64,000 nt of DNA from a bacterium (GCA_036504735.1 DASXUQ010000002.1:248001-312000), one strand, 5' to 3'. Positions 1 to 64,000 are shown, counted from the stretch's first letter. Program-made: numbers and translations. The notes: a model not told the origin generated them from the letters alone.

Positions 1-1869
1 TTGCAGAGTAAGGACTCCAGCCTTGTAAGGGTACTGCGGAGAAATCGGATCTTTGGCTGATGCCTTGAGAATAGCCTCTACCGCCTTCGCCGGATGGTTC
101 AGACCCGACTCAATCATAGCGCGGTTGATCCACACCGTGGCCGGAGCGTCCTTGTCCACGGGGAAGGTGCTGTCCATCAGCGCGAGTGCGCTCTGATAGT
201 CATTGTCTTCGGTAAACTGATAGACCTCATCGAGAAACCCCTGCAACGGCGAACCCGACACGGAATCGGGCGCGGCGACACCTGCCAGCGCGAACTCCTG
301 CCGTGCGTCGTCGAAGTTGCCGAGTTTCCAGAGAGCATTGGCCAGACCAATCCGCGCTTCGCGGAAATCCGGCGACGAGGTTAAGGAGCGCGCATAAAGC
401 GGAATGGCATCCACCCACATGCCGCGATCCACCGCCACGGTAGCCATATTGTAATAGTCGGCAAAGGGCTTGACGGCATGACCCACAAAGCGCGACGGCG
501 CATTGCACACCACCAGCGACACCACATAAAGCCCGCAGGCCATGACCAGCCGGCGGTAATCCTTGCCCACCACGGTGTGCCACATCTCGATGAAGAAGCA
601 GCCGGCGGCGGGCAGCAGAATCAGCAACAGCGGGAAACGGTACTCCGACGCGCTGAAGAAGATCAGGCTGACCACAATGTAGGACGCGCCGTAGAGCCAT
701 AACATTTTCAGGTCCCGCCGCTTGCGCCAGGCCAGAAAGGCACCGGTCACCGCCAGCGGAAAGAGCAGGCCCCAGCGCACGGGCAGCGCGCCCAGAATCG
801 GCGTAAAGCCCGCCACACCTCGGAAAGAGAGGTTGTTGGCAATCTCCTCCCGCTGCACCGTCAGCCACAGCTTGCGGAACATCAGCCGCAGCCAGCCCGC
901 CGGGTCCCGCACGATCTCGCCAAACGCGCGCGATCCCCAGTAGCGGGAGGCCTCATTCAGGGAGACCTCGTGGCCGAGCAGCCGCCCGGCCTCCATGCGG
1001 TAGCCTTCCGCCTCGCGCTGCGGATCGAAGGAGTTGATCCACGGCACTTCATCGTACATGCCGCTGGCGCCTGCGTGGTTGCCGATGAAGAAGTTCACGC
1101 CGCCGGAGGATGTCGTCAGAATCAGGCTCCCCGACACCTTGTAGTTGCGGACCAGCACGGGAATCAGCACCAGCGCCATCGCCGCAACATAGATAGCCGC
1201 GCGGCGGTAGAACGGCATGTGCTTCTTCAACACCAGCACGGCGATCAGCACCGCACCGAAAATCAGAATCGAAGGCCGGGCCAGCGCCGACAGTCCGGTC
1301 AGAATTCCCAAGCCAACCCATACCAGCGCGTCCATGCCGGGTTTGGCAGCGGGCTCCGGGGCGTCTTCCTCCAGCACCAGCCCGCTGCGGGTAATCAGCA
1401 GCAGGAGCAGCAGCGCGTTCAGGAACAGAATCAGAGAGGCGCTAAGCATCACGCCGTCATAATAGACCCACGGGCCATAGAGGGCCGCCAGCGCGCCCGC
1501 AGCCAGCGCCGCCGGGGCGCCGAACAGCCGGTAGGTATAATAGACCACGATGCCCATCGTGGCCAGCGAGAGCACAAACTGGGCAATCACCACCACACTG
1601 ATCGCATGGGTGCCCAATCCCATGAAGATCCAGCTCATGAACATCGGGTACAGAGGCGAGAGCCAGAACGGCCCGGGAGGCTGACCGTGCCCTCCGGCGA
1701 GGCGGTCGGCCCAGAAATAGTAGAACTCGCTGTCGAGGGTGGGAAAATCCACCACCGGCGAATGAACCAGTTGGTTGTAGAAAATAGCGCGCACAGCCAC
1801 AAACAATCCGGCAAGCAGCAGTGCGTAGCGGATAAACCGGCGGTCGGTAGATCCTGAGTTGGGCGCCAT
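1..1869 (-). CDS. Membrane glycosyltransferase-like protein with C-terminal TPRs (3' end outside window)
   Basis: The frame is open for 623 codons from the ATG at 1869 to the window edge, with no stop. The first two thirds are strongly hydrophobic, with about ten membrane segments. The first extracytoplasmic loop contains DSEFYYFWADRLAGG, resembling the acidic loop of PMT/ArnT-type (GT39/GT83) lipid-phosphosugar glycosyltransferases. From about residue 480 the protein becomes soluble and helical with TPR-like units (for example VDAIPLYARSLTSSPDF and ALWKLGNFDDARQEF). Such proteins usually transfer sugars from polyprenyl phosphates to surface substrates, but donor and acceptor cannot be read here. 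The membrane-TPR protein at 25441-27432 has a similar architecture. The family assignment is inferred from topology and one motif. Confidence 0.7.
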   Translation of the reverse strand, partial: MAPNSGSTDRRFIRYALLLAGLFVAVRAIFYNQLVHSPVVDFPTLDSEFYYFWADRLAGGHGQPPGPFWLSPLYPMFMSWIFMGLGTHAISVVVIAQFVLSLATMGIVVYYTYRLFGAPAALAAGALAALYGPWVYYDGVMLSASLILFLNALLLLLLITRSGLVLEEDAPEPAAKPGMDALVWVGLGILTGLSALARPSILIFGAVLIAVLVLKKHMPFYRRAAIYVAAMALVLIPVLVRNYKVSGSLILTTSSGGVNFFIGNHAGASGMYDEVPWINSFDPQREAEGYRMEAGRLLGHEVSLNEASRYWGSRAFGEIVRDPAGWLRLMFRKLWLTVQREEIANNLSFRGVAGFTPILGALPVRWGLLFPLAVTGAFLAWRKRRDLKMLWLYGASYIVVSLIFFSASEYRFPLLLILLPAAGCFFIEMWHTVVGKDYRRLVMACGLYVVSLVVCNAPSRFVGHAVKPFADYYNMATVAVDRGMWVDAIPLYARSLTSSPDFREARIGLANALWKLGNFDDARQEFALAGVAAPDSVSGSPLQGFLDEVYQFTEDNDYQSALALMDSTFPVDKDAPATVWINRAMIESGLNHPAKAVEAILKASAKDPISPQYPYKAGVLTLQ

Positions 1870-2018
1870 GACGTACTCTCCCCTGAAGATATGGTGAACT
1901 ACTAAGATAGACCGCCGAAAGCAAAAAAACAAGCCTCCGTGGGAGGTTCGGAGGCTTGTCGGGGGTATGCGGCTGGTGTTACGTGGTTCCGCCGCAATGT
2001 ATTGTATTCTGTCGCTCT

Positions 2019-3764
2019 TTACTTCATCAGCAACATGCGTGTCATGTTGGTGGTGCCGCCAACCGTCAGGCGCGAGAAGTACAGGCCGGAGGGAAGGGCT
2101 GCGGCGTCAAAGGTCAGGCGGTGGTTTCCTGCCGCCAAGGTGCCGTTCGCCAGATTGGCCACTTCCTGCCCCATCAGGTTGTAAACCTTCAACTCGACAT
2201 TCGCCGCCTCAGCCAGATCGAAGCTGATGTTCGTGGTCGGGTTGAACGGGTTCGGGCTGACCGTCTGCTCCACCCGCGTGGTCAGGCGATCCGGGGTCAT
2301 GGTGGGCGCGGTACCGCCAACCAGCGACGGCTGATAGAAGGTGTTGATGCGGTTCTTGTGCAGCGTCGGCGTCAGGTAATGGCTCGTCATCCCATTGGGC
2401 CAGCGAACTTCCAGATCCATCCGTTCGGCCTTCACATCCGTGCGATTCACCAGCGTCAGGATCGACCCATCGCCGCCGGAGGCGCTGACGGACGGGAATG
2501 TGGTGCCGATCTGCTTGCAACCCTGCCAGTCCATCTTCACGTTGCAGTTGATCACCGGCGCGTTCGTGACGCGGTCCAGCAGTCTCACGCCGATGTACTC
2601 GTGAGTGATCTCCAACATGTTCTGGTAAAGGAACACACCGCGGTCGCCTTCAGCCACTGCCAAGTCGGGGGTTCCGTCGCCGTTGAAATCGGCCCAGGCA
2701 CACGAATAGTTGCCGTCAAGCACGTTGTCGATACCCAAACCCGGCGCCTTGTCCATCCAGCCGGTGCCTTGCTGATTGATCAGCAGAGCCAAGCCTTCAC
2801 CCTGCCGCTTGCTGATCAGAAGGTCCGTCCAGCCGTCCATGTTGGCGTCCACCGGATGTACTTCGTAGCCATTGGCTGCCAGGTCGCGCAGCTCTTGGGT
2901 GATGCCCGGAGTCAGCCAGTTGAAGCGCGAGTGCCAGCCGCCATTCAGCATTTCGGTGTAATGGCTGTCGCCCGTGCAGAAGAGGTCCCAGTAGCCGTCA
3001 TTGTCATAGTCCAACCAGGCCGCGCCGCGCGAACCGAGCTTGTTGCTGAAGCCAAAGCGCGTTGCCCAATCGTCCCAGGTGTAACCGTTGTAGCGGTAGA
3101 AATGGCTGCCGGTCGCACCGTTGCCGCCGAAGAAGATCTCGGAATGGCCATCGTTGTCGAAGTCGAGGAAGGTCATGGCGCTGACGCCCGTCATACCTTC
3201 AAACGGGTTGTCGCGCATCGCGTTGAACTCACTCAGATCCTGAGTGTACACCTGCACCGGCGCACTGGCGGTCAGGCCGTTGCTGAGCACCAGGTCCAGC
3301 GTGCCGTTGCCGTCAATGTCGTTCCACAGTGCGCTGCGCACGGGGGTCTCGAAACTCTGGCTGGCAAAGATGTCCATGTCCACAAATTCGTGGTTGACAC
3401 TTTGCTTGAACAGTCGCGCGCCCAGCGCATCGCTCGTAAGCACAAACAGATCCAGCAGGCCATCACGGTTGTAGTCCACAAACTCCGCTTTGCGGACATT
3501 CACAATGTTGGCAGGGAGCAAATCGGACGAGCGGTCACTGAAGAGACCGTCGTTGTACAGGTAGAGGTGACTGGCACTGCCGTTCTGTCCACCTACGAAC
3601 AGGTCCGGATGTCCGTCGCCATCTACATCACCCCAGGCTACGACGCCTGCGTACTCGGGCTGATTTTCCAGTGTGAACGATACGTTCTGCATCGACCACT
3701 GCTGCGCAAACACACCGCCCGTGATCACCATTAACGCCACCAGAAGGAAGCTGAGCCGAAACAT
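2019..3764 (-). CDS. Secreted FG-GAP/ASPIC-UnbV repeat protein with type IX sorting domain
   Basis: A signal peptide (MFRLSFLLVALMVITGGVFA) precedes about seven calcium-binding-like repeats of the form DxDxDGxxDL, such as DVDGDGHPDLF, DYNRDGLLDLF, DFDNDGHSEIF and DFNGDGTPDLA. This is the FG-GAP/VCBS propeller pattern. Around residues 440-490 VRWPNGMTSHYL matches the ASPIC/UnbV domain that often follows such repeats. The last ~80 residues form a type IX (Por) sorting domain starting at SPNPFNPTTNISFDL and ending in MLLMK. I chose the ATG at 3764 because AAAAGGAG lies six bases upstream and the signal peptide then starts cleanly; the in-frame codon at 3785 lies upstream of that site. Likely exported to the cell surface; substrate unknown. 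Confidence 0.85.
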   Translation of the reverse strand: MFRLSFLLVALMVITGGVFAQQWSMQNVSFTLENQPEYAGVVAWGDVDGDGHPDLFVGGQNGSASHLYLYNDGLFSDRSSDLLPANIVNVRKAEFVDYNRDGLLDLFVLTSDALGARLFKQSVNHEFVDMDIFASQSFETPVRSALWNDIDGNGTLDLVLSNGLTASAPVQVYTQDLSEFNAMRDNPFEGMTGVSAMTFLDFDNDGHSEIFFGGNGATGSHFYRYNGYTWDDWATRFGFSNKLGSRGAAWLDYDNDGYWDLFCTGDSHYTEMLNGGWHSRFNWLTPGITQELRDLAANGYEVHPVDANMDGWTDLLISKRQGEGLALLINQQGTGWMDKAPGLGIDNVLDGNYSCAWADFNGDGTPDLAVAEGDRGVFLYQNMLEITHEYIGVRLLDRVTNAPVINCNVKMDWQGCKQIGTTFPSVSASGGDGSILTLVNRTDVKAERMDLEVRWPNGMTSHYLTPTLHKNRINTFYQPSLVGGTAPTMTPDRLTTRVEQTVSPNPFNPTTNISFDLAEAANVELKVYNLMGQEVANLANGTLAAGNHRLTFDAAALPSGLYFSRLTVGGTTNMTRMLLMK

Positions 3765-4017
3765 ACATTTCTCCTTTTCTAACACATGCCGTCAACTGTA
3801 GGTCATCTATGCAAGCTATGGCAAGGAAAGGCAAGGCTCAGGCCATTCAAAACGGCTGTTCAATTCATCGTCTATCATCTTGTTTTTCGGTCGGCTGTGC
3901 TCTTGACCCGAGACGCGACGGGTTGTGCGTTTTCAACCTCCGCCACAGAATGCTGTGGGATTTCAACCGCCGGTGTGAGGAAGGAAACAGGCTGGGTCGG
4001 GTCCACTCCAAAAACAA

Positions 4018-4048
4018 AACAGGAACGTGACACGATCACGTTCCTGTT
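4018..4048 (-). terminator. Strong intrinsic terminator for a leftward transcript
   Basis: A perfect 13-bp inverted repeat (AACAGGAACGTGA and its complement) encloses a 5-nt loop. Read leftward, it is followed by TTTTGTTTT. It lies upstream of the 2019-3764 gene, so it does not end any protein gene I see. It directly follows the structured element at 4059-4132. Confidence 0.75.
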
Positions 4049-4058
4049 TGCGGAAAAG

Positions 4059-4132
4059 GCAAGCCGGGAATCACTCATCCTTGCAGCCAGCAACTTAGAG
4101 CATCCATTAGTCGATACCTACTCCCGGCTTGC
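4059..4132 (-). ncRNA. Candidate small structured RNA closed by an 11-bp helix
   Basis: The ends form a perfect 11-bp inverted repeat (GCAAGCCGGGA at one end, its complement at the other) enclosing about 52 nt that can fold further (TTGC-TGGCT-GCAA hairpin). Ten bases further left lies the terminator at 4018-4048. A closed helix followed by a Rho-independent terminator, both leftward, is the layout of a small RNA gene or of a terminated leader. It is not a tRNA: there is no T-loop or anticodon arm. I do not recognise the family and found no convincing promoter just upstream. Confidence 0.4.
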
Positions 4133-4627
4133 ACACCATGCGGTTATCAGTGGAATTGTCGGGGAAGGATCAGCCCTTTCAAATTCCAATAAGTAAACGA
4201 CCGAACGGTCAGCAGGGTTTCTCCACAATGTTGGTCATTGTGTGTCAAGGGAGGCGCGGCCATGAGAAGAAATGGTAATTATTAGGTCTCACCCGCCATT
4301 TCTAAGTCAGAATTTGATTAGATTGCTGTTCGAACCCCTTTGATGAATTCTGAAGGCCCACCCTTTGCGGACTCTGTCTTAGAGGGGTTACTGCCTATTG
4401 CTGTTCGCTGCTGTTTCTGGCAGATGCCGAATGGATTTATCTGTAAAATATGCAGATATCTATGGGACAATTATTCTAAGTTCCGTTTTTCCAAAGGCTA
4501 ATTATCCTTGATTTTCCGGCGGGAACCTCTATCTATGACCGCCGTATACCTTTTGTGGCTGTATCATGATTAGCCTCATTAGCCTTGCCCAAGTGGACGA
4601 GGAAAGATTCAGGAGTGGATTTCATCT
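4133..4627. other. AT-rich spacer upstream of htrA, no gene seen
   Basis: About 500 bases with no supported reading frame. A weak promoter-like pair (TTGATT near 4508, then a poor -10 about 17 bases on) could serve the protease gene. A 7-bp inverted repeat (AACCCCT/AGGGGTT) with a long loop lies around 4336-4389. Nothing else stands out. Confidence 0.4.
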
Positions 4628-6187
4628 ATGACTTCACTACGCGGAAACATCTTGAGAAATTTTGTCGTCGTCGCGACCTTGGTCGTGGTGGGATTGGCAG
4701 CCGGAGTGCTGCTGACGGCCCGCATGGATTGGACGCCGGCTTCGGTGGCCCAGCAGAATGTTGCGCCGCCCGTGAATCGCTATGCCGCTAACGTCGCTCC
4801 CTATACGACTCCATCGGGGGAAAGCCCGTTCGTGGCTGTTGCCAAGCGGGTGGGACCGACCGTGGTCAACATCACGGTGGATGAGCGTGTGGCTCAATCG
4901 GGGGGCAGCGATCCAATGGAACAGTTCTTCCAGGACTCGCCGTTCTGGGAGTTCTTCCACCGCAATAACGGTGGCGGCCAGGCGACTCCACAGCCGCGCT
5001 CACGCCAGCGCTCGATGCATGTGCCGGCAACCGGATCGGGAATTATTATTGGTCGAGAGGGGTACATTCTAACCAATAATCATGTCGTCGCCGATGCCGA
5101 TAAGATCACTGTTCGCACCCAGTCGGGCAAGGAGTATAAAGCGACGGTGGTGGGCAAAGATCCGGATACCGACGTGGCGCTGATTAAGGTCGAGCATAGC
5201 TTTGAACCGGAAGAAGTCGCCCTCATTGGCAACTCCGATTCATTGCAGGTCGGGGACTGGTCCATTGCCATGGGCAATCCGTTAGGATTGGACTGGACGC
5301 TCACCGTGGGCGTGATTTCCGCCAAGGGACGCTCCAATCTCGCTATTCAGGGCGGCGGTCCCAGCTATCAGAATTTCATTCAGACGGACGCCTCGATCAA
5401 CTTCGGTAACTCGGGCGGACCGCTGTGCAATATTCACGGCGAAGTCATCGCTATGAACTCGGCGATCAATCCGTCGGGTCAGGGCATCGGCTTTGCCATT
5501 CCGATTAACCTCGCCATGCGTGTGGTGGATCAGATCCGCACGCACGGCTCGGTAACCCGTGGCTACCTGGGCATTCTGCCGCGCGAACTGACTCCCGATC
5601 TGCGCTCGGCGCTGGGCATCACCGATGGCGATGCCGGTGTGTTTGTGGAGCGCGTGGACAAGGGCACGCCCGCGGAAAAAGGCGGCCTGAAGGCCGGCGA
5701 TGTGATTACCGAACTGAACGGCAAGAAGATCAATGATGTGACGCAGTTCCGCATGGCGGTGGCCGATGAGCCGCCGGGGAGCAAGATTGCCATGCACGTG
5801 CTGCGGGACGGCAAGCCGGAAGACGTCACCGCCACGCTGGGTGACCGCTCCAAGATGGCCGCCAACCTCGAAAACAAGGACAAGGAAGAATCCGCGCCCG
5901 CCAAGGATTCCTGGATGGGAGTCAAGGTCGAGCCGGTGACCGATCAACTGGCCAAGGCGTTGGAATTAGACGGCACCGAAGGCGTGATTATTACCGAAGT
6001 GGATCCGGATGGTCCGGCCAATGGCAAGCTGCAGGAGCGGGATGTGATCATCGAGATCGACCGCAAGCCGGTCAATGATATCGGCGACTTCCGCAAAGTA
6101 TCCTCCGACTTGAAGAGTACCAAAAAGGCAGTCCTCTTCCGCATCATCCGCAACGGCCAGAAAACGTTCGAAGCCATCGAGCCGTAA
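4628..6187 (+). CDS. degP: HtrA/DegP-family periplasmic serine protease with two PDZ domains
   Basis: The 519-residue protein has an N-terminal membrane segment (residues 11-31) that acts as anchor or uncleaved signal. A trypsin-like domain follows with the catalytic triad His152 (TNNHVV), Asp182 (DTDVALIKV) and Ser262 (NFGNSGGPL). Two PDZ domains occupy about residues 305-400 and 425-515. This is the standard DegP/DegQ architecture: an ATP-independent protease and chaperone of the cell envelope that degrades or refolds damaged exported proteins. Length is normal for the family. An AGGAG lies 12 bases before the ATG, somewhat distant. The gene stands alone and ends at a strong terminator. It would suit a cell exporting many large beta-rich proteins. 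Confidence 0.95.
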   Translation: MTSLRGNILRNFVVVATLVVVGLAAGVLLTARMDWTPASVAQQNVAPPVNRYAANVAPYTTPSGESPFVAVAKRVGPTVVNITVDERVAQSGGSDPMEQFFQDSPFWEFFHRNNGGGQATPQPRSRQRSMHVPATGSGIIIGREGYILTNNHVVADADKITVRTQSGKEYKATVVGKDPDTDVALIKVEHSFEPEEVALIGNSDSLQVGDWSIAMGNPLGLDWTLTVGVISAKGRSNLAIQGGGPSYQNFIQTDASINFGNSGGPLCNIHGEVIAMNSAINPSGQGIGFAIPINLAMRVVDQIRTHGSVTRGYLGILPRELTPDLRSALGITDGDAGVFVERVDKGTPAEKGGLKAGDVITELNGKKINDVTQFRMAVADEPPGSKIAMHVLRDGKPEDVTATLGDRSKMAANLENKDKEESAPAKDSWMGVKVEPVTDQLAKALELDGTEGVIITEVDPDGPANGKLQERDVIIEIDRKPVNDIGDFRKVSSDLKSTKKAVLFRIIRNGQKTFEAIEP

Positions 6188-6210
6188 GACAACCCGACGG
6201 CATCAGTGGC

Positions 6211-6248
6211 AAGCGCCCCGCAGAGTTTTTCTGCGGGGCGCTTGTTTT
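6211..6248 (+). terminator. Intrinsic terminator after htrA
   Basis: A near-perfect 14-bp stem (AAGCGCCCCGCAGA and its complement) with a T-rich loop is followed by G and a run of Ts. It ends the protease transcript and marks the left edge of the lower-GC cassette that follows. Confidence 0.9.
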
Positions 6249-6721
6249 TGAACGCCGAAGCTGAAAATCCCGAATCCCAAAGGCTCACTTATGCTGTGAA
6301 ATATGGTGCGTAGCGGCGATGCGGAATTGTGGGACATGGTTATCGGGTTGCGTAGCAGCTTGAGAAGACTGTGGTTATGATTGAGAGAGTTATTGACACG
6401 GTATCAATAATTATTCATAGGGAAGGATTCTACGCGTAGGTTGCAAGTTCATGCAAAGCACAGAGCTGACAACTGTTAGCTGCGGGTGCGGTTTTGGGGG
6501 CGGAATGGAAATTGTGGACGGAAGCGCAGCAGCGGTTACATTTTTCTTGCACCATTATGGGGGTTGCCGTTTGAAGTGAACGGGTAGAATTCCACATACA
6601 CAACGTCAGCATTTCTGTTTTCCACCATCATGGCTTGATTTTCTGCTTGTGACTTATTAATTTATGCCAAATGACGAATAAGCGTAAAGAGCGTGCTCGC
6701 AATCTGCAAGATCAAAGATAG
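6249..6721. other. Spacer upstream of the two-gene cassette
   Basis: About 470 bases without a supported gene. A leftward frame around 6430-6612 contains two CxxC pairs, but it has no ribosome-binding site or recognisable fold and I do not call it. Base composition shifts to lower GC here and stays low through the next two genes. There are short hairpins (TTGCA/TGCAA near 6441) but no terminal direct repeats I can identify. Confidence 0.4.
6393..6421 (+). promoter_or_regulatory. Possible promoter, consensus -35 with weak -10
   Basis: TTGACA at 6393-6398 is a perfect -35 hexamer. The -10 candidates 16-17 bases on (TCATAG or CATAGG) are poor. If used, it would leave a leader of about 300 nt before the gene at 6722. 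Low confidence. Confidence 0.25.
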
Positions 6722-7414
6722 ATGAGTATTACCCCTCCAGAACCACCTGCAAATCCTTCAATGGCGGATCATATCATCTTAGATCCACGGCAGCGCAAAA
6801 TCATGGGCTGTCTCAAGAAGTGGGAGCCCCTTGGGCAGCTATACATTGCTGCACTCTATAATCTTCTATGTCCGACGTATCCGGCCCGTCTGAAGGTTGT
6901 TTGCTACTGTTGCCGAGAAATCACGAGTCATCTCGCGTCTTTCGTTTGCGAGGAGGATTTTAGGCAAGTGAAGTATAAAGAGCGGACAAACGAAATCTAT
7001 GCAGCATGGCCGGAAGATATTCTTGCTGACTATAAGCCTGGAAGTGATGGGCCAGCAAAATTACAGGTTGATCTGAGCGCATGTAGAGCGGTAGACAAAC
7101 TTGTAAGTGCGCACAATGAGAATGGCGAGTCGAAATCTCGCAGTATCAGCATGGCGTTTGAAATACTCGCTCCTCAAATGCCTGCTAAACGGCGTGAAGA
7201 GCTGAAATGCGATTGGATGAAGTTCGACAAAGATTGCAACAAAGGGCTCCATACCAGTCGAGACGGCTGCTTTGCCTCCGACCTCAAGAATGTCGAAGAT
7301 GTGCTCCGAGGCGTTGAGAATGTCCTTATCGAATTGCTCGAATCCCCTTCTGTAATCTCCCAGTTGGATACCATATATGCCATCTTACAAGACACTAACG
7401 AAACAACAGATTGA
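6722..7414 (+). CDS. Uncharacterised 230-residue protein, first gene of a two-gene cassette
   Basis: I do not recognise this protein. It is soluble, with no signal peptide or membrane segment. The N-terminal half is helical with a cluster of aromatic and Cys residues (QLYIAALYNLL, VVCYCCREITSHLASFV). The centre is charged (DDFRQVKY-like and NENGESKSRS segments), and the C-terminus is again helical (VENVLIELLESPSVISQ). Its 3' end overlaps the start of the next gene by 38 bases, so the two are almost certainly co-transcribed and translationally coupled. Base composition is clearly less GC-rich than the neighbours. The ATG has only a weak ribosome-binding site; an in-frame ATG at 6761 is an alternative. 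It could be a small partner or effector of the large helical protein that follows. Confidence 0.75.
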   Translation: MSITPPEPPANPSMADHIILDPRQRKIMGCLKKWEPLGQLYIAALYNLLCPTYPARLKVVCYCCREITSHLASFVCEEDFRQVKYKERTNEIYAAWPEDILADYKPGSDGPAKLQVDLSACRAVDKLVSAHNENGESKSRSISMAFEILAPQMPAKRREELKCDWMKFDKDCNKGLHTSRDGCFASDLKNVEDVLRGVENVLIELLESPSVISQLDTIYAILQDTNETTD

Positions 7415-10250
7415 ATTCGTCGCAACGTTGCCAGAGGATTCCTCTGCACTGAAGGTCTTCCTTGACGGCCTACAGAATCCTCTTTGGATTCCTGAGTTGC
7501 GACGACTCGGGTGGTTTGACATCCCGCCACAAGCTGAGCGCGATCCTGAAACCAAGGGAGTGCGCTATCCAACGTGGCCTGTGCTCCAGTATCTTGTGCG
7601 AATGGCCGAGAAAACCCCGGAAGATGTCTTTAATATCCTGCGGGGATTGCCGGAGACGGACAATCTCTCCATACGGTCGGCGGTGATAGACGCTGCACTC
7701 AAATTGCCCGCTGAGTACTCTGCACAACTGGCAGAGAGCAAGATCAAGTCTTGGTTGGTCCAAGGCCAGACATCGTGGTTCTGGCACCGCGAAAAGGCCG
7801 TGGACTTGATTGAGTACTTGGCAACGAGTGGCGAAAAGAAGGCTGCATTCAGTCTGTCAAACACTCTGCTCGAAATACATCGGGAAGATCCCTTCGGCGC
7901 CGTCGATCAGCTTAGCCAGCCCTATCATATGGATCCAGAAGCCAAAGGTTTGGTTGACGACTCCGTGTACGACAAGTGGTTGGACCGCATCGTGCCAGCC
8001 TTGCGAGGCATCGATGAGAACGGTGTCATAGAACTTATTATCGGACTCTTGAACAGCGCAATCAACTGCTCATTTTGGGCTGAAGACAAGCGGTTTCCGC
8101 ATGATAATTCTTATTTGTGGCGGCCAGCCATTGAGGACCACTCACAGAACCGCGAGCGCGGCATCCGAAACGCCCTGGTAGACGCTGTACGTGATATGGT
8201 GGTCGAAATTTGTGCCAAGAATCCGGAGCAGATTTGCCCGATGATCAAGCGATTAGAAGGTGAACAATGGATGGTGTTGCGACGGATAGCGCTTCATTTG
8301 CTTCGACTGCATTGGGTGGCAAATTCTGCCCTAACCGCGGAGCACGCATGTGACAAAGCAAACTTTGAGGAAGAGGATATTCGGCACGAGTATTCGGCCT
8401 TATTGCATGATGTTTTCGGCCAACTGTCACCCGACCAGCAGGCAAAGATTTTGGGATGGATTGACGCTGGACCCGAAACCGGACACTTGACACAGGGGCA
8501 GTCGTTTTTCTCTGGTGAGCCATTTACCCCGGAGCAAGTGCTTAACTATGTGGAGCAATGGAAGTTGGATCGCCTTGCGATTGTTTCCCATCACCTCGAA
8601 GGTGAAGCGCGCCAAAAATACGTTCATCTCGTCGAAAAGTACAAACAACCAGACCATCCCGATTTCCCGTATTATCTCAGCATGTCTGGACCTTACAGCC
8701 CATCAAGTCCCTACTCCGCCGACGAACTGTTCGCGATGAACGACAAAGATCTGCTACAGGCGCTGAGGGAGTACAGCGGAAACCGTCAAGATCCATTCGA
8801 GCGGCAGCGTGACTTAGCGATGGCTCTTCGCACCTCCATTGGGGCACACCCAGAGCATTTTGTGCCGCTTCTGAGTGAATTCCGCTCGATTCCCAAGGTG
8901 TATTTTTACTTCGTCCTCGGGGGCTTCACTGGGTCCATTCGGGACGGCATGACCGTAGATTGGGAGCCGCTTCTCGATTTCGCTAACTGGATCGTCACGC
9001 TTGGAGAGAGAGAGTTTGAAGGTGAGCCAAAGGAGGATCCCAGATGTCTGAGGCGTGACGCACGTGGCGAAGTGGCAGACCTTATCTCAAAGGGTCTCCA
9101 ACATCATTCCATTCCCATAAGATTTCGCGAACAGATTTGGCCAATGTTAGAACTTCTAAGCAGAGATGGTTTTGAATCCGGAAGCAAAGTCCTTATGGGT
9201 GAGGATTGGAATGATGTGTTTGCCCAGTCATTGAACTGCACACCCGGGAAAGCACTTCATGCTGTTGTGCAGTACGCTCTTTGGATTTTCAACAGTTTCG
9301 GGGAAGGGGTTAAGGAGGCATTTTCTGGATCACTCATTGAGGTGCAACCGATCTTGGAAGAGCATCTCTTCCAAAATGCTCGTGCACATCCCATTACACA
9401 CGCTGTGCTTGGCCAATGGCTCCCCTGGCTTCAGCTTATGGACTGCAAGTGGACACAAAAGAATTTGCAAGGGATACTGCCAGCTACCGATGATGGACGC
9501 CTTTACAGGAAAGCTGCATGGGACGCGTATATACGATACAACTCGGCTTATGATGACGTGTTTGAGCTCCTTCGGGGAGAATATGTTGCCGCTATTGAGG
9601 CAATGCCTCGAAGGGTTGAGCAATCGAAGAAGCGTGAGGACTACGTCACGCATCTTGTGGACCATGTCATGATATTTTACTTGCGGGGGTTGATAGATCT
9701 CAAGTCGCCGGATGATTGTCTTCAACGATTGTACCGTAAGGATAGGCCGGACATCAACGGACATGTCATGTCATTCATTGGCCGGAGTCTGAATAACGCT
9801 AAGTCTACGTGGAGGCCGGATCCTCTTGGCCGCGCGAAGCGGCTGTGGACGTACAGACTGACTGAAGCCAAGAAACAGACTCATAACCCCAAACGCACTG
9901 CTGAAGAGATGGCAGCCTTTGGTTGGTGGTACAGTTCAGAGCAGCTTGATACGAGGTGGGCCACCCAACAATTGGAAGCAGCCGTTGAACTGGCGGGTTT
10001 CCTTGAGAATGAATTTGATATTTTTGAACGGATCAGAACAGTCAGCGAGAAAGAGCCTGACTTGGGGCTTAAAGCTTTGACGGCCATTCTGAAATATGAC
10101 AAATGTGGGCGGTATGGCTATGAAATTCTCACCACCGGGAAAATCGTTGTACAGCGCGCGTTGAAATCGGGGCTCTCTAACAGGAGCGAGTTCCTTGTTG
10201 AGAAAATTTGCGAAAAGGGGTTTGTTGAAGCAAGGGAGTGGCTCAAGTAA
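7377..10250 (+). CDS. Uncharacterised large helical-repeat protein (957 aa), second gene of the cassette
   Basis: The protein is soluble, without signal peptide, and predicted almost entirely alpha-helical by composition. Trp-rich units recur: NPLWIPELRRLGWFDIP, YPTWPVLQYLVRMA, then HEAT/TPR-like amphipathic helices to the C-terminus. No Walker A, nuclease, protease or TIR motif is visible. The N-terminal NPxW...LGWF...P.WP.. pattern reminds me of helical-repeat regions in very large STAND-like NTPases of defence islands, but that is memory, not a search result. The start ATG lies inside the upstream gene (38-base overlap). Composition is lower in GC than the flanking genes, consistent with horizontal acquisition. 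A terminator follows 30 bases after the stop. Function unknown. Confidence 0.8.
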   Translation: MPSYKTLTKQQIEFVATLPEDSSALKVFLDGLQNPLWIPELRRLGWFDIPPQAERDPETKGVRYPTWPVLQYLVRMAEKTPEDVFNILRGLPETDNLSIRSAVIDAALKLPAEYSAQLAESKIKSWLVQGQTSWFWHREKAVDLIEYLATSGEKKAAFSLSNTLLEIHREDPFGAVDQLSQPYHMDPEAKGLVDDSVYDKWLDRIVPALRGIDENGVIELIIGLLNSAINCSFWAEDKRFPHDNSYLWRPAIEDHSQNRERGIRNALVDAVRDMVVEICAKNPEQICPMIKRLEGEQWMVLRRIALHLLRLHWVANSALTAEHACDKANFEEEDIRHEYSALLHDVFGQLSPDQQAKILGWIDAGPETGHLTQGQSFFSGEPFTPEQVLNYVEQWKLDRLAIVSHHLEGEARQKYVHLVEKYKQPDHPDFPYYLSMSGPYSPSSPYSADELFAMNDKDLLQALREYSGNRQDPFERQRDLAMALRTSIGAHPEHFVPLLSEFRSIPKVYFYFVLGGFTGSIRDGMTVDWEPLLDFANWIVTLGEREFEGEPKEDPRCLRRDARGEVADLISKGLQHHSIPIRFREQIWPMLELLSRDGFESGSKVLMGEDWNDVFAQSLNCTPGKALHAVVQYALWIFNSFGEGVKEAFSGSLIEVQPILEEHLFQNARAHPITHAVLGQWLPWLQLMDCKWTQKNLQGILPATDDGRLYRKAAWDAYIRYNSAYDDVFELLRGEYVAAIEAMPRRVEQSKKREDYVTHLVDHVMIFYLRGLIDLKSPDDCLQRLYRKDRPDINGHVMSFIGRSLNNAKSTWRPDPLGRAKRLWTYRLTEAKKQTHNPKRTAEEMAAFGWWYSSEQLDTRWATQQLEAAVELAGFLENEFDIFERIRTVSEKEPDLGLKALTAILKYDKCGRYGYEILTTGKIVVQRALKSGLSNRSEFLVEKICEKGFVEAREWLK

Positions 10251-10280
10251 CTGGTAGACGGCATTGCTGACAGGTGAATC

Positions 10281-10307
10281 GGCGAGCTTTGCGGTTCGCC
10301 TTTTTTT
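10281..10307 (+). terminator. Intrinsic terminator after the two-gene cassette
   Basis: A short stem GGCGAGC/GGTTCGCC (one G-T pair) with a six-base loop is followed by seven Ts. It closes the cassette on its right side. Confidence 0.75.
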
Positions 10308-10348
10308 GTGCGGGAGAACACGTGCCGACACAAGGAGCCGCTTCTACA

Positions 10349-10447
10349 ATGGTTTGCCCGCATTGTGGAGCCTTCATCCCGCATCCCTCTCCACACAGGG
10401 ATCAAAAGGTGCTGCCCACGAATATAATAACTGGCTGCATATGTTAA
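10349..10447 (+). CDS. Possible micro-ORF with CPHCG motif (32 aa)
   Basis: ATG at 10349 opens a 32-codon frame beginning MVCPHCGAFIP and ending in CIC before TAA. The CPHCG knuckle resembles half of a zinc ribbon, and AAGGAG lies 11 bases upstream. It could be a real microprotein, the decayed start of a zinc-ribbon gene, or chance. It sits between the cassette terminator and the trehalose operon. Confidence 0.2.
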   Translation: MVCPHCGAFIPHPSPHRDQKVLPTNIITGCIC

Positions 10448-10486
10448 GCTTATGTGCTCTTAGCCGAATTTAAGTCAGGATGGACT

Positions 10487-11137
10487 ATGCCTGAACCATT
10501 CGCTGTCAAGGACTGTGCTCTGATTGCCATTGCCACCGGGAGGCACGCGCGAAATCTGCGCGAACTTGCCGGGTATCTTTCCGAAGTTCCTTTAGGCAGC
10601 ATCTATCATCACTTCTGGGGCGGACGGCTGCATACACAGTTCGATGAGCCCGAATTCCAGAACGATTTTGCCGGATGGGTGCGGCATGCGCTGCATGATG
10701 AAGCGCTCTCCGAACGGTTAGGCATGCTCGATCCGACGCGCGTTTCCGATCTTGAAGCGCTGCGCGTAGAGCTGCTGGATATTCTCGATGAGAGTTTGAA
10801 TTCTCTGGAGAATCCGCCGTGGGCTCAGGCCGATCAACCCTTTTCCTTTGTGCGTTCCCAGCTTGTAATCTTCGATACCCAGCACCGCATCGCCGAGCCC
10901 GCAGGCCTCAAAGACATCGCGCCGGGCTTTACCGTGGGGACGATCTTCTATCACTTTATCGACGCGCGCCGCCGCAGGCCGGAAGGCATCGATGATTTTC
11001 GCGGCTGGCTGCTGGACTTCGGCGAGGAGTACAAATCGCTGATTGATCAACTGGCAGCGATTGATCCCTACTTCCGCTCGCTGGCCGAACTCAAAGATCG
11101 CCTGAGCACCGTCTTCCAAACTTACTTTGGCGGATAG
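10487..11137 (+). CDS. DUF5752 family protein, first gene of the trehalose operon
   Basis: About 216 residues. Two internally similar halves each carry a GS/GTIxYHHFxxxR-type segment (SIYHHFWGGRL near residue 40, TIFYHFIDARRR near residue 160). This matches what I know of DUF5752, a family often found beside trehalose or sucrose-type glycosyltransferases. No catalytic motif is known to me. I chose the ATG at 10487 because AGGA lies six bases upstream; the in-frame codon 33 bases earlier has nothing comparable. The stop is two bases before the TreT start. Context suggests a role in, or regulation of, trehalose metabolism, but this is inference. Confidence 0.75.
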   Translation: MPEPFAVKDCALIAIATGRHARNLRELAGYLSEVPLGSIYHHFWGGRLHTQFDEPEFQNDFAGWVRHALHDEALSERLGMLDPTRVSDLEALRVELLDILDESLNSLENPPWAQADQPFSFVRSQLVIFDTQHRIAEPAGLKDIAPGFTVGTIFYHFIDARRRRPEGIDDFRGWLLDFGEEYKSLIDQLAAIDPYFRSLAELKDRLSTVFQTYFGG

Positions 11138-11139
11138 CC

Positions 11140-12381
11140 ATGTTTACGTTGCTCGAACAATACCGCGACATTGTGGGCTCGGATGTGATTGACCATCTGC
11201 GCCAGCTCGCCACGCCGCTGGCCGGTAAGACTGTGATCCATGTCAACTCCACGCGCTATGGCGGTGGCGTCGCCGAGATTCTCTACCGCCTTGTGCCGCT
11301 GATGCAGAATCTGGAGATGGATGCCAGTTGGGAAGTGATCAACGGCACGCCGGAATTCTACCAGTGCACCAAGTCCTTTCACAACGCGCTGCAAGGCAAG
11401 AGCATCAAGGTGCCCGATCATTTGCTGCGCGCCTATGAAGAGGTAAACCGGCAAAACGCGGAGCTGCTGCGCGCCAAGCTCGAAGCGGCGGACATCGTCT
11501 TCATTCATGACCCGCAGCCGGCGCCGCTCTTGAAATACTGCGCCAATCGCAAAGGCAAATGGATCTGGCGCTGCCACATCGACGTCAGCCGTCCCTACCG
11601 CCCGGTGTGGAACTATCTACGGCAGTTCGTGGCGCCCTTCGATGCCAGCGTCTGGTCGCTGGCCACCTTTGCCCAGCCGCTGCCGCATGTGCAATATCTG
11701 ATTGCGCCCAGTATCGATCCCCTCGCCGAAAAGAACATGCCGCTCGATCAGGAGGAGGTCTCCTCCATCTGCACCCGGTTCGGCATAGACTGCTCGCGGC
11801 CGATGGTGGTGCAGGTTTCGCGGTTCGATGTCTTCAAGGATCCCTTGGGTGTGATTGACGCCTACAAGCTGGCAAAGCTCTCCGTACCCGGGTTGCAATT
11901 GGTGCTGGCCGGAAGCGGCGCGTCGGATGATCCGGAAGGGGAGGTAGTCTTGAAGGACGTGCTGGACGCGGCCAAGGGCGATGAGGATATCCACGTGTTG
12001 CTGCTGCCGCCCGACACTCACCGTACCATCAACGCCTTGCAGCGCGCGGCGGATGTGGTGATGCAGAAATCCGTGCGCGAAGGCTTCGGTCTCACCGTCA
12101 CCGAGGCCTTGTGGAAAGGCAAGCCGGTGATCGGCGGCAACACGGGCGGCATCCGCCTGCAGGTGATCGACCATCACACCGGCTTTCTGGTGCGCACCCC
12201 GCAGGGCGCGGCATTGCGGCTGCGCTATCTGCTGGACAATCGCGACCGGCTGCGCGCCATGGGAGAAAAGGGCCGCCGCTTCGTGCAGGAGAACTTCCTG
12301 CTCACCCGCCAGCTCAGTGAATATCTGACCATGATGGTGGCGGTGATTCACAATTTCGAAGAGCGGATCGAACTCGGATGA
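11140..12381 (+). CDS. treT: Trehalose synthase (TreT-like GT4 glycosyltransferase)
   Basis: 413 residues in the GT-B fold. The N-terminal HVNSTRYGGGVAEILYRLVP is typical of TreT, the enzyme that joins NDP-glucose and glucose to trehalose (reversible in archaeal homologues). The C-terminal domain has the GT4 donor site: VQVSRFDVFKDPLGVIDAY, then EGFGLTVTEALWKGKPVIGG with its conserved Glu. The start is two bases after the DUF5752 stop, and its TGA overlaps the OtsB ATG (ATGA). Having TreT together with OtsA/OtsB gives two potential routes to the same sugar. The alternative, a related sugar synthase with another acceptor, cannot be excluded from sequence alone. Confidence 0.85.
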   Translation: MFTLLEQYRDIVGSDVIDHLRQLATPLAGKTVIHVNSTRYGGGVAEILYRLVPLMQNLEMDASWEVINGTPEFYQCTKSFHNALQGKSIKVPDHLLRAYEEVNRQNAELLRAKLEAADIVFIHDPQPAPLLKYCANRKGKWIWRCHIDVSRPYRPVWNYLRQFVAPFDASVWSLATFAQPLPHVQYLIAPSIDPLAEKNMPLDQEEVSSICTRFGIDCSRPMVVQVSRFDVFKDPLGVIDAYKLAKLSVPGLQLVLAGSGASDDPEGEVVLKDVLDAAKGDEDIHVLLLPPDTHRTINALQRAADVVMQKSVREGFGLTVTEALWKGKPVIGGNTGGIRLQVIDHHTGFLVRTPQGAALRLRYLLDNRDRLRAMGEKGRRFVQENFLLTRQLSEYLTMMVAVIHNFEERIELG

Positions 12382-13202
12382 TGCTTCGGAATTCCTCCGC
12401 TGCTGACGGTCCGTGGACTGTGGTCGATGGTGTTCCGGATTTCTGGACACAGGTACGCGCCGCGCCGCATCGCCTGCTGGGTCTCGACTATGACGGCACA
12501 CTGGCGCCGTTTCACGTGATCCGTGAGGCCGCCGTGCCTGTGCCGGGAGTCAAGGAGACATTGCTTGCCATCCGCGATGAAACCGACACCACGGTAATCC
12601 TGCTCACGGGCCGGCCCGCCAAGCAGGTGCAGGCTCTGCTGGGCGCGGAGGTGAAGATTCCGATCATCGGCTCCCACGGCTCGGAAGTTTTGAATGCCGA
12701 CGGTTCGGTGCGCCTGCTGCCGCCGGAAATGCGCCAGCAGGACGGCCTCCGGCGCGCGTGGAAATCCGCCGTGGAAGCAGGCTACGGTAGCCGTCTCGAA
12801 AAAAAACTCGCCAGCATTGCCTTGCACACGCGCGAGGCTCCCGATGCGGCAGAGATCGAGACCACGGTGGAGGAGCGCTGGTGGCCGCTGACCTTCGATC
12901 ATAATCTGGAAATTCTGCGCTTCAACGGCGGCATTGAACTGCGGGCCCGTGGCCGCAACAAGGGCATTGCCTTTGCTGCGCACTTTGCCGCCATGCCATC
13001 CGGCACACTGCCCGTCTATCTGGGCGATGATGCCACCGATGAAGATGTCTTTCAGACGATCCGCTTGCGGGGCATCGGCATCAAGGTCGGTGATGGAATA
13101 TCGCCCACCGCTGCGGCCGGGCGGCTGTCCGGTCCTCCCGCCGTGCTGGATCTTCTGAAGAACTGGCGGCGCGCGCTGGCACCGTCCGATACATCAACCT
13201 AA
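12378..13202 (+). CDS. otsB: Trehalose-6-phosphate phosphatase
   Basis: A 274-residue HAD-superfamily phosphatase. The nucleophile motif is LDYDGTLAPF (about residue 35). IGSHGSEV marks the TrePP cap-adjacent region, and the acidic motif YLGDDATDEDVF lies near residue 215. It removes phosphate from trehalose-6-phosphate made by OtsA, encoded next. The start overlaps the TreT stop by four bases, with a second in-frame ATG directly following. The length is normal for bacterial OtsB. Function is well supported by motifs and by the operon. Confidence 0.93.
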   Translation: MMLRNSSAADGPWTVVDGVPDFWTQVRAAPHRLLGLDYDGTLAPFHVIREAAVPVPGVKETLLAIRDETDTTVILLTGRPAKQVQALLGAEVKIPIIGSHGSEVLNADGSVRLLPPEMRQQDGLRRAWKSAVEAGYGSRLEKKLASIALHTREAPDAAEIETTVEERWWPLTFDHNLEILRFNGGIELRARGRNKGIAFAAHFAAMPSGTLPVYLGDDATDEDVFQTIRLRGIGIKVGDGISPTAAAGRLSGPPAVLDLLKNWRRALAPSDTST

Positions 13203-13212
13203 GGATATTCTT

Positions 13213-14718
13213 ATGCCCCGTGAGATCAAGCGGCTGGTCGTCGTCTCGAACCGCCTGCCGGTAGTCCTCCAGAAAGATGAGCAGGACAACTGGCAGGTGA
13301 TTCCCGGCTCGGGCGGCCTTGTCACCGCGCTCAGTCCCGTGCTGCGCAATCGCGGCGGCCTGTGGATCGGCTGGCCCGGTGTGGACACGGACGGCTCGGC
13401 TGAAATCGCGGCCGTAATGCTGGAGAATGACCGCCGCTCCGGTTATCGATTGCTGCCGGTGGATTTGAATCCCACGGAGATCGAAAAGTATTACAACGGC
13501 TTCTCCAATGAAGTGCTCTGGCCGCTGTTCCATGACATGGTATCGCTCTGCCGCTTTGAACCCGAGTATTGGCCGGTCTACAAAGACGTCAACCGCAAAT
13601 TCGCCGATGCCATTGCCGCGTACACCAATCCCGAGGATTACATCTGGGTGCACGACTACCATCTGCTGCTCATCGCCTCCACCCTCAAGCAGATGAACGT
13701 CAACCGCCGCACGGGTTTCTTTCTGCACATTCCCTTTCCGCCGCTCGACGGTTTCATCAAGCTGCCGTGGCGCGGCGATGTGCTGCACGCCATGCTGGAG
13801 TATGATCTGCTGGGCTTTCAGACCATGCGCGACCTGCGTAATTTTCTCGAGTGTGTGCGGCTGCTGATGCCCAAGTCCCGCACCAGGGGCAGCGGCGCGG
13901 TGATCACGCTGCACACTCCCGAACGCGAGTTGCGCGTGGGCGCGTTTCCCATCAGCATCGACTTCAACGACTTTGTGCGCCGCGCCGGACAGCCGGAAAC
14001 CCAGCGCGAAGTCGAGCGTATCGAAGGCCTGATGCCGCAGACCAAGGTCATTCTTGGCCTTGACCGCCTCGACTATTCCAAGGGCATTCCGCTGCGGATT
14101 CGCGCCTTCGGTGAAGCTCTGGCCACCTATCCCGAACTGCGCGGCAACGTGGCGCTGTTTCAGGTGGTGGTGCCCTCGCGGCTCGACGGCGAACGCTATC
14201 AGCAGCTCAAAAAAGAGATTGACCGCCTGATCGGTGAAATCAACGGCAAATACTCCGAAGCGGGCTGGACTCCCGTGCATTACCTGTTCCGTTCGCTGAC
14301 CGACCGCGAACTGCTGGCGCTCTATCGCCGCAGTGATATTGCCCTGATTACTCCGCTGAAGGACGGCATGAACCTCGTCTCCAAGGAGTACTGCGCGTGC
14401 AGTCTGGATGACAACGGCGTGCTGATTCTAAGTGAGTTTGCCGGGGCCGCGGCGCAGATGAGGCAGGATGCGCTGCTGGTGAACCCGTTCGATATTCAGG
14501 GCGTGGCCGCGGCCATTCACCGCGCGTTTCACATGGACGCCGCCGAGCGCAAGGTGCACATGCGCCGCCTGCGTCGCGGCATTCAGCGCAGCAATATCTT
14601 CCATTGGGTCGACAACTTCCTCCGTGCCGCCATTGCCCGCACCATCAAAGACTTCCCCCGTCTCGAAGACTACGTCCCCGCCTTAGACACCGCCACCATG
14701 CAAAAGGAAGTGGCATAG
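13213..14718 (+). CDS. otsA: Trehalose-6-phosphate synthase (GT20)
   Basis: 501 residues with the full set of GT20 motifs: VVVSNRLPV at the N-terminus, GGLVTAL and [50 protein letters not shown] and LSEFAGAA. It transfers glucose from UDP- or ADP-glucose to glucose-6-phosphate to give trehalose-6-phosphate, the OtsB substrate. It begins 10 bases after otsB with AAGGA nearby. The operon ends with two hairpins between it and the convergent cytochrome gene. Trehalose would serve osmotic or desiccation protection, or carbon storage. Confidence 0.95.
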
Positions 14719-14754
14719 CAGCACTTGCGCCCCCACTGTTTACGGACCATGCGC

Positions 14755-14785
14755 AGAAAGCCCCGGATCATTACCGGGGCTTTCT
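14755..14785. terminator. Bidirectional hairpin between otsA and the cytochrome gene
   Basis: A perfect 12-bp stem (AGAAAGCCCCGG and complement) with a 7-nt loop and T-rich sequence on both sides. Probably ends the trehalose transcript and may also stop the convergent one. Confidence 0.85.
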
Positions 14786-14808
14786 GCTTTGCATTTTCCA
14801 CAAAAGAG

Positions 14809-14842
14809 AAGGCGCGGGTGCTGAAGTTCCCGCGCCTTTTCC
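14809..14842. terminator. Second hairpin between convergent genes
   Basis: A perfect 10-bp stem (AAGGCGCGGG and complement) is followed by TTTT on the plus strand and TTCTCTTTTG on the minus strand, so it can act in either direction. It lies 30 bases from the cytochrome stop and is its likely terminator. Confidence 0.8.
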
Positions 14843-14871
14843 GTGAGGCATCCCGGTACTGAAGGAGACGG

Positions 14872-16284
14872 TTACTTCAGCAACAGGAGCTTTCCTGTCT
14901 GCACGCGCTCGCCCGCAGTCAAGCGTGCAAGGTAGATCCCGCCGGCAAGACCCCTCGCATCGAAAGCCACCGCGTAGCTGCCGCGTACGAGATGCTCATT
15001 GACCAGCACCGCCACTTCCTGCCCCAGTACATTGTACACGGCAAGCCGTGCGTGGCCGGCTGTTGACAGCACAAAGGGAACCGTCGTCGTCGGGTTGAAA
15101 GGATTCGGATAACACGGGCCAAGCGCAAAGACCCCGGGCACGGTGCTGATCAACCGCGCTGAAATCGAGGCCGGATGGGCAACATGAATATTCGTGGCAA
15201 AGGCCGACGCCCACTGCAACGAAGAATCCACGTGGCACTTCAAGCAGGCCACGTCGAGGGGAATCGCGCCGTGCCCTTCATCGTCCAGCCGCACAAACAT
15301 GGTCCCGCCGATGTTCACAAAGCTGGATTCCCGCGGCTGCGCTGTCACATTAATCGAGAAGAAGTGATCGCGCACGTCCGCCTGATACGGATTGAACGTC
15401 TGCCCCGAACGGTCCCACTCCGCCATGTGGCAGTCCTGGCATTCGAAGGTATCGTGAAACTGCACCTGATAGTTGGAGGTGTGGCAGTTGCTGCAGGTTG
15501 CCCCCGGCGTCACACCGCCCTGGTCATACACTACACTCTTGTGCGGGTTGTGGCACTGCGTACAGTCCAAAAAGGACATCGGCGAGTGCGACAACTCGTC
15601 ATACTGCTGATTGTTCGCCAGCCATCCCGCGCCGTCCTGCCGCGGACGGTGCAAGGAATCGCCGCGCGTGTGGCATCTTTGACAGGCCGTCAACGGCGCG
15701 CGGTCCAGGGAATCGGGATTCTGCGTGGCCACGTGCGCGCTGCCGGGACCATGACAGGCTTCACAGCCGATTCCCGGCTCCGCCCAGTTGCCCCACACTC
15801 CGGGCCGGTTCTGCCAGTGATGCGCCACGTCGGCCGAATCCGCCGCCACCGCGCCCGTGGTATGACAGTTCATGCAGAAGAACTGATAGGGACGGCGGGT
15901 CGTCGTCAAGGAATCGACATACACCATCTGCATCGTGCGGATATTCCACTGCGCCGGCTGATTGCCGATGGAGCCGGAGGAGATTTCGTAGCCCGCCGAA
16001 TCGAAGAACAGGGCCTTGTTCCAAAAGCCGCCGAGCACAAAGGACAACTGATTCCATGGGATGGCGTCCGGCGGATTGGCCGGCAAGTGCATCACCTCGG
16101 GAAACGGGTAGGTCGGCGGTGCGCCGCCCGTCACCGGATTTACCATATGCGCATGTCCGTGATTCACCCAATCCGCATGAACCGTGGAATGGCATGTATT
16201 GCAGGTCTGGGAGCCGACATACGTCCGCCCCACCGCCAGCAGGCTGACGGCCAACACTGATACACAAACCAGAAGCTTCCGCAT
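14872..16284 (-). CDS. Octaheme c-type cytochrome with type IX sorting domain
   Basis: A signal peptide (residues 1-19) precedes eight CxxCH haem-binding motifs: CNTCH, CMNCH, CEACH, CQRCH, CTQCH, CSNCH, CQDCH and CLKCH. Spacing and the CEACHGPG segment resemble cytochrome c554/octahaem-type proteins. The last ~75 residues are a type IX sorting domain (YPNPFNPTTTVPFVL to GKLLLLK), so the cytochrome should cross the outer membrane and be attached at the surface. AAAGGAG lies 10 bases before the ATG. The gene follows the nonahaem lipoprotein cytochrome with a terminator between them. Likely role: electron transfer at or outside the outer membrane; an enzymatic octahaem function is an alternative. 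No CxxCK active-site motif of nitrite reductase is present. Confidence 0.9.
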   Translation of the reverse strand: MRKLLVCVSVLAVSLLAVGRTYVGSQTCNTCHSTVHADWVNHGHAHMVNPVTGGAPPTYPFPEVMHLPANPPDAIPWNQLSFVLGGFWNKALFFDSAGYEISSGSIGNQPAQWNIRTMQMVYVDSLTTTRRPYQFFCMNCHTTGAVAADSADVAHHWQNRPGVWGNWAEPGIGCEACHGPGSAHVATQNPDSLDRAPLTACQRCHTRGDSLHRPRQDGAGWLANNQQYDELSHSPMSFLDCTQCHNPHKSVVYDQGGVTPGATCSNCHTSNYQVQFHDTFECQDCHMAEWDRSGQTFNPYQADVRDHFFSINVTAQPRESSFVNIGGTMFVRLDDEGHGAIPLDVACLKCHVDSSLQWASAFATNIHVAHPASISARLISTVPGVFALGPCYPNPFNPTTTVPFVLSTAGHARLAVYNVLGQEVAVLVNEHLVRGSYAVAFDARGLAGGIYLARLTAGERVQTGKLLLLK

Positions 16285-16601
16285 AGGCCGGCTCCTTTAA
16301 CAATTATGGACCGCCCGCAGACTTTTTTGCACACCACTAATATACGAACGCGCACGCGAGTCGCAAGTAAGTCATCAAAAAATCATGGACATAAGTGACC
16401 CCGCCCTTGTTTATCCATATGCATCTCAGAACTCCGCTATACATTAGGGCAAGAGGACTCCTCGCGGAAGCCTCGAGTTATCCACACGCAAAAAAAGAGC
16501 GGGACTGAAATTTCAGTCTCGCTCTTTCTTGCGCTCGGTTCAGGTCTTCACATCGGGGAATTGGGAATGATCTCTCATCCGCCATCCCACATCCGTCATC
16601 C
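16285..16601. other. Spacer between the two cytochrome genes
   Basis: About 320 bases. It holds the long palindromic terminator at 16494-16527, a short ATCC-rich stretch (16571-16600) resembling the iterated motifs after other leftward genes, and the presumed promoter region of the octaheme gene, in which I find no clear -35/-10 pair. Confidence 0.4.
16494..16527 (-). terminator. Palindromic terminator after the nonaheme cytochrome
   Basis: A 17-bp inverted repeat with no loop bases (AAAGAGCGGGACTGAAA with one G-T pair in the complement). Read leftward it is followed by a run of seven Ts. Confidence 0.85.
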
Positions 16602-18221
16602 TTAGTTGGGATTGCTCTGCAGCGAGGCAACCGCATTGCGCAGAATCGAAAGCGCGTAGCTGCGATTGTGGACACCCTTGCTGCCGTCGGCGTTCACGAA
16701 GAAGTACGTGTAGCCTGCGGCACGCTGCGGGGCGCTCCAGTTGACCGTATCCATCGCCGCCATCACGTTGCCACTGCCGTCATGCGGCAGCAACGCCTTC
16801 AGCGAATCCATCAGCACCGTGACTTCCGTCTGCGTGCCGCCGATGTCAAAGTCGGTGGCTCCCGGATGGCACGTCTGGCACTTGCGGATATCCGGCGCGA
16901 AGCGGTGACCGAAGTTCGGTCCGCCCGGCTGGCCACGCGCGATGGTGTACATGTGGCAATCAACGCACATGTCCGGCAGCATCGAGGTAGTGTGCTGGTT
17001 GGTGCGCTCCACGGTGCCCGTTAGTTCCCAGTCGCCATAGCCATTGATCATGTCGCCTTGCGGGCTCTCGTGCGGGCCTGGGTGGGCGCTGCCGGAGGCA
17101 ATCTGTCCCTGAATGTTCGCCTGATTACGGCGGGCATGGTGGCACTGTGCGCAAAGCTGGCCCTTGCCCATACCGGTGATGGTGCGGCCGGCGGGATTGT
17201 CTTCGCCGCCGTACGCCTGCGTCACGTCCGCCACGCTGCGAAGCTGCGCGTCGTTGGTCTTATTGTGCGGATCGTGGCAGGTGGTGCAGTTGATCTGATT
17301 CGCCATCGCCAGATTCGCCGTCGTCCAGTCCGCGTCCTTGCTCTTGATAAAGCCTTCCGACACGTGGCAGGGATTGCAGGAAGCGCCACCCCATTCGGTC
17401 AGGAAGGGACCGACGCCGCCTGAGCGGGCGATCACTGTGCCGTGACCTGAAGAGTCAATTTCGGTCTGCTGAGTATGGCACTGGCTGCACTTCTCACCGC
17501 TGATCACGTTCGTGAGCTGCGGAGAATGGCCGGCCGGATCCGGACCCATCGCACCGTGGCAGGACTCGCACTGCACGCCCTGAAGTTCGGCGCGCGGATT
17601 GTCGTCATAACCACCGCTGTTCTGGCCATGCGTGGTCAGGTTGCCGTTGTGGTCATACTTGTCGTCGAAACCCGTCGTGTGGCACTGCAGACAGTAAGGA
17701 TTGGTGTTCGACGTGCCCAGCGAGTCATACGCGCCGGCATGGGGAGTCGCTGCCCACTGCGCTGCCGTTGCCGAGTGGCAATGGCCGCAGGAGGTGGCAT
17801 TGCTGCCCAGATAGTTGGGGAACACGGTCGGGCGCGAGGTGCTCACACCCACCGCCGTGCTGTCGCGCACCGTCTGGCCGCCCGCCGTCACCGCCACGCG
17901 CAGCAGAACAACGCCGCGGTCCGCCGGAGCCGTCCACATCGTGGCCGCCGCATTCGGGTTGCTGAAGGTTCCAGCCGTGGCCGTCCACTCATAGGCGAGG
18001 CTGTCGCCGTTCGGGTCATACGCCGAGACCAGTACCTGGCTCGTCACGCCAGGACCCACAGAGTCAGGCATGGCAACCACCGCCGTAATCCGCGGGGCCA
18101 TGGAAGCATTCGCGCCAGCCGGACCCGCCGGGCCCTGGTCGCCTTTACAGCCGGCGAAGATCGCCGCAGTCAACAGGATCGCTGCGAGCAGGATCTGCAG
18201 CATGATTTTTGATTGTTTCAT
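16602..18221 (-). CDS. Nonaheme c-type cytochrome lipoprotein with collagen-like linker
   Basis: The N-terminus is a lipoprotein signal (…AIFAGCKGD, Cys25) followed directly by a short collagen-like GDQGPAGPAG stretch. Residues ~45-125 form an Ig/PKD-like beta domain (VSAYDPNGDSLAYEWTAT). Nine CxxCH motifs follow: CGHCH, CLQCH, CESCH, CSQCH, CNPCH, CTTCH, CAQCH, CVDCH and CQTCH. The C-terminus has a small helical domain and no type IX tail. This architecture suits an outer-membrane-anchored multihaem electron carrier. GAGGT precedes the ATG at short distance. The octaheme cytochrome gene lies just downstream on the same strand but after a terminator, so co-regulation is plausible but not shown. 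Confidence 0.9.
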   Translation of the reverse strand: MKQSKIMLQILLAAILLTAAIFAGCKGDQGPAGPAGANASMAPRITAVVAMPDSVGPGVTSQVLVSAYDPNGDSLAYEWTATAGTFSNPNAAATMWTAPADRGVVLLRVAVTAGGQTVRDSTAVGVSTSRPTVFPNYLGSNATSCGHCHSATAAQWAATPHAGAYDSLGTSNTNPYCLQCHTTGFDDKYDHNGNLTTHGQNSGGYDDNPRAELQGVQCESCHGAMGPDPAGHSPQLTNVISGEKCSQCHTQQTEIDSSGHGTVIARSGGVGPFLTEWGGASCNPCHVSEGFIKSKDADWTTANLAMANQINCTTCHDPHNKTNDAQLRSVADVTQAYGGEDNPAGRTITGMGKGQLCAQCHHARRNQANIQGQIASGSAHPGPHESPQGDMINGYGDWELTGTVERTNQHTTSMLPDMCVDCHMYTIARGQPGGPNFGHRFAPDIRKCQTCHPGATDFDIGGTQTEVTVLMDSLKALLPHDGSGNVMAAMDTVNWSAPQRAAGYTYFFVNADGSKGVHNRSYALSILRNAVASLQSNPN

Positions 18222-18839
18222 GGGTACCTCTTTGGCTCACTCTCGAGAACCGTTGGAAATATATCTGGAAAAAACAAGCTTTCAGCGTTCTGGATACGGT
18301 AGTCAAGTTAAGAAAATCTTCACATGTTTTCAAGAACTATTTCACGAACTCCCGCTTACTGGAGTTCATGGTCTTCTTATAAAGGATTGAATTCCTTATC
18401 ATTTTTTCTGGCCTGCCATATCCCTCGAAAACTCGAGAGGAATATGCATAAGTGGGTAATATTTATCGTGTTCTAATTGGCCCTTGGCAAGGCATATAAT
18501 ATAGGGAAGTCTCTGCCCTACACGCTGCATCACTCTGGCAAAGAGCAAAGCTTATGCCGCGATATTGTAATACGCATATCCAGAATATTAGGATAGCATA
18601 GTGTCAGTAAGAATTAAATACAATACGCAGCAACTAAAAGCACAATTGAATGGTTTCCATAGTAGATGCACGTCTGTCCCGCCCGAGGCCGCAAAGCCGG
18701 GCGGAAGAACCGTTCCCTGCGGTGGGTTGGTTTCTGCCTATCGGTTTCGGAGGAGCAGCGGACGGTAAGTCTGTCGAGTTCTTGGTTAGTATTACTCATA
18801 ATCATGGCACATTTTCAATGACTATGTAAAGGAGTCTGT
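18222..18839. other. Long AT-rich divergent spacer with a GC-rich structured island
   Basis: About 600 bases between the divergent cytochrome and outer-membrane-protein genes. Most is AT-rich. A weak rightward promoter-like pair is TTGTAA (18565) and TAGGAT (18589), spacing 18. The GC-rich island at about 18668-18780 is described separately. AAAGGAG at 18826-18832 serves the gene at 18840. No protein gene is supported. Confidence 0.4.
18668..18780 (+). promoter_or_regulatory. Possible structured 5' leader
   Basis: Inside an AT-rich spacer lies about 110 bases of GC-rich sequence with nested complementarity: CCGCCC/GGGCGG enclosing GGC-CGCAAA-GCC, then GAACC…GGTTC with an inner CCC/GGG, and an outer pairing of CTGTCC with GGACGG. 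This could be a regulatory leader of the following gene. The CGCAAAGCC string also occurs in cyclic-di-GMP (GEMM) riboswitches, but the other conserved blocks are missing, so I do not call it one. Confidence 0.25.
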
Positions 18840-19484
18840 ATGAAGAAGCTTCCGATATCCGTACTGCTGCTGGCCGGTCTGTTCGCCTTTCATTCCAACA
18901 GCTACGCCTTGCTGCGGCTGGGAGTGAAGGCGGGCGTCAACTTCTCCAGCATCACGGTATCCAATCCCGCGCCGAACACCGTGTCTGTCACGTATAAGCG
19001 TACCCCCGGAGTGATGCTTGGGGCATCCGCCGAAGTGGCCGTGGCTCCGGCGCTCAGTATTCGCACCGAGTTGCTGTTTGTCGACCGCAGCACCAAGTTC
19101 GACGCCAAGAACAGCAATGGCACGGTCACCGCCAGCGGCACACTGCGGCTCAACGAAACCTCCCTGGCCCCCTTCCTCGTGATTCGCTATCCGACTCCGG
19201 GCGGAGTCATTCCGTTTTTGCAGGTAGGCCCCGAGTTCGGTCTGCGCACGTTCCTCAGCAAAAAGAACGGCGGCATCGGCGAAACCGTGGACCAAGCCTG
19301 GAAGAAAAGCAACTTCAGCATGAATGCCGGCGCGGGAATTATTCTGCCCGTTGGCCCCGCGATGGATCTGACGCTGGATGGCCGCTACAATTTCAGCCTG
19401 ATCAACCTGCATAGCGGCGGCTCGACCAAAACCCACACCAACGGTATTCAATTCCTGGCCGGCTGGAATTTCCTGAAGATCTAA
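18840..19484 (+). CDS. Outer-membrane beta-barrel protein (porin-like family)
   Basis: A 214-residue protein with a signal peptide (residues 1-24) followed by alternating polar/hydrophobic strands typical of small OmpA/OmpW-like barrels: LRLGVKAGVNFSSITV, GVMLGASAEVAVAPALSIRTELLFV, INLHSGGS, and a C-terminal aromatic strand NGIQFLAGWNFLKI. Such proteins sit in the outer membrane; the specific function cannot be inferred. AAAGGAG is seven bases before the ATG. A bidirectional terminator follows. The long leader contains a possible RNA structure. Confidence 0.85.
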   Translation: MKKLPISVLLLAGLFAFHSNSYALLRLGVKAGVNFSSITVSNPAPNTVSVTYKRTPGVMLGASAEVAVAPALSIRTELLFVDRSTKFDAKNSNGTVTASGTLRLNETSLAPFLVIRYPTPGGVIPFLQVGPEFGLRTFLSKKNGGIGETVDQAWKKSNFSMNAGAGIILPVGPAMDLTLDGRYNFSLINLHSGGSTKTHTNGIQFLAGWNFLKI

Positions 19485-19507
19485 GAAGCACAATCCGGCC
19501 CATAACA

Positions 19508-19537
19508 AAAGCCCCGGTTCGCTCGATCCGGGGCTTT
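19508..19537. terminator. Bidirectional terminator between convergent genes
   Basis: A 10-bp perfect stem (AAAGCCCCGG and complement) with a 10-nt loop, A-rich on the left and T-rich on the right. Serves both the barrel gene and the convergent beta-helix gene. Confidence 0.85.
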
Positions 19538-19559
19538 CTTTATAGAGATCGGATGTCCG

Positions 19560-21182
19560 TTACTTCAACAGCACAATCTTGGCGCTGACCAATGGCCGGT
19601 TCCAGATCGTATCCGTTGCCCGCACAAAATAGACTCCCGAAGCCAGCGCGCGGCCATCCACGGTGATCTCCTTCTGATCGGCCACTAATCCCGCCCACAG
19701 TTCTTTGACCCGCCGGCCCAGCAGATCAAACAGTTCCACCCGCACGATTTCCGCCTGCGGCACCTCAAGCTGAAGAACCGTGGTGCTATTGAAGGGATTG
19801 GGATAGGCAGACAGACGAAAAGCGGAAGGCGGAGCCGCAGCACGAAGCGTGATTGCACTGGGCTCTTCGCACATCACCGTGTCTTCACACCACGGAGCAA
19901 ACTTGACAAAGCCCGTGATGGTGTCACCAAGACCCTGTGGATTGGCCGCCGCATGATAGGGCCCGGTGGAATCGCCCCACCAGTTCCAGCGGGCATCCAG
20001 CGTATCCGTGCTGCGGTCTATCTGCACCGCGTAGCCCGTACTGTCAAACCGGTTGCCATGCAACGCGTAATCATCAAGGGATTCCCCCGCTATGACCGGT
20101 GCCAAGGTGACGGTTGCGTTGCGCTCGCGGTCGAGATGTCGGAATCGGTTTCCTCGGACAGCGCAATCCTCCCGAAGATACAAGCCAACGAAGCCGCCCG
20201 ATGCAGGGGCAAAGTTGTTTTCGAACACATTATCTTCGATCACTGCTCGGCACCTTCCATTGCCACCGTTATCGTTGACGAGGTACACTCCGAACGTGCC
20301 CTGCGCGTTCACGATGTTGTTCACCACGCGATTATTGCGGAGGGTGACGACAGACGTATCGTCGCAGGCACAATCGAGAGTAATGACTTCGTGTCCCAGA
20401 TACAGACCTTCGAATACATTATTTTGTACAAGTCCGGAGGTCACCCCCAACCACAGCGCGGGATCGAACGACTGCTCGTTGGCTTCGGACGGACCAAAAA
20501 TACAGTCCTCAATGCGGATGCCGCGCCCTGTGACCATGCACAGCGAGCCGTCGCGGTTGCCGAGAAAACGGCAGCGCAAAAAGGTACTGCTGTCCCCGAC
20601 ATGGATATTGAACAAAGCGCGACCGTGGAATACGCAATCCGTGGCGTGTAAGGCAAAGTGGCTCTCCGTGCTGTAGACGCACGCGCCCTGAATCGTACGA
20701 AACTCACACCGCTCCATGCTGATGGACCGCCATCCTGCCACGTAACCGCCCGCCGTGGAATCAAGGATGCAACGACGCAGCATGACGCCCGGACATCCCC
20801 CCGAAATTCCGCCGTTGGATCCCGGATCGTGCGGATACATGGCGGCGCCATTGTGAAAGCTCAGGTCCTCGACCGTAATGCTCAACGGAGTGGTAAGCGT
20901 CGGAAGAGTCAGGCAAGTGCGTCCGCGAGGATTCGTGAGTGATGTGGGATCTATCACCGGACGCGGATAATCGCCCGTATCGGGAATGGCGTCGCCCTTC
21001 AGAACGAAACTACGCCCCGGACATTGAAGTGCCTCTGCGTACGTCCCCAGCGCCACAAGCACCGTGTCGCCATTCTGAACCGCATTCAGCGCACTCTGAA
21101 TCGTTGCATAGTCAGCGGGCACGTGCCGTGTCACGGCCCACGCCGTGCCCGCCAGCAACAACACCGCAAGCATGCGTATCAT
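19560..21182 (-). CDS. Secreted right-handed beta-helix protein with type IX sorting domain
   Basis: A signal peptide (MIRMLAVLLLAGTAWA) is followed by the typical start of parallel beta-helix proteins (HVPADYATIQSALNAVQNGDTVLVALGTY). Many short rungs follow (CILDSTAGGY, NNVFEGLYLG, LRNNRVVNNIV), resembling pectate-lyase-like and NosD-type folds. A WNWWGDSTGPYHAAANPQG segment precedes the C-terminal type IX domain (YPNPFNSTTVLQLEV to KIVLLK). I chose the ATG at 21182 because GGGGA lies seven bases upstream; in-frame starts further upstream lack this. The preceding Cys-rich gene ends 13 bases before it, so they form an operon. Probably a surface protein, possibly polysaccharide-binding. Confidence 0.85.
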   Translation of the reverse strand: MIRMLAVLLLAGTAWAVTRHVPADYATIQSALNAVQNGDTVLVALGTYAEALQCPGRSFVLKGDAIPDTGDYPRPVIDPTSLTNPRGRTCLTLPTLTTPLSITVEDLSFHNGAAMYPHDPGSNGGISGGCPGVMLRRCILDSTAGGYVAGWRSISMERCEFRTIQGACVYSTESHFALHATDCVFHGRALFNIHVGDSSTFLRCRFLGNRDGSLCMVTGRGIRIEDCIFGPSEANEQSFDPALWLGVTSGLVQNNVFEGLYLGHEVITLDCACDDTSVVTLRNNRVVNNIVNAQGTFGVYLVNDNGGNGRCRAVIEDNVFENNFAPASGGFVGLYLREDCAVRGNRFRHLDRERNATVTLAPVIAGESLDDYALHGNRFDSTGYAVQIDRSTDTLDARWNWWGDSTGPYHAAANPQGLGDTITGFVKFAPWCEDTVMCEEPSAITLRAAAPPSAFRLSAYPNPFNSTTVLQLEVPQAEIVRVELFDLLGRRVKELWAGLVADQKEITVDGRALASGVYFVRATDTIWNRPLVSAKIVLLK

Positions 21183-21195
21183 GGACATTCCCCGG

Positions 21196-21675
21196 TTAAT
21201 CCGTAAGTTTCGCCCGTGCGGTGCACGTGGTCGGACAATCGTCACAGGTAACTCCCGGACAGTGCCGCTTACACACCACCAAACGATAGAGATTGCCTGG
21301 TTGTAGTTGGAGGCATGTTTCCGTATGCGAACACTGGTTTTCCTGGCAACTGATATGTGATGGACCACATCGCACGTCGAGGCTGCCGTCCTTGACGACA
21401 TAGGCGCAGACCTGACAGTATTTGCAGTAGGCAGGATCTGAGCACTGCATTTCTGCCGTCAGATAGTACGTTCCCTCCACGGGCACGACGAATGCGGCTG
21501 ACAGTCCGCAATTCGCATCCGGAGAATTGCACTCCTGCACATCGCTGCAAGTGGCGTCAGTCACCTCGACTACAAATTGGGCGGGGAGATTCGGAGAACC
21601 CTGCCCCACCCCCACCGTAACCGAACCCAGCAAGACAAGGATGCCCATGACCATGATACTCAGAATCGTCTTCAT
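21196..21675 (-). CDS. Cys-rich secreted protein, unrecognised
   Basis: A signal peptide (MKTILSIMVMGILVLLGSVTVGVG) precedes a mature region of about 135 residues with 18 cysteines, in patterns such as CSDVQEC, CKYCQVC, HCPGVTCDDCPTTC. Several disulfides or a metal site are likely after export. I know no family with this spacing. GGAGG is eight bases before the ATG at 21675. It is followed 13 bases later by the beta-helix T9SS protein, so the two are probably co-exported and may interact. Confidence 0.75.
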   Translation of the reverse strand: MKTILSIMVMGILVLLGSVTVGVGQGSPNLPAQFVVEVTDATCSDVQECNSPDANCGLSAAFVVPVEGTYYLTAEMQCSDPAYCKYCQVCAYVVKDGSLDVRCGPSHISCQENQCSHTETCLQLQPGNLYRLVVCKRHCPGVTCDDCPTTCTARAKLTD

Positions 21676-21881
21676 GACCCGTTCCTCCACACGTGTTTTG
21701 CCAAATCAGTTGCTTCAAACCGTTGGCATACAATATATAACAGGGGGGGGCAGAAAGTCAAGAGAAATTCACAGGTATTTCAATCAGTCTTGATTCCGTC
21801 ACATTCCGGCTATTCACGCCCGCAACGGTCCGATTGACGGCAGGTTAACCGCAGAGCGCCAGTTCGTGCCCGCTCCAACAA

Positions 21882-21908
21882 AAGGCGCAACCCAACGGAT
21901 TGCGCCTT
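21882..21908 (-). terminator. Terminator after alkA
   Basis: A 9-bp stem (AAGGCGCAA and complement) with a 9-nt loop; leftward it continues into TTTTGTT. Confidence 0.8.
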
Positions 21909-21930
21909 CACCAAGTGATCCTCACGCGGC

Positions 21931-22821
21931 TCACCACAGCGTCTGCCACAAATAAAACGAACCGTACGCGCGGTACGGCTTCCAGAGATCGGTAATCGCG
22001 ACCGTTTCGTCCAGCGTCGCCTGATGCCCGAGATCATATTCCCTGGCAATCGCATTGCGCAGGCCGATGTCTTCCACCGGACAGGCATCGGGATCGCCCA
22101 CCGCGCGCATCATCGCATACTCGACCGACCAGGGTCCGATGCCGCGCAAGGCCCGCAGCCGCATCCGCGCTTCGTCATAGGGCAGGGCGCAGATCTCTTC
22201 TTCCTTCAACAGGCCGCGCTGCACCGTATCGGCAATGCCGCGCAGATAGTCCACCTTGCTGCGGGACAGGCCGCACTCGCGCATCTGCTCGCCGCTCATT
22301 TTCAGCAGATCCACAGGCGTGGGAAAGCCTTCGAACACCGTGCCGTTCCATTCCACCACCGCGCCCGCCGCGCGCACCAGCCGCGCCCGCATGGCAAAGG
22401 CCGAGGCCACCGACACCTGTTGTCCGATTATCGACCAACCCAGACATTCCCACAGATTAACCACTCCCACCAGCCGCACCCCGCGAAACCGCCGCACAAT
22501 CGCGGCGAGCACCGGGTCCCTCTTCGCGTTCCGGTAGAAAGCCAGCAGCACGTCATCCGGTCCGAAGGCACGGCGCACGAACCGGTCCAGCAAAGCGTCG
22601 CGCGCTTTGGTCGCCCGGCCCGTGATGATTGCCGCCGCCAGTTTCTGTTTGCCTTCCGCGCGGATCCGCACCAGAAAATAGCCGCGCTCGTCGGCCAGCA
22701 CCTGGTAGACCACTCCTTCGGAGACCGCCGCCCGCTGCGCCAGTTCGTAGCGTCCGATATAGGCAAGAGTGCGCGGAAAATTCAACGGCGCGGAGAACGC
22801 GTAGACGTGCTCTTGCGGCAT
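21931..22821 (-). CDS. DNA-3-methyladenine glycosylase II family (AlkA-like HhH-GPD)
   Basis: 296 residues. The N-terminal ~110 residues form the AlkA-type beta domain. The HhH-GPD core starts at NLWECLGWSIIGQQVS, and the helix-hairpin-helix is LRGIGPWSVEYAMMRA followed by the catalytic Asp251 in CPVEDIGLRNA. The enzyme excises alkylated purines in base-excision repair. The family also includes 8-oxoguanine glycosylases, but a catalytic Lys typical of OGG1 is not evident at the usual place in the hairpin. The gene begins 13 bases after the stop of the beta-helix gene upstream, so it is probably read through from it. Confidence 0.85.
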   Translation of the reverse strand: MPQEHVYAFSAPLNFPRTLAYIGRYELAQRAAVSEGVVYQVLADERGYFLVRIRAEGKQKLAAAIITGRATKARDALLDRFVRRAFGPDDVLLAFYRNAKRDPVLAAIVRRFRGVRLVGVVNLWECLGWSIIGQQVSVASAFAMRARLVRAAGAVVEWNGTVFEGFPTPVDLLKMSGEQMRECGLSRSKVDYLRGIADTVQRGLLKEEEICALPYDEARMRLRALRGIGPWSVEYAMMRAVGDPDACPVEDIGLRNAIAREYDLGHQATLDETVAITDLWKPYRAYGSFYLWQTLW

Positions 22822-22834
22822 GTCTCCTCGTGAC

Positions 22835-23923
22835 CTAATCGTGCACGGAGGTATTCACACTGCTGACCGTCGTGCCGTCATCATGTTCGAGGCCCTTGCC
22901 GCCGTGATTGCCGCTCAGCGAGCAGTTGACCAGAGACACCGCCGAACGCTCCGTGCAGAACAGGCCGCCGCTCAAATTGTCGCTGACCGATGCGTTGGCA
23001 ATATCCAGTGTGGAGCCGTTGCAGAAGATGCCGCCGCCGCGCTCCGAGCCACGGTTCCTGCTGATGGAACAGTTTGCCATGCTCACATTGGAGCCGTTCA
23101 GCAGCGCCACGCCGCCGTTCTCATTCTTGTTGATCGACGCATTGGCCAGATCCAATGTCGAGCCGCTGACAAAGATACCGCCGCCCTGCGACTGCCCCTT
23201 GTTTTCGCTGACCTCCGAATTGGCCAGATCCACGGACTTTACATTTTCACAGGCCAGACCGCCACCCGTATTGTGCGTAATCGAAATATTGGCCAGATCC
23301 ATCGTGCCGCCGGAAATGTACACGCCACCGCCCATCTTACCCGCGGAATTTTCCGTGAAGGTGCAGTTCACCACTTCCGCCGAGGAATTCACCGATGCCA
23401 GACCGCCGCCCGATCCATCAGCCGTATTATGGCGCACCACGCAGCTCTCGAGCCGCGGACTGGAATTTTCGCAGTAGATTCCGCCGCCCAGCGCGTCCGC
23501 ACCCTCGCCACTCGCGTGGCCGTTTTCAATCACACAGTTGTTCATCCGGCAATCGCTGGACGCGTTGACAAAACGGATGCCGCCCCAACCGGCAGGATTC
23601 GCCGAAGTATCAGCCGTGAAGCGGATACTGATCGCGCTTTCCTTGCGCTGCTTCAGCCGGATCAGCGAATGGTCTTCGGCGACGGCAATCAAGGTTCCGT
23701 TTACCGTGAACTTGTAGTGCCCGGTAAAATACACATTCACGTTCGGCTTAATGGTCAGCGTCTGCCCTTCCGGCACGACAACATCGCCCTCGATCACATA
23801 CGGACTGTCTTTTTCCGTCCACTCACCGGACACCGGCCCAGCCGCCACATGAGTCGCATCGGCCCATGCAAGTGGCGCCAGCAGAACAATCCCGAAGAGA
23901 ATGGCCCACATGAGATGTTTCAT
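22835..23923 (-). CDS. Secreted beta-helix (polymorphic-outer-membrane-protein-like) repeat protein
   Basis: A signal peptide (MKHLMWAILFGIVLLAPLAWA) precedes a short beta domain and about ten regular rungs. These contain GGG-I/V-Y/F and S-x-L-D-L/I-A-N-x-S motifs, for example GGGIFVSGSTLDLANASI and GGGIFCNGSTLDIANASV. The periodic pattern is that of right-handed beta-helix proteins such as chlamydial Pmp passenger domains. The protein ends on a rung without a type IX tail or barrel, so its export route is unclear. I chose the ATG at 23923 (AGGGGC eight bases upstream) over one 21 bases earlier. The near-identical rungs suggest recent internal duplication. AlkA follows 13 bases downstream. 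Confidence 0.8.
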   Translation of the reverse strand: MKHLMWAILFGIVLLAPLAWADATHVAAGPVSGEWTEKDSPYVIEGDVVVPEGQTLTIKPNVNVYFTGHYKFTVNGTLIAVAEDHSLIRLKQRKESAISIRFTADTSANPAGWGGIRFVNASSDCRMNNCVIENGHASGEGADALGGGIYCENSSPRLESCVVRHNTADGSGGGLASVNSSAEVVNCTFTENSAGKMGGGVYISGGTMDLANISITHNTGGGLACENVKSVDLANSEVSENKGQSQGGGIFVSGSTLDLANASINKNENGGVALLNGSNVSMANCSISRNRGSERGGGIFCNGSTLDIANASVSDNLSGGLFCTERSAVSLVNCSLSGNHGGKGLEHDDGTTVSSVNTSVHD

Positions 23924-24036
23924 AGTTCTGCCCCTTTTGACCAAAATCGCATACTCGTCTGTTTAATTAGACTCGTCCGGCCACATTTTGTTGCACGAGC
24001 AACTCATCCCATGGTTCCTGCCTCTTCTCTTCTGCA

Positions 24037-24084
24037 CCCCTTTCCCTATTCTATGGGTAAGGGGCAGGGGGATAGAGGTCTGCC
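24037..24084. repeat. G-run spacer module, copy 1
   Basis: A CCCCTTTCC…GGGGCAGGGGGAT…GGTCTGCC element, closely similar to 39851-39900. It can fold as a C-run/G-run hairpin. Lies in the spacer between the MFS and beta-helix genes. Confidence 0.6.
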
Positions 24085-24145
24085 CTCGCATGACTAAGCA
24101 CCACGCTCCCGCGTGGTGCGGGTGCGGCGAATCTTTGGATTTCGG

Positions 24146-24189
24146 CCCCTTCCCCCTTTGAAAAAGGGGGAATAAGAAGGGGGTTCTGC
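24146..24189. repeat. G-run spacer module, second type, copy 1
   Basis: CCTTCCCCCTTTGAAAAAGG followed by GGGAATAAGAAGGGGGTTCTGC. Nearly identical to 51152-51193, more than 25 kb away. The core CCCCCTTTGAAAAAGGGGG is a perfect hairpin. Confidence 0.7.
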
Positions 24190-24207
24190 ATCTCACCAGC
24201 AGCACTC

Positions 24208-25440
24208 TCACGCTTCCAGCCTCACGTCTTCTCGCGCCGCCCTTTTCTGCCACACCAGGAACCCCACTCCGGCCAACAATGCCATGGCGGCGCCTAAATA
24301 GAACGGCGCAGCAGAGGACACATGGTCCCACAGCAAGCCGGCGGCGATGCTCGCCACAACCGCCAACAGTCCCGTCACCATGTAAAAAAGCCCAATCGCT
24401 GTGCCGCGTGCTTCAGAGGGAACAAGATTGGCAATCAGCGCCTTGCTCACTCCTTCGGTCAGGGCGATATAGATTCCATAGACCAGAAACAGCGGCCAGA
24501 TCATCCACGCCGACGGCATCCAGGCAAAACCCATATACACCAGTGCAAACACCAGCAGACCATATCCCAGCAACGTTCCCTTGGGCATGCGGTCGGCGCG
24601 TTTACCAATGGGATAGGACAATAATGAATAACTGGCATTGTAACAGAGATACGCGCCAATCACCGCCTCCGCCGTCCAGCCCGCATTCCGCGCCTTCAGC
24701 AGCAGAAAAACATCGCTGCTATTACCCAGCGTGAACACCGAAAATAGCATCAAGGTCACATAATACTCTCTGCCGAACCGCAAATCCAGCACGCGCTTCT
24801 TACCGTCTGCCGCGGATTTCTTCGGGGGAATCTCTTTCACGGCAAAGATCAGCAGCACGCCAATCACCGCCGGAAGAAAGGCCAGCCAGTACAGTTGCCG
24901 GAAAGCGGTGGATTCCGTTTCGCTGCCCTTCAAAATCAGCAACAGCCCCAGCGAGATCGCCACACCCACCAGCGCGCCGGCGGTATCCATCGCGCGGTGC
25001 AATCCAAAGGCCCTGCCGCGCTCTTCAGGCACGGTAGAATCGGCAATCAGGGCATCGCGCGCCGATGTGCGCACCCCCTTGCCGAAACGGTCCAGAAAGC
25101 GCGCCAGCAACACCAGCGGCCAGCCCGCCGCCAACGCAATCAGCGGCTTGGCAATGGCGGACAAAGAATAACCCGCAAACACAAAGGCCTTGCGCTTTCG
25201 GATCCGGTCCGAATGCCAGCCGGAAAGTCCCTTCAGCACGCTGGCCGTACCTTCGGCAAGCCCTTCAATCACGCCCACGATTCCCACCGACGCGCCCAGA
25301 ATCTGCGTGATAAACAGCGGGGTAATCGCATACAGCATTTCGCTCGACACGTCGGTGAGCATGCTCACCCAGCCGAGCCGCACCACATTGCGGAATCCTC
25401 CCGAGGGTGCTGCCACATCCGTCTTGGCCGGATCTTTCAT
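24208..25440 (-). CDS. Major facilitator superfamily transporter
   Basis: 410 residues with 12 predicted membrane segments. The loop after segment 2 has GLSGWHSDRIRKRK, the MFS D-x-x-G/R-rich signature, and a second characteristic segment is LARFLDRFGKGVRTSARDALI. This is the MFS_1 subgroup often annotated as drug or small-molecule efflux. The substrate cannot be read from sequence. Its ATG is immediately adjacent to the stop of the upstream membrane-TPR gene (no gap), so the two are translationally coupled. Confidence 0.88.
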   Translation of the reverse strand: MKDPAKTDVAAPSGGFRNVVRLGWVSMLTDVSSEMLYAITPLFITQILGASVGIVGVIEGLAEGTASVLKGLSGWHSDRIRKRKAFVFAGYSLSAIAKPLIALAAGWPLVLLARFLDRFGKGVRTSARDALIADSTVPEERGRAFGLHRAMDTAGALVGVAISLGLLLILKGSETESTAFRQLYWLAFLPAVIGVLLIFAVKEIPPKKSAADGKKRVLDLRFGREYYVTLMLFSVFTLGNSSDVFLLLKARNAGWTAEAVIGAYLCYNASYSLLSYPIGKRADRMPKGTLLGYGLLVFALVYMGFAWMPSAWMIWPLFLVYGIYIALTEGVSKALIANLVPSEARGTAIGLFYMVTGLLAVVASIAAGLLWDHVSSAAPFYLGAAMALLAGVGFLVWQKRAAREDVRLEA

Positions 25441-27432
25441 TTACGGTAATGCCTGTGGTTGAGGCGGATGCAGTTGAGACAAGAAATGTGCAGTCTGCTC
25501 ATCATGCGACAGGGCTAATGCCCGCTGTGCGTTTTGTTCTGCGGTGGCCTGATCCCCTGTACTCTCGGCAATCAGACAGAGAGCCAGCCATGCGGTCAGT
25601 TGCTGGTCATGGGATTCTGTCGTCCGTGCTGTGTAGTACCTGCGCATCTCCTCCAGCGCCGCCGGACTTCTGCACGCGAGCGTTTCGATCACCCGCTGGG
25701 CCTCTTCAAAACTCCGCAGTTTCAAAAAGAGATCCACGGATGCCACGCGCGGCCACGGCGAATCCGGCTGCAATGCAGCCGCAACTTCAAACGCCTGCCG
25801 TGCGTCGCTTACATACGCCTGTTCCAGATAGGAATTGCCCAAAGAAATCAGCGCCGCCGGATCGGTCACGCTGCTCTCCCACGTGGTCACCACCGAATCC
25901 GCCATTACCGAAGCCCGCGCCAACCCTGCCTGATACCTTGCATTCGGCCAGTCCTTCCGCATTCCGAAATACAGGGCGGCATTGGCATGGTAACGCGGGT
26001 TATTCGAATAGCGCATCGCTTCGAAATTGCATTGTCCCCATTCATCCATCCGGTTATGGTGGAAGTAGTAGGAACTGAGATAGTCCCAGCCGCTCTCGCT
26101 CCTGGCCGGATCCGCCTTCAGCAAATCTTTGAACCGGGCCACAGAACGCGTCTCCGAGGCCTGCACGCCCACCCACGGCACAATCATGAGCAGAATCCAC
26201 ACCGTCAGCAGCGCGCGAATCCGGCCCGGAGAATCGGCAAACGGATGCGTCGAATCCCAGATCACCAAAGACATAATCGGCGCGCCCGCCAACAGCGCCG
26301 CGCAAATGTCCCAGTCCCGCGCCATGCCGAGCTGCGGATTGTGCATCACGCAGGCCGCCAGCGGAAAAACCAGCGCCAGCAGCAGCAGCAGCTTCTCATC
26401 GTCCCACACCATGCCGTGCCGCTTCTCCGCGATGACATAACCCGCCAGCAGCACCAGAAATACGCCTGCCGCCAGCAGCAATCCGTTGATCAACCCCGCA
26501 AGGTGCGACCCGGTGAGCACCGCATCCCCAAAGGCTTCCGTTGTTGGTGTCAGCGGCAGCAGCACATCCGTCCCCTTATGCCAGCCCAGCGCAAAGTAAG
26601 CTCCCAGCGCCGGCACAATCAGCCCATAGCCGAACAGCAGCACCCAGCGCAACCGCAAATGGCGCGCGGAAAACATCCGCCACGTGTACGCCATCACCGC
26701 GGGCAGAAACACCACCGCCGCCAGATTGAATCCCACCGCTAAGAGCCCCAGCACCGGCACAAACAGCGTCGGCTCTGCTTTGCGCAGACTGATCACCATC
26801 ACCACCAGCATCCACGTGATGATCGCCACCATCAGCACATAGGTCTCGATATAACCGAAGAACAGCGCGATTCCGCCCCACGCAAAACCGAACAGCAGAC
26901 AGGTCAGGCGGTCAATCCGCAGATGCCGCGCCAGCACCAGCCAGCCCAGCACCGCCGCCGTTCCTGCAATCACACTCGTCAGGGCAAACAACCGCTCCGC
27001 GCTGATTCCTGTCAGCGGATTGAGCAAACCATACAGCGTATGCAATAGAAACAGGGTCAACGGCGCGCGGTTGCGCAGATAGTCCGAAGTCCCCGCCTGA
27101 ATTTCGTTTAGCCAGAGCTGCCCATCCCCCAGCAGCGCCGTCGCCGAGGAAAACAGCAGGAACACCACACCGCAGCCCAGGGCCGTAAGCACGTCCCATT
27201 GCAGCGGGCTGAACGCAAGCGCCGGAGGCAGATCCGGCAGCAGCCCGCGCCAGCGCACGCGCGAAAAGCCCGTCAACAGCAACGCCACCGCCACAAAGGG
27301 CAGCGTCACCTGCACGGGCCAAGGGTAATAGGCCAGAAAATGTGTCCCCCACAGCCACGGCTGTGGAGCCACCAGACCGAGAATTACGCAGGCGCAGAGC
27401 AGCGCGAAACCCGCATACAGCGCCTTGATCAT
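25441..27432 (-). CDS. Polytopic membrane protein with C-terminal TPR domain
   Basis: 663 residues from the ATG at 27432 (AGGTGA ten bases upstream; an in-frame start 30 bases earlier adds only MVGAKGDALH). About 12 hydrophobic segments span residues 5-410. Then follows a soluble helical region with TPR-like units (LISLGNSYLEQAYVSDARQAF, AWLALCLIAESTGDQATAE). A luminal-loop motif such as DGQLWLNEIQAG and the overall layout recall GT39/GT-C-type transferases, as for the truncated gene at 1-1869, but no catalytic motif is certain. It is directly coupled to the MFS gene. Possible role: envelope glycosylation, inferred only from topology. Confidence 0.7.
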   Translation of the reverse strand: MIKALYAGFALLCACVILGLVAPQPWLWGTHFLAYYPWPVQVTLPFVAVALLLTGFSRVRWRGLLPDLPPALAFSPLQWDVLTALGCGVVFLLFSSATALLGDGQLWLNEIQAGTSDYLRNRAPLTLFLLHTLYGLLNPLTGISAERLFALTSVIAGTAAVLGWLVLARHLRIDRLTCLLFGFAWGGIALFFGYIETYVLMVAIITWMLVVMVISLRKAEPTLFVPVLGLLAVGFNLAAVVFLPAVMAYTWRMFSARHLRLRWVLLFGYGLIVPALGAYFALGWHKGTDVLLPLTPTTEAFGDAVLTGSHLAGLINGLLLAAGVFLVLLAGYVIAEKRHGMVWDDEKLLLLLALVFPLAACVMHNPQLGMARDWDICAALLAGAPIMSLVIWDSTHPFADSPGRIRALLTVWILLMIVPWVGVQASETRSVARFKDLLKADPARSESGWDYLSSYYFHHNRMDEWGQCNFEAMRYSNNPRYHANAALYFGMRKDWPNARYQAGLARASVMADSVVTTWESSVTDPAALISLGNSYLEQAYVSDARQAFEVAAALQPDSPWPRVASVDLFLKLRSFEEAQRVIETLACRSPAALEEMRRYYTARTTESHDQQLTAWLALCLIAESTGDQATAEQNAQRALALSHDEQTAHFLSQLHPPQPQALP

Positions 27433-27557
27433 GTGTAAAGCATCACCTTTCGCACCGACCACTCATCTTGTAGTTTGACCTGTATGTCCGCCATTTTTCA
27501 CAGTCTAAGCTACGGTAACCTCCCTTCATTGTCAAGCCCTTTCCCCCAAACGCAAAA

Positions 27558-27579
27558 AACCCGGCCTTAAAGCCGGGTT
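27558..27579 (-). terminator. Terminator after the CBS-domain gene
   Basis: An 8-bp stem AACCCGGC/GCCGGGTT with a 6-nt loop, followed leftward by TTTTTTG. Confidence 0.8.
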
Positions 27580-27628
27580 CTGCACATTCCCTTGCCCTAC
27601 TTCGTGGGGAAGGTCAGGAGTCGGTTCT

Positions 27629-27667
27629 CCTTCATCCTTCATCCTTCATCCTTCCGCCTTCATCCTT
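27629..27667. repeat. Iterated GGATGAA heptad after a stop codon
   Basis: On the minus strand AAGGATGA units repeat about four times with an interruption AAGGCGG, starting four bases after the CBS-gene stop. The 20-mer GGATGAAGGCGGAAGGATGA recurs at 33525-33544. Confidence 0.7.
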
Positions 27668-27670
27668 GCC

Positions 27671-28114
27671 CTAAGCCGGGTATTTCCCCGTCACCACGTT
27701 GGTCAACTGCTGCGCCTCATGCCGGGCATCGGCCAGCATGGCCTTGACCAGATCCCCCTGTGACACAATCCCCCGCAGCACGCCGCCGGTAAGCACCGGC
27801 AAATGGCGGATCCGGCGCTCGGTCATGATCGACAGCGCCTCTTCCACACCCGTCTGGCACTGGGCCGTAATCAGGTCGGAGGTCATATGCTCGCTCAGTC
27901 GCATTCCGGAGAAATCCGGCGGGCTGGTGCGGTTCGAAAGCCGCAGCACATCCCGCTCGCTGAACATTCCCACCAGTTTCCCTTCCCGGTCCACTACGGC
28001 CAGTGCACCGATGTTGTGACGAACCAGGGTCTGCACCGCTTCCAGAACGGTTGCTTCCGGACGTGCTGTGATCACGTCCCGACCCTTGTCGTCCAGGATG
28101 TCCACGAGCTTCAT
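27671..28114 (-). CDS. CBS-domain pair protein
   Basis: A 147-residue stand-alone protein of two CBS motifs: residues ~12-65 (ARPEATVLEAVQTLVRHNIGALAVVDREGKLVGMFSERDVLR) and ~75-135 (TEERRIRHLPVLTGGVLRGIVSQGDLV-like). CBS pairs bind adenosine nucleotides (AMP, ATP, SAM) and act as energy or redox sensors, often by contact with a separate partner. GGAGG lies seven bases before the ATG. It has its own terminator, so its partner is not nearby. Confidence 0.88.
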   Translation of the reverse strand: MKLVDILDDKGRDVITARPEATVLEAVQTLVRHNIGALAVVDREGKLVGMFSERDVLRLSNRTSPPDFSGMRLSEHMTSDLITAQCQTGVEEALSIMTERRIRHLPVLTGGVLRGIVSQGDLVKAMLADARHEAQQLTNVVTGKYPA

Positions 28115-28364
28115 GACCGCCTCCTTACTTCCCCGATAGTGTGCCTGAGACTAATTTACATGTGAAATGCACTCGAGTCAAGCGCCATTTGTTCCCATGT
28201 GAAAACAAAAACATCATTATAAATAATTCTTTACGGTCGTCGACTTTGTACAAATTTGTGAAAATAGAGGTCCTCCCCGCTCATCTTGTCCCACGGCCAC
28301 AACGAGCGCGGGGGCCGGACAGATGGGGTCTGCCCTTGTCACCCGCTTGCCAGCAGTGAAACAA
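28115..28364. other. Spacer without recognised genes
   Basis: AT-rich region upstream of the CBS gene, ending with a GGGGTCTGCCCTTGTC stretch that resembles the tail of the G-run modules. No gene or clear promoter is seen. Confidence 0.3.
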
Positions 28365-28396
28365 GAAGAGCCGCTGGACAAATCCACCGGCTCTTC
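28365..28396 (-). terminator. Hairpin downstream of the M36-type protease gene
   Basis: A 9-bp stem GAAGAGCCG/CGGCTCTTC with a 14-nt loop; leftward it continues TTGTTTC. Probable terminator. Confidence 0.6.
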
Positions 28397-28397
28397 C

Positions 28398-28434
28398 TTT
28401 CAGTATTTCAGCCTTTCAGCGTTTCAGCATCTTC
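28398..28434. repeat. Iterated CTGAAA octads after a stop codon
   Basis: On the minus strand CTGAAA recurs every eight bases four times (GCTGAAACGCTGAAAGGCTG and onward), immediately after the stop of the protease gene. Similar runs occur at 35604-35660, 44680-44707 and 51344-51380. Confidence 0.7.
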
Positions 28435-28435
28435 T

Positions 28436-31132
28436 TCAGTTGCCGTCCCACGCCGTCACCATGAAGAACTGCATCATGTTGGTCGGATCGGAAATCGTGA
28501 TGGTCGTCTGATCGGTGGTGTAGATTTGTGTGAATGGTCCGTCCGCCGACAGACTCGAGTAGACCTTGTAGTGCGCGGCGGTTCCCGACCAGCGTAGCAT
28601 GATGTCCGTGCCGTCCGAAGCGCAGGTCAACTCCACGGGAATCGAAAGGCTCGCCGCCATCGGCGCATACACCTGCACATCATCCACAAACCAACCCTGC
28701 TGTCCGGTTCCGGCGTCGCTGCCGAACCGGAAACGGATCTGCACATTCTGCCCGGCATACGCGGACAGGTCAAAGCTCTTCTGTGACCACACCGTATCCA
28801 CGCCCGCAAAACACGGTTGTCCGAGCATCGGTCCCGTCGCCGGGTTGCCGCCGCTGCTGCGATAACGGAACGTCTTGGGGTATCCCGTCAGCGGCGCGAT
28901 GCGGGTGAACGTTCCGCCGTTGACTGAGACTTCGATGATGCCGCCGTCATACGCCGAGTCCGCATAAGTCCCGGAAAGCTCCGACTGAATTCGGTGCCAA
29001 TAGCTGAACACTGCGCCGGCGGGAAGATTGCTCATCACCGGAGACGTCAGCCGCGCGTCATTCAAATTGCCGTAATTACCCGTGCCCGTGTCGCCGCACT
29101 TGTAGGCGTGCGTGGCGCTGTGGGACCGTTGCGTGGACAGATTCCATTGGTCAATCCACGTGCCGCCTGCCGACGCGTGCGTCCAGCCCGTTGCGCCGCT
29201 CTCGAAATTCTCCGACAGCACCAGTTGCAGCGCGCTGATCGTGAAATCCGCCGCCGAGGTGTCAGCATGCGTCGGATCGCCGACCACGGAAATCCGCACC
29301 CGGCACGTCGTAGACCGCGGGCCGGGAACCACCACAGTGTACAAACCGTTATTGGCCACCGATGCCGCCAGGGTGCTCCACGGCCCGGCCACACCGCTGC
29401 GCGACAGTTCAATCATCACATTGCCGCCTAAGCTGCCCGTCGTCCAGCGCACGCTCATGGTGCTGTCCACCGGCCAGAAGTCGCCGCCGTTTGGTGATGT
29501 CAAGGCAAATACCGGCGGAGCCGTCAGCAAGCCACGCGGAATGAAATGCGTGTAGATGGACGCCTGATGCACGCCGCCGAACAGACTCATGTCCGCCGTC
29601 AGCAATGCCTGCGCCGCCGTGGGCATGGTCGCACTGGTGCCCAGCAGGAAGTGGTGCTGCAGCACGATCTTATCCATCACGTCGCGCCCCACATCCAGCA
29701 TGGTTTCGAAACACGGCTGACTCCAGATCATGCCCGCGTCGTGCACTTCTCCGTTGTTTTCCGGGTAATGGTAGTTGGCGTTCAACACACGTCCCGACCA
29801 CCATTCGTTATGGCCGTCCCAGTTGAACACCCACGTATTGTGGAAGGTCGAAATCGAATTCGAATAGGAACCGGCCCAGTAGTCGCCGAAACCTTCGCCC
29901 ATGCCGCCTTCGTCGCCATTGCCCCAGCCCGGCACCGAGCCGTTCTGAATCGCGTGACCGTACTCGTGCCAGATCACATCCGCATCTTCCGCGTCATCCA
30001 CGCCGCCTTCACCCCAGGCCAGCCGGTTGGTGCTCGGCACGTAATAGGAGTTGTCGTCGCCATTGACGCCGTGCGGGTCCGCGTGAATCGGAGCGTGCTG
30101 AATGTTATTAAATCCGAGGGAGATAATCCAGCGCTGGCTCTTGTCGATGTTGTAATAGACGTTCACATCTTCGAAGCCCTGGGCATTGCGGTTGAAGCGG
30201 AAACTGTCGGGGTTGGTCGCCGTATTAATCGGACTCGTCGGCGGATCCCAGTCATCGTCATAGCACCACGGCCCGCGCAGGTAATAGGTTCCGGAGGTCA
30301 GTGTAATGTCCCGCAACGTATCCACAAACTCCTGCGCGAAAAGCTGCGCCGTATTGGCGTCATTGCCGTCGGTGTACCCTGTCTGGCCGTACGTCGCCTG
30401 CGCCGTCGTCAGTGGATCCGGTCGGAACACCAGCCCCGTGCCGTCCACATAGCAGAGCTTATCAACGGCGCGGCGGATCTGGCCCGTATTGGCATCCACC
30501 AGCACTTCCCAATCACCACGCGGGTCGGACATGAACTGGTTCACCTTCCAGCACACCGCAAAATCCCGGTTGTCGCCGGCCCAGATCACCAGCCGTGTCT
30601 GCGCGTCATCCCGCGGCTGAGCCTTCGGCTGCAAATGATTATGGGCGATAGACACTGCGTCCGTCGCGCTGAGGGCAATCGCCGTCGGCAGCTTCTCGGG
30701 AACAGTCATCAAACCGGAATAATAAAACAGCACCTTGTTCTGACGGCTGAGGGTCACCACCACGTCGCCCGGATATACCGGCACGCCGTTGATCATGTGC
30801 TCGAATGTGACGTGATACCCCATCGGGGTCTCCGCCGTACGCACCGCTTTCAAATTCTCTGTCGAGGGTTGCAGACCCACCCAATCGGTGTGCGCGGCCA
30901 GAAAGGCGCGCGCCGCCTGCTCCGAAGTCCCGCTATATGGGCCTTCGGAAAGCTGGCCGACACACTGCAAATGACCGTCGCGACTATCGATGACCCGGTT
31001 GCCCTCTGTGCGCCCGGTGCCTTGCTGATCCATGTACGTCGGCACGGTGGCGAGAGGATTGCTCGGCACTGGCTTCAATGCAAAAGCCCCGGTATTCAGG
31101 GCTGCCAAAAGTAAAACCGCTATTAACCACAT
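28436..31132 (-). CDS. Secreted zinc metalloprotease, M36 (fungalysin)-like
   Basis: 898 residues. A signal peptide (1-19) and a propeptide of the FTP/PepSY type (about 30-230; TFEHMINGVPVYPGDVVVTL) precede the catalytic domain. The zinc site is HEYGH (His389, Glu390, His393) with Glu413 in GEGFGDYW as third ligand, the M36 pattern. Two beta-sandwich domains follow: an Ig-like one (about 570-660) and a MAM/immune-inhibitor-A-like one (LSENFESGATGWTHASAGGT to WFVDDVQVYAP). The end is a fibronectin-like segment with no type IX sorting motif. AAGGAG precedes the ATG by nine bases. Presumably an exported, self-activating protease. The M28 protein at 53023 has a similar C-terminal pair of domains. 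Confidence 0.9.
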   Translation of the reverse strand: MWLIAVLLLAALNTGAFALKPVPSNPLATVPTYMDQQGTGRTEGNRVIDSRDGHLQCVGQLSEGPYSGTSEQAARAFLAAHTDWVGLQPSTENLKAVRTAETPMGYHVTFEHMINGVPVYPGDVVVTLSRQNKVLFYYSGLMTVPEKLPTAIALSATDAVSIAHNHLQPKAQPRDDAQTRLVIWAGDNRDFAVCWKVNQFMSDPRGDWEVLVDANTGQIRRAVDKLCYVDGTGLVFRPDPLTTAQATYGQTGYTDGNDANTAQLFAQEFVDTLRDITLTSGTYYLRGPWCYDDDWDPPTSPINTATNPDSFRFNRNAQGFEDVNVYYNIDKSQRWIISLGFNNIQHAPIHADPHGVNGDDNSYYVPSTNRLAWGEGGVDDAEDADVIWHEYGHAIQNGSVPGWGNGDEGGMGEGFGDYWAGSYSNSISTFHNTWVFNWDGHNEWWSGRVLNANYHYPENNGEVHDAGMIWSQPCFETMLDVGRDVMDKIVLQHHFLLGTSATMPTAAQALLTADMSLFGGVHQASIYTHFIPRGLLTAPPVFALTSPNGGDFWPVDSTMSVRWTTGSLGGNVMIELSRSGVAGPWSTLAASVANNGLYTVVVPGPRSTTCRVRISVVGDPTHADTSAADFTISALQLVLSENFESGATGWTHASAGGTWIDQWNLSTQRSHSATHAYKCGDTGTGNYGNLNDARLTSPVMSNLPAGAVFSYWHRIQSELSGTYADSAYDGGIIEVSVNGGTFTRIAPLTGYPKTFRYRSSGGNPATGPMLGQPCFAGVDTVWSQKSFDLSAYAGQNVQIRFRFGSDAGTGQQGWFVDDVQVYAPMAASLSIPVELTCASDGTDIMLRWSGTAAHYKVYSSLSADGPFTQIYTTDQTTITISDPTNMMQFFMVTAWDGN

Positions 31133-31427
31133 AGTTAGTCACTCCTTAGTCGGTGCGAATATGCGGACCCAAAGCATGTTCCATCCATCACATAAGATAA
31201 TACCGTCTCTCCCAAAAACCAAGCCCTCTTTCGCTTCAGTTCTCTGGTTCTTTAGCGAGAAAGATCTGAGCGTCGCGCCAGCCGTAACCTTCGCGGCGGC
31301 AGGGCTCTTGGGGCTTGCCCTGCCCCGCTGGGCGATCCCGTTGAAGAGGCGGCGCATCCTCCTGCCTTAGCCGGGCATGCGAAAACCCAAGACGCATGCC
31401 GCGGCGATGGCAGTATTTTTCCGCAGC

Positions 31428-32279
31428 CTATCCGTTCTTTTTCGCTACCACCAGCCAGCCGCCGCCATGCGGGCTCGGCCACGTCACGTCGATGAACATG
31501 CTCAGCGCAGCGGGCAGATAAAAGACCAGCAGCCACGGCGCCACAATCAGAATAAACCATTTGGATGTGGACAGCAGCCGCATGGGAATCCGCTGCAGCA
31601 CGGTCCACGCGAACCGTCCCCACACGGGTCCATAAGTCCGCCCCATCTTTTCGATCTGAAATCCCGCCGTGGACAACTTCTCGATGAACTCGCGCTTCGT
31701 GTAGCCTTCCCGCACGTGCTCGCCGACAACACTCTCGAGGTGCTGATGGGATTCTTCCTTCGGCGTGCGCGGCGTGGCAATCACAAACAGGCCGCCGGGC
31801 CGCAGAGATTCGAATACATTGCGGTATACCGCGGCGTCATCGAGAATATGCTCCATCACATCCACCGACAGCGCCAGATCGAACTGCTCCGGCCGTTTGA
31901 ACGTCGTCAGGTCATCCACCATGAACACGCAGTTCCGCTTTTTCAGCTTGTGCATAAAGCGGCGGCAGTCATGAACCTGCTCCTCTTTGACGTCTACCGC
32001 CTGGATTTCCGCGTGAGGAAACAGTTTACTCATAAAGTAGCTATACTGGCCGTACCCCGATCCCGCGTCGAACACGTCGTGCACATCCTTCTTGCGCGCG
32101 ATACGCCGCAGTTCCTTGCGCACGTGCCACTGCCGCAAAAAAAGCGCGCCCAGCATCGCATAAAAGAGCTTGCGCAAAAACACATTGTGCGATACCCATT
32201 TGCCCAACACCGCTTTAAAAGGATCGTAGTCTATCGCTTTCACATCTATGTCCGTTTGATAAGTAGAAGCTTCTTTCAA
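31428..32279 (-). CDS. Class I SAM-dependent methyltransferase
   Basis: About 283 residues. SAM-binding motif I is DAGSGYGQYSYFMS, followed by IQAVDVKEEQ (acidic post-I) and FDLALSVDVMEHI (motif II/III) in the UbiE/Methyltransf_11 style. A C-terminal hydrophobic stretch (ILIVAPWLLVFYLPAALSMF) suggests membrane association. I prefer a TTG start at 32279 that overlaps the TGA of the upstream glycosyltransferase (TTGA), with AAAGG seven bases upstream; an earlier in-frame TTG at 32324 lies well inside that gene. Its operon with two GT4 enzymes points to modification of a glycan or lipid-linked sugar. Confidence 0.85.
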   Translation of the reverse strand: MKEASTYQTDIDVKAIDYDPFKAVLGKWVSHNVFLRKLFYAMLGALFLRQWHVRKELRRIARKKDVHDVFDAGSGYGQYSYFMSKLFPHAEIQAVDVKEEQVHDCRRFMHKLKKRNCVFMVDDLTTFKRPEQFDLALSVDVMEHILDDAAVYRNVFESLRPGGLFVIATPRTPKEESHQHLESVVGEHVREGYTKREFIEKLSTAGFQIEKMGRTYGPVWGRFAWTVLQRIPMRLLSTSKWFILIVAPWLLVFYLPAALSMFIDVTWPSPHGGGWLVVAKKNG

Positions 32280-33418
32280 ATCTCTGCCTTTAGCCTTTCC
32301 AACACGCCTGCAAACTCTTGCCAACTCTGCCGCTTCGCCGCCTCACGCACGCCAGACTCGAAGGCCGCGCGGCCCCCCGCATCATAAAACCGCTTCACCG
32401 CGGCGGCGATCGCGGCAGACTCGGCCTGCTCAATCACCACCCCCATCTGCCCGTCGCGCATCGCTTCATCCAGCCCTCCGGCCCGGGTGGAAATCACCGG
32501 AGTCTCCAGCGCCAGCGCCGTGGGAATCACTCCCGACTGTGTCGCGCTGCGGTACGGCAGCACCACGGCATCCGCCGCTGCAAAACACATGGAGACCTCC
32601 TCGCCGGAGAAGTAGTGGTCGTGCAGCACCACCCGCTCGCGCATTCCCGTTTCATCCAGCAGCTTCTCATAGCGCGCACGCCGCTCATGGATCGGACCGC
32701 ACACCGCCAGCTTTACGTCGCCGTTTTCCCGCACAATCTGCGGCATGGCGCGCAGCAGCAGATCCAGCCCCTTATAGTGCCGCACAAAACCAAAAAACAG
32801 CAGCACCCGCTCCGCCTCAACACCTAATTGCCTGCGCGCGTCCTGCACCGTCCCCGAAAACACTCGGTACCGGTCGAACGGCGGATGCGGCGCAAAATAG
32901 ATTCGCTCCTCCGCCACATCCGGCAGCAACTGCTTGAGCCGACGCTCTTCGGCGCGGCTCAGCACCAGGAATTTGCTCGCCGTGCGCAGCGCCATCTTCG
33001 CCAGATACACATCTCCGGGCCGCCGCTCATGGGAGACCACGTCGTGGATCACATATACCAGCCGCCGGCGATACTCCGCTGACAAGGCCCGCGCCACGCC
33101 GCGATATCCCGGCCCAAACGGTGGCATCCACCACATCGCCGCAATCAGGTCAGGCCTGAACGCTTCGATGATGCGCGCGGTGGCTTTCCATGTCTTTGGC
33201 TTCCACGCGACAAACACCCGTTCCGATTCCAGCGGCACCGCATGGGGAGAATCATCCGTCTGGGATTTCCCCGGGAAAAACAGTTTGGGAAAGAGCGTTT
33301 CGAAATTGACCAGCTTCACCTCGTGCCCTGCATCCCGCAGCGCTCGTGTCAGCGCCGCCGTAAAATGCGGCACCCCGCCGCGAAACGGATACACCGGACC
33401 AAACAGCACAATCCTCAC
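32276..33418 (-). CDS. GT4-family glycosyltransferase
   Basis: 380 residues, GT-B fold. It starts MRIVLFGPVYPFRGGVPHFT with the Gly-rich N-terminal loop. The C-terminal domain has FFGFVRHYKGLDLLLRAMP, FAAADAVVLPYRSATQSGV and ISTRAGGLDEAM, typical donor-binding elements of GT4. The start is GTG; no strong ribosome-binding site is visible. The sequence is paralogous to the next gene upstream (33525-34673) along its whole length. Its stop overlaps the start of the methyltransferase. Likely builds a surface polysaccharide; sugar and acceptor unknown. Confidence 0.9.
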   Translation of the reverse strand: MRIVLFGPVYPFRGGVPHFTAALTRALRDAGHEVKLVNFETLFPKLFFPGKSQTDDSPHAVPLESERVFVAWKPKTWKATARIIEAFRPDLIAAMWWMPPFGPGYRGVARALSAEYRRRLVYVIHDVVSHERRPGDVYLAKMALRTASKFLVLSRAEERRLKQLLPDVAEERIYFAPHPPFDRYRVFSGTVQDARRQLGVEAERVLLFFGFVRHYKGLDLLLRAMPQIVRENGDVKLAVCGPIHERRARYEKLLDETGMRERVVLHDHYFSGEEVSMCFAAADAVVLPYRSATQSGVIPTALALETPVISTRAGGLDEAMRDGQMGVVIEQAESAAIAAAVKRFYDAGGRAAFESGVREAAKRQSWQEFAGVLERLKAEI

Positions 33419-33426
33419 GCGGCACC

Positions 33427-33547
33427 CAAAGACAAAAGCAGAAAACAGAAAGCAAAAAACAAAAATGCGATGCGCCTATTTTCGCTTTTCGTTTTTCGCC
33501 TTTTCGCTTTTCCCCGTTCCGCCTTCATCCTTCCGCCTTCATCCTTT
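33427..33547. repeat. Low-complexity iterated heptads between two glycosyltransferase genes
   Basis: Consecutive short iterations: an AAAGCAGAAAACAG-type purine run (33427-33463), TTTTCGC units (33480-33512) and GGATGAA/GGCGGAA units (minus strand, 33519-33547). The last set overlaps the 3' end of the upstream gene and encodes its final residues (MKAEG). Confidence 0.6.
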
Positions 33548-34673
33548 CTTCAATCGTCTTCGCCAGCGCTTCCCAGGAGAACCGCTTGGCCTCGCGCCGC
33601 ACCGCGCCGGAAAACACGTCCCGTCCGCCCATAGCATAATAGCGTTCGACCGCCGCCGACAGTGCGGTCACATCTTCCGGCGGAACAATCAGCCCCGTCA
33701 TGCCGTCGGTCACCACTTCTCCCAAGCCCCCCACATTGGTGGTAATCACCGGAGTCCCCAGCGCATAGGCCACCTGAATAATCCCCGACTGTGTCGCGCT
33801 GCGGTACGGCAACACCACGGCATCGGCCGCCGCAAAATATTTTCCCACCATGTCGCTGGGACAATAGCCGTCGCGCACAATCACCGCATCGGCAATATCC
33901 AACTCCACCAGCAGTTTGTCGTACTCTTCGCGCTTCTCGTAAAACTCCCCGACCACCACCAGCTTCACATCCGGATGACTCCGGCGGATGTGCGGCAGGG
34001 CGCGGAGCAGCAGATCCAATCCTTTATAGCGCCGCACAAATCCGAAGAACAGCAACAGTTTGCCATCGGCGGGCAGATCCGTCTCCCGGCGCGCATCCTG
34101 CGGCGGGCCGTCAAAGGGCAGATAGCAGTCATAAACCGGATGCGGGGAGTAGGCAATGCGATCATCGGACACATCGGGGAAGATTCGCCGCATCTCGCCC
34201 TCTTCCGTACGGCTTAACAGCAGATAATAGTGCGCCGTTCCCAGTGCCAGCCGCGACAGAAACATGTCTCCCGGCCGCTTCTCATGGGGCACCACATTGT
34301 GCAGCAGATAACCGATCCGCCCCCGGTATGCCGGCCCCAGCAGTTTGGCCACGGCCCAGTAGCCTGCCGCAAAGAACGGCATCCACCACATCACCAGAAT
34401 CAGATCCGGTTTGTGCCGTTTGATCGTCCGCGCCGTCCTCAGCCACGCCAGCGGATTCCACGCCGTGAACACACGCTCCGACTCCACCTTCAGAGCGTCC
34501 GGCGAATCGTCGAACTGCGTCTTGCCCGGAAACAGGATCTTCGGAAACTGCTTGCGGAAATTGACCAGCGCCACGTCGTGCCCCGCCGTCATCAGCGCCT
34601 TCGACAGCACGCCCGAAAACTGCGCGATTCCGCCGCGAAATGGCCATGCTGGCCCAAGGATAACAATTTTCAT
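33525..34673 (-). CDS. GT4-family glycosyltransferase, tandem paralogue
   Basis: About 382 residues from the ATG at 34673, starting MKIVILGPAWPFRGGIAQFS (an in-frame start 69 bases earlier would add a non-conserved leader). Conserved GT4 segments are FFGFVRRYKGLDLLLRALP, FAAADAVVLPYRSATQSGII and TTNVGGLGEVVTDGMTGLIV. Colinear similarity to the neighbour at 32276-33418 (for example LFPGKxQxDDSP, MWWMPxFxxGY) shows tandem duplication followed by divergence. Its C-terminal codons lie in an iterated GGATGAA repeat. Likely acts in the same glycan pathway at a different linkage. Confidence 0.9.
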   Translation of the reverse strand: MKIVILGPAWPFRGGIAQFSGVLSKALMTAGHDVALVNFRKQFPKILFPGKTQFDDSPDALKVESERVFTAWNPLAWLRTARTIKRHKPDLILVMWWMPFFAAGYWAVAKLLGPAYRGRIGYLLHNVVPHEKRPGDMFLSRLALGTAHYYLLLSRTEEGEMRRIFPDVSDDRIAYSPHPVYDCYLPFDGPPQDARRETDLPADGKLLLFFGFVRRYKGLDLLLRALPHIRRSHPDVKLVVVGEFYEKREEYDKLLVELDIADAVIVRDGYCPSDMVGKYFAAADAVVLPYRSATQSGIIQVAYALGTPVITTNVGGLGEVVTDGMTGLIVPPEDVTALSAAVERYYAMGGRDVFSGAVRREAKRFSWEALAKTIEERMKAEG

Positions 34674-34732
34674 GGGATGGTACGCAAGCAATTCAAAAGA
34701 TAGGTCCAACGCGATTGAGACCGCGCGAGACG

Positions 34733-34847
34733 GGCACGGCATGTCGTGCCCCTACGACAGATTCCATAATCTTGGGACCGCGCGGTCCCCCGCGCTGTCC
34801 CCCCGCCGCAGGCGGCCTCAGGTGCAGGGGTTACCCCTGCCTGCTAT
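34733..34847. repeat. Mosaic of palindromic spacer modules, copy 1
   Basis: Adjacent short palindromes: GGGCACG-GCATGT-type CGTGCCC, GGGACCGCGCGGTCCC, CCGCCGCAGGCGG, GCAGGGGTTACCCCTGC. The same modules in the same order, with small changes, occur at 42750-42945 and partly at 51525-51600. The block extends to the 3' end of the DUF5683 gene. Confidence 0.75.
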
Positions 34848-35575
34848 TTCTTGTGCCAGACGGGGTAGTAGAGCGCATCTGCGTAATTCAGCAGGTAGAC
34901 TCCCAGCGTGATGTAGCCCACTACGTTGCGCGTGCGGTAGGCGCTGCGGTAATCGGCATAGGCCTGATCGATGCGCGGGTCGCCGTAAACCTGCAGGTTC
35001 CGGTAATCGTCATGCCGTTTTCCCACTTCAATCTGTTCGAAAACCAGCGCCGCCAGGGTAAACACCTGTGCCACGGCGAGGGCCGTGCCCTTCAGCTCCT
35101 GCCGCTTGTAAAACTGTCCCCAGCCGGGCAGCACCAGGGAGCGCCACGATGCGGACATCCGCGCGTCCGCCTGCGGCATGCGGAACACCGCCGGCTCGCT
35201 GGCCACCGAGAGCAGATAATTTTGCCGCGCCTCACGGAACACATCCGTGATCTTGGGCGAGGTCTGTACCGGATCCAGATTGTAGGCCGGATTCACCGTC
35301 AGCACGTGCGTGAATTCCTGCAACGCCGCCGGACGCTGGTCTCGCGCCACATAGACAAAGCCCAGCAGCAGATGGTATTTCAGCTTATCCAGTTCATCCA
35401 GGCTCGCCGCCTCCCGCAGACCGCGCAGCGCGGTCAGCTCCGCGTTGTCGTAGTTGCCGTCTTCATAGGCCGCTTGTGCCGCGTGAAACAGGCTGTCTGC
35501 CGTGCTGCGCGGTTGCGCCTGCACGATGCCCGCCGCCAACAACAACCCTATGCCGATCATCGCCAGTCGAGTCAT
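34844..35575 (-). CDS. DUF5683-family membrane protein with TPR-like N-terminus
   Basis: About 243 residues from the ATG at 35575 (GGGAGGAG just upstream). A signal peptide (1-20) precedes a TPR-like helical region (DSLFHAAQAAYEDGNYDNAELTALRGLRE). Then comes the hallmark of DUF5683, SASWRSLVLPGWGQFYKRQELKGTALAVAQ, with two membrane segments (TLAALVFEQI, VVGYITLGVYLLNYADALYY). Family members are envelope proteins of unknown function that are common in FCB bacteria. The gene follows the T9SS cargo at 35665-37431 on the same strand. Confidence 0.8.
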   Translation of the reverse strand: MTRLAMIGIGLLLAAGIVQAQPRSTADSLFHAAQAAYEDGNYDNAELTALRGLREAASLDELDKLKYHLLLGFVYVARDQRPAALQEFTHVLTVNPAYNLDPVQTSPKITDVFREARQNYLLSVASEPAVFRMPQADARMSASWRSLVLPGWGQFYKRQELKGTALAVAQVFTLAALVFEQIEVGKRHDDYRNLQVYGDPRIDQAYADYRSAYRTRNVVGYITLGVYLLNYADALYYPVWHKK

Positions 35576-35603
35576 TCTCCTCCCGTTCGCGTGAAATGAA
35601 ATC

Positions 35604-35660
35604 TTGAAAGGCTGAAGAGGCTCTGTCATCCGTTCAGCCCCTCAGCATTTCAGTCTTTCC
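35604..35660. repeat. Iterated CTGAAA/GGATGA motifs after a stop codon
   Basis: Minus strand, beginning about six bases after the stop of the T9SS gene: ACTGAAATGCTGAGGGGCTG, then GGATGA, then GGCTGAA further on. A mixed version of the two iterated motifs seen elsewhere. Confidence 0.55.
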
Positions 35661-35664
35661 ACAG

Positions 35665-37431
35665 TTACTTCATCAGCACCAGCTTGCGCGTCAGCGATAC
35701 CGCCGTCCCTTCCATCCGCACAAAGTACACGCCGCTGGCAAGCTGCGTTCCGTCCACGGTCAGGCGGTGCTGTCCCGCGGTAAACAGGCTATGGGACAAG
35801 GTGCGCACCAGCCGTCCGTTCACATCATAAAGGTCCACATGCAGCCGCGCCGCAAAAGGCACATCCAGCGTCAGCGTTGTCTGTGGATTAAACGGATTCG
35901 GGAATGAACCGAGCGCAAACTCGCGCGGCAGCAATACCGGTTTCGGATCATCCGTGCCGTTGGCCGCGCCGTTCCCGCGTACCAGCACCGTAGTCGGACT
36001 GCCCGGCGAATTGCTGTAAATCCGGATGGTGTCGTCGAACACTCCCAGAGAGTCCGGCTGGAAGCGCACGCTCACCAGAAAATCCTGCTGTGGCTCCAGC
36101 GAAATCGGGATCCCCGGATAGTCCGTGGTAAAGCCGTGCGGCGCGGTGACACTGTCGAGGATAGTCTCATAGGTTCCGGTCACGCGCACGGTGATCACCG
36201 AATCGCGGTGCGCGCCCACCAGCACATTGCCGAAATGGAAGGAATCGGGAATCGCGATGATCGACCGCGTCGGCGTCGCGCATTTCACCGTCCAGACATT
36301 GGGGATGCCCGCGCCATAGCTGTAGGTGCTGCCCGTCATCACATAGTCGCCGCTCATGGTCTGGGTCACGGCGCGGCCATGTTCCACCGAGGTGCCGCCG
36401 AAGACACAGTTCCACAGCGTGTCCAGATGAACGTCGGCCTTGACCAGCCAGTAATTGGCCCCGCCAGCCATGGCCTCGCTGCTGACTTCCCCGCCGATAA
36501 TCAGTCCGCCGTCTCCCGTCTGCTGCAACGCATAACAGTAATCCTGTCGCGGCGTTCCCAGCGTGCGGCTGGTCAGACTGTCGCCGGTGGTTCCCGTCTG
36601 CACTATCCAGGCATCGGAATTTCCCGCGCCGAACGACTGCGTGTAGCCGCCCAGCGCCCAGCCGTTGCCCAGCGGCGCCAGTGACGTGCAGACATCCGAC
36701 CCGCTGCCGCCGTAGGTCCGGCTCCACAGGCTGTCTCCCGTGGCGCTGATACTCACCAGCCAGAAATCCGGTGACCCCGTGTGGCCGTTGCCGAAAGATT
36801 CCGTGGACCCGGCCAGCATAAAGCCCCCGCCCGCCGCATTCTGCACCGCATAACACTGATCGCTGCCGTCGCCGCCGTAGGTGCGCGTCCATAGCGTATC
36901 GCCGCTGCCGTTGGTCCGCACCACCCAGAAATCTCCGCTGCCCGCACCGTAGGACAGGGTATATCCCACAAAGACAAAACCGCTGTCCGGCGTGACTGCC
37001 ACCGCGGCAAATTCGTCGCGCTGCGCGCCGCCGTACTTGTGCGTCCACAGAGTATCCCCCGTGGCCGTGGTGCGCACGGCCCAGCCGCTCCAGCCGCCGC
37101 CGAAGGAGTTGCTCCGTCCCGCCAGAATCAGACCGCTGTCCGGCGTCACCTCCAGCGCAAAACAGGTTTCATCCTGTGGGCCGCCGTAGGTGCGCGTCCA
37201 CAGTGTATCCCCATTAGCGGCGGTTTTGATCAGCCAGAAATCGCTGCCGCCCACGCCAAAAGACCGGGTCTCGCCGGCAATCGCGATGCTGCTGTCCGGC
37301 GTCTCGCGCACCGCATAGCCATTATCCGTCTGCGGCCCGCCGAACCACTGGGTCCAAAGCACATTGGGCTGTGCCATCCCCGTCAACGGCAGGCACAGCA
37401 ACAGCAGGAAAATCGCTCGGTGATTCTTCAT
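35665..37431 (-). CDS. Secreted beta-propeller-like repeat protein with type IX sorting domain
   Basis: A signal peptide (MKNHRAIFLLLLCLPLTGMA) precedes seven to eight repeats of about 48 residues with the consensus DSG/GGF-xxxG-x-S-FG-G-DxWxxxTxxxGDTLWTRTYGG. This pattern is known from FCB secreted proteins and probably forms a beta-propeller. An Ig-like domain (DSVITVRVTGTYETILD, about 430-500) follows, then a type IX sorting domain (FPNPFNPQTTLTLDV to RKLVLMK). The protein at 56551-58029 is a paralogue with the same repeat. Probably surface-attached; ligand unknown. Confidence 0.88.
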   Translation of the reverse strand: MKNHRAIFLLLLCLPLTGMAQPNVLWTQWFGGPQTDNGYAVRETPDSSIAIAGETRSFGVGGSDFWLIKTAANGDTLWTRTYGGPQDETCFALEVTPDSGLILAGRSNSFGGGWSGWAVRTTATGDTLWTHKYGGAQRDEFAAVAVTPDSGFVFVGYTLSYGAGSGDFWVVRTNGSGDTLWTRTYGGDGSDQCYAVQNAAGGGFMLAGSTESFGNGHTGSPDFWLVSISATGDSLWSRTYGGSGSDVCTSLAPLGNGWALGGYTQSFGAGNSDAWIVQTGTTGDSLTSRTLGTPRQDYCYALQQTGDGGLIIGGEVSSEAMAGGANYWLVKADVHLDTLWNCVFGGTSVEHGRAVTQTMSGDYVMTGSTYSYGAGIPNVWTVKCATPTRSIIAIPDSFHFGNVLVGAHRDSVITVRVTGTYETILDSVTAPHGFTTDYPGIPISLEPQQDFLVSVRFQPDSLGVFDDTIRIYSNSPGSPTTVLVRGNGAANGTDDPKPVLLPREFALGSFPNPFNPQTTLTLDVPFAARLHVDLYDVNGRLVRTLSHSLFTAGQHRLTVDGTQLASGVYFVRMEGTAVSLTRKLVLMK

Positions 37432-37489
37432 GGGAGGAGCACCAACTTATGGGTTGTGACTTAAGGCGCGGCTGATAGTTGGTCTGGAG

Positions 37490-37550
37490 ATTCAAGACCA
37501 CAGACTTGGCGTTCGATTCAGGTCTCAAGTCTTAAGTCTCGAGTCTCAGC
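37490..37550. repeat. Iterated GAGACTT heptads after the etfA stop
   Basis: Minus strand CTGAGACTCGAGACTTAAGA and onward: GAGACTY units repeated about four times, directly downstream of the etfA stop. Confidence 0.55.
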
Positions 37551-37552
37551 GT

Positions 37553-38515
37553 TTATCCTTCACTTCTCAGCTTTCCGATTTCCCTGGTGAGTTCCGGCAC
37601 CACGTCAAAAGCGTCGCCCACGATGCCGTAGGTCGCCACTTTGAAAATCGGCGCGTCGGGATCCTTGTTGATGGCTACGATCGTGCGGCTGGTGGTCATG
37701 CCTGCAAGGTGCTGCACTGCGCCGGAAATTCCCACCGCAAAATACAGCGACGGCGACACCACCTTGCCCGTCTGTCCCACCTGCTCGCTGTGAGGCCGCC
37801 AGCCGGCGTCCACCACCGCGCGTGAGGCTCCCACCGCCGCGCCCAGCACCTTGGCCAGTTCTTCGATCATCCCAAAGCCTTCCGGACCTTTCAGGCCGCG
37901 TCCGCCCGACACCACCACATCGGCTTCGGAAACATCCAACGCCGCGCCCGCCGCTATCTTTTCTTCGGTCACCTTCGCGCGGATTTTGCTCGCATCAAGG
38001 CTCACCGTGCGCGATTCCACCTGTGCCGTGCCGCCGCTCTCCACGGCCAAGAAGGCTTTCGGACGCAGCGACAGCACGCCGTATCCGCCCTTCACCTTGC
38101 ACCACATCAGCACCTTGCCCGCATAGATGGGCCGCCGCACCAGCACCTCGCCGCCATCCAGCTTCAGTTCCACGCAATCGGTGAGCAAGGGCCGCCCCAC
38201 GCGGGCCGCCGTGCGCGGTGCTAAATCGCGTCCCCGCGCCGTCGCCGCAAAGATCACCGCCAGCGGATTTTCCCCCTTGATGATTTCCGCCGCCGCCTGC
38301 GCGTACCCTTCAGTCGAGTAGTGCGCCAGTTCCGGATTGGCAATCTGCATCACCTTGCTTGCCCCGTATGCTCCCAAAGACGCCGCATCCGCCGCCTCCC
38401 CGAAGACCACCGCATGCACGTCTCCACCCAGCGTCTTCGCCGCGCTGACCATCTCCTTCGACACCGGCTTGAGCTTCCCGCCCTTCGCCTCGCAAAAAAC
38501 TAAAATGTTCGCCAT
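37553..38515 (-). CDS. etfA: Electron transfer flavoprotein alpha subunit
   Basis: 320 residues. The N-terminal domain (1-190) is ETF-like. The C-terminal FAD-binding domain has [20 protein letters not shown], the [20 protein letters not shown] segment and [20 protein letters not shown], all signature sequences of EtfA. With EtfB it carries electrons from acyl-CoA or similar dehydrogenases to the membrane quinone pool, or it bifurcates electrons. Its partner gene lies 3.4 kb upstream (41943-42692) rather than adjacent. No ETF:quinone oxidoreductase or dehydrogenase is in the window. The C-terminal domain is complete and the length normal. Confidence 0.95.
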
Positions 38516-38568
38516 GTTTCGTTTGTATGGTTAGTTGAAATGATTTTCTTCTTCACATCCACCTTGTC

Positions 38569-38596
38569 ATTCTGGACCCCGCAGGGTGTCCAGAAT
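38569..38596. repeat. Short palindromic spacer element
   Basis: ATTCTGGACCCC-GCA-GGGTGTCCAGAAT, a 12-bp inverted repeat with one bulge, downstream of the Nmad2 gene. Not followed by Ts. It resembles the dispersed palindromic modules of this genome. Confidence 0.55.
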
Positions 38597-38636
38597 CCCA
38601 AACCTCAGCGGCGTCTCTTCTTATTTCCACATGCCA

Positions 38637-39311
38637 TTATTGGCAAATTGGTCGTTTCACTTTGACTATTCGAGACTCCGGCGTACATATTATGCACCCA
38701 CTTTTCCTTGGCGCATGTATCGGGTCTGCTAATACCTTGTTCGCATGAACGCCAAGCGATTCAATCCACGTCTCGAAGGTGTCAAGAAAAGGTGCATTCA
38801 TCTTCGAACGGACATATCTGCCAAACCCGCTCGGAGCTATTTCCTGCAAGTGATATGGCAACGTCGCCGGACGACTTCCAAAATAATAGAAGTGATCAGA
38901 CACGAGCACGTATTTTCCTTCTCTGTCCTTGCGCAAAGCATCGGTGCTGCCGCTGTGCAAACTGGGCCGTTCTATGCAGCGGCCAGAAGAAAAATCGAAA
39001 ATTGCGTCACCGGCATGCCTTCGCTCGTCGGCATGCTTCATATCGGGAATCTTTCCCTTCAGTTGAGTTCGGGCACGGTCGGCATACTCCGCGAGCGTCA
39101 ACTTCTCGGAAACGCGCATTGCGAATATCACCTTGAGGGTAAGATCAACGCCGCGCGAAGTATCTTTCCAACCCATTGCGGCAATCCAATCGCCCACCTC
39201 GGCGGCAAGCCGGATCTTTGGTTTGCACGTGGCAAGAGTCATCGCACCCCAATAAGGATTCGGTGCGAAGCCCTTGTCATGAACGATGCGGTACGTAAAC
39301 AGAGTTGCCAT
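38637..39311 (-). CDS. Nmad2-family protein (nucleotide modification associated domain 2)
   Basis: 224 residues. The N-terminus FTYRIVHDKGFAPNPYWGAMTLATCKPKIRLAAEVGDWI matches my memory of the Nmad2 domain (D-x-GFAPNPF…TLATCKPKIR…GDWI), a family linked by comparative genomics to hypermodified bases, often in phages and defence-related loci. It continues with VSDHFYYFGSRPATLP and a C-terminal helical part. AAAGGGGAAGT precedes the ATG. Neighbours are a GNAT gene and etfA, with no other base-modification gene in view, so it appears orphaned. The molecular function of Nmad2 is not established. Confidence 0.75.
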   Translation of the reverse strand: MATLFTYRIVHDKGFAPNPYWGAMTLATCKPKIRLAAEVGDWIAAMGWKDTSRGVDLTLKVIFAMRVSEKLTLAEYADRARTQLKGKIPDMKHADERRHAGDAIFDFSSGRCIERPSLHSGSTDALRKDREGKYVLVSDHFYYFGSRPATLPYHLQEIAPSGFGRYVRSKMNAPFLDTFETWIESLGVHANKVLADPIHAPRKSGCIICTPESRIVKVKRPICQ

Positions 39312-39321
39312 ACTTCCCCTT

Positions 39322-39834
39322 TTACCTCTCGCACGCCCACACTAAAAGTTCCCTCTCATACCACCACCCGCTTCCCTCGCATCTCATCCCGATCTTCTCG
39401 CACACCCGCTGCGAGGCGATGTTCTCCTCATCCACCAGCCCGATGATGCGCGGGATCTTCAGTTCGAAGAGTCCATACTGCAAACACGCCGCCGCCGCTT
39501 CGGTAGCATAACCGTAGCCCCACATATCGCGGCGGAAGTGATAGGCAATCTCAATCTCCGGCCCATGACCTTCGACGGGAAACAGCCCGCAGCTTCCGAT
39601 CATCTCCCCCTTCTGCGTCTCCACCACCGCCCAGATCGTCACCCCGAACCGCTCTTCGAACTCCGCGCGCCCCAGAATCCGCTGCCGCACCTGCTCGTAC
39701 GTCTCCGCTTGCCCATTCGACAGAAAACGCTTGACTTCCCCATCTCCATAAATCCGGTACGCCGCATCCACATCCTCCGGAATGTTGCGCCGAATCAGGA
39801 GCCGTGATGTGAGCAAAGGTAAGGGCATGGGCAC
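39322..39834 (-). CDS. GNAT acetyltransferase, RimJ/RimL type
   Basis: 170 residues. TSRLLIRRNIPEDVDAAYRI at the N-terminus and the acetyl-CoA site region (WGYGYATEAAAACLQYGLFELKIPRIIGLVDEENIASQRV) are typical of the RimJ/RimL GNAT subgroup, which acetylates N-terminal amines of proteins or small molecules. It is paralogous in layout to the GNAT at 40499-41014. Two in-frame ATGs (39834, 39828) are possible and neither has a strong ribosome-binding site. Its stop lies 10 bases before the Nmad2 start. Confidence 0.9.
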   Translation of the reverse strand: MPMPLPLLTSRLLIRRNIPEDVDAAYRIYGDGEVKRFLSNGQAETYEQVRQRILGRAEFEERFGVTIWAVVETQKGEMIGSCGLFPVEGHGPEIEIAYHFRRDMWGYGYATEAAAACLQYGLFELKIPRIIGLVDEENIASQRVCEKIGMRCEGSGWWYERELLVWACER

Positions 39835-39850
39835 GAGCGTTTTCGTCTTC

Positions 39851-39900
39851 CCCCTTTCTCCATTTCATGGGGAATGGGGGCAGGGGGATGGGGGTCTGCC
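39851..39900. repeat. G-run spacer module, copy 2
   Basis: CCCCTTTCTCC…GGGGGCAGGGGGATGGGGGTCTGCC, similar to 24037-24084. Lies just upstream of the GNAT gene, in its presumed promoter region. Confidence 0.6.
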
Positions 39901-39969
39901 GCAACAAAGAAGAGATACGAGCGGGTTGCGGAAGACCTTAACCCGCCCCTACACGATGAATCGCCGCGT

Positions 39970-40404
39970 CTATTTTCCCGAGAATTCCTTCACCCTCTCC
40001 GTCGCCAGCACCCGCTTCCGGTCCGCCAGCGCGCGGCTGAAACTGGCTCCCATTCCCACGGTCAGCAGCAGCCATACGGTGACGCGCTCCATGGTGATCT
40101 CCGGGATGGGGCTGCGCATCAGCATGGCCGCATCGAGGAAATACCAGGCCGCGCCCAGCACAATAAATCCCAACTCCAGATAGAACGGCGGGTGCCAGTT
40201 GCGCACCGCGCGGTAGAGTTGCCATTTGCCCCCCGTCATCCGGTCCAGCGTCCATCCGGCCAGCACGCCGCACGCAAACATGAGCATGAAGCTCGCCAGC
40301 GTCGCATTCCCGCTTTCCCCCAGCGCAATCGCAATCGTATCCGAGACAAAAATCGTCGTCAACAGTCCGATCACACACACGTTGCCCATCATCCGCTGTG
40401 TCAT
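39970..40404 (-). CDS. Small integral membrane protein, unrecognised
   Basis: About 144 residues from the ATG at 40404 (GGCGGAAG five bases upstream). About four hydrophobic segments are visible: NVCVIGLLTTIFVSDTIAIAL, ATLASFMLMFACGVLAGWTL, FYLELGFIVLGAAWYFLDAAM and VTVWLLLTVGMGASF. The short charged C-terminus is DRKRVLATERVKEF. I know no family. It lies in a row of small leftward genes between the two etf genes. Confidence 0.7.
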   Translation of the reverse strand: MTQRMMGNVCVIGLLTTIFVSDTIAIALGESGNATLASFMLMFACGVLAGWTLDRMTGGKWQLYRAVRNWHPPFYLELGFIVLGAAWYFLDAAMLMRSPIPEITMERVTVWLLLTVGMGASFSRALADRKRVLATERVKEFSGK

Positions 40405-40498
40405 AACATCTTCCGCCTGAAATTCACTTCTTCGCTGCACATCACACAGAGAAACAAATGTCCTGCTCTTTCTTCTTGTCTTCCTTATCCCTTAGCAT

Positions 40499-41014
40499 TT
40501 ATCCCTTTTCCCTGTATTTCGCGTACTCCACCGATTCCCCGCCGTAGTGTTCTCCCCGGCCTTCCTCGGTGAATCCCAGTTTCTCCAGTGCCCGCTGTGC
40601 CGCAAAATTCTGCGGATTCGTCACAGCCACAATCCGGTCCAGTTTCAGTTCACGGAAGCCGTACTCGAGGCAGGCTATCCCCGCTTCCGTCGCATAGCCC
40701 TGGTTCCATTTGTCCTTTCGCAGATCACAGCCCAATTCCACCTCCGGGCCTTCACCCTCTAAGGGCGCCAGCCCGCAGTCGCCGATCACCTCGCCGCTGG
40801 TCTTTTCCACCACCGCCCAGAAGCTGTAGCCGAAATCTCTTTCCATCCCCGTCACCCAGCCGATGAACCCGCGCGCGTTTTCCACCGACTTGGCCAGCCA
40901 GATCAGAAAGAACCGCATCGTCTCGGCATCTCCCAGCACCTTGAACATCGCTTCGGCGTCATCCGGCGTGAAGGACCGGATGATCAGCCGCTCGGTTTCC
41001 AGTGGCAGCGGCAT
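40499..41014 (-). CDS. GNAT acetyltransferase, RimJ/RimL type (second)
   Basis: 171 residues. It starts PLETERLIIRSFTPDDAEAMF and carries the acetyl-CoA site region WNQGYATEAGIACLEYGFRELKLDRIVAVTNPQNFAAQRALEKLGF. It is a diverged paralogue of the GNAT at 39322-39834. The start is three bases after the stop of the small membrane protein upstream, so they are co-transcribed. Acceptor substrate unknown. Confidence 0.9.
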   Translation of the reverse strand: MPLPLETERLIIRSFTPDDAEAMFKVLGDAETMRFFLIWLAKSVENARGFIGWVTGMERDFGYSFWAVVEKTSGEVIGDCGLAPLEGEGPEVELGCDLRKDKWNQGYATEAGIACLEYGFRELKLDRIVAVTNPQNFAAQRALEKLGFTEEGRGEHYGGESVEYAKYREKG

Positions 41015-41017
41015 AAC

Positions 41018-41224
41018 TTAGATCTTCGGAGGTTTGAGGGTGCGGAATTTCTGCATGGCGCGTCCCAGAAACAGTCCGGCGATCAGGGCGCTCATCCCGT
41101 AGGTGAGAATCACCGGCATCCGTCCCTGAGTGATGCCGTAAACCTGAATCCCCCACACCACTGCAATCCCCAGCCAAAGCACCCCGATCAAAATCAGCAC
41201 CCCCGTGTTTCGCTCATGCGCCAT
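41018..41224 (-). CDS. Small two-helix membrane protein
   Basis: 68 residues with two hydrophobic segments (GVLILIGVLWLGIAVVWGI and VILTYGMSALIAGLFLG), charged ends and no recognised family. It is followed three bases after its stop by a GNAT gene. Translation as a real protein is supported by the coding-like composition and tight spacing. Confidence 0.6.
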   Translation of the reverse strand: MAHERNTGVLILIGVLWLGIAVVWGIQVYGITQGRMPVILTYGMSALIAGLFLGRAMQKFRTLKPPKI

Positions 41225-41270
41225 AACTGCCTCCGTGTGGATTTCTGCTTGTATTCGAACAAAATTACTC

Positions 41271-41909
41271 TTAATACCGTGGTGCCATTCGTCTATTAAA
41301 CTCGGCGGTGGTCAGGTCTATGCCGATGGTTGCATAAATAATAGGTCCACCACTACGGAACGCAAGTGTGGTGAGCATCGAAAAAACATCTGTCTTGACA
41401 TATCCAACTTTGGCTCCGAATGCCGCGCCGCCTGTCTCCTTATCAACAAAAAGGATAGCCGCCGGGCCAAGCCAAAGATATCCTCCGTGCGCGTTCACGT
41501 TGAACCGGGGTCCCAACCCCATTGCATAATACCCGTGAACATATCCCGGAACGCTGCCTTCGCATTTGGATTTCGAGGCAAACTGCCCCGTTACCGTATC
41601 CCTTCAATAGGAGCGCCCCAAGCGATCAGTCCCGGTTTGGTATCTGGATCCAGAAGATTCGGAGGCTCCCCATCCATAGCCCAAGCCCGCCTCGGTATCA
41701 AACCGCAGGCCGCTGTACCCAAAAGCTGTAGCGGACCTATAACCGAGGTTGATATGAACGTTAGGGACGTTAAAGTACCCGACCCCGATTCCGATTCGGA
41801 CGCTACCATCGGTAGGTGCTTGTGCGTTCGCCGTGCTCAAGATAAGCAGAGTGGCACACGCCAGAACGATGAACCGTAAGATTTGCCGCGAAAAAAATAC
41901 CCAGACCAT
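41271..41909 (-). pseudogene. Outer-membrane beta-barrel protein gene interrupted by one in-frame TGA
   Basis: The ATG at 41909 opens a signal peptide (FIVLACATLLILSTANA) and barrel-like strands (VRIGIGVGYFNVPNVHINLGY, FDTEAGLGYGWGAS). Translation stops at TGA 41604-41606 after LGRSY. The same reading frame continues without another stop (RDTVTGQFASKSKCEGSVPG, then YVHGYYAMGLGPRFNVNAHG) to a TAA-type end at 41271, with equally barrel-like sequence. A whole protein would be about 212 residues, normal for a small barrel. No frameshift is needed, only one changed codon. Explanations are a recent nonsense mutation, a sequencing error, or, least likely, UGA recoding. The gene follows etfB closely. 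Confidence 0.7.
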
Positions 41910-41942
41910 AATTGCCCTCGTTTTTTCGCCGTTCAATGTGCA

Positions 41943-42692
41943 TTATAAAACTTTCGCTTCTTCCTTCAGCTTCTTGATCAGCACCGGCACCGCTTCCACA
42001 CCCTTGCCCACAATTTCGCCCGGCTTGCGCGGCGGACGCGTTTCGATGGAAAGCACCTCCACCTGCACGTCCACGGCAGGCGCGGCCACTTCGTCCAGTG
42101 GCTTCTTCTTGGCCGCCATGATTCCCTTGAGGGATGCATAGCGCGGCTCATTCAGTCCCTTCTGACAGGCTACCAGACAGGGCAGCGGCGCTTCCACCAC
42201 CTCCACTCCGCCTTCCACTTCACGCTCGCAGATCACCTTGCCGTCCGCGCGGTCCAGCTTGGTCACCACCGAAATCGACGGGATGTCCAGCAGTTCGGCC
42301 ACCATCACGCCCACTCCGGCGTTGTCATGGTCAATCGCCTGCTTGCCGCACAGAATCAGATCGTAGCTCATCCCCTTCACCACCTCGGCCAGCACCTTGG
42401 CCGTGGCCAGAGCGTCGAAGCCCGCATTGCCCTTGATATGCACCGCGCGATCCACCCCCATCGCCAGGGCCGTGCGCAGCACCTTGGGCACATCATCGCC
42501 GCCGAAACTCACCGCCGCCACCTCGCCCGCCCCGTCCGCGTCGCGCAGCTTTAAGGCTTCTTCCACCGCATACTCGTCGTAAGGATTCAAAATCCAACTG
42601 ATGCCGTCCAGCGCCACGGACTTGCCGTCGGCCGCCGGTTTGATGGTGGCCTCACTGTCCGCCACCGCCTTCAGAAGCAAGAGAATGTTCAT
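41943..42692 (-). CDS. etfB: Electron transfer flavoprotein beta subunit
   Basis: 249 residues. MNILLLLKAVADSEATIKP, NPYDEYAVEEALKLRD and AMGVDRAVHIKGNAG fit EtfB. DLILCGKQAIDHDNAGVGVMVAELLDIPSIS carries the conserved nucleotide (AMP or bifurcating FAD) site signature, and the C-terminal arm wraps EtfA. GGAAGAACCG precedes the ATG. It partners EtfA at 37553-38515. Separation of the two genes by about 3.4 kb is unusual, because etfBA is normally contiguous. Confidence 0.95.
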   Translation of the reverse strand: MNILLLLKAVADSEATIKPAADGKSVALDGISWILNPYDEYAVEEALKLRDADGAGEVAAVSFGGDDVPKVLRTALAMGVDRAVHIKGNAGFDALATAKVLAEVVKGMSYDLILCGKQAIDHDNAGVGVMVAELLDIPSISVVTKLDRADGKVICEREVEGGVEVVEAPLPCLVACQKGLNEPRYASLKGIMAAKKKPLDEVAAPAVDVQVEVLSIETRPPRKPGEIVGKGVEAVPVLIKKLKEEAKVL

Positions 42693-42745
42693 CGGTTCTT
42701 CCTATATGCCATTTGAAAAAAATGTCGAAATCAAAAATCTGGACT

Positions 42746-42947
42746 TGTGGCCGCGCGATTCATCGCGCTGATGGGGACAGGCGCTCCGCCTGTCCGTCGG
42801 AGGGGCGGATCTCAGATCCGCCCGCGTAACATCCATCATCCGGCAGGCGGGCACGACATGTCGTGCCCCTACGGCAGATTCCATCATCTTGGGACCGCGC
42901 GGTCCCCCCGCCGAAGGCGGCCCCGGGTGCAGGCCTCAGGCCTGCAG
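42746..42947. repeat. Mosaic of palindromic spacer modules, copy 2
   Basis: A row of palindromes: CGCGCGATTCATCGCGC, GACAGGCGCTCCGCCTGTC, GGGCGGATCTCAGATCCGCC, GGGCACGACATGTCGTGCCC, GGGACCGCGCGGTCCC, CCGCCGAAGGCGG, GCAGGCCTCAGGCCTGC. The right half matches 34733-34847 in order. The last palindrome overlaps the 3' end of the CPBP gene. Confidence 0.8.
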
Positions 42948-44564
42948 AATTTCAAGCTGCGCAGGCTTGGGCTTGGTGCGGTCCCAGGCAATGATCAGAA
43001 TGATCATCACCATGCCGGTCAGCAGACCAATGCCGAAATGGTTTCCAAAGCCCGTCCACACCAGCACCAGCCCGGCATAGCCGCCCAGCACCAGAAAGTG
43101 GAACAGCATCGCGCCGATAATCCCCACTCGCAGCATCAGCCAGCCCGCAATCAGTCCCCAGCCGATATAGAACAGCCCGCCGATGGTCAGAAACTGGTTA
43201 ATATCATAGCCCGCAAAGAAGGCCGCGGCACAGGCGGATAGAGGGATGGCCAGTACCGGCAGCCGCAGCCAGAACAAAAACAGCGTGAACAGCCACAGGC
43301 GGTACAGGCATTCGTCCCAGGCCATATCCAATCCGATCTGCACCGGCAGAGCCAGTCCGGGCATGGGTGAGGAAAAGGCTCCGGCAATCAGGCTGGGCAC
43401 CTTGCCGCACAGCCCCACCGGCCCCAGATAGTGCATCGCCGCCGCTTCGTAAACCAGCACCACCGCCGCCGCGGGGAAGGCCCACCGTGCCGCCTGTGCC
43501 CAAGCCGCGCGCCAGTCGCGGATCCCCGGCGCCAGCCGTGAAAGCGTCGTCGAACCGCGGAAGACATCCCGGGAGAGAGCTTCTCCCGTCGCCACAATCA
43601 GCCCCATCATCAGCCCGCTCTGCAAGGCATCCACCACCGCGCTCAGAGCCACCCTCGACAAATACCCCGTCAGAGAGTCCTCTGCCGGCATCAAGATTAC
43701 CGACTGGGCAAAGGTCAAGCCGCGCCAGGCCAATGTCAGCAAAAAGACAATTCCGCCCCACATTCCCGCGCTGCGCAGCACCAGCGGTGTCCGGTGATAG
43801 TGCATCATCAGAAACACGCCGCCCAAAATCAGCGCAAAGCCCAACAGCCGTCCCGAGCGCGACGTGCGGTGGGGAAGAGTCTTGACTGTGCCGGGTGGCG
43901 GTTGAAAATGCAGATCACTGATGGTCTCACCCGCCAGTGTCACCTTCAGGGAGCCGCTCGAGTCCACGGCCTCCGGCCAGGCAAAGGCAAAGGTCCAGTC
44001 ATTGCGCTGCGGCATGAACACCAGGGTGTCCGAGAGCGGCCTCAGCTTGTAGGAAGGAATCCCGAGGTCCGTCGCCAGCTTCTCGACGGCCAGCCGGAAG
44101 GCCGGCACATACTCCAGCCGCGCACCGGGCTCATCATCGAGCTGTTCGCGCTGCACTCGGTAGATCTGCCCGCTGGGAGCCACCGCCACCGTCCAGCCAT
44201 CGACTGTGCCCTTGCGGAAAAACCGCAATAAATACCCCACCGCCGGATCCACGCCAAACCGCAGAGCCTGCCCCTCGCGCGCCGCCCATATACCCTCCCG
44301 TCGCCGCTCCACGGCTCGAATCAGGGTATAGTGCTCAAGGTCCGCGCCCTGCTTGACCAGAAAGCTCTCGGCGATGCTCTGGGCTTCGTCGATCCGCAAC
44401 CAGCCCAGATGCCACGGCTTCGCCCAATGCCACACCGCCCACAGCGCCGCCAGAAATACCAGCAGCCGCAGCAGCACGCTACGGGTCAGATAATGCGCCG
44501 CCGCCCCAAACAACCGTTTCGGTTCAGCCAGCGCGCGTAGTCGGTATGGTCTCAAATAAGTCAC
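42936..44564 (-). CDS. CPBP-family (CAAX-like) intramembrane protein
   Basis: 542 residues. There is one N-terminal membrane segment, a soluble extracytoplasmic part (about 60-230, with YLLRFFRKGTVDGWTVAVAP) and then about eight membrane segments. The CPBP/Abi motif 1 appears as WDECLYRLWLF (DExxxR where EExxxR is usual), followed by the motif 2 and 3 type segments near the C-terminus (FLTIGGLFYIGWGLIAGWLM, GIIGAMLFHFLVLGG) with the expected His. The family includes Rce1-like proteases and bacteriocin-immunity proteins. The large extra N-terminal domain is unusual. It starts with GTG. The gene is leftward with etfB downstream past a repeat mosaic. Confidence 0.75.
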   Translation of the reverse strand: MTYLRPYRLRALAEPKRLFGAAAHYLTRSVLLRLLVFLAALWAVWHWAKPWHLGWLRIDEAQSIAESFLVKQGADLEHYTLIRAVERRREGIWAAREGQALRFGVDPAVGYLLRFFRKGTVDGWTVAVAPSGQIYRVQREQLDDEPGARLEYVPAFRLAVEKLATDLGIPSYKLRPLSDTLVFMPQRNDWTFAFAWPEAVDSSGSLKVTLAGETISDLHFQPPPGTVKTLPHRTSRSGRLLGFALILGGVFLMMHYHRTPLVLRSAGMWGGIVFLLTLAWRGLTFAQSVILMPAEDSLTGYLSRVALSAVVDALQSGLMMGLIVATGEALSRDVFRGSTTLSRLAPGIRDWRAAWAQAARWAFPAAAVVLVYEAAAMHYLGPVGLCGKVPSLIAGAFSSPMPGLALPVQIGLDMAWDECLYRLWLFTLFLFWLRLPVLAIPLSACAAAFFAGYDINQFLTIGGLFYIGWGLIAGWLMLRVGIIGAMLFHFLVLGGYAGLVLVWTGFGNHFGIGLLTGMVMIILIIAWDRTKPKPAQLEILQA

Positions 44565-44601
44565 AATCTCTGAAGAAAAATCTGAAATGCTGCCTCTGTC
44601 T

Positions 44602-44674
44602 TCCCCCCGTTCACGGGGGGATCAAGGGGGGTCGGGTCTCCCCCCTTAGAATAAGGGGGGACTAAGGGGGGTCT
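44602..44674. repeat. C-run/G-run spacer module, copy A
   Basis: Two consecutive hairpins: CCCCCCGTTCACGGGGGGAT followed by CAAGGGGGGTC, then CCCCCCTTAGAATAAGGGGG and GACTAAGGGGGGTC. Nearly identical to 48091-48163. Confidence 0.8.
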
Positions 44675-44679
44675 CTTCT

Positions 44680-44707
44680 TTCAGCGTTTCATTTCAGCCT
44701 TTCAGCA
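44680..44707. repeat. Iterated CTGAAA motif after the Sua5-gene stop
   Basis: Minus strand GCTGAAAGGCTGAAATGAAA, then CGCTGAAAG, starting seven bases after the stop codon. Confidence 0.65.
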
Positions 44708-44713
44708 TTTTCC

Positions 44714-45328
44714 CTAAGCTCCTATCAACGCCACGTCGCCCTTGCCCTCGCGCAGAATCACCGGATTATCCGAATCCGTCAGGTCCACCACCGTCGAATG
44801 TTCCGGCAGCAGAATTCCTGAGTCCAGTACCACCGCCAAATCATGCCGCCACTCGTTCTCGATCTCTTCCGGATCGGTCATCAATTCGCCGTCGCGGCTC
44901 GTCACACTGGTCGACAGAATCGGCCGTCCAAACTCTTTCAGAAGCGCGCGGCACACCGGATGATCCGGCACGCGAATTCCCACGGTCTGCTGCTTGGTCA
45001 GCAGCATCCGCGGCACTTCACGGCTCGCCGGCAGAATAAAGGTGAACGGCCCCGGCAGTGCGCGCTTCATTACCTTGTATGCCGGAGTATCCACATGCGC
45101 ATATTTCGAAATGTCCGACAGGTCCGCACATAAAAAGGACAGAGCATGGTACTTGGAATAGCCCTTCAGTGCCAGAGCCCTCTCCATCGCCTGCTTGCTG
45201 TGAATATCGCATCCCAAACCGTAGACCGTGTCCGTCGCATACGCAATTAATTCTCCCGATTCCAGAGCGTCAATCGCCAGCCGGATATGCCGGATGTTCG
45301 GGTTGTCCGGATGAGTTTTTAGAATCAT
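44714..45328 (-). CDS. Sua5/YciO/YrdC family protein
   Basis: 204 residues of a single YrdC domain. GELIAYATDTVYGLGCDIHS contains the conserved PTDTVYGL-like nucleotide motif, and KYHALSFLCADLSDISKYA and GIRVPDHPVCRALLKEFGRPILSTS follow. TsaC/YrdC makes threonylcarbamoyl-AMP for the t6A37 modification of tRNA; YciO paralogues have an uncertain role. The YATDTVYG variant (Ala for Pro) is often seen in the YciO branch, so the paralogue is possible. The gene stands alone. Confidence 0.85.
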   Translation of the reverse strand: MILKTHPDNPNIRHIRLAIDALESGELIAYATDTVYGLGCDIHSKQAMERALALKGYSKYHALSFLCADLSDISKYAHVDTPAYKVMKRALPGPFTFILPASREVPRMLLTKQQTVGIRVPDHPVCRALLKEFGRPILSTSVTSRDGELMTDPEEIENEWRHDLAVVLDSGILLPEHSTVVDLTDSDNPVILREGKGDVALIGA

Positions 45329-45525
45329 AAATGGTTTCTCCTTTCACCGCACATAACTTCAAAAGCACAGGGATAGAGGCTGATCTTCGACCGGCCCGCG
45401 CCGTACAAATCGGGACCTTCAGGGGCACCTCGCCCCACCAGCATCGTCGACCCGGCCCGGTCCCCCTAAAAGTATCAAAATACTCGAAATAATCCTTAAC
45501 CGCAACTCCTCGCCCCCAAAAACAA

Positions 45526-45557
45526 GAAGACCCGGAGTCTGCGGACCCCGGGTCTTC
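45526..45557 (-). terminator. Terminator after the M23 peptidase gene
   Basis: A 10-bp perfect stem GAAGACCCGG/CCGGGTCTTC with a 12-nt loop; leftward it runs into TTGTTTTTGG. Confidence 0.8.
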
Positions 45558-45576
45558 GGAAATTCTGTAAAAACCG

Positions 45577-46506
45577 CTATTGATGCTTGGCTGCGGTCGG
45601 CAGACCCGCCACATCCTCGAAGAAATAGTCGGTCGGATCCACGGGACGGCCGTTCAACCGGACTTCATAATGGCAGTGCGGTGCCGTCGAGCGGCCCGTC
45701 GAGCCTACCTGGCCGATATCCTGTCCCTTATTGACATACTGTCCTTCGCGGACTTCAATCTTGGACATATGGCCATAAGCCGTCTGGTAGCCAAAACCGT
45801 GGTCAATCACTACAAACTGGCCGTAACTCGAGTAGTATCCCGCATAAATCACCTGGCCGGCAGCCGTCGCCATGATCTCGGTGCCGCGCTCCTTGGGAAT
45901 GTCCACACCGGCGTGGCTTTCTACCCGCTTGGTGAAGGGATCCCAGCGCACTCCGAAACCGGAGGAAATATAGCCGCCATCCACAGGCCGAAGGGTCGGC
46001 GTGTGCTCCAGCAGATCAGCATTAACGGTCAGTTTATGATGAATCTCTTCAAAACTCGTGCGCTGGAAATCAATTTCCCGCTCGATTTCATCCAAGGTCC
46101 AACGGGCATTGGCGATTCCCGGCAGATCCGCGTCTACGGGAGCTTCCATCGGAGCGCCGCCGATACCCAGCTTCTTGGAATCATCGTCGATGGACGGAAG
46201 ATCCGCCATCATACGCAAAAGCTTGTCCGTCTCACCCAGGACTGACAACTGCTGGCTGACACCCGCCATGCGGGTCTGCAAAACGTTGACCTGGGCCTTG
46301 AGTTGACGATTTTCTTGTTGCAAGGAATCACTCTCGCGCGAGTTCAAAAGAAAACTCGCCAGCAACCCTGCCACCACATTGGTGGCCAAAAAGCAAACCG
46401 CAAGCCCGAGCAAAGCTGCCCGTACCTTGCGGTGCGTCAGAGTAACCTCGACCTTTTTCGTTAGGTCATGCGAGAGGTAAATCAGTTTAAACCTGCGTTG
46501 CGGCAT
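45577..46506 (-). CDS. M23-family peptidase with membrane anchor and coiled coil
   Basis: About 309 residues from the ATG at 46506, chosen because CCAGGAG precedes it; an in-frame GTG at 46539 lacks a site. A basic N-terminus and one membrane segment (LLGLAVCFLATNVVAGLLASFLL) are followed by a coiled coil (SLQQENRQLKAQVNVLQTRM). The C-terminal LytM/M23 domain has zinc ligands in HAGVDIPKERGTEI and APHCHYEVRL, and a GYQTAYGHMS segment. It is likely a peptidoglycan endopeptidase acting at division or growth, or a regulatory homologue. A good sigma-70-type promoter lies about 150 bases upstream, and a terminator follows. Confidence 0.92.
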   Translation of the reverse strand: MPQRRFKLIYLSHDLTKKVEVTLTHRKVRAALLGLAVCFLATNVVAGLLASFLLNSRESDSLQQENRQLKAQVNVLQTRMAGVSQQLSVLGETDKLLRMMADLPSIDDDSKKLGIGGAPMEAPVDADLPGIANARWTLDEIEREIDFQRTSFEEIHHKLTVNADLLEHTPTLRPVDGGYISSGFGVRWDPFTKRVESHAGVDIPKERGTEIMATAAGQVIYAGYYSSYGQFVVIDHGFGYQTAYGHMSKIEVREGQYVNKGQDIGQVGSTGRSTAPHCHYEVRLNGRPVDPTDYFFEDVAGLPTAAKHQ

Positions 46507-46841
46507 TGACTCCTGGGAGTTAGGGGTGTGCAGTTTCACGATGCCGTTACATGACGTAGGCGGTGAGCGGACTCACCTGACATGCGGCGAAAGAATGCTA
46601 CGGGTCCAACAAGTCCAGAGATTATACGGTTTGCCGGGGCATACCTTCATTGACCCATAGGGAAATTAAAGACTTTTGACCTATTTGTCAAGCCTAAAAG
46701 AAAATTTTATCAAGATATGCCAACATAGATCCGGATTCGCGAGCCCGCCCTCATGTGGACAAATTCTTTAAAGATAGCTATTGTGACTTGTTAAGGAGAC
46801 AAAAGCCTTCTCATATCATGAGAGGCAATACTTGTGCCGAG
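46507..46841. other. AT-rich spacer upstream of the M23 gene
   Basis: About 330 bases. Contains the promoter at 46663-46691 and an untranslated leader of about 150 bases for the M23 gene. Rightward frames here look like chance. Nothing else is seen. Confidence 0.4.
46663..46691 (-). promoter_or_regulatory. Sigma-70-type promoter for the M23 peptidase gene
   Basis: On the minus strand TTGACA (46691-46686), a 17-base spacer and TAATTT (46668-46663). Position and direction fit the leftward M23 gene. A consensus -35 with ideal spacing makes this the best promoter I can see in the window. Confidence 0.6.
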
Positions 46842-47078
46842 TTAGTGGCAGCAGGAACAACCCGCGCTGTGATCGCCGCAATGGCCTTGAGCACAGCAAT
46901 CCGGCATCGCCGCGCCGTCCGTTCCCCGTCCATGAGCGGCAAAAGTGGAAAACAACCGGGTAAAATTCTGCTCCGTGCCACAGGTGCAGGAGACCGGCGG
47001 CTGAGCCTGATCCGTTGTCTGGCCATACACCTCAATCTGGCGTCCGCACTGCTCACAGCGATATTCGTATATCGGCAT
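46842..47078 (-). CDS. FmdB-type zinc-ribbon protein with Cys/His-rich tail
   Basis: 78 residues. MPIYEYRCEQCGRQIEVYG is the classical start of the FmdB/CxxC_CxxC_SSSS family, with the second knuckle in PPVSCTCGT. The C-terminus is unusually rich in Cys and His (PDCCAQGHCGDHSAGCSCCH), suggesting extra metal binding. Family members are putative regulators, originally linked to formamidase operons, and their biochemical role is unclear. The gene starts 11 bases after the OsmC stop, so both are probably one transcript. Confidence 0.85.
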   Translation of the reverse strand: MPIYEYRCEQCGRQIEVYGQTTDQAQPPVSCTCGTEQNFTRLFSTFAAHGRGTDGAAMPDCCAQGHCGDHSAGCSCCH

Positions 47079-47089
47079 TCCAAAAACCC

Positions 47090-47557
47090 TTAGGATGTAA
47101 CGTTTGAGACAAATGTCGGTTCCACAATTACTTCCGCTTTTACCGACAGCGTAATAAAACAGTTGGCGTGGGACTTCTGAATCAGGTTCTCCAGCTTCTC
47201 CCGTTCAATCGGCCCGTCTATCACCATCCGCGGCCTCAAGGTAACCCGCGTCACCCTGAAACGGCGCTCGACAAACTCCAACAGAGCCTCCGGCTTGTCG
47301 TCATAGGACAGTACCGTCACCCTCGACTTGGAGAACACCGCCAGAATTGTCATCAGCATACACGTGCCCACCGCCGCCGCGAACACCTCTTCCGGGTTCG
47401 TCTGTGCAGGATCCTGCATACTGTGCGCCGGCCCGGTGCGTAGTTTCTGCCCGCCCGGAAACACCACCTCGTTCAGCCGGGAGAAGCTCTCGAAGTCCGC
47501 GGTATTGCCTTGCCAGTGAAGCTCACAGACGTGCAAAGATGGGTCCGTGTTCATCAT
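47090..47557 (-). CDS. OsmC/Ohr-family protein
   Basis: 155 residues. RTGPAHSMQDPAQTNPEEVFAAAVGTCMLM contains the conserved first Cys region of OsmC peroxidases (PEELLAAAhAxCxxM); Cys occurs at about residue 67 and NCFITLSVKAEV holds the second, resolving position. These enzymes reduce organic hydroperoxides using dithiol reductants. GAGGAG lies six bases before tandem ATGs. The FmdB-type gene follows in the same direction. Confidence 0.88.
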   Translation of the reverse strand: MMNTDPSLHVCELHWQGNTADFESFSRLNEVVFPGGQKLRTGPAHSMQDPAQTNPEEVFAAAVGTCMLMTILAVFSKSRVTVLSYDDKPEALLEFVERRFRVTRVTLRPRMVIDGPIEREKLENLIQKSHANCFITLSVKAEVIVEPTFVSNVTS

Positions 47558-47719
47558 GCCGGGCTCCTCGCTTATGCCAACACCCTTAAGATACGATAGT
47601 TACATTTAGACCGCGTCCACCGCGCCGATCTGAATATAGAGATCCTTCGGCTTATGTGCAATATGGTTAGGGCAGAGGGTCAGCACCCATCAAAATGTTA
47701 TGGGATAATCCACTACGGC

Positions 47720-47748
47720 TTGCTTTCCCAGCAAGTATTGAGTAATTT
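47720..47748 (+). promoter_or_regulatory. Likely promoter of the HU gene
   Basis: TTGCTT (47720-47725), a 17-base spacer and TAATTT (47743-47748), the same -10 as the M23 promoter. It leaves a leader of about 45 bases before the HU start. Confidence 0.45.
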
Positions 47749-47800
47749 GCAGCAGTTTCGAATTCTTGGAAGAGCATTCAAGACCACCAAGTAATAAAAG

Positions 47801-48073
47801 ATGAACAAAGAAGAATTAGCAACAGCAGTGGCCGCAAAGACGGGCATCACAAAGAAAACAGCCGAAGAAGTCGTGACGGCGATGCTGGATACGATATCCG
47901 ACATCGTCCGTGACGGCGACAAGGTCACCTTAGCCGGCTTCGGCACCTTCGCCCTCGTCGAACGCGCCGCCCGCAAGGGCCGCAACCCCAAGACCGGCCA
48001 GATGATCGAGATCGCCGCCACCAAAGCCCCCCGCTTCACCCCCGGCAAAAAGCTCAAAGAAATGGCCCGCTAA
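47801..48073 (+). CDS. hup: HU-family DNA-binding protein
   Basis: 90 residues, exactly HU length. MNKEELATAVAAKTGITKKTAEEVVTA forms the helical dimerisation part. The family signature GFGTFALVERAARKGRNPKTG includes the Pro intercalating tip region. It is a nucleoid-associated protein that bends and compacts DNA. It is probably expressed from the promoter at 47720-47748. The C-terminal FTPGKKLKEM is typical. This is the only DNA-binding protein I recognise in the window. Confidence 0.95.
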   Translation: MNKEELATAVAAKTGITKKTAEEVVTAMLDTISDIVRDGDKVTLAGFGTFALVERAARKGRNPKTGQMIEIAATKAPRFTPGKKLKEMAR

Positions 48074-48090
48074 CACCGATACCTCCGCTC

Positions 48091-48163
48091 TCCCCCCGTT
48101 CACGGGGGGACCAAGGGGGGTCCGGTCTCCCCCTTAGAATAAGGGGGGACCAAGGGGGGTTCT
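48091..48163. repeat. C-run/G-run spacer module, copy B
   Basis: The same two-hairpin module as 44602-44674 with a few substitutions, ending GGGGGGTTCTGC like the modules at 24146 and 51152. It lies between the HU and YceI genes. Confidence 0.8.
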
Positions 48164-48254
48164 GCTCCTGCCCATCATGGAACCGCAAACTCCCGCCAAG
48201 CGTGTACAACGTGACGATTTGTTCACGTCTTTGATGCTATCCGGGAGGTTTCCT

Positions 48255-48887
48255 TTGCACCGGTTTCTGTTGGCTGTTATCACGCTGGTCGCTCTCAGCG
48301 CGGCGGCGCGGTCGGAAGACAAGCTGTTCCGCACCGTGCCCAGTGATCCGAAGAATGTAATCCAGTTCACCTCCAAGGCTACTCTGGAAACGGTGATTGG
48401 CCGCACGTCCGCCGTCATTGGCCATGTGGCCCTGCGGCTGGACAGTGTGCTCGCCACCCATGATGCCCAGTTCGATGTGGACCTGAACACGCTCGACACC
48501 GGCATCGGCATGCGCAACAATGACATGCGGCGTGATTTTCTGGAGACCGCCAAGTACCCCGCGGCCACCTTCAAGCTCACGCGCTTCATCTCCTCGGACA
48601 AGCCCACCCTTTCCCCCGGTGAGACTGCCCATGCCGTGGCTGAAGGGGATTTCACCGTGCATGGCGTGACCAAGTCTTATCAGATTCCCCTGACCATTAC
48701 CTATGGTAAGGGCGACGCCGCCTCCAAAATGCGCCTCAGCGGCAACACCGGAAATATTCTGGCGGTGGACGGCGAGTGGATTCTCAAACTGGCCGACCAC
48801 AATATTACCCGTCCCCAGATGCTCTTCATGCGCCTCGCCGAAGAGCAGCACGTCGCCATCAGCATCGCCCTCACCGACACGCCCTGA
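48255..48887 (+). CDS. YceI-family periplasmic protein
   Basis: About 210 residues from a TTG start at 48255, preferred because GGGAGG lies six bases upstream and the signal peptide (HRFLLAVITLVALSAAARS) then begins at once; an upstream ATG at 48177 would add 26 charged residues before it. The mature part is a lipocalin-like YceI domain: VIQFTSKATLETVIGRT, DVDLNTLDTGIGMRNNDMR, YPAATFKLTRF, GDFTVHGVTKSYQIPL. The family binds polyprenoid or quinone-like lipids in the periplasm. Role here unknown. Confidence 0.88.
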   Translation: MHRFLLAVITLVALSAAARSEDKLFRTVPSDPKNVIQFTSKATLETVIGRTSAVIGHVALRLDSVLATHDAQFDVDLNTLDTGIGMRNNDMRRDFLETAKYPAATFKLTRFISSDKPTLSPGETAHAVAEGDFTVHGVTKSYQIPLTITYGKGDAASKMRLSGNTGNILAVDGEWILKLADHNITRPQMLFMRLAEEQHVAISIALTDTP

Positions 48888-48981
48888 AAAGAACTTCGCC
48901 GAGCCGGGTTGAGCCGCACAGACCGCTGACATCTACCACGCCCACAACCCGGCCGAAACGTCGCCACTCCCAATCCTGCTG

Positions 48982-49015
48982 AAAAGGACCGCCCAACGCG
49001 GTCTTTTCTGTTTTC
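48982..49015 (+). terminator. Terminator after the YceI gene
   Basis: The stem AAAAGGACCGC/GCGGTCTTTT (one bulged G) with a 5-nt loop is followed by CTGTTTTCC. Confidence 0.7.
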
Positions 49016-49172
49016 CAAGCTCGCGCTTCATTCGGAGTGCTTCAGATCAAGTAAAGGATGGTCCACTTCACGTCGCAAAAACGCGCGGATCTTTTGCTCA
49101 GAGCAGACAGTTTGCAATATGTTTGCCATAATTTGGTGTCCGATCCCAACCATCACGCGTAAGAGGAGAAAC

Positions 49173-49721
49173 ATGAACAGGATTTTGATTCGTATCGCCG
49201 GCGGGCTTCTGACGGTGGCACTTCTCGGCTTTGCCGCTGCCGCCCATGCTCAGGAGAAGAAGAGCCATGAGATGAAGATGGGCGCGCCGTCCATTGTCGG
49301 CACGTGGAAATTTGTCTCCCGCAAGTTGCCCGACGGCACCACCATCACGCCGCCGATGTGCATCGGCCTCCAGACCTTCACCAGGTCCATGCGCAATTTC
49401 AATGTCGGCTGGGTGGACAACACGGGCAAGCATTTCTCCTACTCCGTGATTTCCGACTACAAACTCACCGGCAAGGAATACAGTGAAACCGTCGAGTACA
49501 GTTGCATGGTTGACGAAATCGGCGTCATGAAGGACAAGGCCGCCGGCAGCGGCCCGACCTACATCATGAAAGGCATCACCAAGACCGAACCCGTGACCAT
49601 GGACGGATCCAAAATCACCTTCCAACTGCCCTTCGATCCCCCCAAGGCCGTCTTTGATGGCAACACCATGACCGCCACCCTCGAAGGCGGATTCGTCGAC
49701 ACGTGGGAACGTACGCACTAA
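49173..49721 (+). CDS. Small secreted protein, lipocalin-like, unrecognised
   Basis: About 182 residues from the ATG at 49173 (GAGGAG eight bases upstream). A signal peptide (LIRIAGGLLTVALLGFAAAAHA) precedes a beta-rich mature part with APSIVGTWKFVSRKLPDGT, MVDEIGVMKDKAAGSGPTY and VFDGNTMTATLEGGFVDTWERT. The SIVGTWK start and strand pattern are those of small calycin-like domains, but I cannot name the family. Probably periplasmic. The gene is alone, followed by a hairpin without a T-tract. Confidence 0.75.
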   Translation: MNRILIRIAGGLLTVALLGFAAAAHAQEKKSHEMKMGAPSIVGTWKFVSRKLPDGTTITPPMCIGLQTFTRSMRNFNVGWVDNTGKHFSYSVISDYKLTGKEYSETVEYSCMVDEIGVMKDKAAGSGPTYIMKGITKTEPVTMDGSKITFQLPFDPPKAVFDGNTMTATLEGGFVDTWERTH

Positions 49722-49745
49722 TCGCGCGACGTACTGGCACCAATA

Positions 49746-49777
49746 GCGAAGCCGCAGGATCACTCCCGCGGCTTCGC
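49746..49777 (+). terminator. Hairpin after the small secreted protein gene
   Basis: A 10-bp perfect stem GCGAAGCCGC/GCGGCTTCGC with a 12-nt loop. No T-run follows, so termination is uncertain. Confidence 0.45.
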
Positions 49778-49871
49778 TCCATCCCGTCGTCTCGCTGACT
49801 CTCCCTGCCACCGCTTCCTCTTGGTAGCCGTGCGATTCATCGCGCCCCCCACCCGCCCCCCAGCGCCTACC

Positions 49872-50565
49872 CTTCAGCTTGTCATTCAGACGCGCGCTTC
49901 GCGCGGAAGAATCTCGGGGTCGCTTTCCATTCAACCTTCATCGCAATCTCGTATCGCACTCTTCCTGACTCTTTGGCTTCTGAACGCTCACCCCGTCGCC
50001 GCAGCGGGTAGGGACACGGCTTGCCGTGTCCGCAACACAAACCCGTCTGCCAACTCCCTGATCTCCGCACCGTATGACCTTACCGCCGCATTATCCAACC
50101 CGCGCCCGCATCTAAACATTGTCATCCTGCATCCGTCTTCGGATGCAGGATCTCTCTGCCCTCTTCCCCCCACCCGCCTTCAGCTTGTCATTCCGACGCG
50201 CGCTTCGCGCGGAAGAATCTCGGGTTCGCTTCCATTCAGCCTTCGTCGCCATGGCGTATCGCACCCTTCCTGACTCTTTGGCTTCTGAACGCTCACCCCA
50301 TCGCCGCGGCGGGTAGGGACACGGCCTGCCGTGTCTGCGTCCCACAAACCCGTCTGCCAACTCCCTGATCTCCGCACCGTATGACCTTACCGCCGCATTA
50401 TCCAACCCGCGCCCGCATCTAAACATTGTCATCCTGCATCCGTCTTCGGATGCAGGATCTCTCTGCCCCCTTCCCCGCACCCGCCCCATCAGCTTGTCAT
50501 TCAGACGCGCGCTTCGCGCGGAAGAATCTCGGGTTCGCTTTCCATTCAGCCTTCGTCGCCATCGC
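49872..50565. repeat. Tandem repeat of about 307 bp, 2.2 copies, non-coding
   Basis: Copy starts can be aligned at about 49883, 50189 and 50498 (periods 306 and 309); the third copy is cut after about 65 bases. Copies differ by a few substitutions and short indels. Each holds several palindromes: ACGCGCGCTTCGCGCG, GACACGGCTTGCCGTGTC and CATCCTGCATCCGTCTTCGG with its partner GATGCAGGAT. No conserved reading frame is maintained between copies. Confidence 0.85.
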
Positions 50566-51059
50566 GATGCATCAGACAGTCTCTGTTGTTACCTGAGCAA
50601 CATCTTGAAAGCGACGTCAATCAAGATTTCGGTAACCTTATCCAGAATCGCGTCTTTGCGCGCTTTTGCAAGGACGACTTCTGTCAGAGTATGCATCTCC
50701 GCCGAGCCGATGAAAGATCGCATCTGTGACTTGAATTCGGCTTCCGTCATTTCCTTCTGCGCATACTAATTACGGTTAAAGTGGCATCTTTGTTAACTCC
50801 GATCAACAAAGCCCAATAATTATAAAGTAAGCAAACACCTCATCTTCACAATTGATACCGCAATTTATAAGAGCCGTCGCATCTCCAACCAAGAATAGCC
50901 ACACACCCGAGAACCTCAAGGAGGCCCCTGCCTCCCTTTCTGCCCTCCATTTTCCTAATTCCAAATTCTGCGTTCCTCCCCTCACTTGCAATTCTGCACA
51001 TTTGTTCATATATTATAATGCCCTTCGTGGCTGCAGGCCTCTTGGCCTGCCCCGCCAGT
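50566..51059. other. Spacer with no recognised gene
   Basis: About 490 bases of lower GC. Short frames here (for example near 50600-50770, containing an AKTTSVRVCISAEPM-like stretch on the plus strand) have no ribosome-binding site or family. It may hold decayed coding sequence, but I cannot support a call. Confidence 0.3.
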
Positions 51060-51245
51060 TTACCGCTCATGAAGAGGGCACAGCAAGCTGTGCAACTACG
51101 GTCCGATCCTGTTCTGAAGTAGTTGCGCAGCTTGCTGCGCTCTTCTCCGATCCTTCCCCCTTTGAAAAAGGGGGAAGCAGAAGGGGGTTCTGCACTGGTC
51201 CCCTTCCCCTACGGTAGGTCCCCGATTTATCGCGGGACGGGAAGG
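51060..51245. repeat. Cluster of palindromic and G-run modules
   Basis: Contains GCACAGCAAGCTGTGC, GCGCAGCTTGCTGCGC, the G-run module at 51152-51193 (copy of 24146-24189), and at 51201-51245 a module whose reverse complement occurs at 55545-55588. Confidence 0.7.
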
Positions 51246-51343
51246 CCTGGATGGGGGGGAAGTTAGATGGGGGTAACGCACAAGCCGGGGGATGGGTGTC
51301 TGAGGGTAAAATCCAAAGGAAAATCACGCTGTTTTTGCCACTT

Positions 51344-51380
51344 TTTTCAGCCTTTCAGTGTTTCAGTATTTCAGCGTTTT
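51344..51380. repeat. Iterated CTGAAA octads without an adjacent gene
   Basis: On the minus strand CTGAAA recurs four times at seven- to eight-base spacing. Unlike the other runs, no leftward gene stop lies beside it. Confidence 0.6.
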
Positions 51381-51452
51381 CTTAAGGTTACCCAGTTCGT
51401 TTGGTCACAAAATATTTTTCTGTTAAGAAGCCCCTTTCGCACTATCGCTGCC

Positions 51453-51600
51453 CTCCGGGCTGACGGTCCGCTGAAGGCGAGATCTCGGCTTCGCCGGACC
51501 GGAGGCCGCCGCTAGGGATCAATACGGAACGGACCGCGCGGTCTTCACGCAGAACTCCTAAGCCGCCGAGCAGGCGCCACAGGTGCAGGGGTTACCCCTG
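51453..51600. repeat. Partial palindromic mosaic upstream of cutA
   Basis: Includes GACCGCGCGGTC and GTGCAGGGGTTACCCCTGC, modules shared with 34733-34847 and 42746-42947, preceded by imperfect inverted stretches (CTCCGGGCTGACGG, GGCTTCGCCGGACCGGAGG). Confidence 0.55.
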
Positions 51601-51659
51601 CTGGTAGAAGAGTGTAGAGTTTGTTATATTGCGGATGGACCATTCAAGGAGGGTGTGTC

Positions 51660-52010
51660 ATGACCGGTTCAGATGGAGAAGTAATTGTCCTGACTACGGT
51701 TGCCGACACCGATCAGGCGGCACTGCTCTCGCGCGGCCTCGTCGAGCAGCGGCTGGCGGCCTGTGTTACCTGCATCGGCAGCGGTCTGTCCTTCTTCCGC
51801 TGGAAGAGTGAGGCCGTCACACAGGAGTCCGAACAGGTGCTGCTGATCAAAACCCGCCGGGACAAGCTGGCTGAAATTGAACAGCACTTCGAGACCGCTC
51901 ACCCCTATGAAGTCCCGGAATTCGTGGTGCTGGAGATCAGCGCCCTCTCCACCGCTTATGGCCAGTGGATGCACGGAGAGCTGATGCAAAAACCCAAGGG
52001 AGACGCATGA
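51660..52010 (+). CDS. cutA: CutA-like divalent cation tolerance protein
   Basis: 116 residues from the ATG at 51660 (GGAGG seven bases upstream). VIVLTTVADTDQAALLSRGLVEQRLAACVT and SEQVLLIKTRRDKLAEIEQHFETAHPYEVPEFVVL are the CutA1 signatures, with the conserved HPYEVPE. CutA forms a PII-like trimer; it was linked genetically to copper tolerance, but its molecular role is debated. Its stop overlaps the DoxX-like start by four bases (ATGA). Confidence 0.95.
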   Translation: MTGSDGEVIVLTTVADTDQAALLSRGLVEQRLAACVTCIGSGLSFFRWKSEAVTQESEQVLLIKTRRDKLAEIEQHFETAHPYEVPEFVVLEISALSTAYGQWMHGELMQKPKGDA

Positions 52011-52450
52011 AGGACCGCTTTACGGATTTTGGACTGTTACTGCTGCGTGTGCTGGTGGGCCTGGCCCTGATGTATCACGGCTGGCTGAAAGTCGTACACG
52101 GTGTGCCGGGCTTTGCCGAAGGCATTACCAAAATGGGACAACCTTTCGACTCTGCTCCGCTGCTCTTTGCCTGGCTCTCCACCGTCACTGAACTTTTGGG
52201 CGGCTTCTTTCTGCTGCTCGGGCTCTGGACCCGCTATGCCGCCATCGCCTTGATTATTAATCTGTCCGTCGCTGCCTTTGTGCGCAACGCCGGCAATCCC
52301 ATTATCGACCCTTCCACTACCGCTACCATGGAATTGGCGCTGACCTATTTGACAATGGTCGCGGCAATCTTTATTATGGGACCGGGACATGTTTCCGTAG
52401 ACGGCAGCCGTGGCGGTAAACGGTCTGCCCCCAAGAAACCTAAAAAGTAG
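52007..52450 (+). CDS. DoxX-family membrane protein
   Basis: 147 residues with four membrane segments. LRVLVGLALMYHGWLKVVHGVPGFAE is the DoxX signature helix, followed by LLGGFFLLLGLWTRYAAIALIINLSVAAF and ELALTYLTMVAAIFIMGPG, with a basic C-terminal tail. Members include terminal-oxidase-associated subunits and oxidoreductase complex partners; many are uncharacterised. The start overlaps the cutA stop, so they are translationally coupled. Confidence 0.9.
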   Translation: MKDRFTDFGLLLLRVLVGLALMYHGWLKVVHGVPGFAEGITKMGQPFDSAPLLFAWLSTVTELLGGFFLLLGLWTRYAAIALIINLSVAAFVRNAGNPIIDPSTTATMELALTYLTMVAAIFIMGPGHVSVDGSRGGKRSAPKKPKK

Positions 52451-52531
52451 CGCGCGGAACCTGCTCCGTGCCGCGCACGTTTTATTCATATAGACAAAGT
52501 GTGATGGTATAGATGATGAAAGGGGCGCCCA

Positions 52532-52861
52532 ATGGCTACATCCAATCCCTCACCTGATGAGAAGAACCTGTGGGAGGATTTCCGCGAGACCATTCGCGGC
52601 GGCATGCGGGACCTGCGCACCGTCGGCGATGAACTGGCCCGTCAGGGGAGGCTGCGCATGGATATTTACCAAATCGAGCGCCGCCTGAAAACCGCCTACG
52701 AGGACCTCGGCCGCGCCACCCATGTCCGATTTACGCAGGAGATGACCCTCTCTACTCAGGACACCACCCTGACCGAACTGAATGTACGCGTCGTCTACTA
52801 TGAACGCGAACTCGAGCGTCTGCATGACGAACTGCAGCAAAGCACCGGCTCCATGAATTAG
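52532..52861 (+). CDS. Small coiled-coil protein, unrecognised
   Basis: 109 residues, highly charged, almost all helical: ETIRGGMRDLRTVGDELARQGRLRMDIYQIERRLK, and a second helical segment VYYERELERLHDELQQS. No membrane segment. AAAGGGG precedes the ATG. The layout (helix, YQIERRLKTAYEDLGR, short break, helix) is shared by many small cytoplasmic proteins of unknown function. The gene is followed by a strong terminator. Confidence 0.7.
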   Translation: MATSNPSPDEKNLWEDFRETIRGGMRDLRTVGDELARQGRLRMDIYQIERRLKTAYEDLGRATHVRFTQEMTLSTQDTTLTELNVRVVYYERELERLHDELQQSTGSMN

Positions 52862-52893
52862 TCCTTTTTCTACCTCTATATCCAAATTCACCA

Positions 52894-52931
52894 GTCCGCC
52901 CGGGAGTTCCGCCTTCCGGGCGGACTTTTTT
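52894..52931 (+). terminator. Strong terminator
   Basis: A 10-bp stem GTCCGCCCGG/CCGGGCGGAC with a 12-nt loop and six Ts, ending the cutA-doxX-coiled-coil run. Confidence 0.9.
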
Positions 52932-53022
52932 CCTGCTGACCCATCCCCGCTTTGACATTGCAACTGGAAAGGCGTATTTTTTGTACTGTCTCCCCCTAAT
53001 CCGACTCTATGCTGGACCTCTT

Positions 53023-55530
53023 ATGCGCCAATCTCTTCTGTTGTTCTGCCTGACCCTCTTCGTCTCCACCGCTTGGAGCAAACCCGCCCTGCTGATCATC
53101 GACCGCAAGGATGTCCCTGTCGCCAAGGTGCAGGTGCTGCGGGAACTCAAGGATCAGGTGTTTGTCGCCGCCGAGGTTTCTGACCTCAGCACCGCCAACA
53201 TCCCCTTCACGCTCATCGATGCCGACTATTCGGCGGACCACTACCTTGTCATCTCTGTGCTGCAAGCCCGCGAGCAAGGACTATCTGCTCTCTGGCAGGA
53301 TGAGAAGCGCGCCCTGGTGAAGTTCGACGCTCCGGTCATGGAATGGGAAGGGCCGCATCAAAGACTCGAGCAGGGAGCGATTATCACGCGCGAATCGCGG
53401 CCGCCATCCCATCTCGATGATCCGGCGCTCGATGCCTGGCTGTCGCAGCTTGCCGCGCAAACGAACGCGGATACGCTGTTGTCCTTTGTGACCACGCTGG
53501 CGTCCTACAACCGCTATGCGCGGTACACGTCCAATGACAATGCCGCCACCTGGATCCGCAGCAAATTTTTGAGTTATGGCTATGACTCGGTCTACTATCA
53601 CGCCTTCACTGCGCATGCTTCGGGTTGGAGCCGCACGGCCAACAATGTGATTGCCGTGCTCCCCGGCACAGCATCTCCCGATTCGATTGTAATCATCGGC
53701 GGGCACTTCGATGCGACCTCCGAGAGTCCGAGCAGCGCCGCGCCCGGCGCGGATGACAATGGCACCGGCACCGCGGGAATGCTGGAGGCGGCGCGGCTGC
53801 TGGCCAATCAGAGCTTCACACACACCGTCATGTTCGTAGCCTTCAATGCCGAAGAGCAGGGGCTGCAAGGCAGTGCGGCGCTGGCAAGCCTGATGGCCAG
53901 CCAAGGGCGGCGGGTGATCGGCCTGGTCAACATGGATATGATCGGCTATTATGATCCGGCGGGCGCGGACCTGTGGATCGAAGGCTTTCACACCGGCACC
54001 AATTCCCTGTGGCTGGAAAATGCGCTGCGGGATAACTGCCTGCAGTTCTCCTCGCTGGTGCCGTATCTCTATCCCGATGACGGCTGGGGAAGCGACCATG
54101 AGAGTTTCCATGCCGCCGGCTTCAATGCGGTATTGGCCATCGAAAATGAGTATGAGACCTATCCCTGCTATCACCGCACCTGCGATCTGCCCTCACAGGT
54201 CACGGCAAGCTTTATGCGCAATATGGCTTCGGTGGTGATTGTCACCGGAGCGGAACTGGCTCTGCCGCACGGGACAGGCAGCATCAGCGGACAGGTGACA
54301 CTGCAAGGCTCATCCAATGCCGCCGGAGTCGCCGCCTCTATCGCCGGCGGCGGTGCGGCAGATACCACCGATGCCGCGGGTGCTTATGTGCTCTCAGGGT
54401 TGCTGCCGGGCACCTACAGCGTGGCCTTCGCGCGCACGGGTTTTGTGAGCGACACGCTGCATGGCATTGTCGTACTCAGTGACCAACAGACCGCGAACCA
54501 GAACATCACCCTGACCGCAACTCTCCCCGGCTCCGTGTCAGGTACTATTACGCTCTCCGGCGGCAGCGGTGTACTCACACAGACCATTGTCTATGTGGAT
54601 GATGCCCTCGCGGCGGTGAACAGCAGCGGGCAATACACGCTCGCGCCGGTCTACTCCGGACAGAAAGTCATCACCGCCAGTCTGAATGGCTATGCGATAG
54701 GCTCGCAGATAGTAACCCTGAGTGACGGGCAGCAGATGAGCAATGTGAACATTACCCTGTATCCGCTGTGGGATCTGGAAGCCTCGAACTATGGTCTGGA
54801 TAATCACAGCACGGGCTGGGGCTGGGGAACGGACGCGATCACCGGCGCGCATTCGGGCACGCATGTGTGGGGCACGGTGCTCGGCGGCAGCTATGCCAAC
54901 TGCACGGACTACACTCTCGATATGCCCGCCGTATCTCTGGCCCATCTTGATTCGGCGCGGCTCACGTTCTATCACTGGTACAACATCGAACCCAACGGCG
55001 CCACGCAAGCCTATGACGGCGCCAATGTGTCTGTTGCGCCGCTGGGTAGCAGCACGTGGACAGTCCTTCAGCCTGTGGGCGGCTATCCGGGCAATGCCGG
55101 CGGAACCTGCAATCCGATTCAGGGGCAGGCGGCTTATGACAGCATCAGTCCCGGATGGGTGCCGGCCAGTTTCAACCTGAATGCCTATCTGGGGCAGACC
55201 ATCCGCGTCCGCTTCCGCTTAGGATCCGATCAGGGAGTCACGCGGCGCGGCTGGTATCTCGATGATCTGGCACTGCTCGGTTATCATACCGTGCAGGTGC
55301 AGCCGCCCACCCGCGTGCAGGATCTGACCGTCTATCCGGTGGAGGGCGGTTTGTATGTGCAATGGAGTGCCACCAGTGGCGCGCTGCGCTACAAGATCTA
55401 TCGCGGCACCAGTTTCGAGCAACCTGTGTCCGGCATGACTCTGCTTTCCACCCAAACCGGAACAAGCTTCACCGACACCGCCGGGCCAGAGTTACTCAAG
55501 GCTTTCTACGTGGTGATTGCGGAAAATTAA
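53023..55530 (+). CDS. Secreted M28-family metallopeptidase with carboxypeptidase-regulatory-like and C-terminal sandwich domains
   Basis: About 835 residues from the ATG at 53023, which starts the signal peptide (RQSLLLFCLTLFVSTAWS). The M28 domain (about 145-430) has the two-zinc ligands: His228 in GGHFDATS, Asp244 in PGADDNGTG, Glu277/278 in AFNAEEQG, Asp305 in VNMDMIGYY, and a His in GSDHESFHAAG. Two carboxypeptidase-regulatory-like beta domains follow (GSISGQVTLQGSSNAAGV, GSVSGTITLSGGSGV). Then come a MAM/immune-inhibitor-like sandwich (WYLDDLALLGY) and a fibronectin-like end (YKIYRGTSFEQP). No type IX tail. Its last two domains parallel those of the M36-type protease at 28436-31132, hinting at a shared export or attachment mode. 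Aminopeptidase activity is likely. Confidence 0.9.
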   Translation: MRQSLLLFCLTLFVSTAWSKPALLIIDRKDVPVAKVQVLRELKDQVFVAAEVSDLSTANIPFTLIDADYSADHYLVISVLQAREQGLSALWQDEKRALVKFDAPVMEWEGPHQRLEQGAIITRESRPPSHLDDPALDAWLSQLAAQTNADTLLSFVTTLASYNRYARYTSNDNAATWIRSKFLSYGYDSVYYHAFTAHASGWSRTANNVIAVLPGTASPDSIVIIGGHFDATSESPSSAAPGADDNGTGTAGMLEAARLLANQSFTHTVMFVAFNAEEQGLQGSAALASLMASQGRRVIGLVNMDMIGYYDPAGADLWIEGFHTGTNSLWLENALRDNCLQFSSLVPYLYPDDGWGSDHESFHAAGFNAVLAIENEYETYPCYHRTCDLPSQVTASFMRNMASVVIVTGAELALPHGTGSISGQVTLQGSSNAAGVAASIAGGGAADTTDAAGAYVLSGLLPGTYSVAFARTGFVSDTLHGIVVLSDQQTANQNITLTATLPGSVSGTITLSGGSGVLTQTIVYVDDALAAVNSSGQYTLAPVYSGQKVITASLNGYAIGSQIVTLSDGQQMSNVNITLYPLWDLEASNYGLDNHSTGWGWGTDAITGAHSGTHVWGTVLGGSYANCTDYTLDMPAVSLAHLDSARLTFYHWYNIEPNGATQAYDGANVSVAPLGSSTWTVLQPVGGYPGNAGGTCNPIQGQAAYDSISPGWVPASFNLNAYLGQTIRVRFRLGSDQGVTRRGWYLDDLALLGYHTVQVQPPTRVQDLTVYPVEGGLYVQWSATSGALRYKIYRGTSFEQPVSGMTLLSTQTGTSFTDTAGPELLKAFYVVIAEN

Positions 55531-55544
55531 CCCCCAACCCTAAC

Positions 55545-55588
55545 CCTTCCCGTCCCGCGATAAATCGGGGACCTACGTAGGGGAAGGG
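55545..55588. repeat. Spacer module, inverted relative to 51201-51245
   Basis: CCTTCCCGTCCCGCGATAAA then TCGGGGACCTACGTAGGGGAAGG, the reverse complement of the module at 51201-51245 with few changes. The pair brackets the cutA to M28 block. Confidence 0.7.
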
Positions 55589-55604
55589 AACCGGGCAGTT
55601 GTTC

Positions 55605-55631
55605 AGCGGGCGACCATCAAGGTCGCCCGCT
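55605..55631. terminator. Hairpin downstream of the M28 gene
   Basis: An 11-bp perfect stem AGCGGGCGACC/GGTCGCCCGCT with a 5-nt loop; no T-run follows on the plus strand. Confidence 0.5.
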
Positions 55632-55639
55632 CTCATTCA

Positions 55640-56122
55640 CACGCCGAAATAATGCAAAAGCCGTTGGCGAGTGCAAATCACGCATAGTTATTGGGTGCGT
55701 TTGCAGGGGCGAGCGCAGGAGCAGGCCGCGAACTCTGCAAGCCAAAGAGTATCACACCCATTTGAATTTCCGGAACTTGGGCAATCAATCCAACGGCTCC
55801 ATGCACGAAAAATGACTTGCTTGCAGAAATGGTATGCCGCTTGCCTTAGCATACAGTGGGAGACCGCAGAGACCGCTTCGAGGTTTTTGCCTCGCGGCAC
55901 AGTACGGGGAGTGAACCGGAAGAGTTGACCTGTTTTATGGCTTGCGGCAGAAAAACACACACGCACAGCCCACCGTCTTGCGGCCGTAGAACAGGTTAAC
56001 TCTTTCGGATTTTTCTTGCAGGCAAGGAAAATGCTCTTCACCAAATAGCACACACACCACCTTGCGATGATCGCAGGCTCCTTGTCGGGCGCGAAGTGAA
56101 CACTCACTTCGCGCTTTTGTTT
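55640..56122 (+). ncRNA. Candidate long structured non-coding RNA ending in a terminator
   Basis: This stretch has no supported protein gene but shows long-range complementarity. AGAGTTGACCTGTT (55921-55934) pairs with AACAGGTTAACTCT (55990-56003) with one G-T pair. Other local hairpins are GAGG-TTTTTG-CCTC near 55880 and GCGATGATCGC near 56064. It ends in an excellent rightward terminator at 56089-56122. The left end is not defined. It is not tmRNA or RNase P by their conserved blocks. An untranslated leader or decayed gene is possible. Confidence 0.3.
56089..56122 (+). terminator. Intrinsic terminator in a gene-free region
   Basis: A perfect 11-bp stem GCGCGAAGTGA/TCACTTCGCGC with a 4-nt loop, followed by TTTTGTTT. 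It is rightward, yet no rightward protein gene ends nearby (the nearest is the M28 gene 560 bases before). Confidence 0.8.
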
Positions 56123-56302
56123 GGGACGTCGTGCAAACTCTGTCCGTCCGTGCAAAGCAAGCATGGTGAATGAGAAATCAAGGAGTCCGATCCGGTACGA
56201 TAGAGCATCCTGCGGCACTCTGTCTCGGTTATGTTATACTCTATTTGTTCAGCATTTAACTTGAAAATTGCGACGCCTGTGCAAATTGAACGCGAGTTCT
56301 GC

Positions 56303-56360
56303 GCAAATGGTACACGGCTTGCGATAGCAGGGTTCAGGAGACCGCAAGATTGCTTCCCGG
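56303..56360. repeat. Degenerate direct repeat of 55827-55880
   Basis: AAATGGTACACGGCTTGCGA…CAGGAGACCGCAAGATTGCTTC aligns to AAATGGTATGCCGCTTGCCT…GGGAGACCGCAGAGACCGCTTC. The spacing is about 477 bases. An imperfect inverted repeat ATTGGCCTGACTTACG/CGTAAGGCAGGCCAAT follows at 56429-56506. Confidence 0.5.
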
Positions 56361-56550
56361 ATGTTGGGTTCGTGCGCAGCTTCATCCTGAAGATGCCACG
56401 GGGAAGTATGGGGTTGGGACGGAAGTATTGGCCTGACTTACGGCTCGCTGTAAGACTGCATCTTGGGCACGGGCTGCTTTGATGCGGGCGTAAGGCAGGC
56501 CAATGCTTCCAGACTTCAAAACACCCCTCAACCCAACCCAAGAGGCAGCT

Positions 56551-58029
56551 ATGAAGACTCCTTGCGTTCTCCTCCTTATTGCTGCATGTCCACTTCTGCT
56601 CTTTGCGCAAATTCCTCCAGACACGCTCTGGACACGCACCATCCCCTCCACCTATATGGAAGCGGCCTACAGTATTCAGCAAACCGCCGACGGCGGCTTT
56701 GCCGTTGCCGGGGGACGCTTCATCGAGGGCTTTGGTGATGTCTATCTGGGCAAGACGGATGGCGATGGCAACCTCCTCTGGTCACACACCTTCGGCGGCG
56801 GCGTCGATGAAGAAGCCGAATGCGTGCGCGAGTGTCCTGACGGTGGTTTCATTTTGTCCGGCAGGAGTAATTCCTGGTGTCCCCCCGGTATGCAGGACTT
56901 CGGCGATTTTTATTTCGTGCGCACCAATGCCGACGGCGACACTCTGTGGACACGCGTCTACAATCTCGACCTTGATGACGATGCCCATCATATCGAATGC
57001 ACGCCGGACGGAGGATTTATTGCGGCGGGCGAAGTCCATGCCCTATCGACAGGGACGCGCGCCTGCCTGATGAAGCTCGATGCGAACGGCGACAGCCTGT
57101 GGACGCGCTTTTACGGAACAGACTGGGCCACCTACGGTTACTCGGTGAAGCTGACGGAAGACGGCGGGTACATTCTGGCGGGTAACACGCTGGAGCCGAG
57201 CGGCAGTGGAACAAATATCTATGTTGTGAAGACCGACTCGGCGGGAAACGAGTTGTGGCATCGGGTCTTCGGCGGCTCGATGCATGACGATGGCTATGAC
57301 GTGGTGCAGACGGAGGACGGCGGGTACGCGTTGTGCGGCGGGCTGTATGCGTCACCGGAGCATAATACGGACGTCTATCTGATCCGGATGAGCGCCACGG
57401 GGGATAGTTTATGGGCCTTTACCTATGGGCGGGATACGGGCCTGGAGACATGGGGAGATGAAGGCTTGTCCATCGTGCAGGATCGCGACGGTGGCTTCAT
57501 CATCAGCGGCAAGACTGGCGCCAACATGCCGGACCGCGCGTACTATGAACTGCTGAAGGTGGATGCGTCGGGGCAACAGGTCTGGTTGACGGTGTGCACC
57601 GCGGGCAGCGATTTCTGTGACGGCGCGTGGATGTGCCCCACCAGCGACGGCGGCTTTGTGCTGGCCGGGATGCGGTGGAACACTCCCGGCAGTGGGCATA
57701 TTTATCTGGCACGCTATGAAGGCTCGGAGCCGCCGAACCGTTGCGGTCCGGATAACGCGCTAAGCGCCGCGTGCTCGCTGGCGCCGAATTATCCGAATCC
57801 CTTTAATCCGAAAACCGGGATTGCTTTCGATCTGCCGCGCGCGGCCCACGTGAACTTAGCCGTGTACGACATTCTCGGCCAGCAGGTTGCGCAGCTTGCC
57901 CTCGGCATGCAAAGCGCCGGGCATCATGCTGTGAACTTCGATGGCTCCTCCCTGCCGACGGGAACCTACTACTGCCGCCTGAAGGCAGGGCAGTATACCC
58001 AAACCCGGAAAATGCTTTTGCTGAAGTAG
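56551..58029 (+). CDS. Secreted beta-propeller-like repeat protein with type IX sorting domain (second copy)
   Basis: About 492 residues from the ATG at 56551 (AGAGG five bases upstream). A signal peptide (KTPCVLLLIAACPLLLFA) precedes about seven repeats of the same type as in the protein at 35665-37431: TADGGFAVAGG, GDTLWTRVYNLD, EDGGYILAGNT, DSAGNELWHRVFGG. A type IX sorting domain closes it (YPNPFNPKTGIAFDL to RKMLLLK). Likely a surface-attached propeller protein. The long, structured upstream region could carry its promoter or leader. Confidence 0.88.
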   Translation: MKTPCVLLLIAACPLLLFAQIPPDTLWTRTIPSTYMEAAYSIQQTADGGFAVAGGRFIEGFGDVYLGKTDGDGNLLWSHTFGGGVDEEAECVRECPDGGFILSGRSNSWCPPGMQDFGDFYFVRTNADGDTLWTRVYNLDLDDDAHHIECTPDGGFIAAGEVHALSTGTRACLMKLDANGDSLWTRFYGTDWATYGYSVKLTEDGGYILAGNTLEPSGSGTNIYVVKTDSAGNELWHRVFGGSMHDDGYDVVQTEDGGYALCGGLYASPEHNTDVYLIRMSATGDSLWAFTYGRDTGLETWGDEGLSIVQDRDGGFIISGKTGANMPDRAYYELLKVDASGQQVWLTVCTAGSDFCDGAWMCPTSDGGFVLAGMRWNTPGSGHIYLARYEGSEPPNRCGPDNALSAACSLAPNYPNPFNPKTGIAFDLPRAAHVNLAVYDILGQQVAQLALGMQSAGHHAVNFDGSSLPTGTYYCRLKAGQYTQTRKMLLLK

Positions 58030-58095
58030 ATTTTTTTCGCGCCATCCTGAGCCGCCTTCACGGCAAAGGATTCTCTTCTCCTCGACCCGGACACG

Positions 58096-58219
58096 GCGGC
58101 CCTTATGGGCCGCCTGACGTTTACGCCATGCCGTGAGTGCCACTCATGCCAAGCGGGCACCCTTTCGGGTGCCCGCTTGTGCGTATGGCGTTGCCTAATC
58201 CGGCACGCCGGAGCGTGCC
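58096..58219. repeat. Cluster of perfect hairpins between convergent genes
   Basis: GGCGGCCCTTATGGGCCGCC, then AGCGGGCACCC-TTTC-GGGTGCCCGCT, then GGCACGCCGGAGCGTGCC, with a short GAGTGCCACTC between. They lie between the T9SS gene and the convergent FKBP gene. One of them probably terminates each transcript, but none has a good T-run. Confidence 0.65.
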
Positions 58220-58240
58220 AGCCAGTGACGCGTCAGGGCG

Positions 58241-58693
58241 TTACTTCACGCCCAGGAGTTCGACTTCGAAGACCAGGGTCGAATTGGGGGGGATGGCACC
58301 GGGGAAGCCGCGTTCGCCGTAAGCGAGTTGCGGCGGAATGAACAGCTTGCGGGTGCCGCCGACTTTCATCGAGCCCACACCTTCATCCCAGCCCTTGATC
58401 ACGCGGCCCTGTCCGATGGGAAACTCGAACGGCTGGTTGCGATCCTTGGAACTGTCAAACTTCTTGCCATCGGTCAGCCAACCCGTGTAGTGCACGGAGA
58501 CGGTCTGTCCCGACTGCGGCGAGGGGCCGGTTCCGACTTTGACATCGACATATTTGAGGCCGCTGGCCGTGGTAACGGTATCCGTTTTAGCTCCTTCGGC
58601 TTTTGCGCCGCTTTTAGCGCCCGCCTTGTTGCAGCCACCGACACTGAAGACGAGGAGGCTGGCGGCGAGCATGATCATGATAAAACGCGCCAT
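58241..58693 (-). CDS. Lipoprotein FKBP-type peptidyl-prolyl isomerase
   Basis: About 150 residues from the ATG at 58693 (AGGGAA eight bases upstream). A lipoprotein signal ends [11 protein letters not shown] (lipobox Cys). [15 protein letters not shown] linker and one FKBP domain follow: [80 protein letters not shown]. All the usual active-site aromatic residues appear present. It catalyses prolyl cis-trans isomerisation at the membrane face of the periplasm and would aid folding of exported beta-rich proteins. Confidence 0.95.
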
Positions 58694-58880
58694 GATGAAT
58701 TTCCCTGACACTTTCCGCTTGTTTTGGGTGTTAAAAGTCTATACCTTGGGAGTTAAGCGGCGATGCGCTTTGCTGTTCCCGCTCCGGTACGACAGAGACC
58801 ATTAATATAACAATATAAGCCATATTGTCAAGCTCGTTTTCAAATTACTCTGAGGCAACCCTTACGCAGGGAGGCATCCT

Positions 58881-60362
58881 GTGAATCCTCCGCAGTTTAT
58901 CCTCGAAATCAATACCCGTGTCTGGCTGCGCGAACTGGGAAGGGGGACTCCGCTCTCTTTGAGCAAGGTGCCGGAGAGTTTCTTCGAGGAGTGGCAAAAA
59001 CAGGGGTTTGACACCGTGTGGTTGATGGGCGTGTGGCTGCCCAGTCCGGGAAGCTACGATGCCGCGCTGAAAGATCCCTTTCTGCTCGAAGACTATCACC
59101 GCGCGCTGCCGGATTGGCGGAACGAAGATGTGGGCGGCTCTCCCTATGCCGTGCGCGGTTACACCGTAAATTCTGCTCTGGGCGGCGAAGCGGCGCTGGC
59201 GGATTTCCGTGCGCGGCTGGCCAAGCGTGGCATGCGGCTGCTGCTGGATTTTGTGCCGAACCATCTGGCCATTGACCACCCGTGGCTCAGCGCTCATCCC
59301 GAGTGGTTTGTGACAGGCACGGAAGCGGACGTAGTGCGGAACCCCGCACACTATTTCTGGATCACGACAGCCGAAGGGCCGCGAGCGATTGCTCATGGCC
59401 GCGATCCCTATTTTCCGCCGTGGACAGACTCGGCGCAGCTCAATTATCACGATCCGAATTTGCAGGCTGCCATGCGCGGCGAACTGGCGCGGCTGGCTAC
59501 CCTCTGCGACGGAGTACGCTGCGACATGGCCATGCTGGAACTGTCCGATGTGTTCGAGGAGATCTGGAAGCGGCGGCCCCTTGAGTTCTGGCCGCGAGCC
59601 ATTGCCGAGACGAAGAAGGTCAATCCCAATTTTTTTATGATGGCCGAGGTTTATTGGGGACTGGATGGCGTGCTGCGGAACATGGGCTTCGATGCCACCT
59701 ATGACAAGGAGTTGATGGACATCGTGGCCTATGGCAAGCCGCTGCGCCGCGCGATGTTCGACATCCCCGCGTCCGAGCACCGCCGCCGGGTGCGCTTCCT
59801 GGAGAATCACGATGAACCGCGGGTTGCGTCACGATTGGATCCGCCGCAGAACATCGCCGCCGCCACGTGGGTCTTTGCCTTGCCGACGGTGCGGCTGCTC
59901 TATGACGGACAGCTCGATGGCCGCAAAGTCCGCCTGCCAACGCAACTGCTCCGCGAGCCTGACGAGCCGGTGAACGCCGAACTCCGCGCGCGTTATGCGA
60001 CGCTGCTGCACACGCTCGAGCACCCTGCGGTGCGCAACGGGCATTGGCACCTGCTGAGTCCGCAGAGCGCGTGGGTGGGCAATATCACCTTTGAAGCTAT
60101 TCTCGGTCAGGCCTATGATTTGGACGACGCGCATCTGCGGATTTTCATCAACTGGTCAGAGAACCGCAGTCAGTGCTGGGTGCCGCTGGGCCTTGAAAGT
60201 CTGTCGGGAATGGAAGTAGAGCTGCACGACTTGGTGGGACCGAAGAGCTTTGTGCGCGACGGTATGGAGCTGATGATGCGCGGCCTGTACCTGGATCTTG
60301 AGCCGTGGGAAACGCACGTCTTCGAATGCGTGCTGCAGCCTGCCCCGGCGGCAAATGAATAG
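58881..60362 (+). CDS. GH13 alpha-amylase-family enzyme
   Basis: 493 residues from a GTG start at 58881, supported by GGGAGG six bases upstream. No signal peptide, so cytoplasmic. GH13 conserved regions: I DFVPNH (Asp123-His128), II GVRCDMAML with nucleophile Asp215, III MAEVYWG with acid/base Glu256, IV FLENHDEPR with His310-Asp311. The family covers amylases, sucrose phosphorylases, trehalose synthases and maltosyltransferases; this short form with a WLPSPGS segment resembles amylases of glycogen or maltodextrin metabolism. A link to the distant trehalose operon is possible but not shown. The C-terminal beta domain is present. Confidence 0.88.
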   Translation: MNPPQFILEINTRVWLRELGRGTPLSLSKVPESFFEEWQKQGFDTVWLMGVWLPSPGSYDAALKDPFLLEDYHRALPDWRNEDVGGSPYAVRGYTVNSALGGEAALADFRARLAKRGMRLLLDFVPNHLAIDHPWLSAHPEWFVTGTEADVVRNPAHYFWITTAEGPRAIAHGRDPYFPPWTDSAQLNYHDPNLQAAMRGELARLATLCDGVRCDMAMLELSDVFEEIWKRRPLEFWPRAIAETKKVNPNFFMMAEVYWGLDGVLRNMGFDATYDKELMDIVAYGKPLRRAMFDIPASEHRRRVRFLENHDEPRVASRLDPPQNIAAATWVFALPTVRLLYDGQLDGRKVRLPTQLLREPDEPVNAELRARYATLLHTLEHPAVRNGHWHLLSPQSAWVGNITFEAILGQAYDLDDAHLRIFINWSENRSQCWVPLGLESLSGMEVELHDLVGPKSFVRDGMELMMRGLYLDLEPWETHVFECVLQPAPAANE

Positions 60363-60384
60363 AGACGCTAAGATCCGGAATTGG

Positions 60385-60420
60385 AACAACAGACGCGCGG
60401 GAAACTGCGCGTCTGTTGTT
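60385..60420 (+). terminator. Terminator after the GH13 gene
   Basis: A 14-bp perfect stem AACAACAGACGCGC and complement with an 8-nt loop; the right arm itself ends in TGTTGTT. Confidence 0.75.
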
Positions 60421-60606
60421 CGGTTCAGCCAACGCGGAAACGGATATATATGTCCATTTTGCAAAATTGCTCAAATCCCTTGCGGATGGATGTGAATTTG
60501 CTTATTATTTAGCCGACCTCCTTTCGCTGATGTCTTTTTGCAGAGGATTCCCGAACGGAACCCTTTGCAAAGTGACACTCTTAGCAGCTCCAGAAAGGAT
60601 GGCACG

Positions 60607-62994
60607 ATGATTCCCTCCCCTCACTCTTTCCACCCTGCGGCTCCCCTCCCTGCCGCGTGTTTTCTGCTGACACCTTTCCAGACCATTCTAACTGCTTTTC
60701 GGGCTTGTGGTTACAAGTCGAGGCGGCTTATTGCCGTTTTGGCCTTGCTTGTGACTGCGAGCCCGCTTTTTGCCGCGTGGAATGCGTTGCCGGCCGGTCA
60801 GCCCGAAGTCGTCTCTCTGGCAGCCAGTGCGGACGGCCAGCGGCTATGGGTAAGTTTGCGCGATGCAGGGATCTGGAGGAGCAGCAACGGCGGAGAAACC
60901 TGGATTGAGGCAGACAGTTGCTTCGGAGAGTCCGATCAGGCCGGAACGGCCAATTTTGCGGCGGTAGATCCTGCCGGCGACACCCTCGTAGCCAATCTTC
61001 AGCGCGGACAAACGCGGGTACTGTACTCGACGTTCGACGGTGGGATCACGTGGCATGCCAGCACAAATACTCTGCTGCAAAATCTCCTCGGAGATATTCT
61101 GGTCATGCGGAGCCACCCGAACTTGTGGATCGCCTTAACCGACTTCTATGTGTGCCGCACCACAAACTACGGCCAGACATGGAGTGCCCCTACGGAAAAT
61201 CATCTGCCTCAGTGGTTGAGCGAAGACCCTCAGGTAGACGGCGGACTGTTTCTTATGAGTCGCTCCAGCTATCCGCACAGGTTGACGCGCAGCACCGACT
61301 ATGGGGCAACGTGGACAAGCAGTGTGCTGGGGACAGGAAGTTATGGATATCCCGGAGCGGCTGAACGCTTGAGCAACGGCGAAATCCTTATCCCGTTTTG
61401 CGATGGCATATCGTATTCGCTGGTGCGATCAACCGACAATGGCCAGTCGTGGAACCGTACGGTTCCCCTTTCCATCTACACGGATCCTTGGGAGACCAGT
61501 CTGTATTGTCTGGAAGACCGGGCCCATCCGGGACGGCTGTTTTTGACGACCGCGATGACGGGAGGACTCCGGCAATCTGAGGATTTCGGCCAGACATGGT
61601 GGCCAGCCGTCAATGGGACGCCACTGCACTTGACCCGTGCCCGGTGGTTGCAAGAGAATCCCTTCACGCGCATCATCTACGCCGACTTTGCCGACTACGG
61701 CTTGTTTGCCTATACCGCTCAAATTGAAACGTGGCAGCCCATCCCGCTGCCGCCGGTCGGAACACGCGCCGCGGTGCGGTTTGTGGGGGATGCCGTATTC
61801 TGCCAAAGCGACGGCGAGGTCGCTTTGCGCGAATGGGAAAGCGCGGATCCGTCTGCCGGCTGGCACGAAATCTCCATGCTGCCCAGTCGCGGAGACACGG
61901 TCGTCGAACGGAGTCCCGTGCTCTGCAAGAGCGGCGACACCCTGACGGCGATCATCGTGAAGACTCCCTCCAGCAACAGAACGTTGCATCTCTCCTATTT
62001 TACGCAAAGCACGGATGATGGCGAGAGCTGGCAATATGGGCCGCAACTTGACGTGAATCCGGACCCCACATGCATCCGGCCACTCACCACGCCGACAGGA
62101 TTGAAGCTGTTAGCGGCGCCGAATCATGCCATAGGTAACGCTCGACAGGACGTCTTTTTTTCCGCAGACACGGGCAGATCGTGGCGCACAACGACACGGC
62201 TCCCGAATAGCGGACTGATAGATGCCCTCTGGCTGGATTCCGCAATCTGGGTGATGGAAGGCTATGATGGGGAAGCGGTTCGCATCACCCGCACCACGAA
62301 CGAGGGCATCACGTGGAATTCTTTTTCCTTTCCCGCGCTTGCGAGTAACGTCGTCAGTCTGGCCGGACAGATGTTCTGCTTGACGCAAGGTTACTGCGCG
62401 CATTGGACCGGCCAGAACTGGAGTATCGTCTCCACGCTGCCTTTCTCGGCTCAGTTCAACGTCCGGTGGAGCCTGATCGGCATCTCCCTGCCCGACCCCC
62501 TGCTGTTTGCTGCCTGTGAAAACTCGAGTTCCTTATGGATGTCGGAGAATCTCGGCACCACTTGGCAAGCGCGGGATTACGAATTGCCCTGGCCGGGCCA
62601 AAACCATATGCTGTTCAACCTCCGCTATGATGCCGTGCATCAGCGGCTCTGGGCCAGCAGCGGCGTGGGTCTGTGCTATCTGGATCGGTCCGATTTTCTT
62701 TCCACCGGCAAGCCGTTAGTCTTCAAGCCTTCCGATTACGCGGTGTTGTCGGCATATCCCAATCCTTTCAACGGCAGTACGCGCATCCGCTTTGATCTTC
62801 TGACACGGCAGAAGGTGAAGCTGGATCTGTATGATCTGCAGGGACGGCATGTGCAAACCCTCTGCGATGAGATCCGGGACGCTGGACGTAATGAGATTGC
62901 CGTGAAAGGCGAGGGGCTGGCTTCGGGGACCTATTTTGTGAGATTGAACTCAGCGGAAACACAACGCACGGAAAAAATTCTGCTGTTAAAGTAA
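60607..62994 (+). CDS. Secreted Asp-box (BNR/sialidase-like) propeller protein with type IX sorting domain
   Basis: About 795 residues from the ATG at 60607 (AAAGGA seven bases upstream). The signal region is long (hydrophobic LIAVLALLVTASPLFA at about residues 39-54, after a basic stretch). Repeated Asp-boxes of the form S-x-D-x-G-x-T-W occur: SNGGETW, STFDGGITW, STDYGATW, STDNGQSW, SEDFGQTW, STDDGESW, SADTGRSW, SENLGTTW. They indicate a multi-bladed propeller as in VPS10/sialidase-like proteins. The type IX domain is YPNPFNGSTRIRFDL to EKILLLK. The catalytic Arg triad of true sialidases is not evident. The paralogue follows 21 bases downstream. Confidence 0.87.
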   Translation: MIPSPHSFHPAAPLPAACFLLTPFQTILTAFRACGYKSRRLIAVLALLVTASPLFAAWNALPAGQPEVVSLAASADGQRLWVSLRDAGIWRSSNGGETWIEADSCFGESDQAGTANFAAVDPAGDTLVANLQRGQTRVLYSTFDGGITWHASTNTLLQNLLGDILVMRSHPNLWIALTDFYVCRTTNYGQTWSAPTENHLPQWLSEDPQVDGGLFLMSRSSYPHRLTRSTDYGATWTSSVLGTGSYGYPGAAERLSNGEILIPFCDGISYSLVRSTDNGQSWNRTVPLSIYTDPWETSLYCLEDRAHPGRLFLTTAMTGGLRQSEDFGQTWWPAVNGTPLHLTRARWLQENPFTRIIYADFADYGLFAYTAQIETWQPIPLPPVGTRAAVRFVGDAVFCQSDGEVALREWESADPSAGWHEISMLPSRGDTVVERSPVLCKSGDTLTAIIVKTPSSNRTLHLSYFTQSTDDGESWQYGPQLDVNPDPTCIRPLTTPTGLKLLAAPNHAIGNARQDVFFSADTGRSWRTTTRLPNSGLIDALWLDSAIWVMEGYDGEAVRITRTTNEGITWNSFSFPALASNVVSLAGQMFCLTQGYCAHWTGQNWSIVSTLPFSAQFNVRWSLIGISLPDPLLFAACENSSSLWMSENLGTTWQARDYELPWPGQNHMLFNLRYDAVHQRLWASSGVGLCYLDRSDFLSTGKPLVFKPSDYAVLSAYPNPFNGSTRIRFDLLTRQKVKLDLYDLQGRHVQTLCDEIRDAGRNEIAVKGEGLASGTYFVRLNSAETQRTEKILLLK

Positions 62995-63015
62995 TTGTCG
63001 ATAAGGGGAGGGATG

Positions 63016-64000
63016 ATGCATTTACGTTATTGGCTCCTGCTGAGCGCCGGAGTACTGCTGAGTTGCAGTCCGCTCATGGCCGCATGGACACTTTTTCCCG
63101 CCGGGCAGCCGACCTATGGAGCGGCGATTGCCGATTCTTCCGGCCAGAAGATGCTTCTTAGCTCCGCTGTGGCAGGGATCTGGCAGACTGAAAATGGCGG
63201 TGGAGACTGGCAGCCTGTCAGTGACCGGTTTCCGCCGTATCACCGCATTGGGCACACCGATTTTGACGCGCTGGACGCTGCGGCGGACACTCTGCTGGCT
63301 TCAGTAGACGTTTACAGTCCCGCCGTGTCCGGCACGCTTTGCTTGCATGAATACAGCTTCGACGGAGGAAGAAGTTGGCGTATCCTTGCCGACAGTTCGA
63401 GCGACGAGTCAGGCGACGTCGCCTTCTGGCGGGTGCAGCACAATGTCTGGCTCCACCTGCGCAACGGTCGGTTTCTGCGTTCGCAAGATTTCGGTCAGAC
63501 ATGGGATACGGTCAGCACGACCCCGACAGGCTTTCAAGTCAAACTCTACCAGCCTTCCGGACAGGACAGCACGCTGTATTATGTTGCTCCGACGCGCGGC
63601 GAACTCTACCGGAGTGCCAATCTCGGTGATACGTGGACCCGCATTCTGTGCCTTGCGGATTATGTTCCGGGTTACTTAATGAATCTCCGCAGCATGGTAC
63701 GGGTTTCAACGGGGCGGCTCCTCGCAACTTTTGGTTCTGCTTGGGGAGCCAGATCGTGCGGAGTGCTGTCCTCATGGGATGATGGGCAGACGTGGGATAT
63801 TCTCGAAGGACTGGAATCGCAGATTCAAGATGCGGTGCAGATCGTCGAGGATGATTTCCAGCCGGGGTTGCTCTTTATGACGGGCAGATGTCCGGGCGGC
63901 CTTCTGCGTTCGACAGACGGTGGCGATTCATGGATGCCTTGCGGCAGCGGACTGCCGCAAGATACGGTGGGTGCGCTTTCACTGTACCAGAACCCCTTTA
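63016..64000 (+). CDS. Secreted Asp-box propeller protein, tandem paralogue (3' end outside window)
   Basis: 328 codons are visible and the frame is open at the edge. A signal peptide (HLRYWLLLSAGVLLSCSPLMA) is followed by AAWTLFPAGQP, matching the mature start of the preceding protein. Asp-boxes recur: SFDGGRSW, SQDFGQTW, SANLGDTW, SWDDGQTW, STDGGDSW. GGGGAGGG lies directly upstream of tandem ATGs; the second (63016) has better spacing. It is co-transcribed with, and duplicated from, the gene at 60607. A type IX tail is expected beyond the window but not seen. Confidence 0.85.
   Translation, partial: MHLRYWLLLSAGVLLSCSPLMAAWTLFPAGQPTYGAAIADSSGQKMLLSSAVAGIWQTENGGGDWQPVSDRFPPYHRIGHTDFDALDAAADTLLASVDVYSPAVSGTLCLHEYSFDGGRSWRILADSSSDESGDVAFWRVQHNVWLHLRNGRFLRSQDFGQTWDTVSTTPTGFQVKLYQPSGQDSTLYYVAPTRGELYRSANLGDTWTRILCLADYVPGYLMNLRSMVRVSTGRLLATFGSAWGARSCGVLSSWDDGQTWDILEGLESQIQDAVQIVEDDFQPGLLFMTGRCPGGLLRSTDGGDSWMPCGSGLPQDTVGALSLYQNPF

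What the first reader, a model, noticed from the sequence alone, without database searches (positions are those of the whole stretch)
14872..18221. Octaheme cytochrome carrying a type IX sorting domain, beside a nonaheme collagen-like lipoprotein cytochrome
Eight CxxCH motifs fused to a NPFNP-type C-terminal sorting domain imply that a multiheme cytochrome is secreted through type IX secretion and fixed at the cell surface. The neighbouring nine-heme protein is a lipoprotein with a GDQGPAGPAG linker and an Ig-like domain. Together they could form an electron path across the outer membrane that uses the type IX route instead of the porin-cytochrome conduits known from Shewanella and Geobacter. 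Seventeen hemes are predicted in about 3.3 kb.
Basis: partly seen in the sequence, partly recalled or inferred. Interest (0 to 1): 0.65.

Follow-up and report, generated by a model that had tools for sequence, protein, structure and literature searches.

The report
Secreted surface multiheme cytochromes, type IX
Two neighbouring genes encode eight-heme and nine-heme electron-carrying proteins that most likely sit on the outside of the cell; the first carries a shipping label for the type IX secretion machine, which suggests that a large group of uncultured bacteria uses this machine to mount the last electron carrier of mineral or extracellular respiration.

Summary
P0001 (14872-16284, -) has eight CxxCH motifs and a C-terminal domain above the TIGR04183 (type IX sorting) cut-off. 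P0002 (16602-18221, -) has nine CxxCH, a lipobox and a collagen-like linker. The genome encodes PorU, SprA and at least 150 type IX tails. The heme part of P0001 is nearest, among solved structures, to OcwA (cell-surface terminal reductase of Thermincola) and MccA; P0002 also matches OcwA. The same octaheme domain occurs in many phyla on different anchors: lipoprotein, archaeal PGF-CTERM-like helix, or type IX tail. These swaps support a surface location.

Type IX is an export route, not an electron route, and nothing shows it replaces a porin-cytochrome conduit. The own genome has a Pcc-like cluster that itself holds a second type IX-tailed cytochrome, and in two other genomes the type IX octaheme gene lies in or beside such a cluster.

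Verdict: an OcwA-related surface terminal cytochrome exported by type IX, probably fed by a Pcc-like conduit. A new variant of a known kind; no paper linking type IX with multiheme cytochromes was found in the library searched.

The parts
14872..16284 (-). P0001: octaheme c-type cytochrome with type IX sorting tail (470 aa)
   Evidence: 8 CxxCH; PF14522 44.6 bits, TIGR04183 32 bits; AlphaFold model pLDDT 81.9
16225..16284 (-). N-terminal Sec-type signal peptide of P0001 (residues 1-20, no lipobox)
   Evidence: sequence MRKLLVCVSVLAVSLLAVG; predicted helix 2-15
15181..16224 (-). Octaheme domain of P0001 (residues 21-368), OcwA/MccA/c554-like
   Evidence: phmmer to OcwA 6i5b E=1e-11, to OmhA 6qvm E=2e-6; profile to OcwA 6e-34, MccA 1e-19; Foldseek to MccA 4rkm E=1e-9
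15118..15180 (-). Flexible linker (residues 369-389)
   Evidence: pLDDT below 50 only here
14875..15117 (-). Type IX C-terminal sorting domain (residues 390-470; YPNPFNPTTT...GGIYLARL...KLLLLK)
   Evidence: TIGR04183 and PF18962 above cut-offs; all-beta domain at pLDDT about 90; Foldseek includes the mirolase C-terminal domain 8qb1
16602..18221 (-). P0002: nonaheme c-type cytochrome lipoprotein with collagen-like linker (539 aa)
   Evidence: 9 CxxCH, lipobox, GDQGPAGPAG; family in 22 of 39 phylum genomes
18147..18221 (-). Lipoprotein signal peptide and lipobox Cys (residues 1-25) of P0002
   Evidence: FAGC25; the G-C pair is nearly invariant in the family alignment
18111..18143 (-). Collagen-like linker GDQGPAGPAGA (residues 27-37)
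   Evidence: sequence; GPxGPxG linkers of varying length after the lipobox in most relatives
17838..18098 (-). Ig/PKD-like domain (about residues 42-128)
   Evidence: weak matches only: PF22352 E=0.003, PF17963 E=0.48
16605..17816 (-). Nonaheme domain of P0002 (residues 136-539)
   Evidence: family profile to OcwA 6i5b E=2e-20, NrfA 4e-16, c554 5e-10
16503..16518 (-). Terminator-like hairpin downstream of P0002, upstream of P0001
   Evidence: GACTGAAATTTCAGTC then CCGCTCTTTT; about as many such sites are expected by chance

Best explanation
P0001 is a periplasmically matured, OcwA-related octaheme cytochrome that the type IX machine exports and fixes at (or releases from) the outer face of the outer membrane. 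There it acts as a terminal electron-transfer protein for an extracellular or poorly permeant acceptor. P0002 is a second, OcwA-type nonaheme cytochrome, held on the outer membrane (probably its outer leaflet) by a lipid and a collagen-like stalk, and passes electrons to or alongside P0001. Electrons most likely cross the outer membrane through a separate porin-cytochrome (Pcc-like) conduit encoded elsewhere in the same genome (contig C9), not through the type IX pore. Proposed order: quinol -> NrfD/FeS and NapC-like 17-heme proteins -> periplasmic multihemes -> barrel plus 12-heme conduit -> surface lipoprotein and type IX cytochromes -> acceptor. Shown: heme motifs, tail, lipobox, type IX genes, presence of the C9 cluster, gene neighbourhoods, homology. 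Inferred: surface exposure, electron flow, the acceptor, the conduit's identity.
For: Tail above two curated cut-offs; PorU, SprA and at least 150 tails in the genome. Nearest solved structures OcwA, OmhA, MccA, c554; OcwA is a cell-surface reductase of iron oxides and electrodes (PMC6703420) and OmhA is found at the cell-mineral interface (PMC7829351). The same octaheme domain in other genomes is a lipoprotein (Chloroflexota with the same kind of collagen-like linker, Planctomycetota, Gemmatimonadota), ends in an archaeal PGF-CTERM-like helix (Methanoperedens), or has a type IX tail (Calditrichota, Bacteroidota, Krumholzibacteriota, this phylum). A P0002-like domain in G002 has a type IX tail (48.7 bits) instead of a lipobox. 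P0001-like and P0002-like genes are neighbours, or within about 9 kb, in G000, G031, G016 and in Bacteroidota, Gemmatimonadota and Planctomycetota records. Own C9 cluster: 418-aa barrel-like protein, 12-heme, 12-heme lipoprotein, CcsA, ResB, tetraheme, second type IX-tailed nonaheme (34 bits), FeS/NrfD, 13-, 16-, 17-, 17-heme. In G016 (= L097) one cluster holds 17-heme, type IX octaheme, P0002-like, barrel and 11-heme genes; L152 has type IX octaheme, barrel-like, 14-heme, 8-heme lipoprotein on one strand. P0002 and the barrel family co-occur: 21 of 22 against 4 of 17 genomes, Fisher p=3.5e-6, relatedness not corrected.
Against: No expression, proteomic or physiological data. P0001 is patchy: only 9 of 39 phylum genomes, and its co-occurrence with the barrel (7 of 9) is not significant. 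In the window's genome the pair is far from the conduit cluster and flanked by trehalose genes. The barrel assignment rests on signal peptide, amphipathic-strand enrichment (z 1.5-3.5; comparison proteins from other families near 0) and gene context: the AlphaFold model failed (pLDDT 29) and the profile finds no solved porin. Lipoproteins can also face the periplasm. An OcwA/MccA-like fold also fits a soluble-substrate reductase.
Confidence: 0.68

Rival explanations
1. P0001 is a surface or periplasmic enzyme for a soluble substrate (sulfite, nitrite, hydroxylamine, a sulfur or metalloid oxyanion), like MccA, c554 or octaheme nitrite reductases, not a terminal reductase for solids or electrodes.
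For: Only strong Foldseek match of the heme part is MccA over 465 columns; profile matches to MccA, c554, a Shewanella octaheme cytochrome (1sp3), octaheme nitrite reductase. OcwA itself reduces nitrite and hydroxylamine (PMC6703420).
Against: Type IX export and partnering with surface-type lipoprotein cytochromes make little sense for a freely diffusing substrate; best sequence match is OcwA; clusters hold conduit-like genes.
Confidence: 0.2
2. One reading: the two cytochromes themselves make an outer-membrane electron path based on type IX that replaces porin-cytochrome conduits.
For: Pair conserved across phyla; G010 and G013 have the type IX cytochrome but no detected barrel or P0002 relative.
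Against: No transmembrane part in either protein; own genome has a Pcc-like cluster; G016 and L152 have the type IX cytochrome in or beside a Pcc-like cluster.
Confidence: 0.05
3. The C-terminal domain is an ordinary FlgD-like Ig domain of a periplasmic protein.
For: Modest score (32 bits); Ig-like folds dominate the Foldseek list; FlgD models match some relatives weakly.
Against: Above TIGR04183 and PF18962 cut-offs; nine of ten tailed relatives score 34-49 bits and one 23.3; at least 150 such tails plus PorU and SprA in the genome; Foldseek includes a solved type IX C-terminal domain (8qb1).
Confidence: 0.07

Closest known systems
OcwA of Thermincola potens (PDB 6i5b) and OmhA of Carboxydothermus ferrireducens (6qvm)
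   Same: Nearest solved sequences to P0001 (profile E 6e-34 and 6e-24) and OcwA nearest to P0002 (2e-20); surface multiheme terminal reductases, OcwA being unrelated to MtrC (PMC6703420)
   Different: OcwA and OmhA come from single-membrane bacteria and are not known to carry a type IX tail; P0001 has 8 hemes, matches OcwA significantly only over its N-terminal part, and has an added type IX tail
MccA octaheme sulfite reductase (4rkm)
   Same: Eight hemes; Foldseek E=9.5e-10 over 465 columns
   Different: 16% identity, TM-score 0.44 on the query; MccA is a sulfite reductase with no sorting tail
Geobacter Pcc (OmbB-OmaB-OmcB) and Shewanella MtrCAB
   Same: Own C9 cluster and relatives pair a barrel-like protein with a multi-CxxCH protein (11-14 hemes) and lipoprotein cytochromes; Pcc periplasmic cytochromes have 5-14 hemes (PMC4245776)
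   Different: No sequence match of the barrel to solved porins; the surface cytochrome is type IX-exported, whereas Shewanella surface cytochromes use type II secretion and a lipid anchor (PMC7096707)
Type IX (Por) secretion substrates of Bacteroidota
   Same: TIGR04183 tail, Sec-type signal, PorU and SprA in the genome
   Different: Cargo is a multiheme cytochrome; no paper in the library searched joins type IX with multiheme cytochromes (the three hits have only single mentions)

Membership tests
Type IX secretion substrate (type A) | C-terminal sorting domain above curated cut-off | tested here: met
   TIGR04183 32.0 against 23; PF18962 29.0 against 27
Type IX secretion substrate (type A) | PorU and SprA/Sov in the genome | tested here: met
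   PorU 611.6 bits (cut-off 420); SprA 586.5 + 168 bits in one 2266-aa frame
Type IX secretion substrate (type A) | Export through SprA and tail removal by PorU | not testable with these tools
   needs a culture
OcwA-type multiheme reductase | Sequence and fold similarity including the c554-like part | tested here: met
   Foldseek finds MccA, not OcwA, first
OcwA-type multiheme reductase | Nine hemes as 4 + 5 arrangement | tested here: not met
   P0001 has 8; P0002 has 9 and matches the NrfA-like half, so only P0002 fits
OcwA-type multiheme reductase | Surface location and reduction of iron oxide or electrode | not testable with these tools
   biochemistry needed
Pcc / Mtr porin-cytochrome conduit | Outer-membrane barrel gene beside a periplasmic multiheme gene | tested here: inconclusive
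   true of the C9 cluster and of relatives, not of the window pair itself; barrel fold not confirmed
Pcc / Mtr porin-cytochrome conduit | Homology to MtrB/MtrC or OmbB/OmcB | tested here: inconclusive
   Pfam scans show no MtrB-type family for the barrels; P0002 hits PF22113 (MtrC/MtrF-like) at 38.6 bits; Geobacter proteins were not compared
Bacterial lipoprotein (P0002) | Lipobox with Cys after a signal peptide | tested here: met
   FAGC25, nearly invariant G-C among 10 family members

The most novel reading that the evidence does not exclude
Type IX secretion is a general export-and-anchoring route for the terminal cytochromes of extracellular electron transfer in FCB-type phyla, interchangeable in evolution with lipoprotein and archaeal surface-sorting anchors on the same octaheme head.
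Probability: 0.5. Interest if true: 0.65.

Novelty: new variant of a known kind. Interest (0 to 1): 0.5.

Why it matters
If true, type IX secretion joins type II secretion as a way to put holo-cytochromes on the outside of a diderm cell, and a large set of mostly uncultured lineages (including Calditrichota, Krumholzibacteriota, some Bacteroidota and this candidate phylum) becomes predictable for extracellular respiration by a simple search: CxxCH-rich protein plus type IX tail plus a Pcc-like cluster. It also gives a direct test of whether a folded protein carrying eight covalent hemes can pass the SprA pore.

Tried and rejected
The 'instead of porin-cytochrome' idea was rejected because of the C9 cluster and of the clusters in G016 and L152. 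A link of P0001 to the barrel by co-occurrence alone was tested and is not significant. Structure prediction of the barrel gave an unusable model (pLDDT 29), so it was not used for fold search. A profile of 11 barrels found no solved porin. Paper searches for type IX with multiheme cytochromes returned nothing relevant, but only open-licence full texts are held. The tree of heme domains clusters type IX tails (3 changes at least, one origin not excluded; all four anchor states need at least 7 changes), so many independent gains of the tail are not claimed.

Full report
Observation. P0001 has eight CxxCH motifs, P0002 nine; shuffled versions average 0.04 and 0.03. P0001 ends in a domain that passes the curated cut-offs of TIGR04183 and PF18962. 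P0002 has a lipobox (FAGC25), the linker GDQGPAGPAG and a weakly supported Ig/PKD-like stretch. The genes are 317 bp apart with terminator-like and promoter-like sites between them, so co-transcription is not shown. No other ORF in the window has two or more heme motifs.

Type IX machinery. The genome (4.16 Mb, 98% complete) has PorU at 611.6 bits (cut-off 420), SprA/Sov in a single 2266-aa frame, and at least 150 type IX tails; 150 of 272 candidates were scored and all 150 matched.

What the heme domain is. The octaheme part of P0001 matches OcwA (E 1e-11; family profile 6e-34) and OmhA (2e-6; 6e-24), then MccA, a Shewanella octaheme cytochrome (1sp3) and c554. The AlphaFold model of P0001 (32 sequences, pLDDT 81.9) has a heme domain, a low-confidence linker (369-389) and a well-predicted all-beta tail. 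Foldseek puts MccA first (E 9.5e-10, 465 columns, TM 0.44), followed by Ig-like domains including the solved type IX C-terminal domain of mirolase. P0002's family profile matches OcwA (2e-20), NrfA and c554, and the two families are related to each other (hhalign 99.8%). OcwA was described as a c554-like tetraheme part fused to an NrfA-like pentaheme part, located at the cell surface and able to reduce iron oxides, electrodes, nitrite and hydroxylamine (PMC6703420). P0002's nine hemes fit that plan better than P0001's eight.

Anchors. In the phylum (39 genomes held) P0001 relatives occur in nine genomes, the window's included. Those of G016, G018, G010, G013 and G015 have a type IX tail, that of G004 is a lipoprotein without a tail, and those of G031 and G012 are cut by contig ends. 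P0002 relatives occur in 22 genomes, mostly with lipobox and GPxGPxG linker; in G002 the lipobox is replaced by a type IX tail. A scan of 84,980 species genomes gave 327 relatives of the P0001 heme domain, of which the best 80 loci were kept. Among these, Chloroflexota, Planctomycetota, Gemmatimonadota and others have lipoprotein forms (several Chloroflexota with a collagen-like linker), Methanoperedens archaea end in a PGF-CTERM-like hydrophobic helix, Calditrichota, Bacteroidota and Krumholzibacteriota have type IX tails, and some gammaproteobacteria and Spirochaetota have no evident anchor (type IX scores). Lipobox and PGF-CTERM calls are by pattern and by eye, not by a trained predictor. 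On a tree of 50 heme domains the anchor states are clustered and need at least 7 changes; type IX needs at least 3, though one origin is not excluded by well supported branches. The window protein is a long branch whose place is unsure.

Neighbourhood and conduit. In G016 (also fetched as L097) one cluster holds a 17-heme protein (its homolog in the own genome has a NapC-like N-terminus), the type IX octaheme, the P0002-like lipoprotein, a 422-aa barrel-like protein, an 11-heme and a 7-heme protein. L152 has type IX octaheme, 428-aa barrel-like, 14-heme and 8-heme lipoprotein genes on one strand. L106 (Krumholzibacteriota) has a lipoprotein octaheme beside a 12-heme and a barrel-like gene. P0001-like and P0002-like genes lie near each other also in Bacteroidota (L140, L144), Gemmatimonadota (L118) and Planctomycetota (L121). 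The window's own genome has the corresponding cluster on contig C9: 418-aa barrel-like protein (39-42% identical to those of three relatives), 12-heme, 12-heme lipoprotein, CcsA, ResB, tetraheme, a second type IX-tailed nonaheme cytochrome (TIGR04183 34.1 bits), FeS and NrfD subunits, and 13-, 16-, 17- and 17-heme proteins, the last with a NapC/NirT-like N-terminus. The barrel family co-occurs with P0002 (21/22 against 4/17, p=3.5e-6, phylogeny not corrected), but not significantly with P0001. The barrel assignment is supported by amphipathic-strand enrichment and context, and not confirmed by structure prediction or by profile search of solved structures. Pcc clusters with 18-22-strand porins and periplasmic cytochromes of 5-14 hemes are known, including one in Ignavibacterium album (PMC4245776).

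Mechanism. Heme attachment in the periplasm (CcsA/ResB genes lie in the C9 cluster) would precede export; from general knowledge of type IX, which exports folded proteins through the large SprA pore, a holo-cytochrome is a plausible cargo (inference). Electrons would reach the surface through the Pcc-like conduit.

Novelty. Each component is known: type IX tails, OcwA-type surface cytochromes, porin-cytochrome clusters. The combination appears unreported in the library searched, which holds only open-licence papers. I therefore call it a new variant of a known kind.

Noticed in passing
L038:1429-2814 (+) and L043 (- strand), relatives of P0001 in genomes G015 and G012: Both have an in-frame TGA at the same place (CHGPDS-TGA-[DE]KPDTR) right after the third heme motif; G015 continues in frame to a type IX-like tail, and a hairpin follows the TGA (ACCCGCAUGAUAUGCGGGU; fold z only -1.3). 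selB above cut-off is found in G000, G012, G015 and most of the phylum. Possibly a selenocysteine-containing type IX cytochrome; a multiheme selenoprotein (MccSep, 9wt8) is already in the PDB.
   Followed up: partly
L029:6362-12758 (own genome, contig C12): A 40-heme (1034 aa) and a 20-heme cytochrome beside a 540-aa barrel-like protein and a ferredoxin/FAD oxidoreductase: a second possible outer-membrane conduit.
   Followed up: partly
L027:11738-13513 (own genome, contig C9): A second type IX-tailed multiheme cytochrome (nine hemes) inside the Pcc-like cluster, near CcsA/ResB and NrfD genes; outside its tail it is not a close relative of P0001.
   Followed up: yes
L087:6646-8478 (G018): A five-heme protein with a type IX-like tail (NPFNP) next to two P0002-like genes: another kind of apparently type IX-exported cytochrome.
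   Followed up: no
L140:9932-12622 and L147:4266-8111 (Prolixibacteraceae, Saprospiraceae): 16 and 24 CxxCH motifs, apparently two and three octaheme units in tandem, with one type IX tail.
   Followed up: partly
window 19560-21401 (-) and 60538-62994 (+): Two further type IX-tailed proteins (beta-helix; glycosylhydrolase-like) in the window.
   Followed up: no
L144:1813-2948 (Cyclobacteriaceae): The P0001-like octaheme lipoprotein gene appears split into two frames (98 and 277 aa).
   Followed up: no
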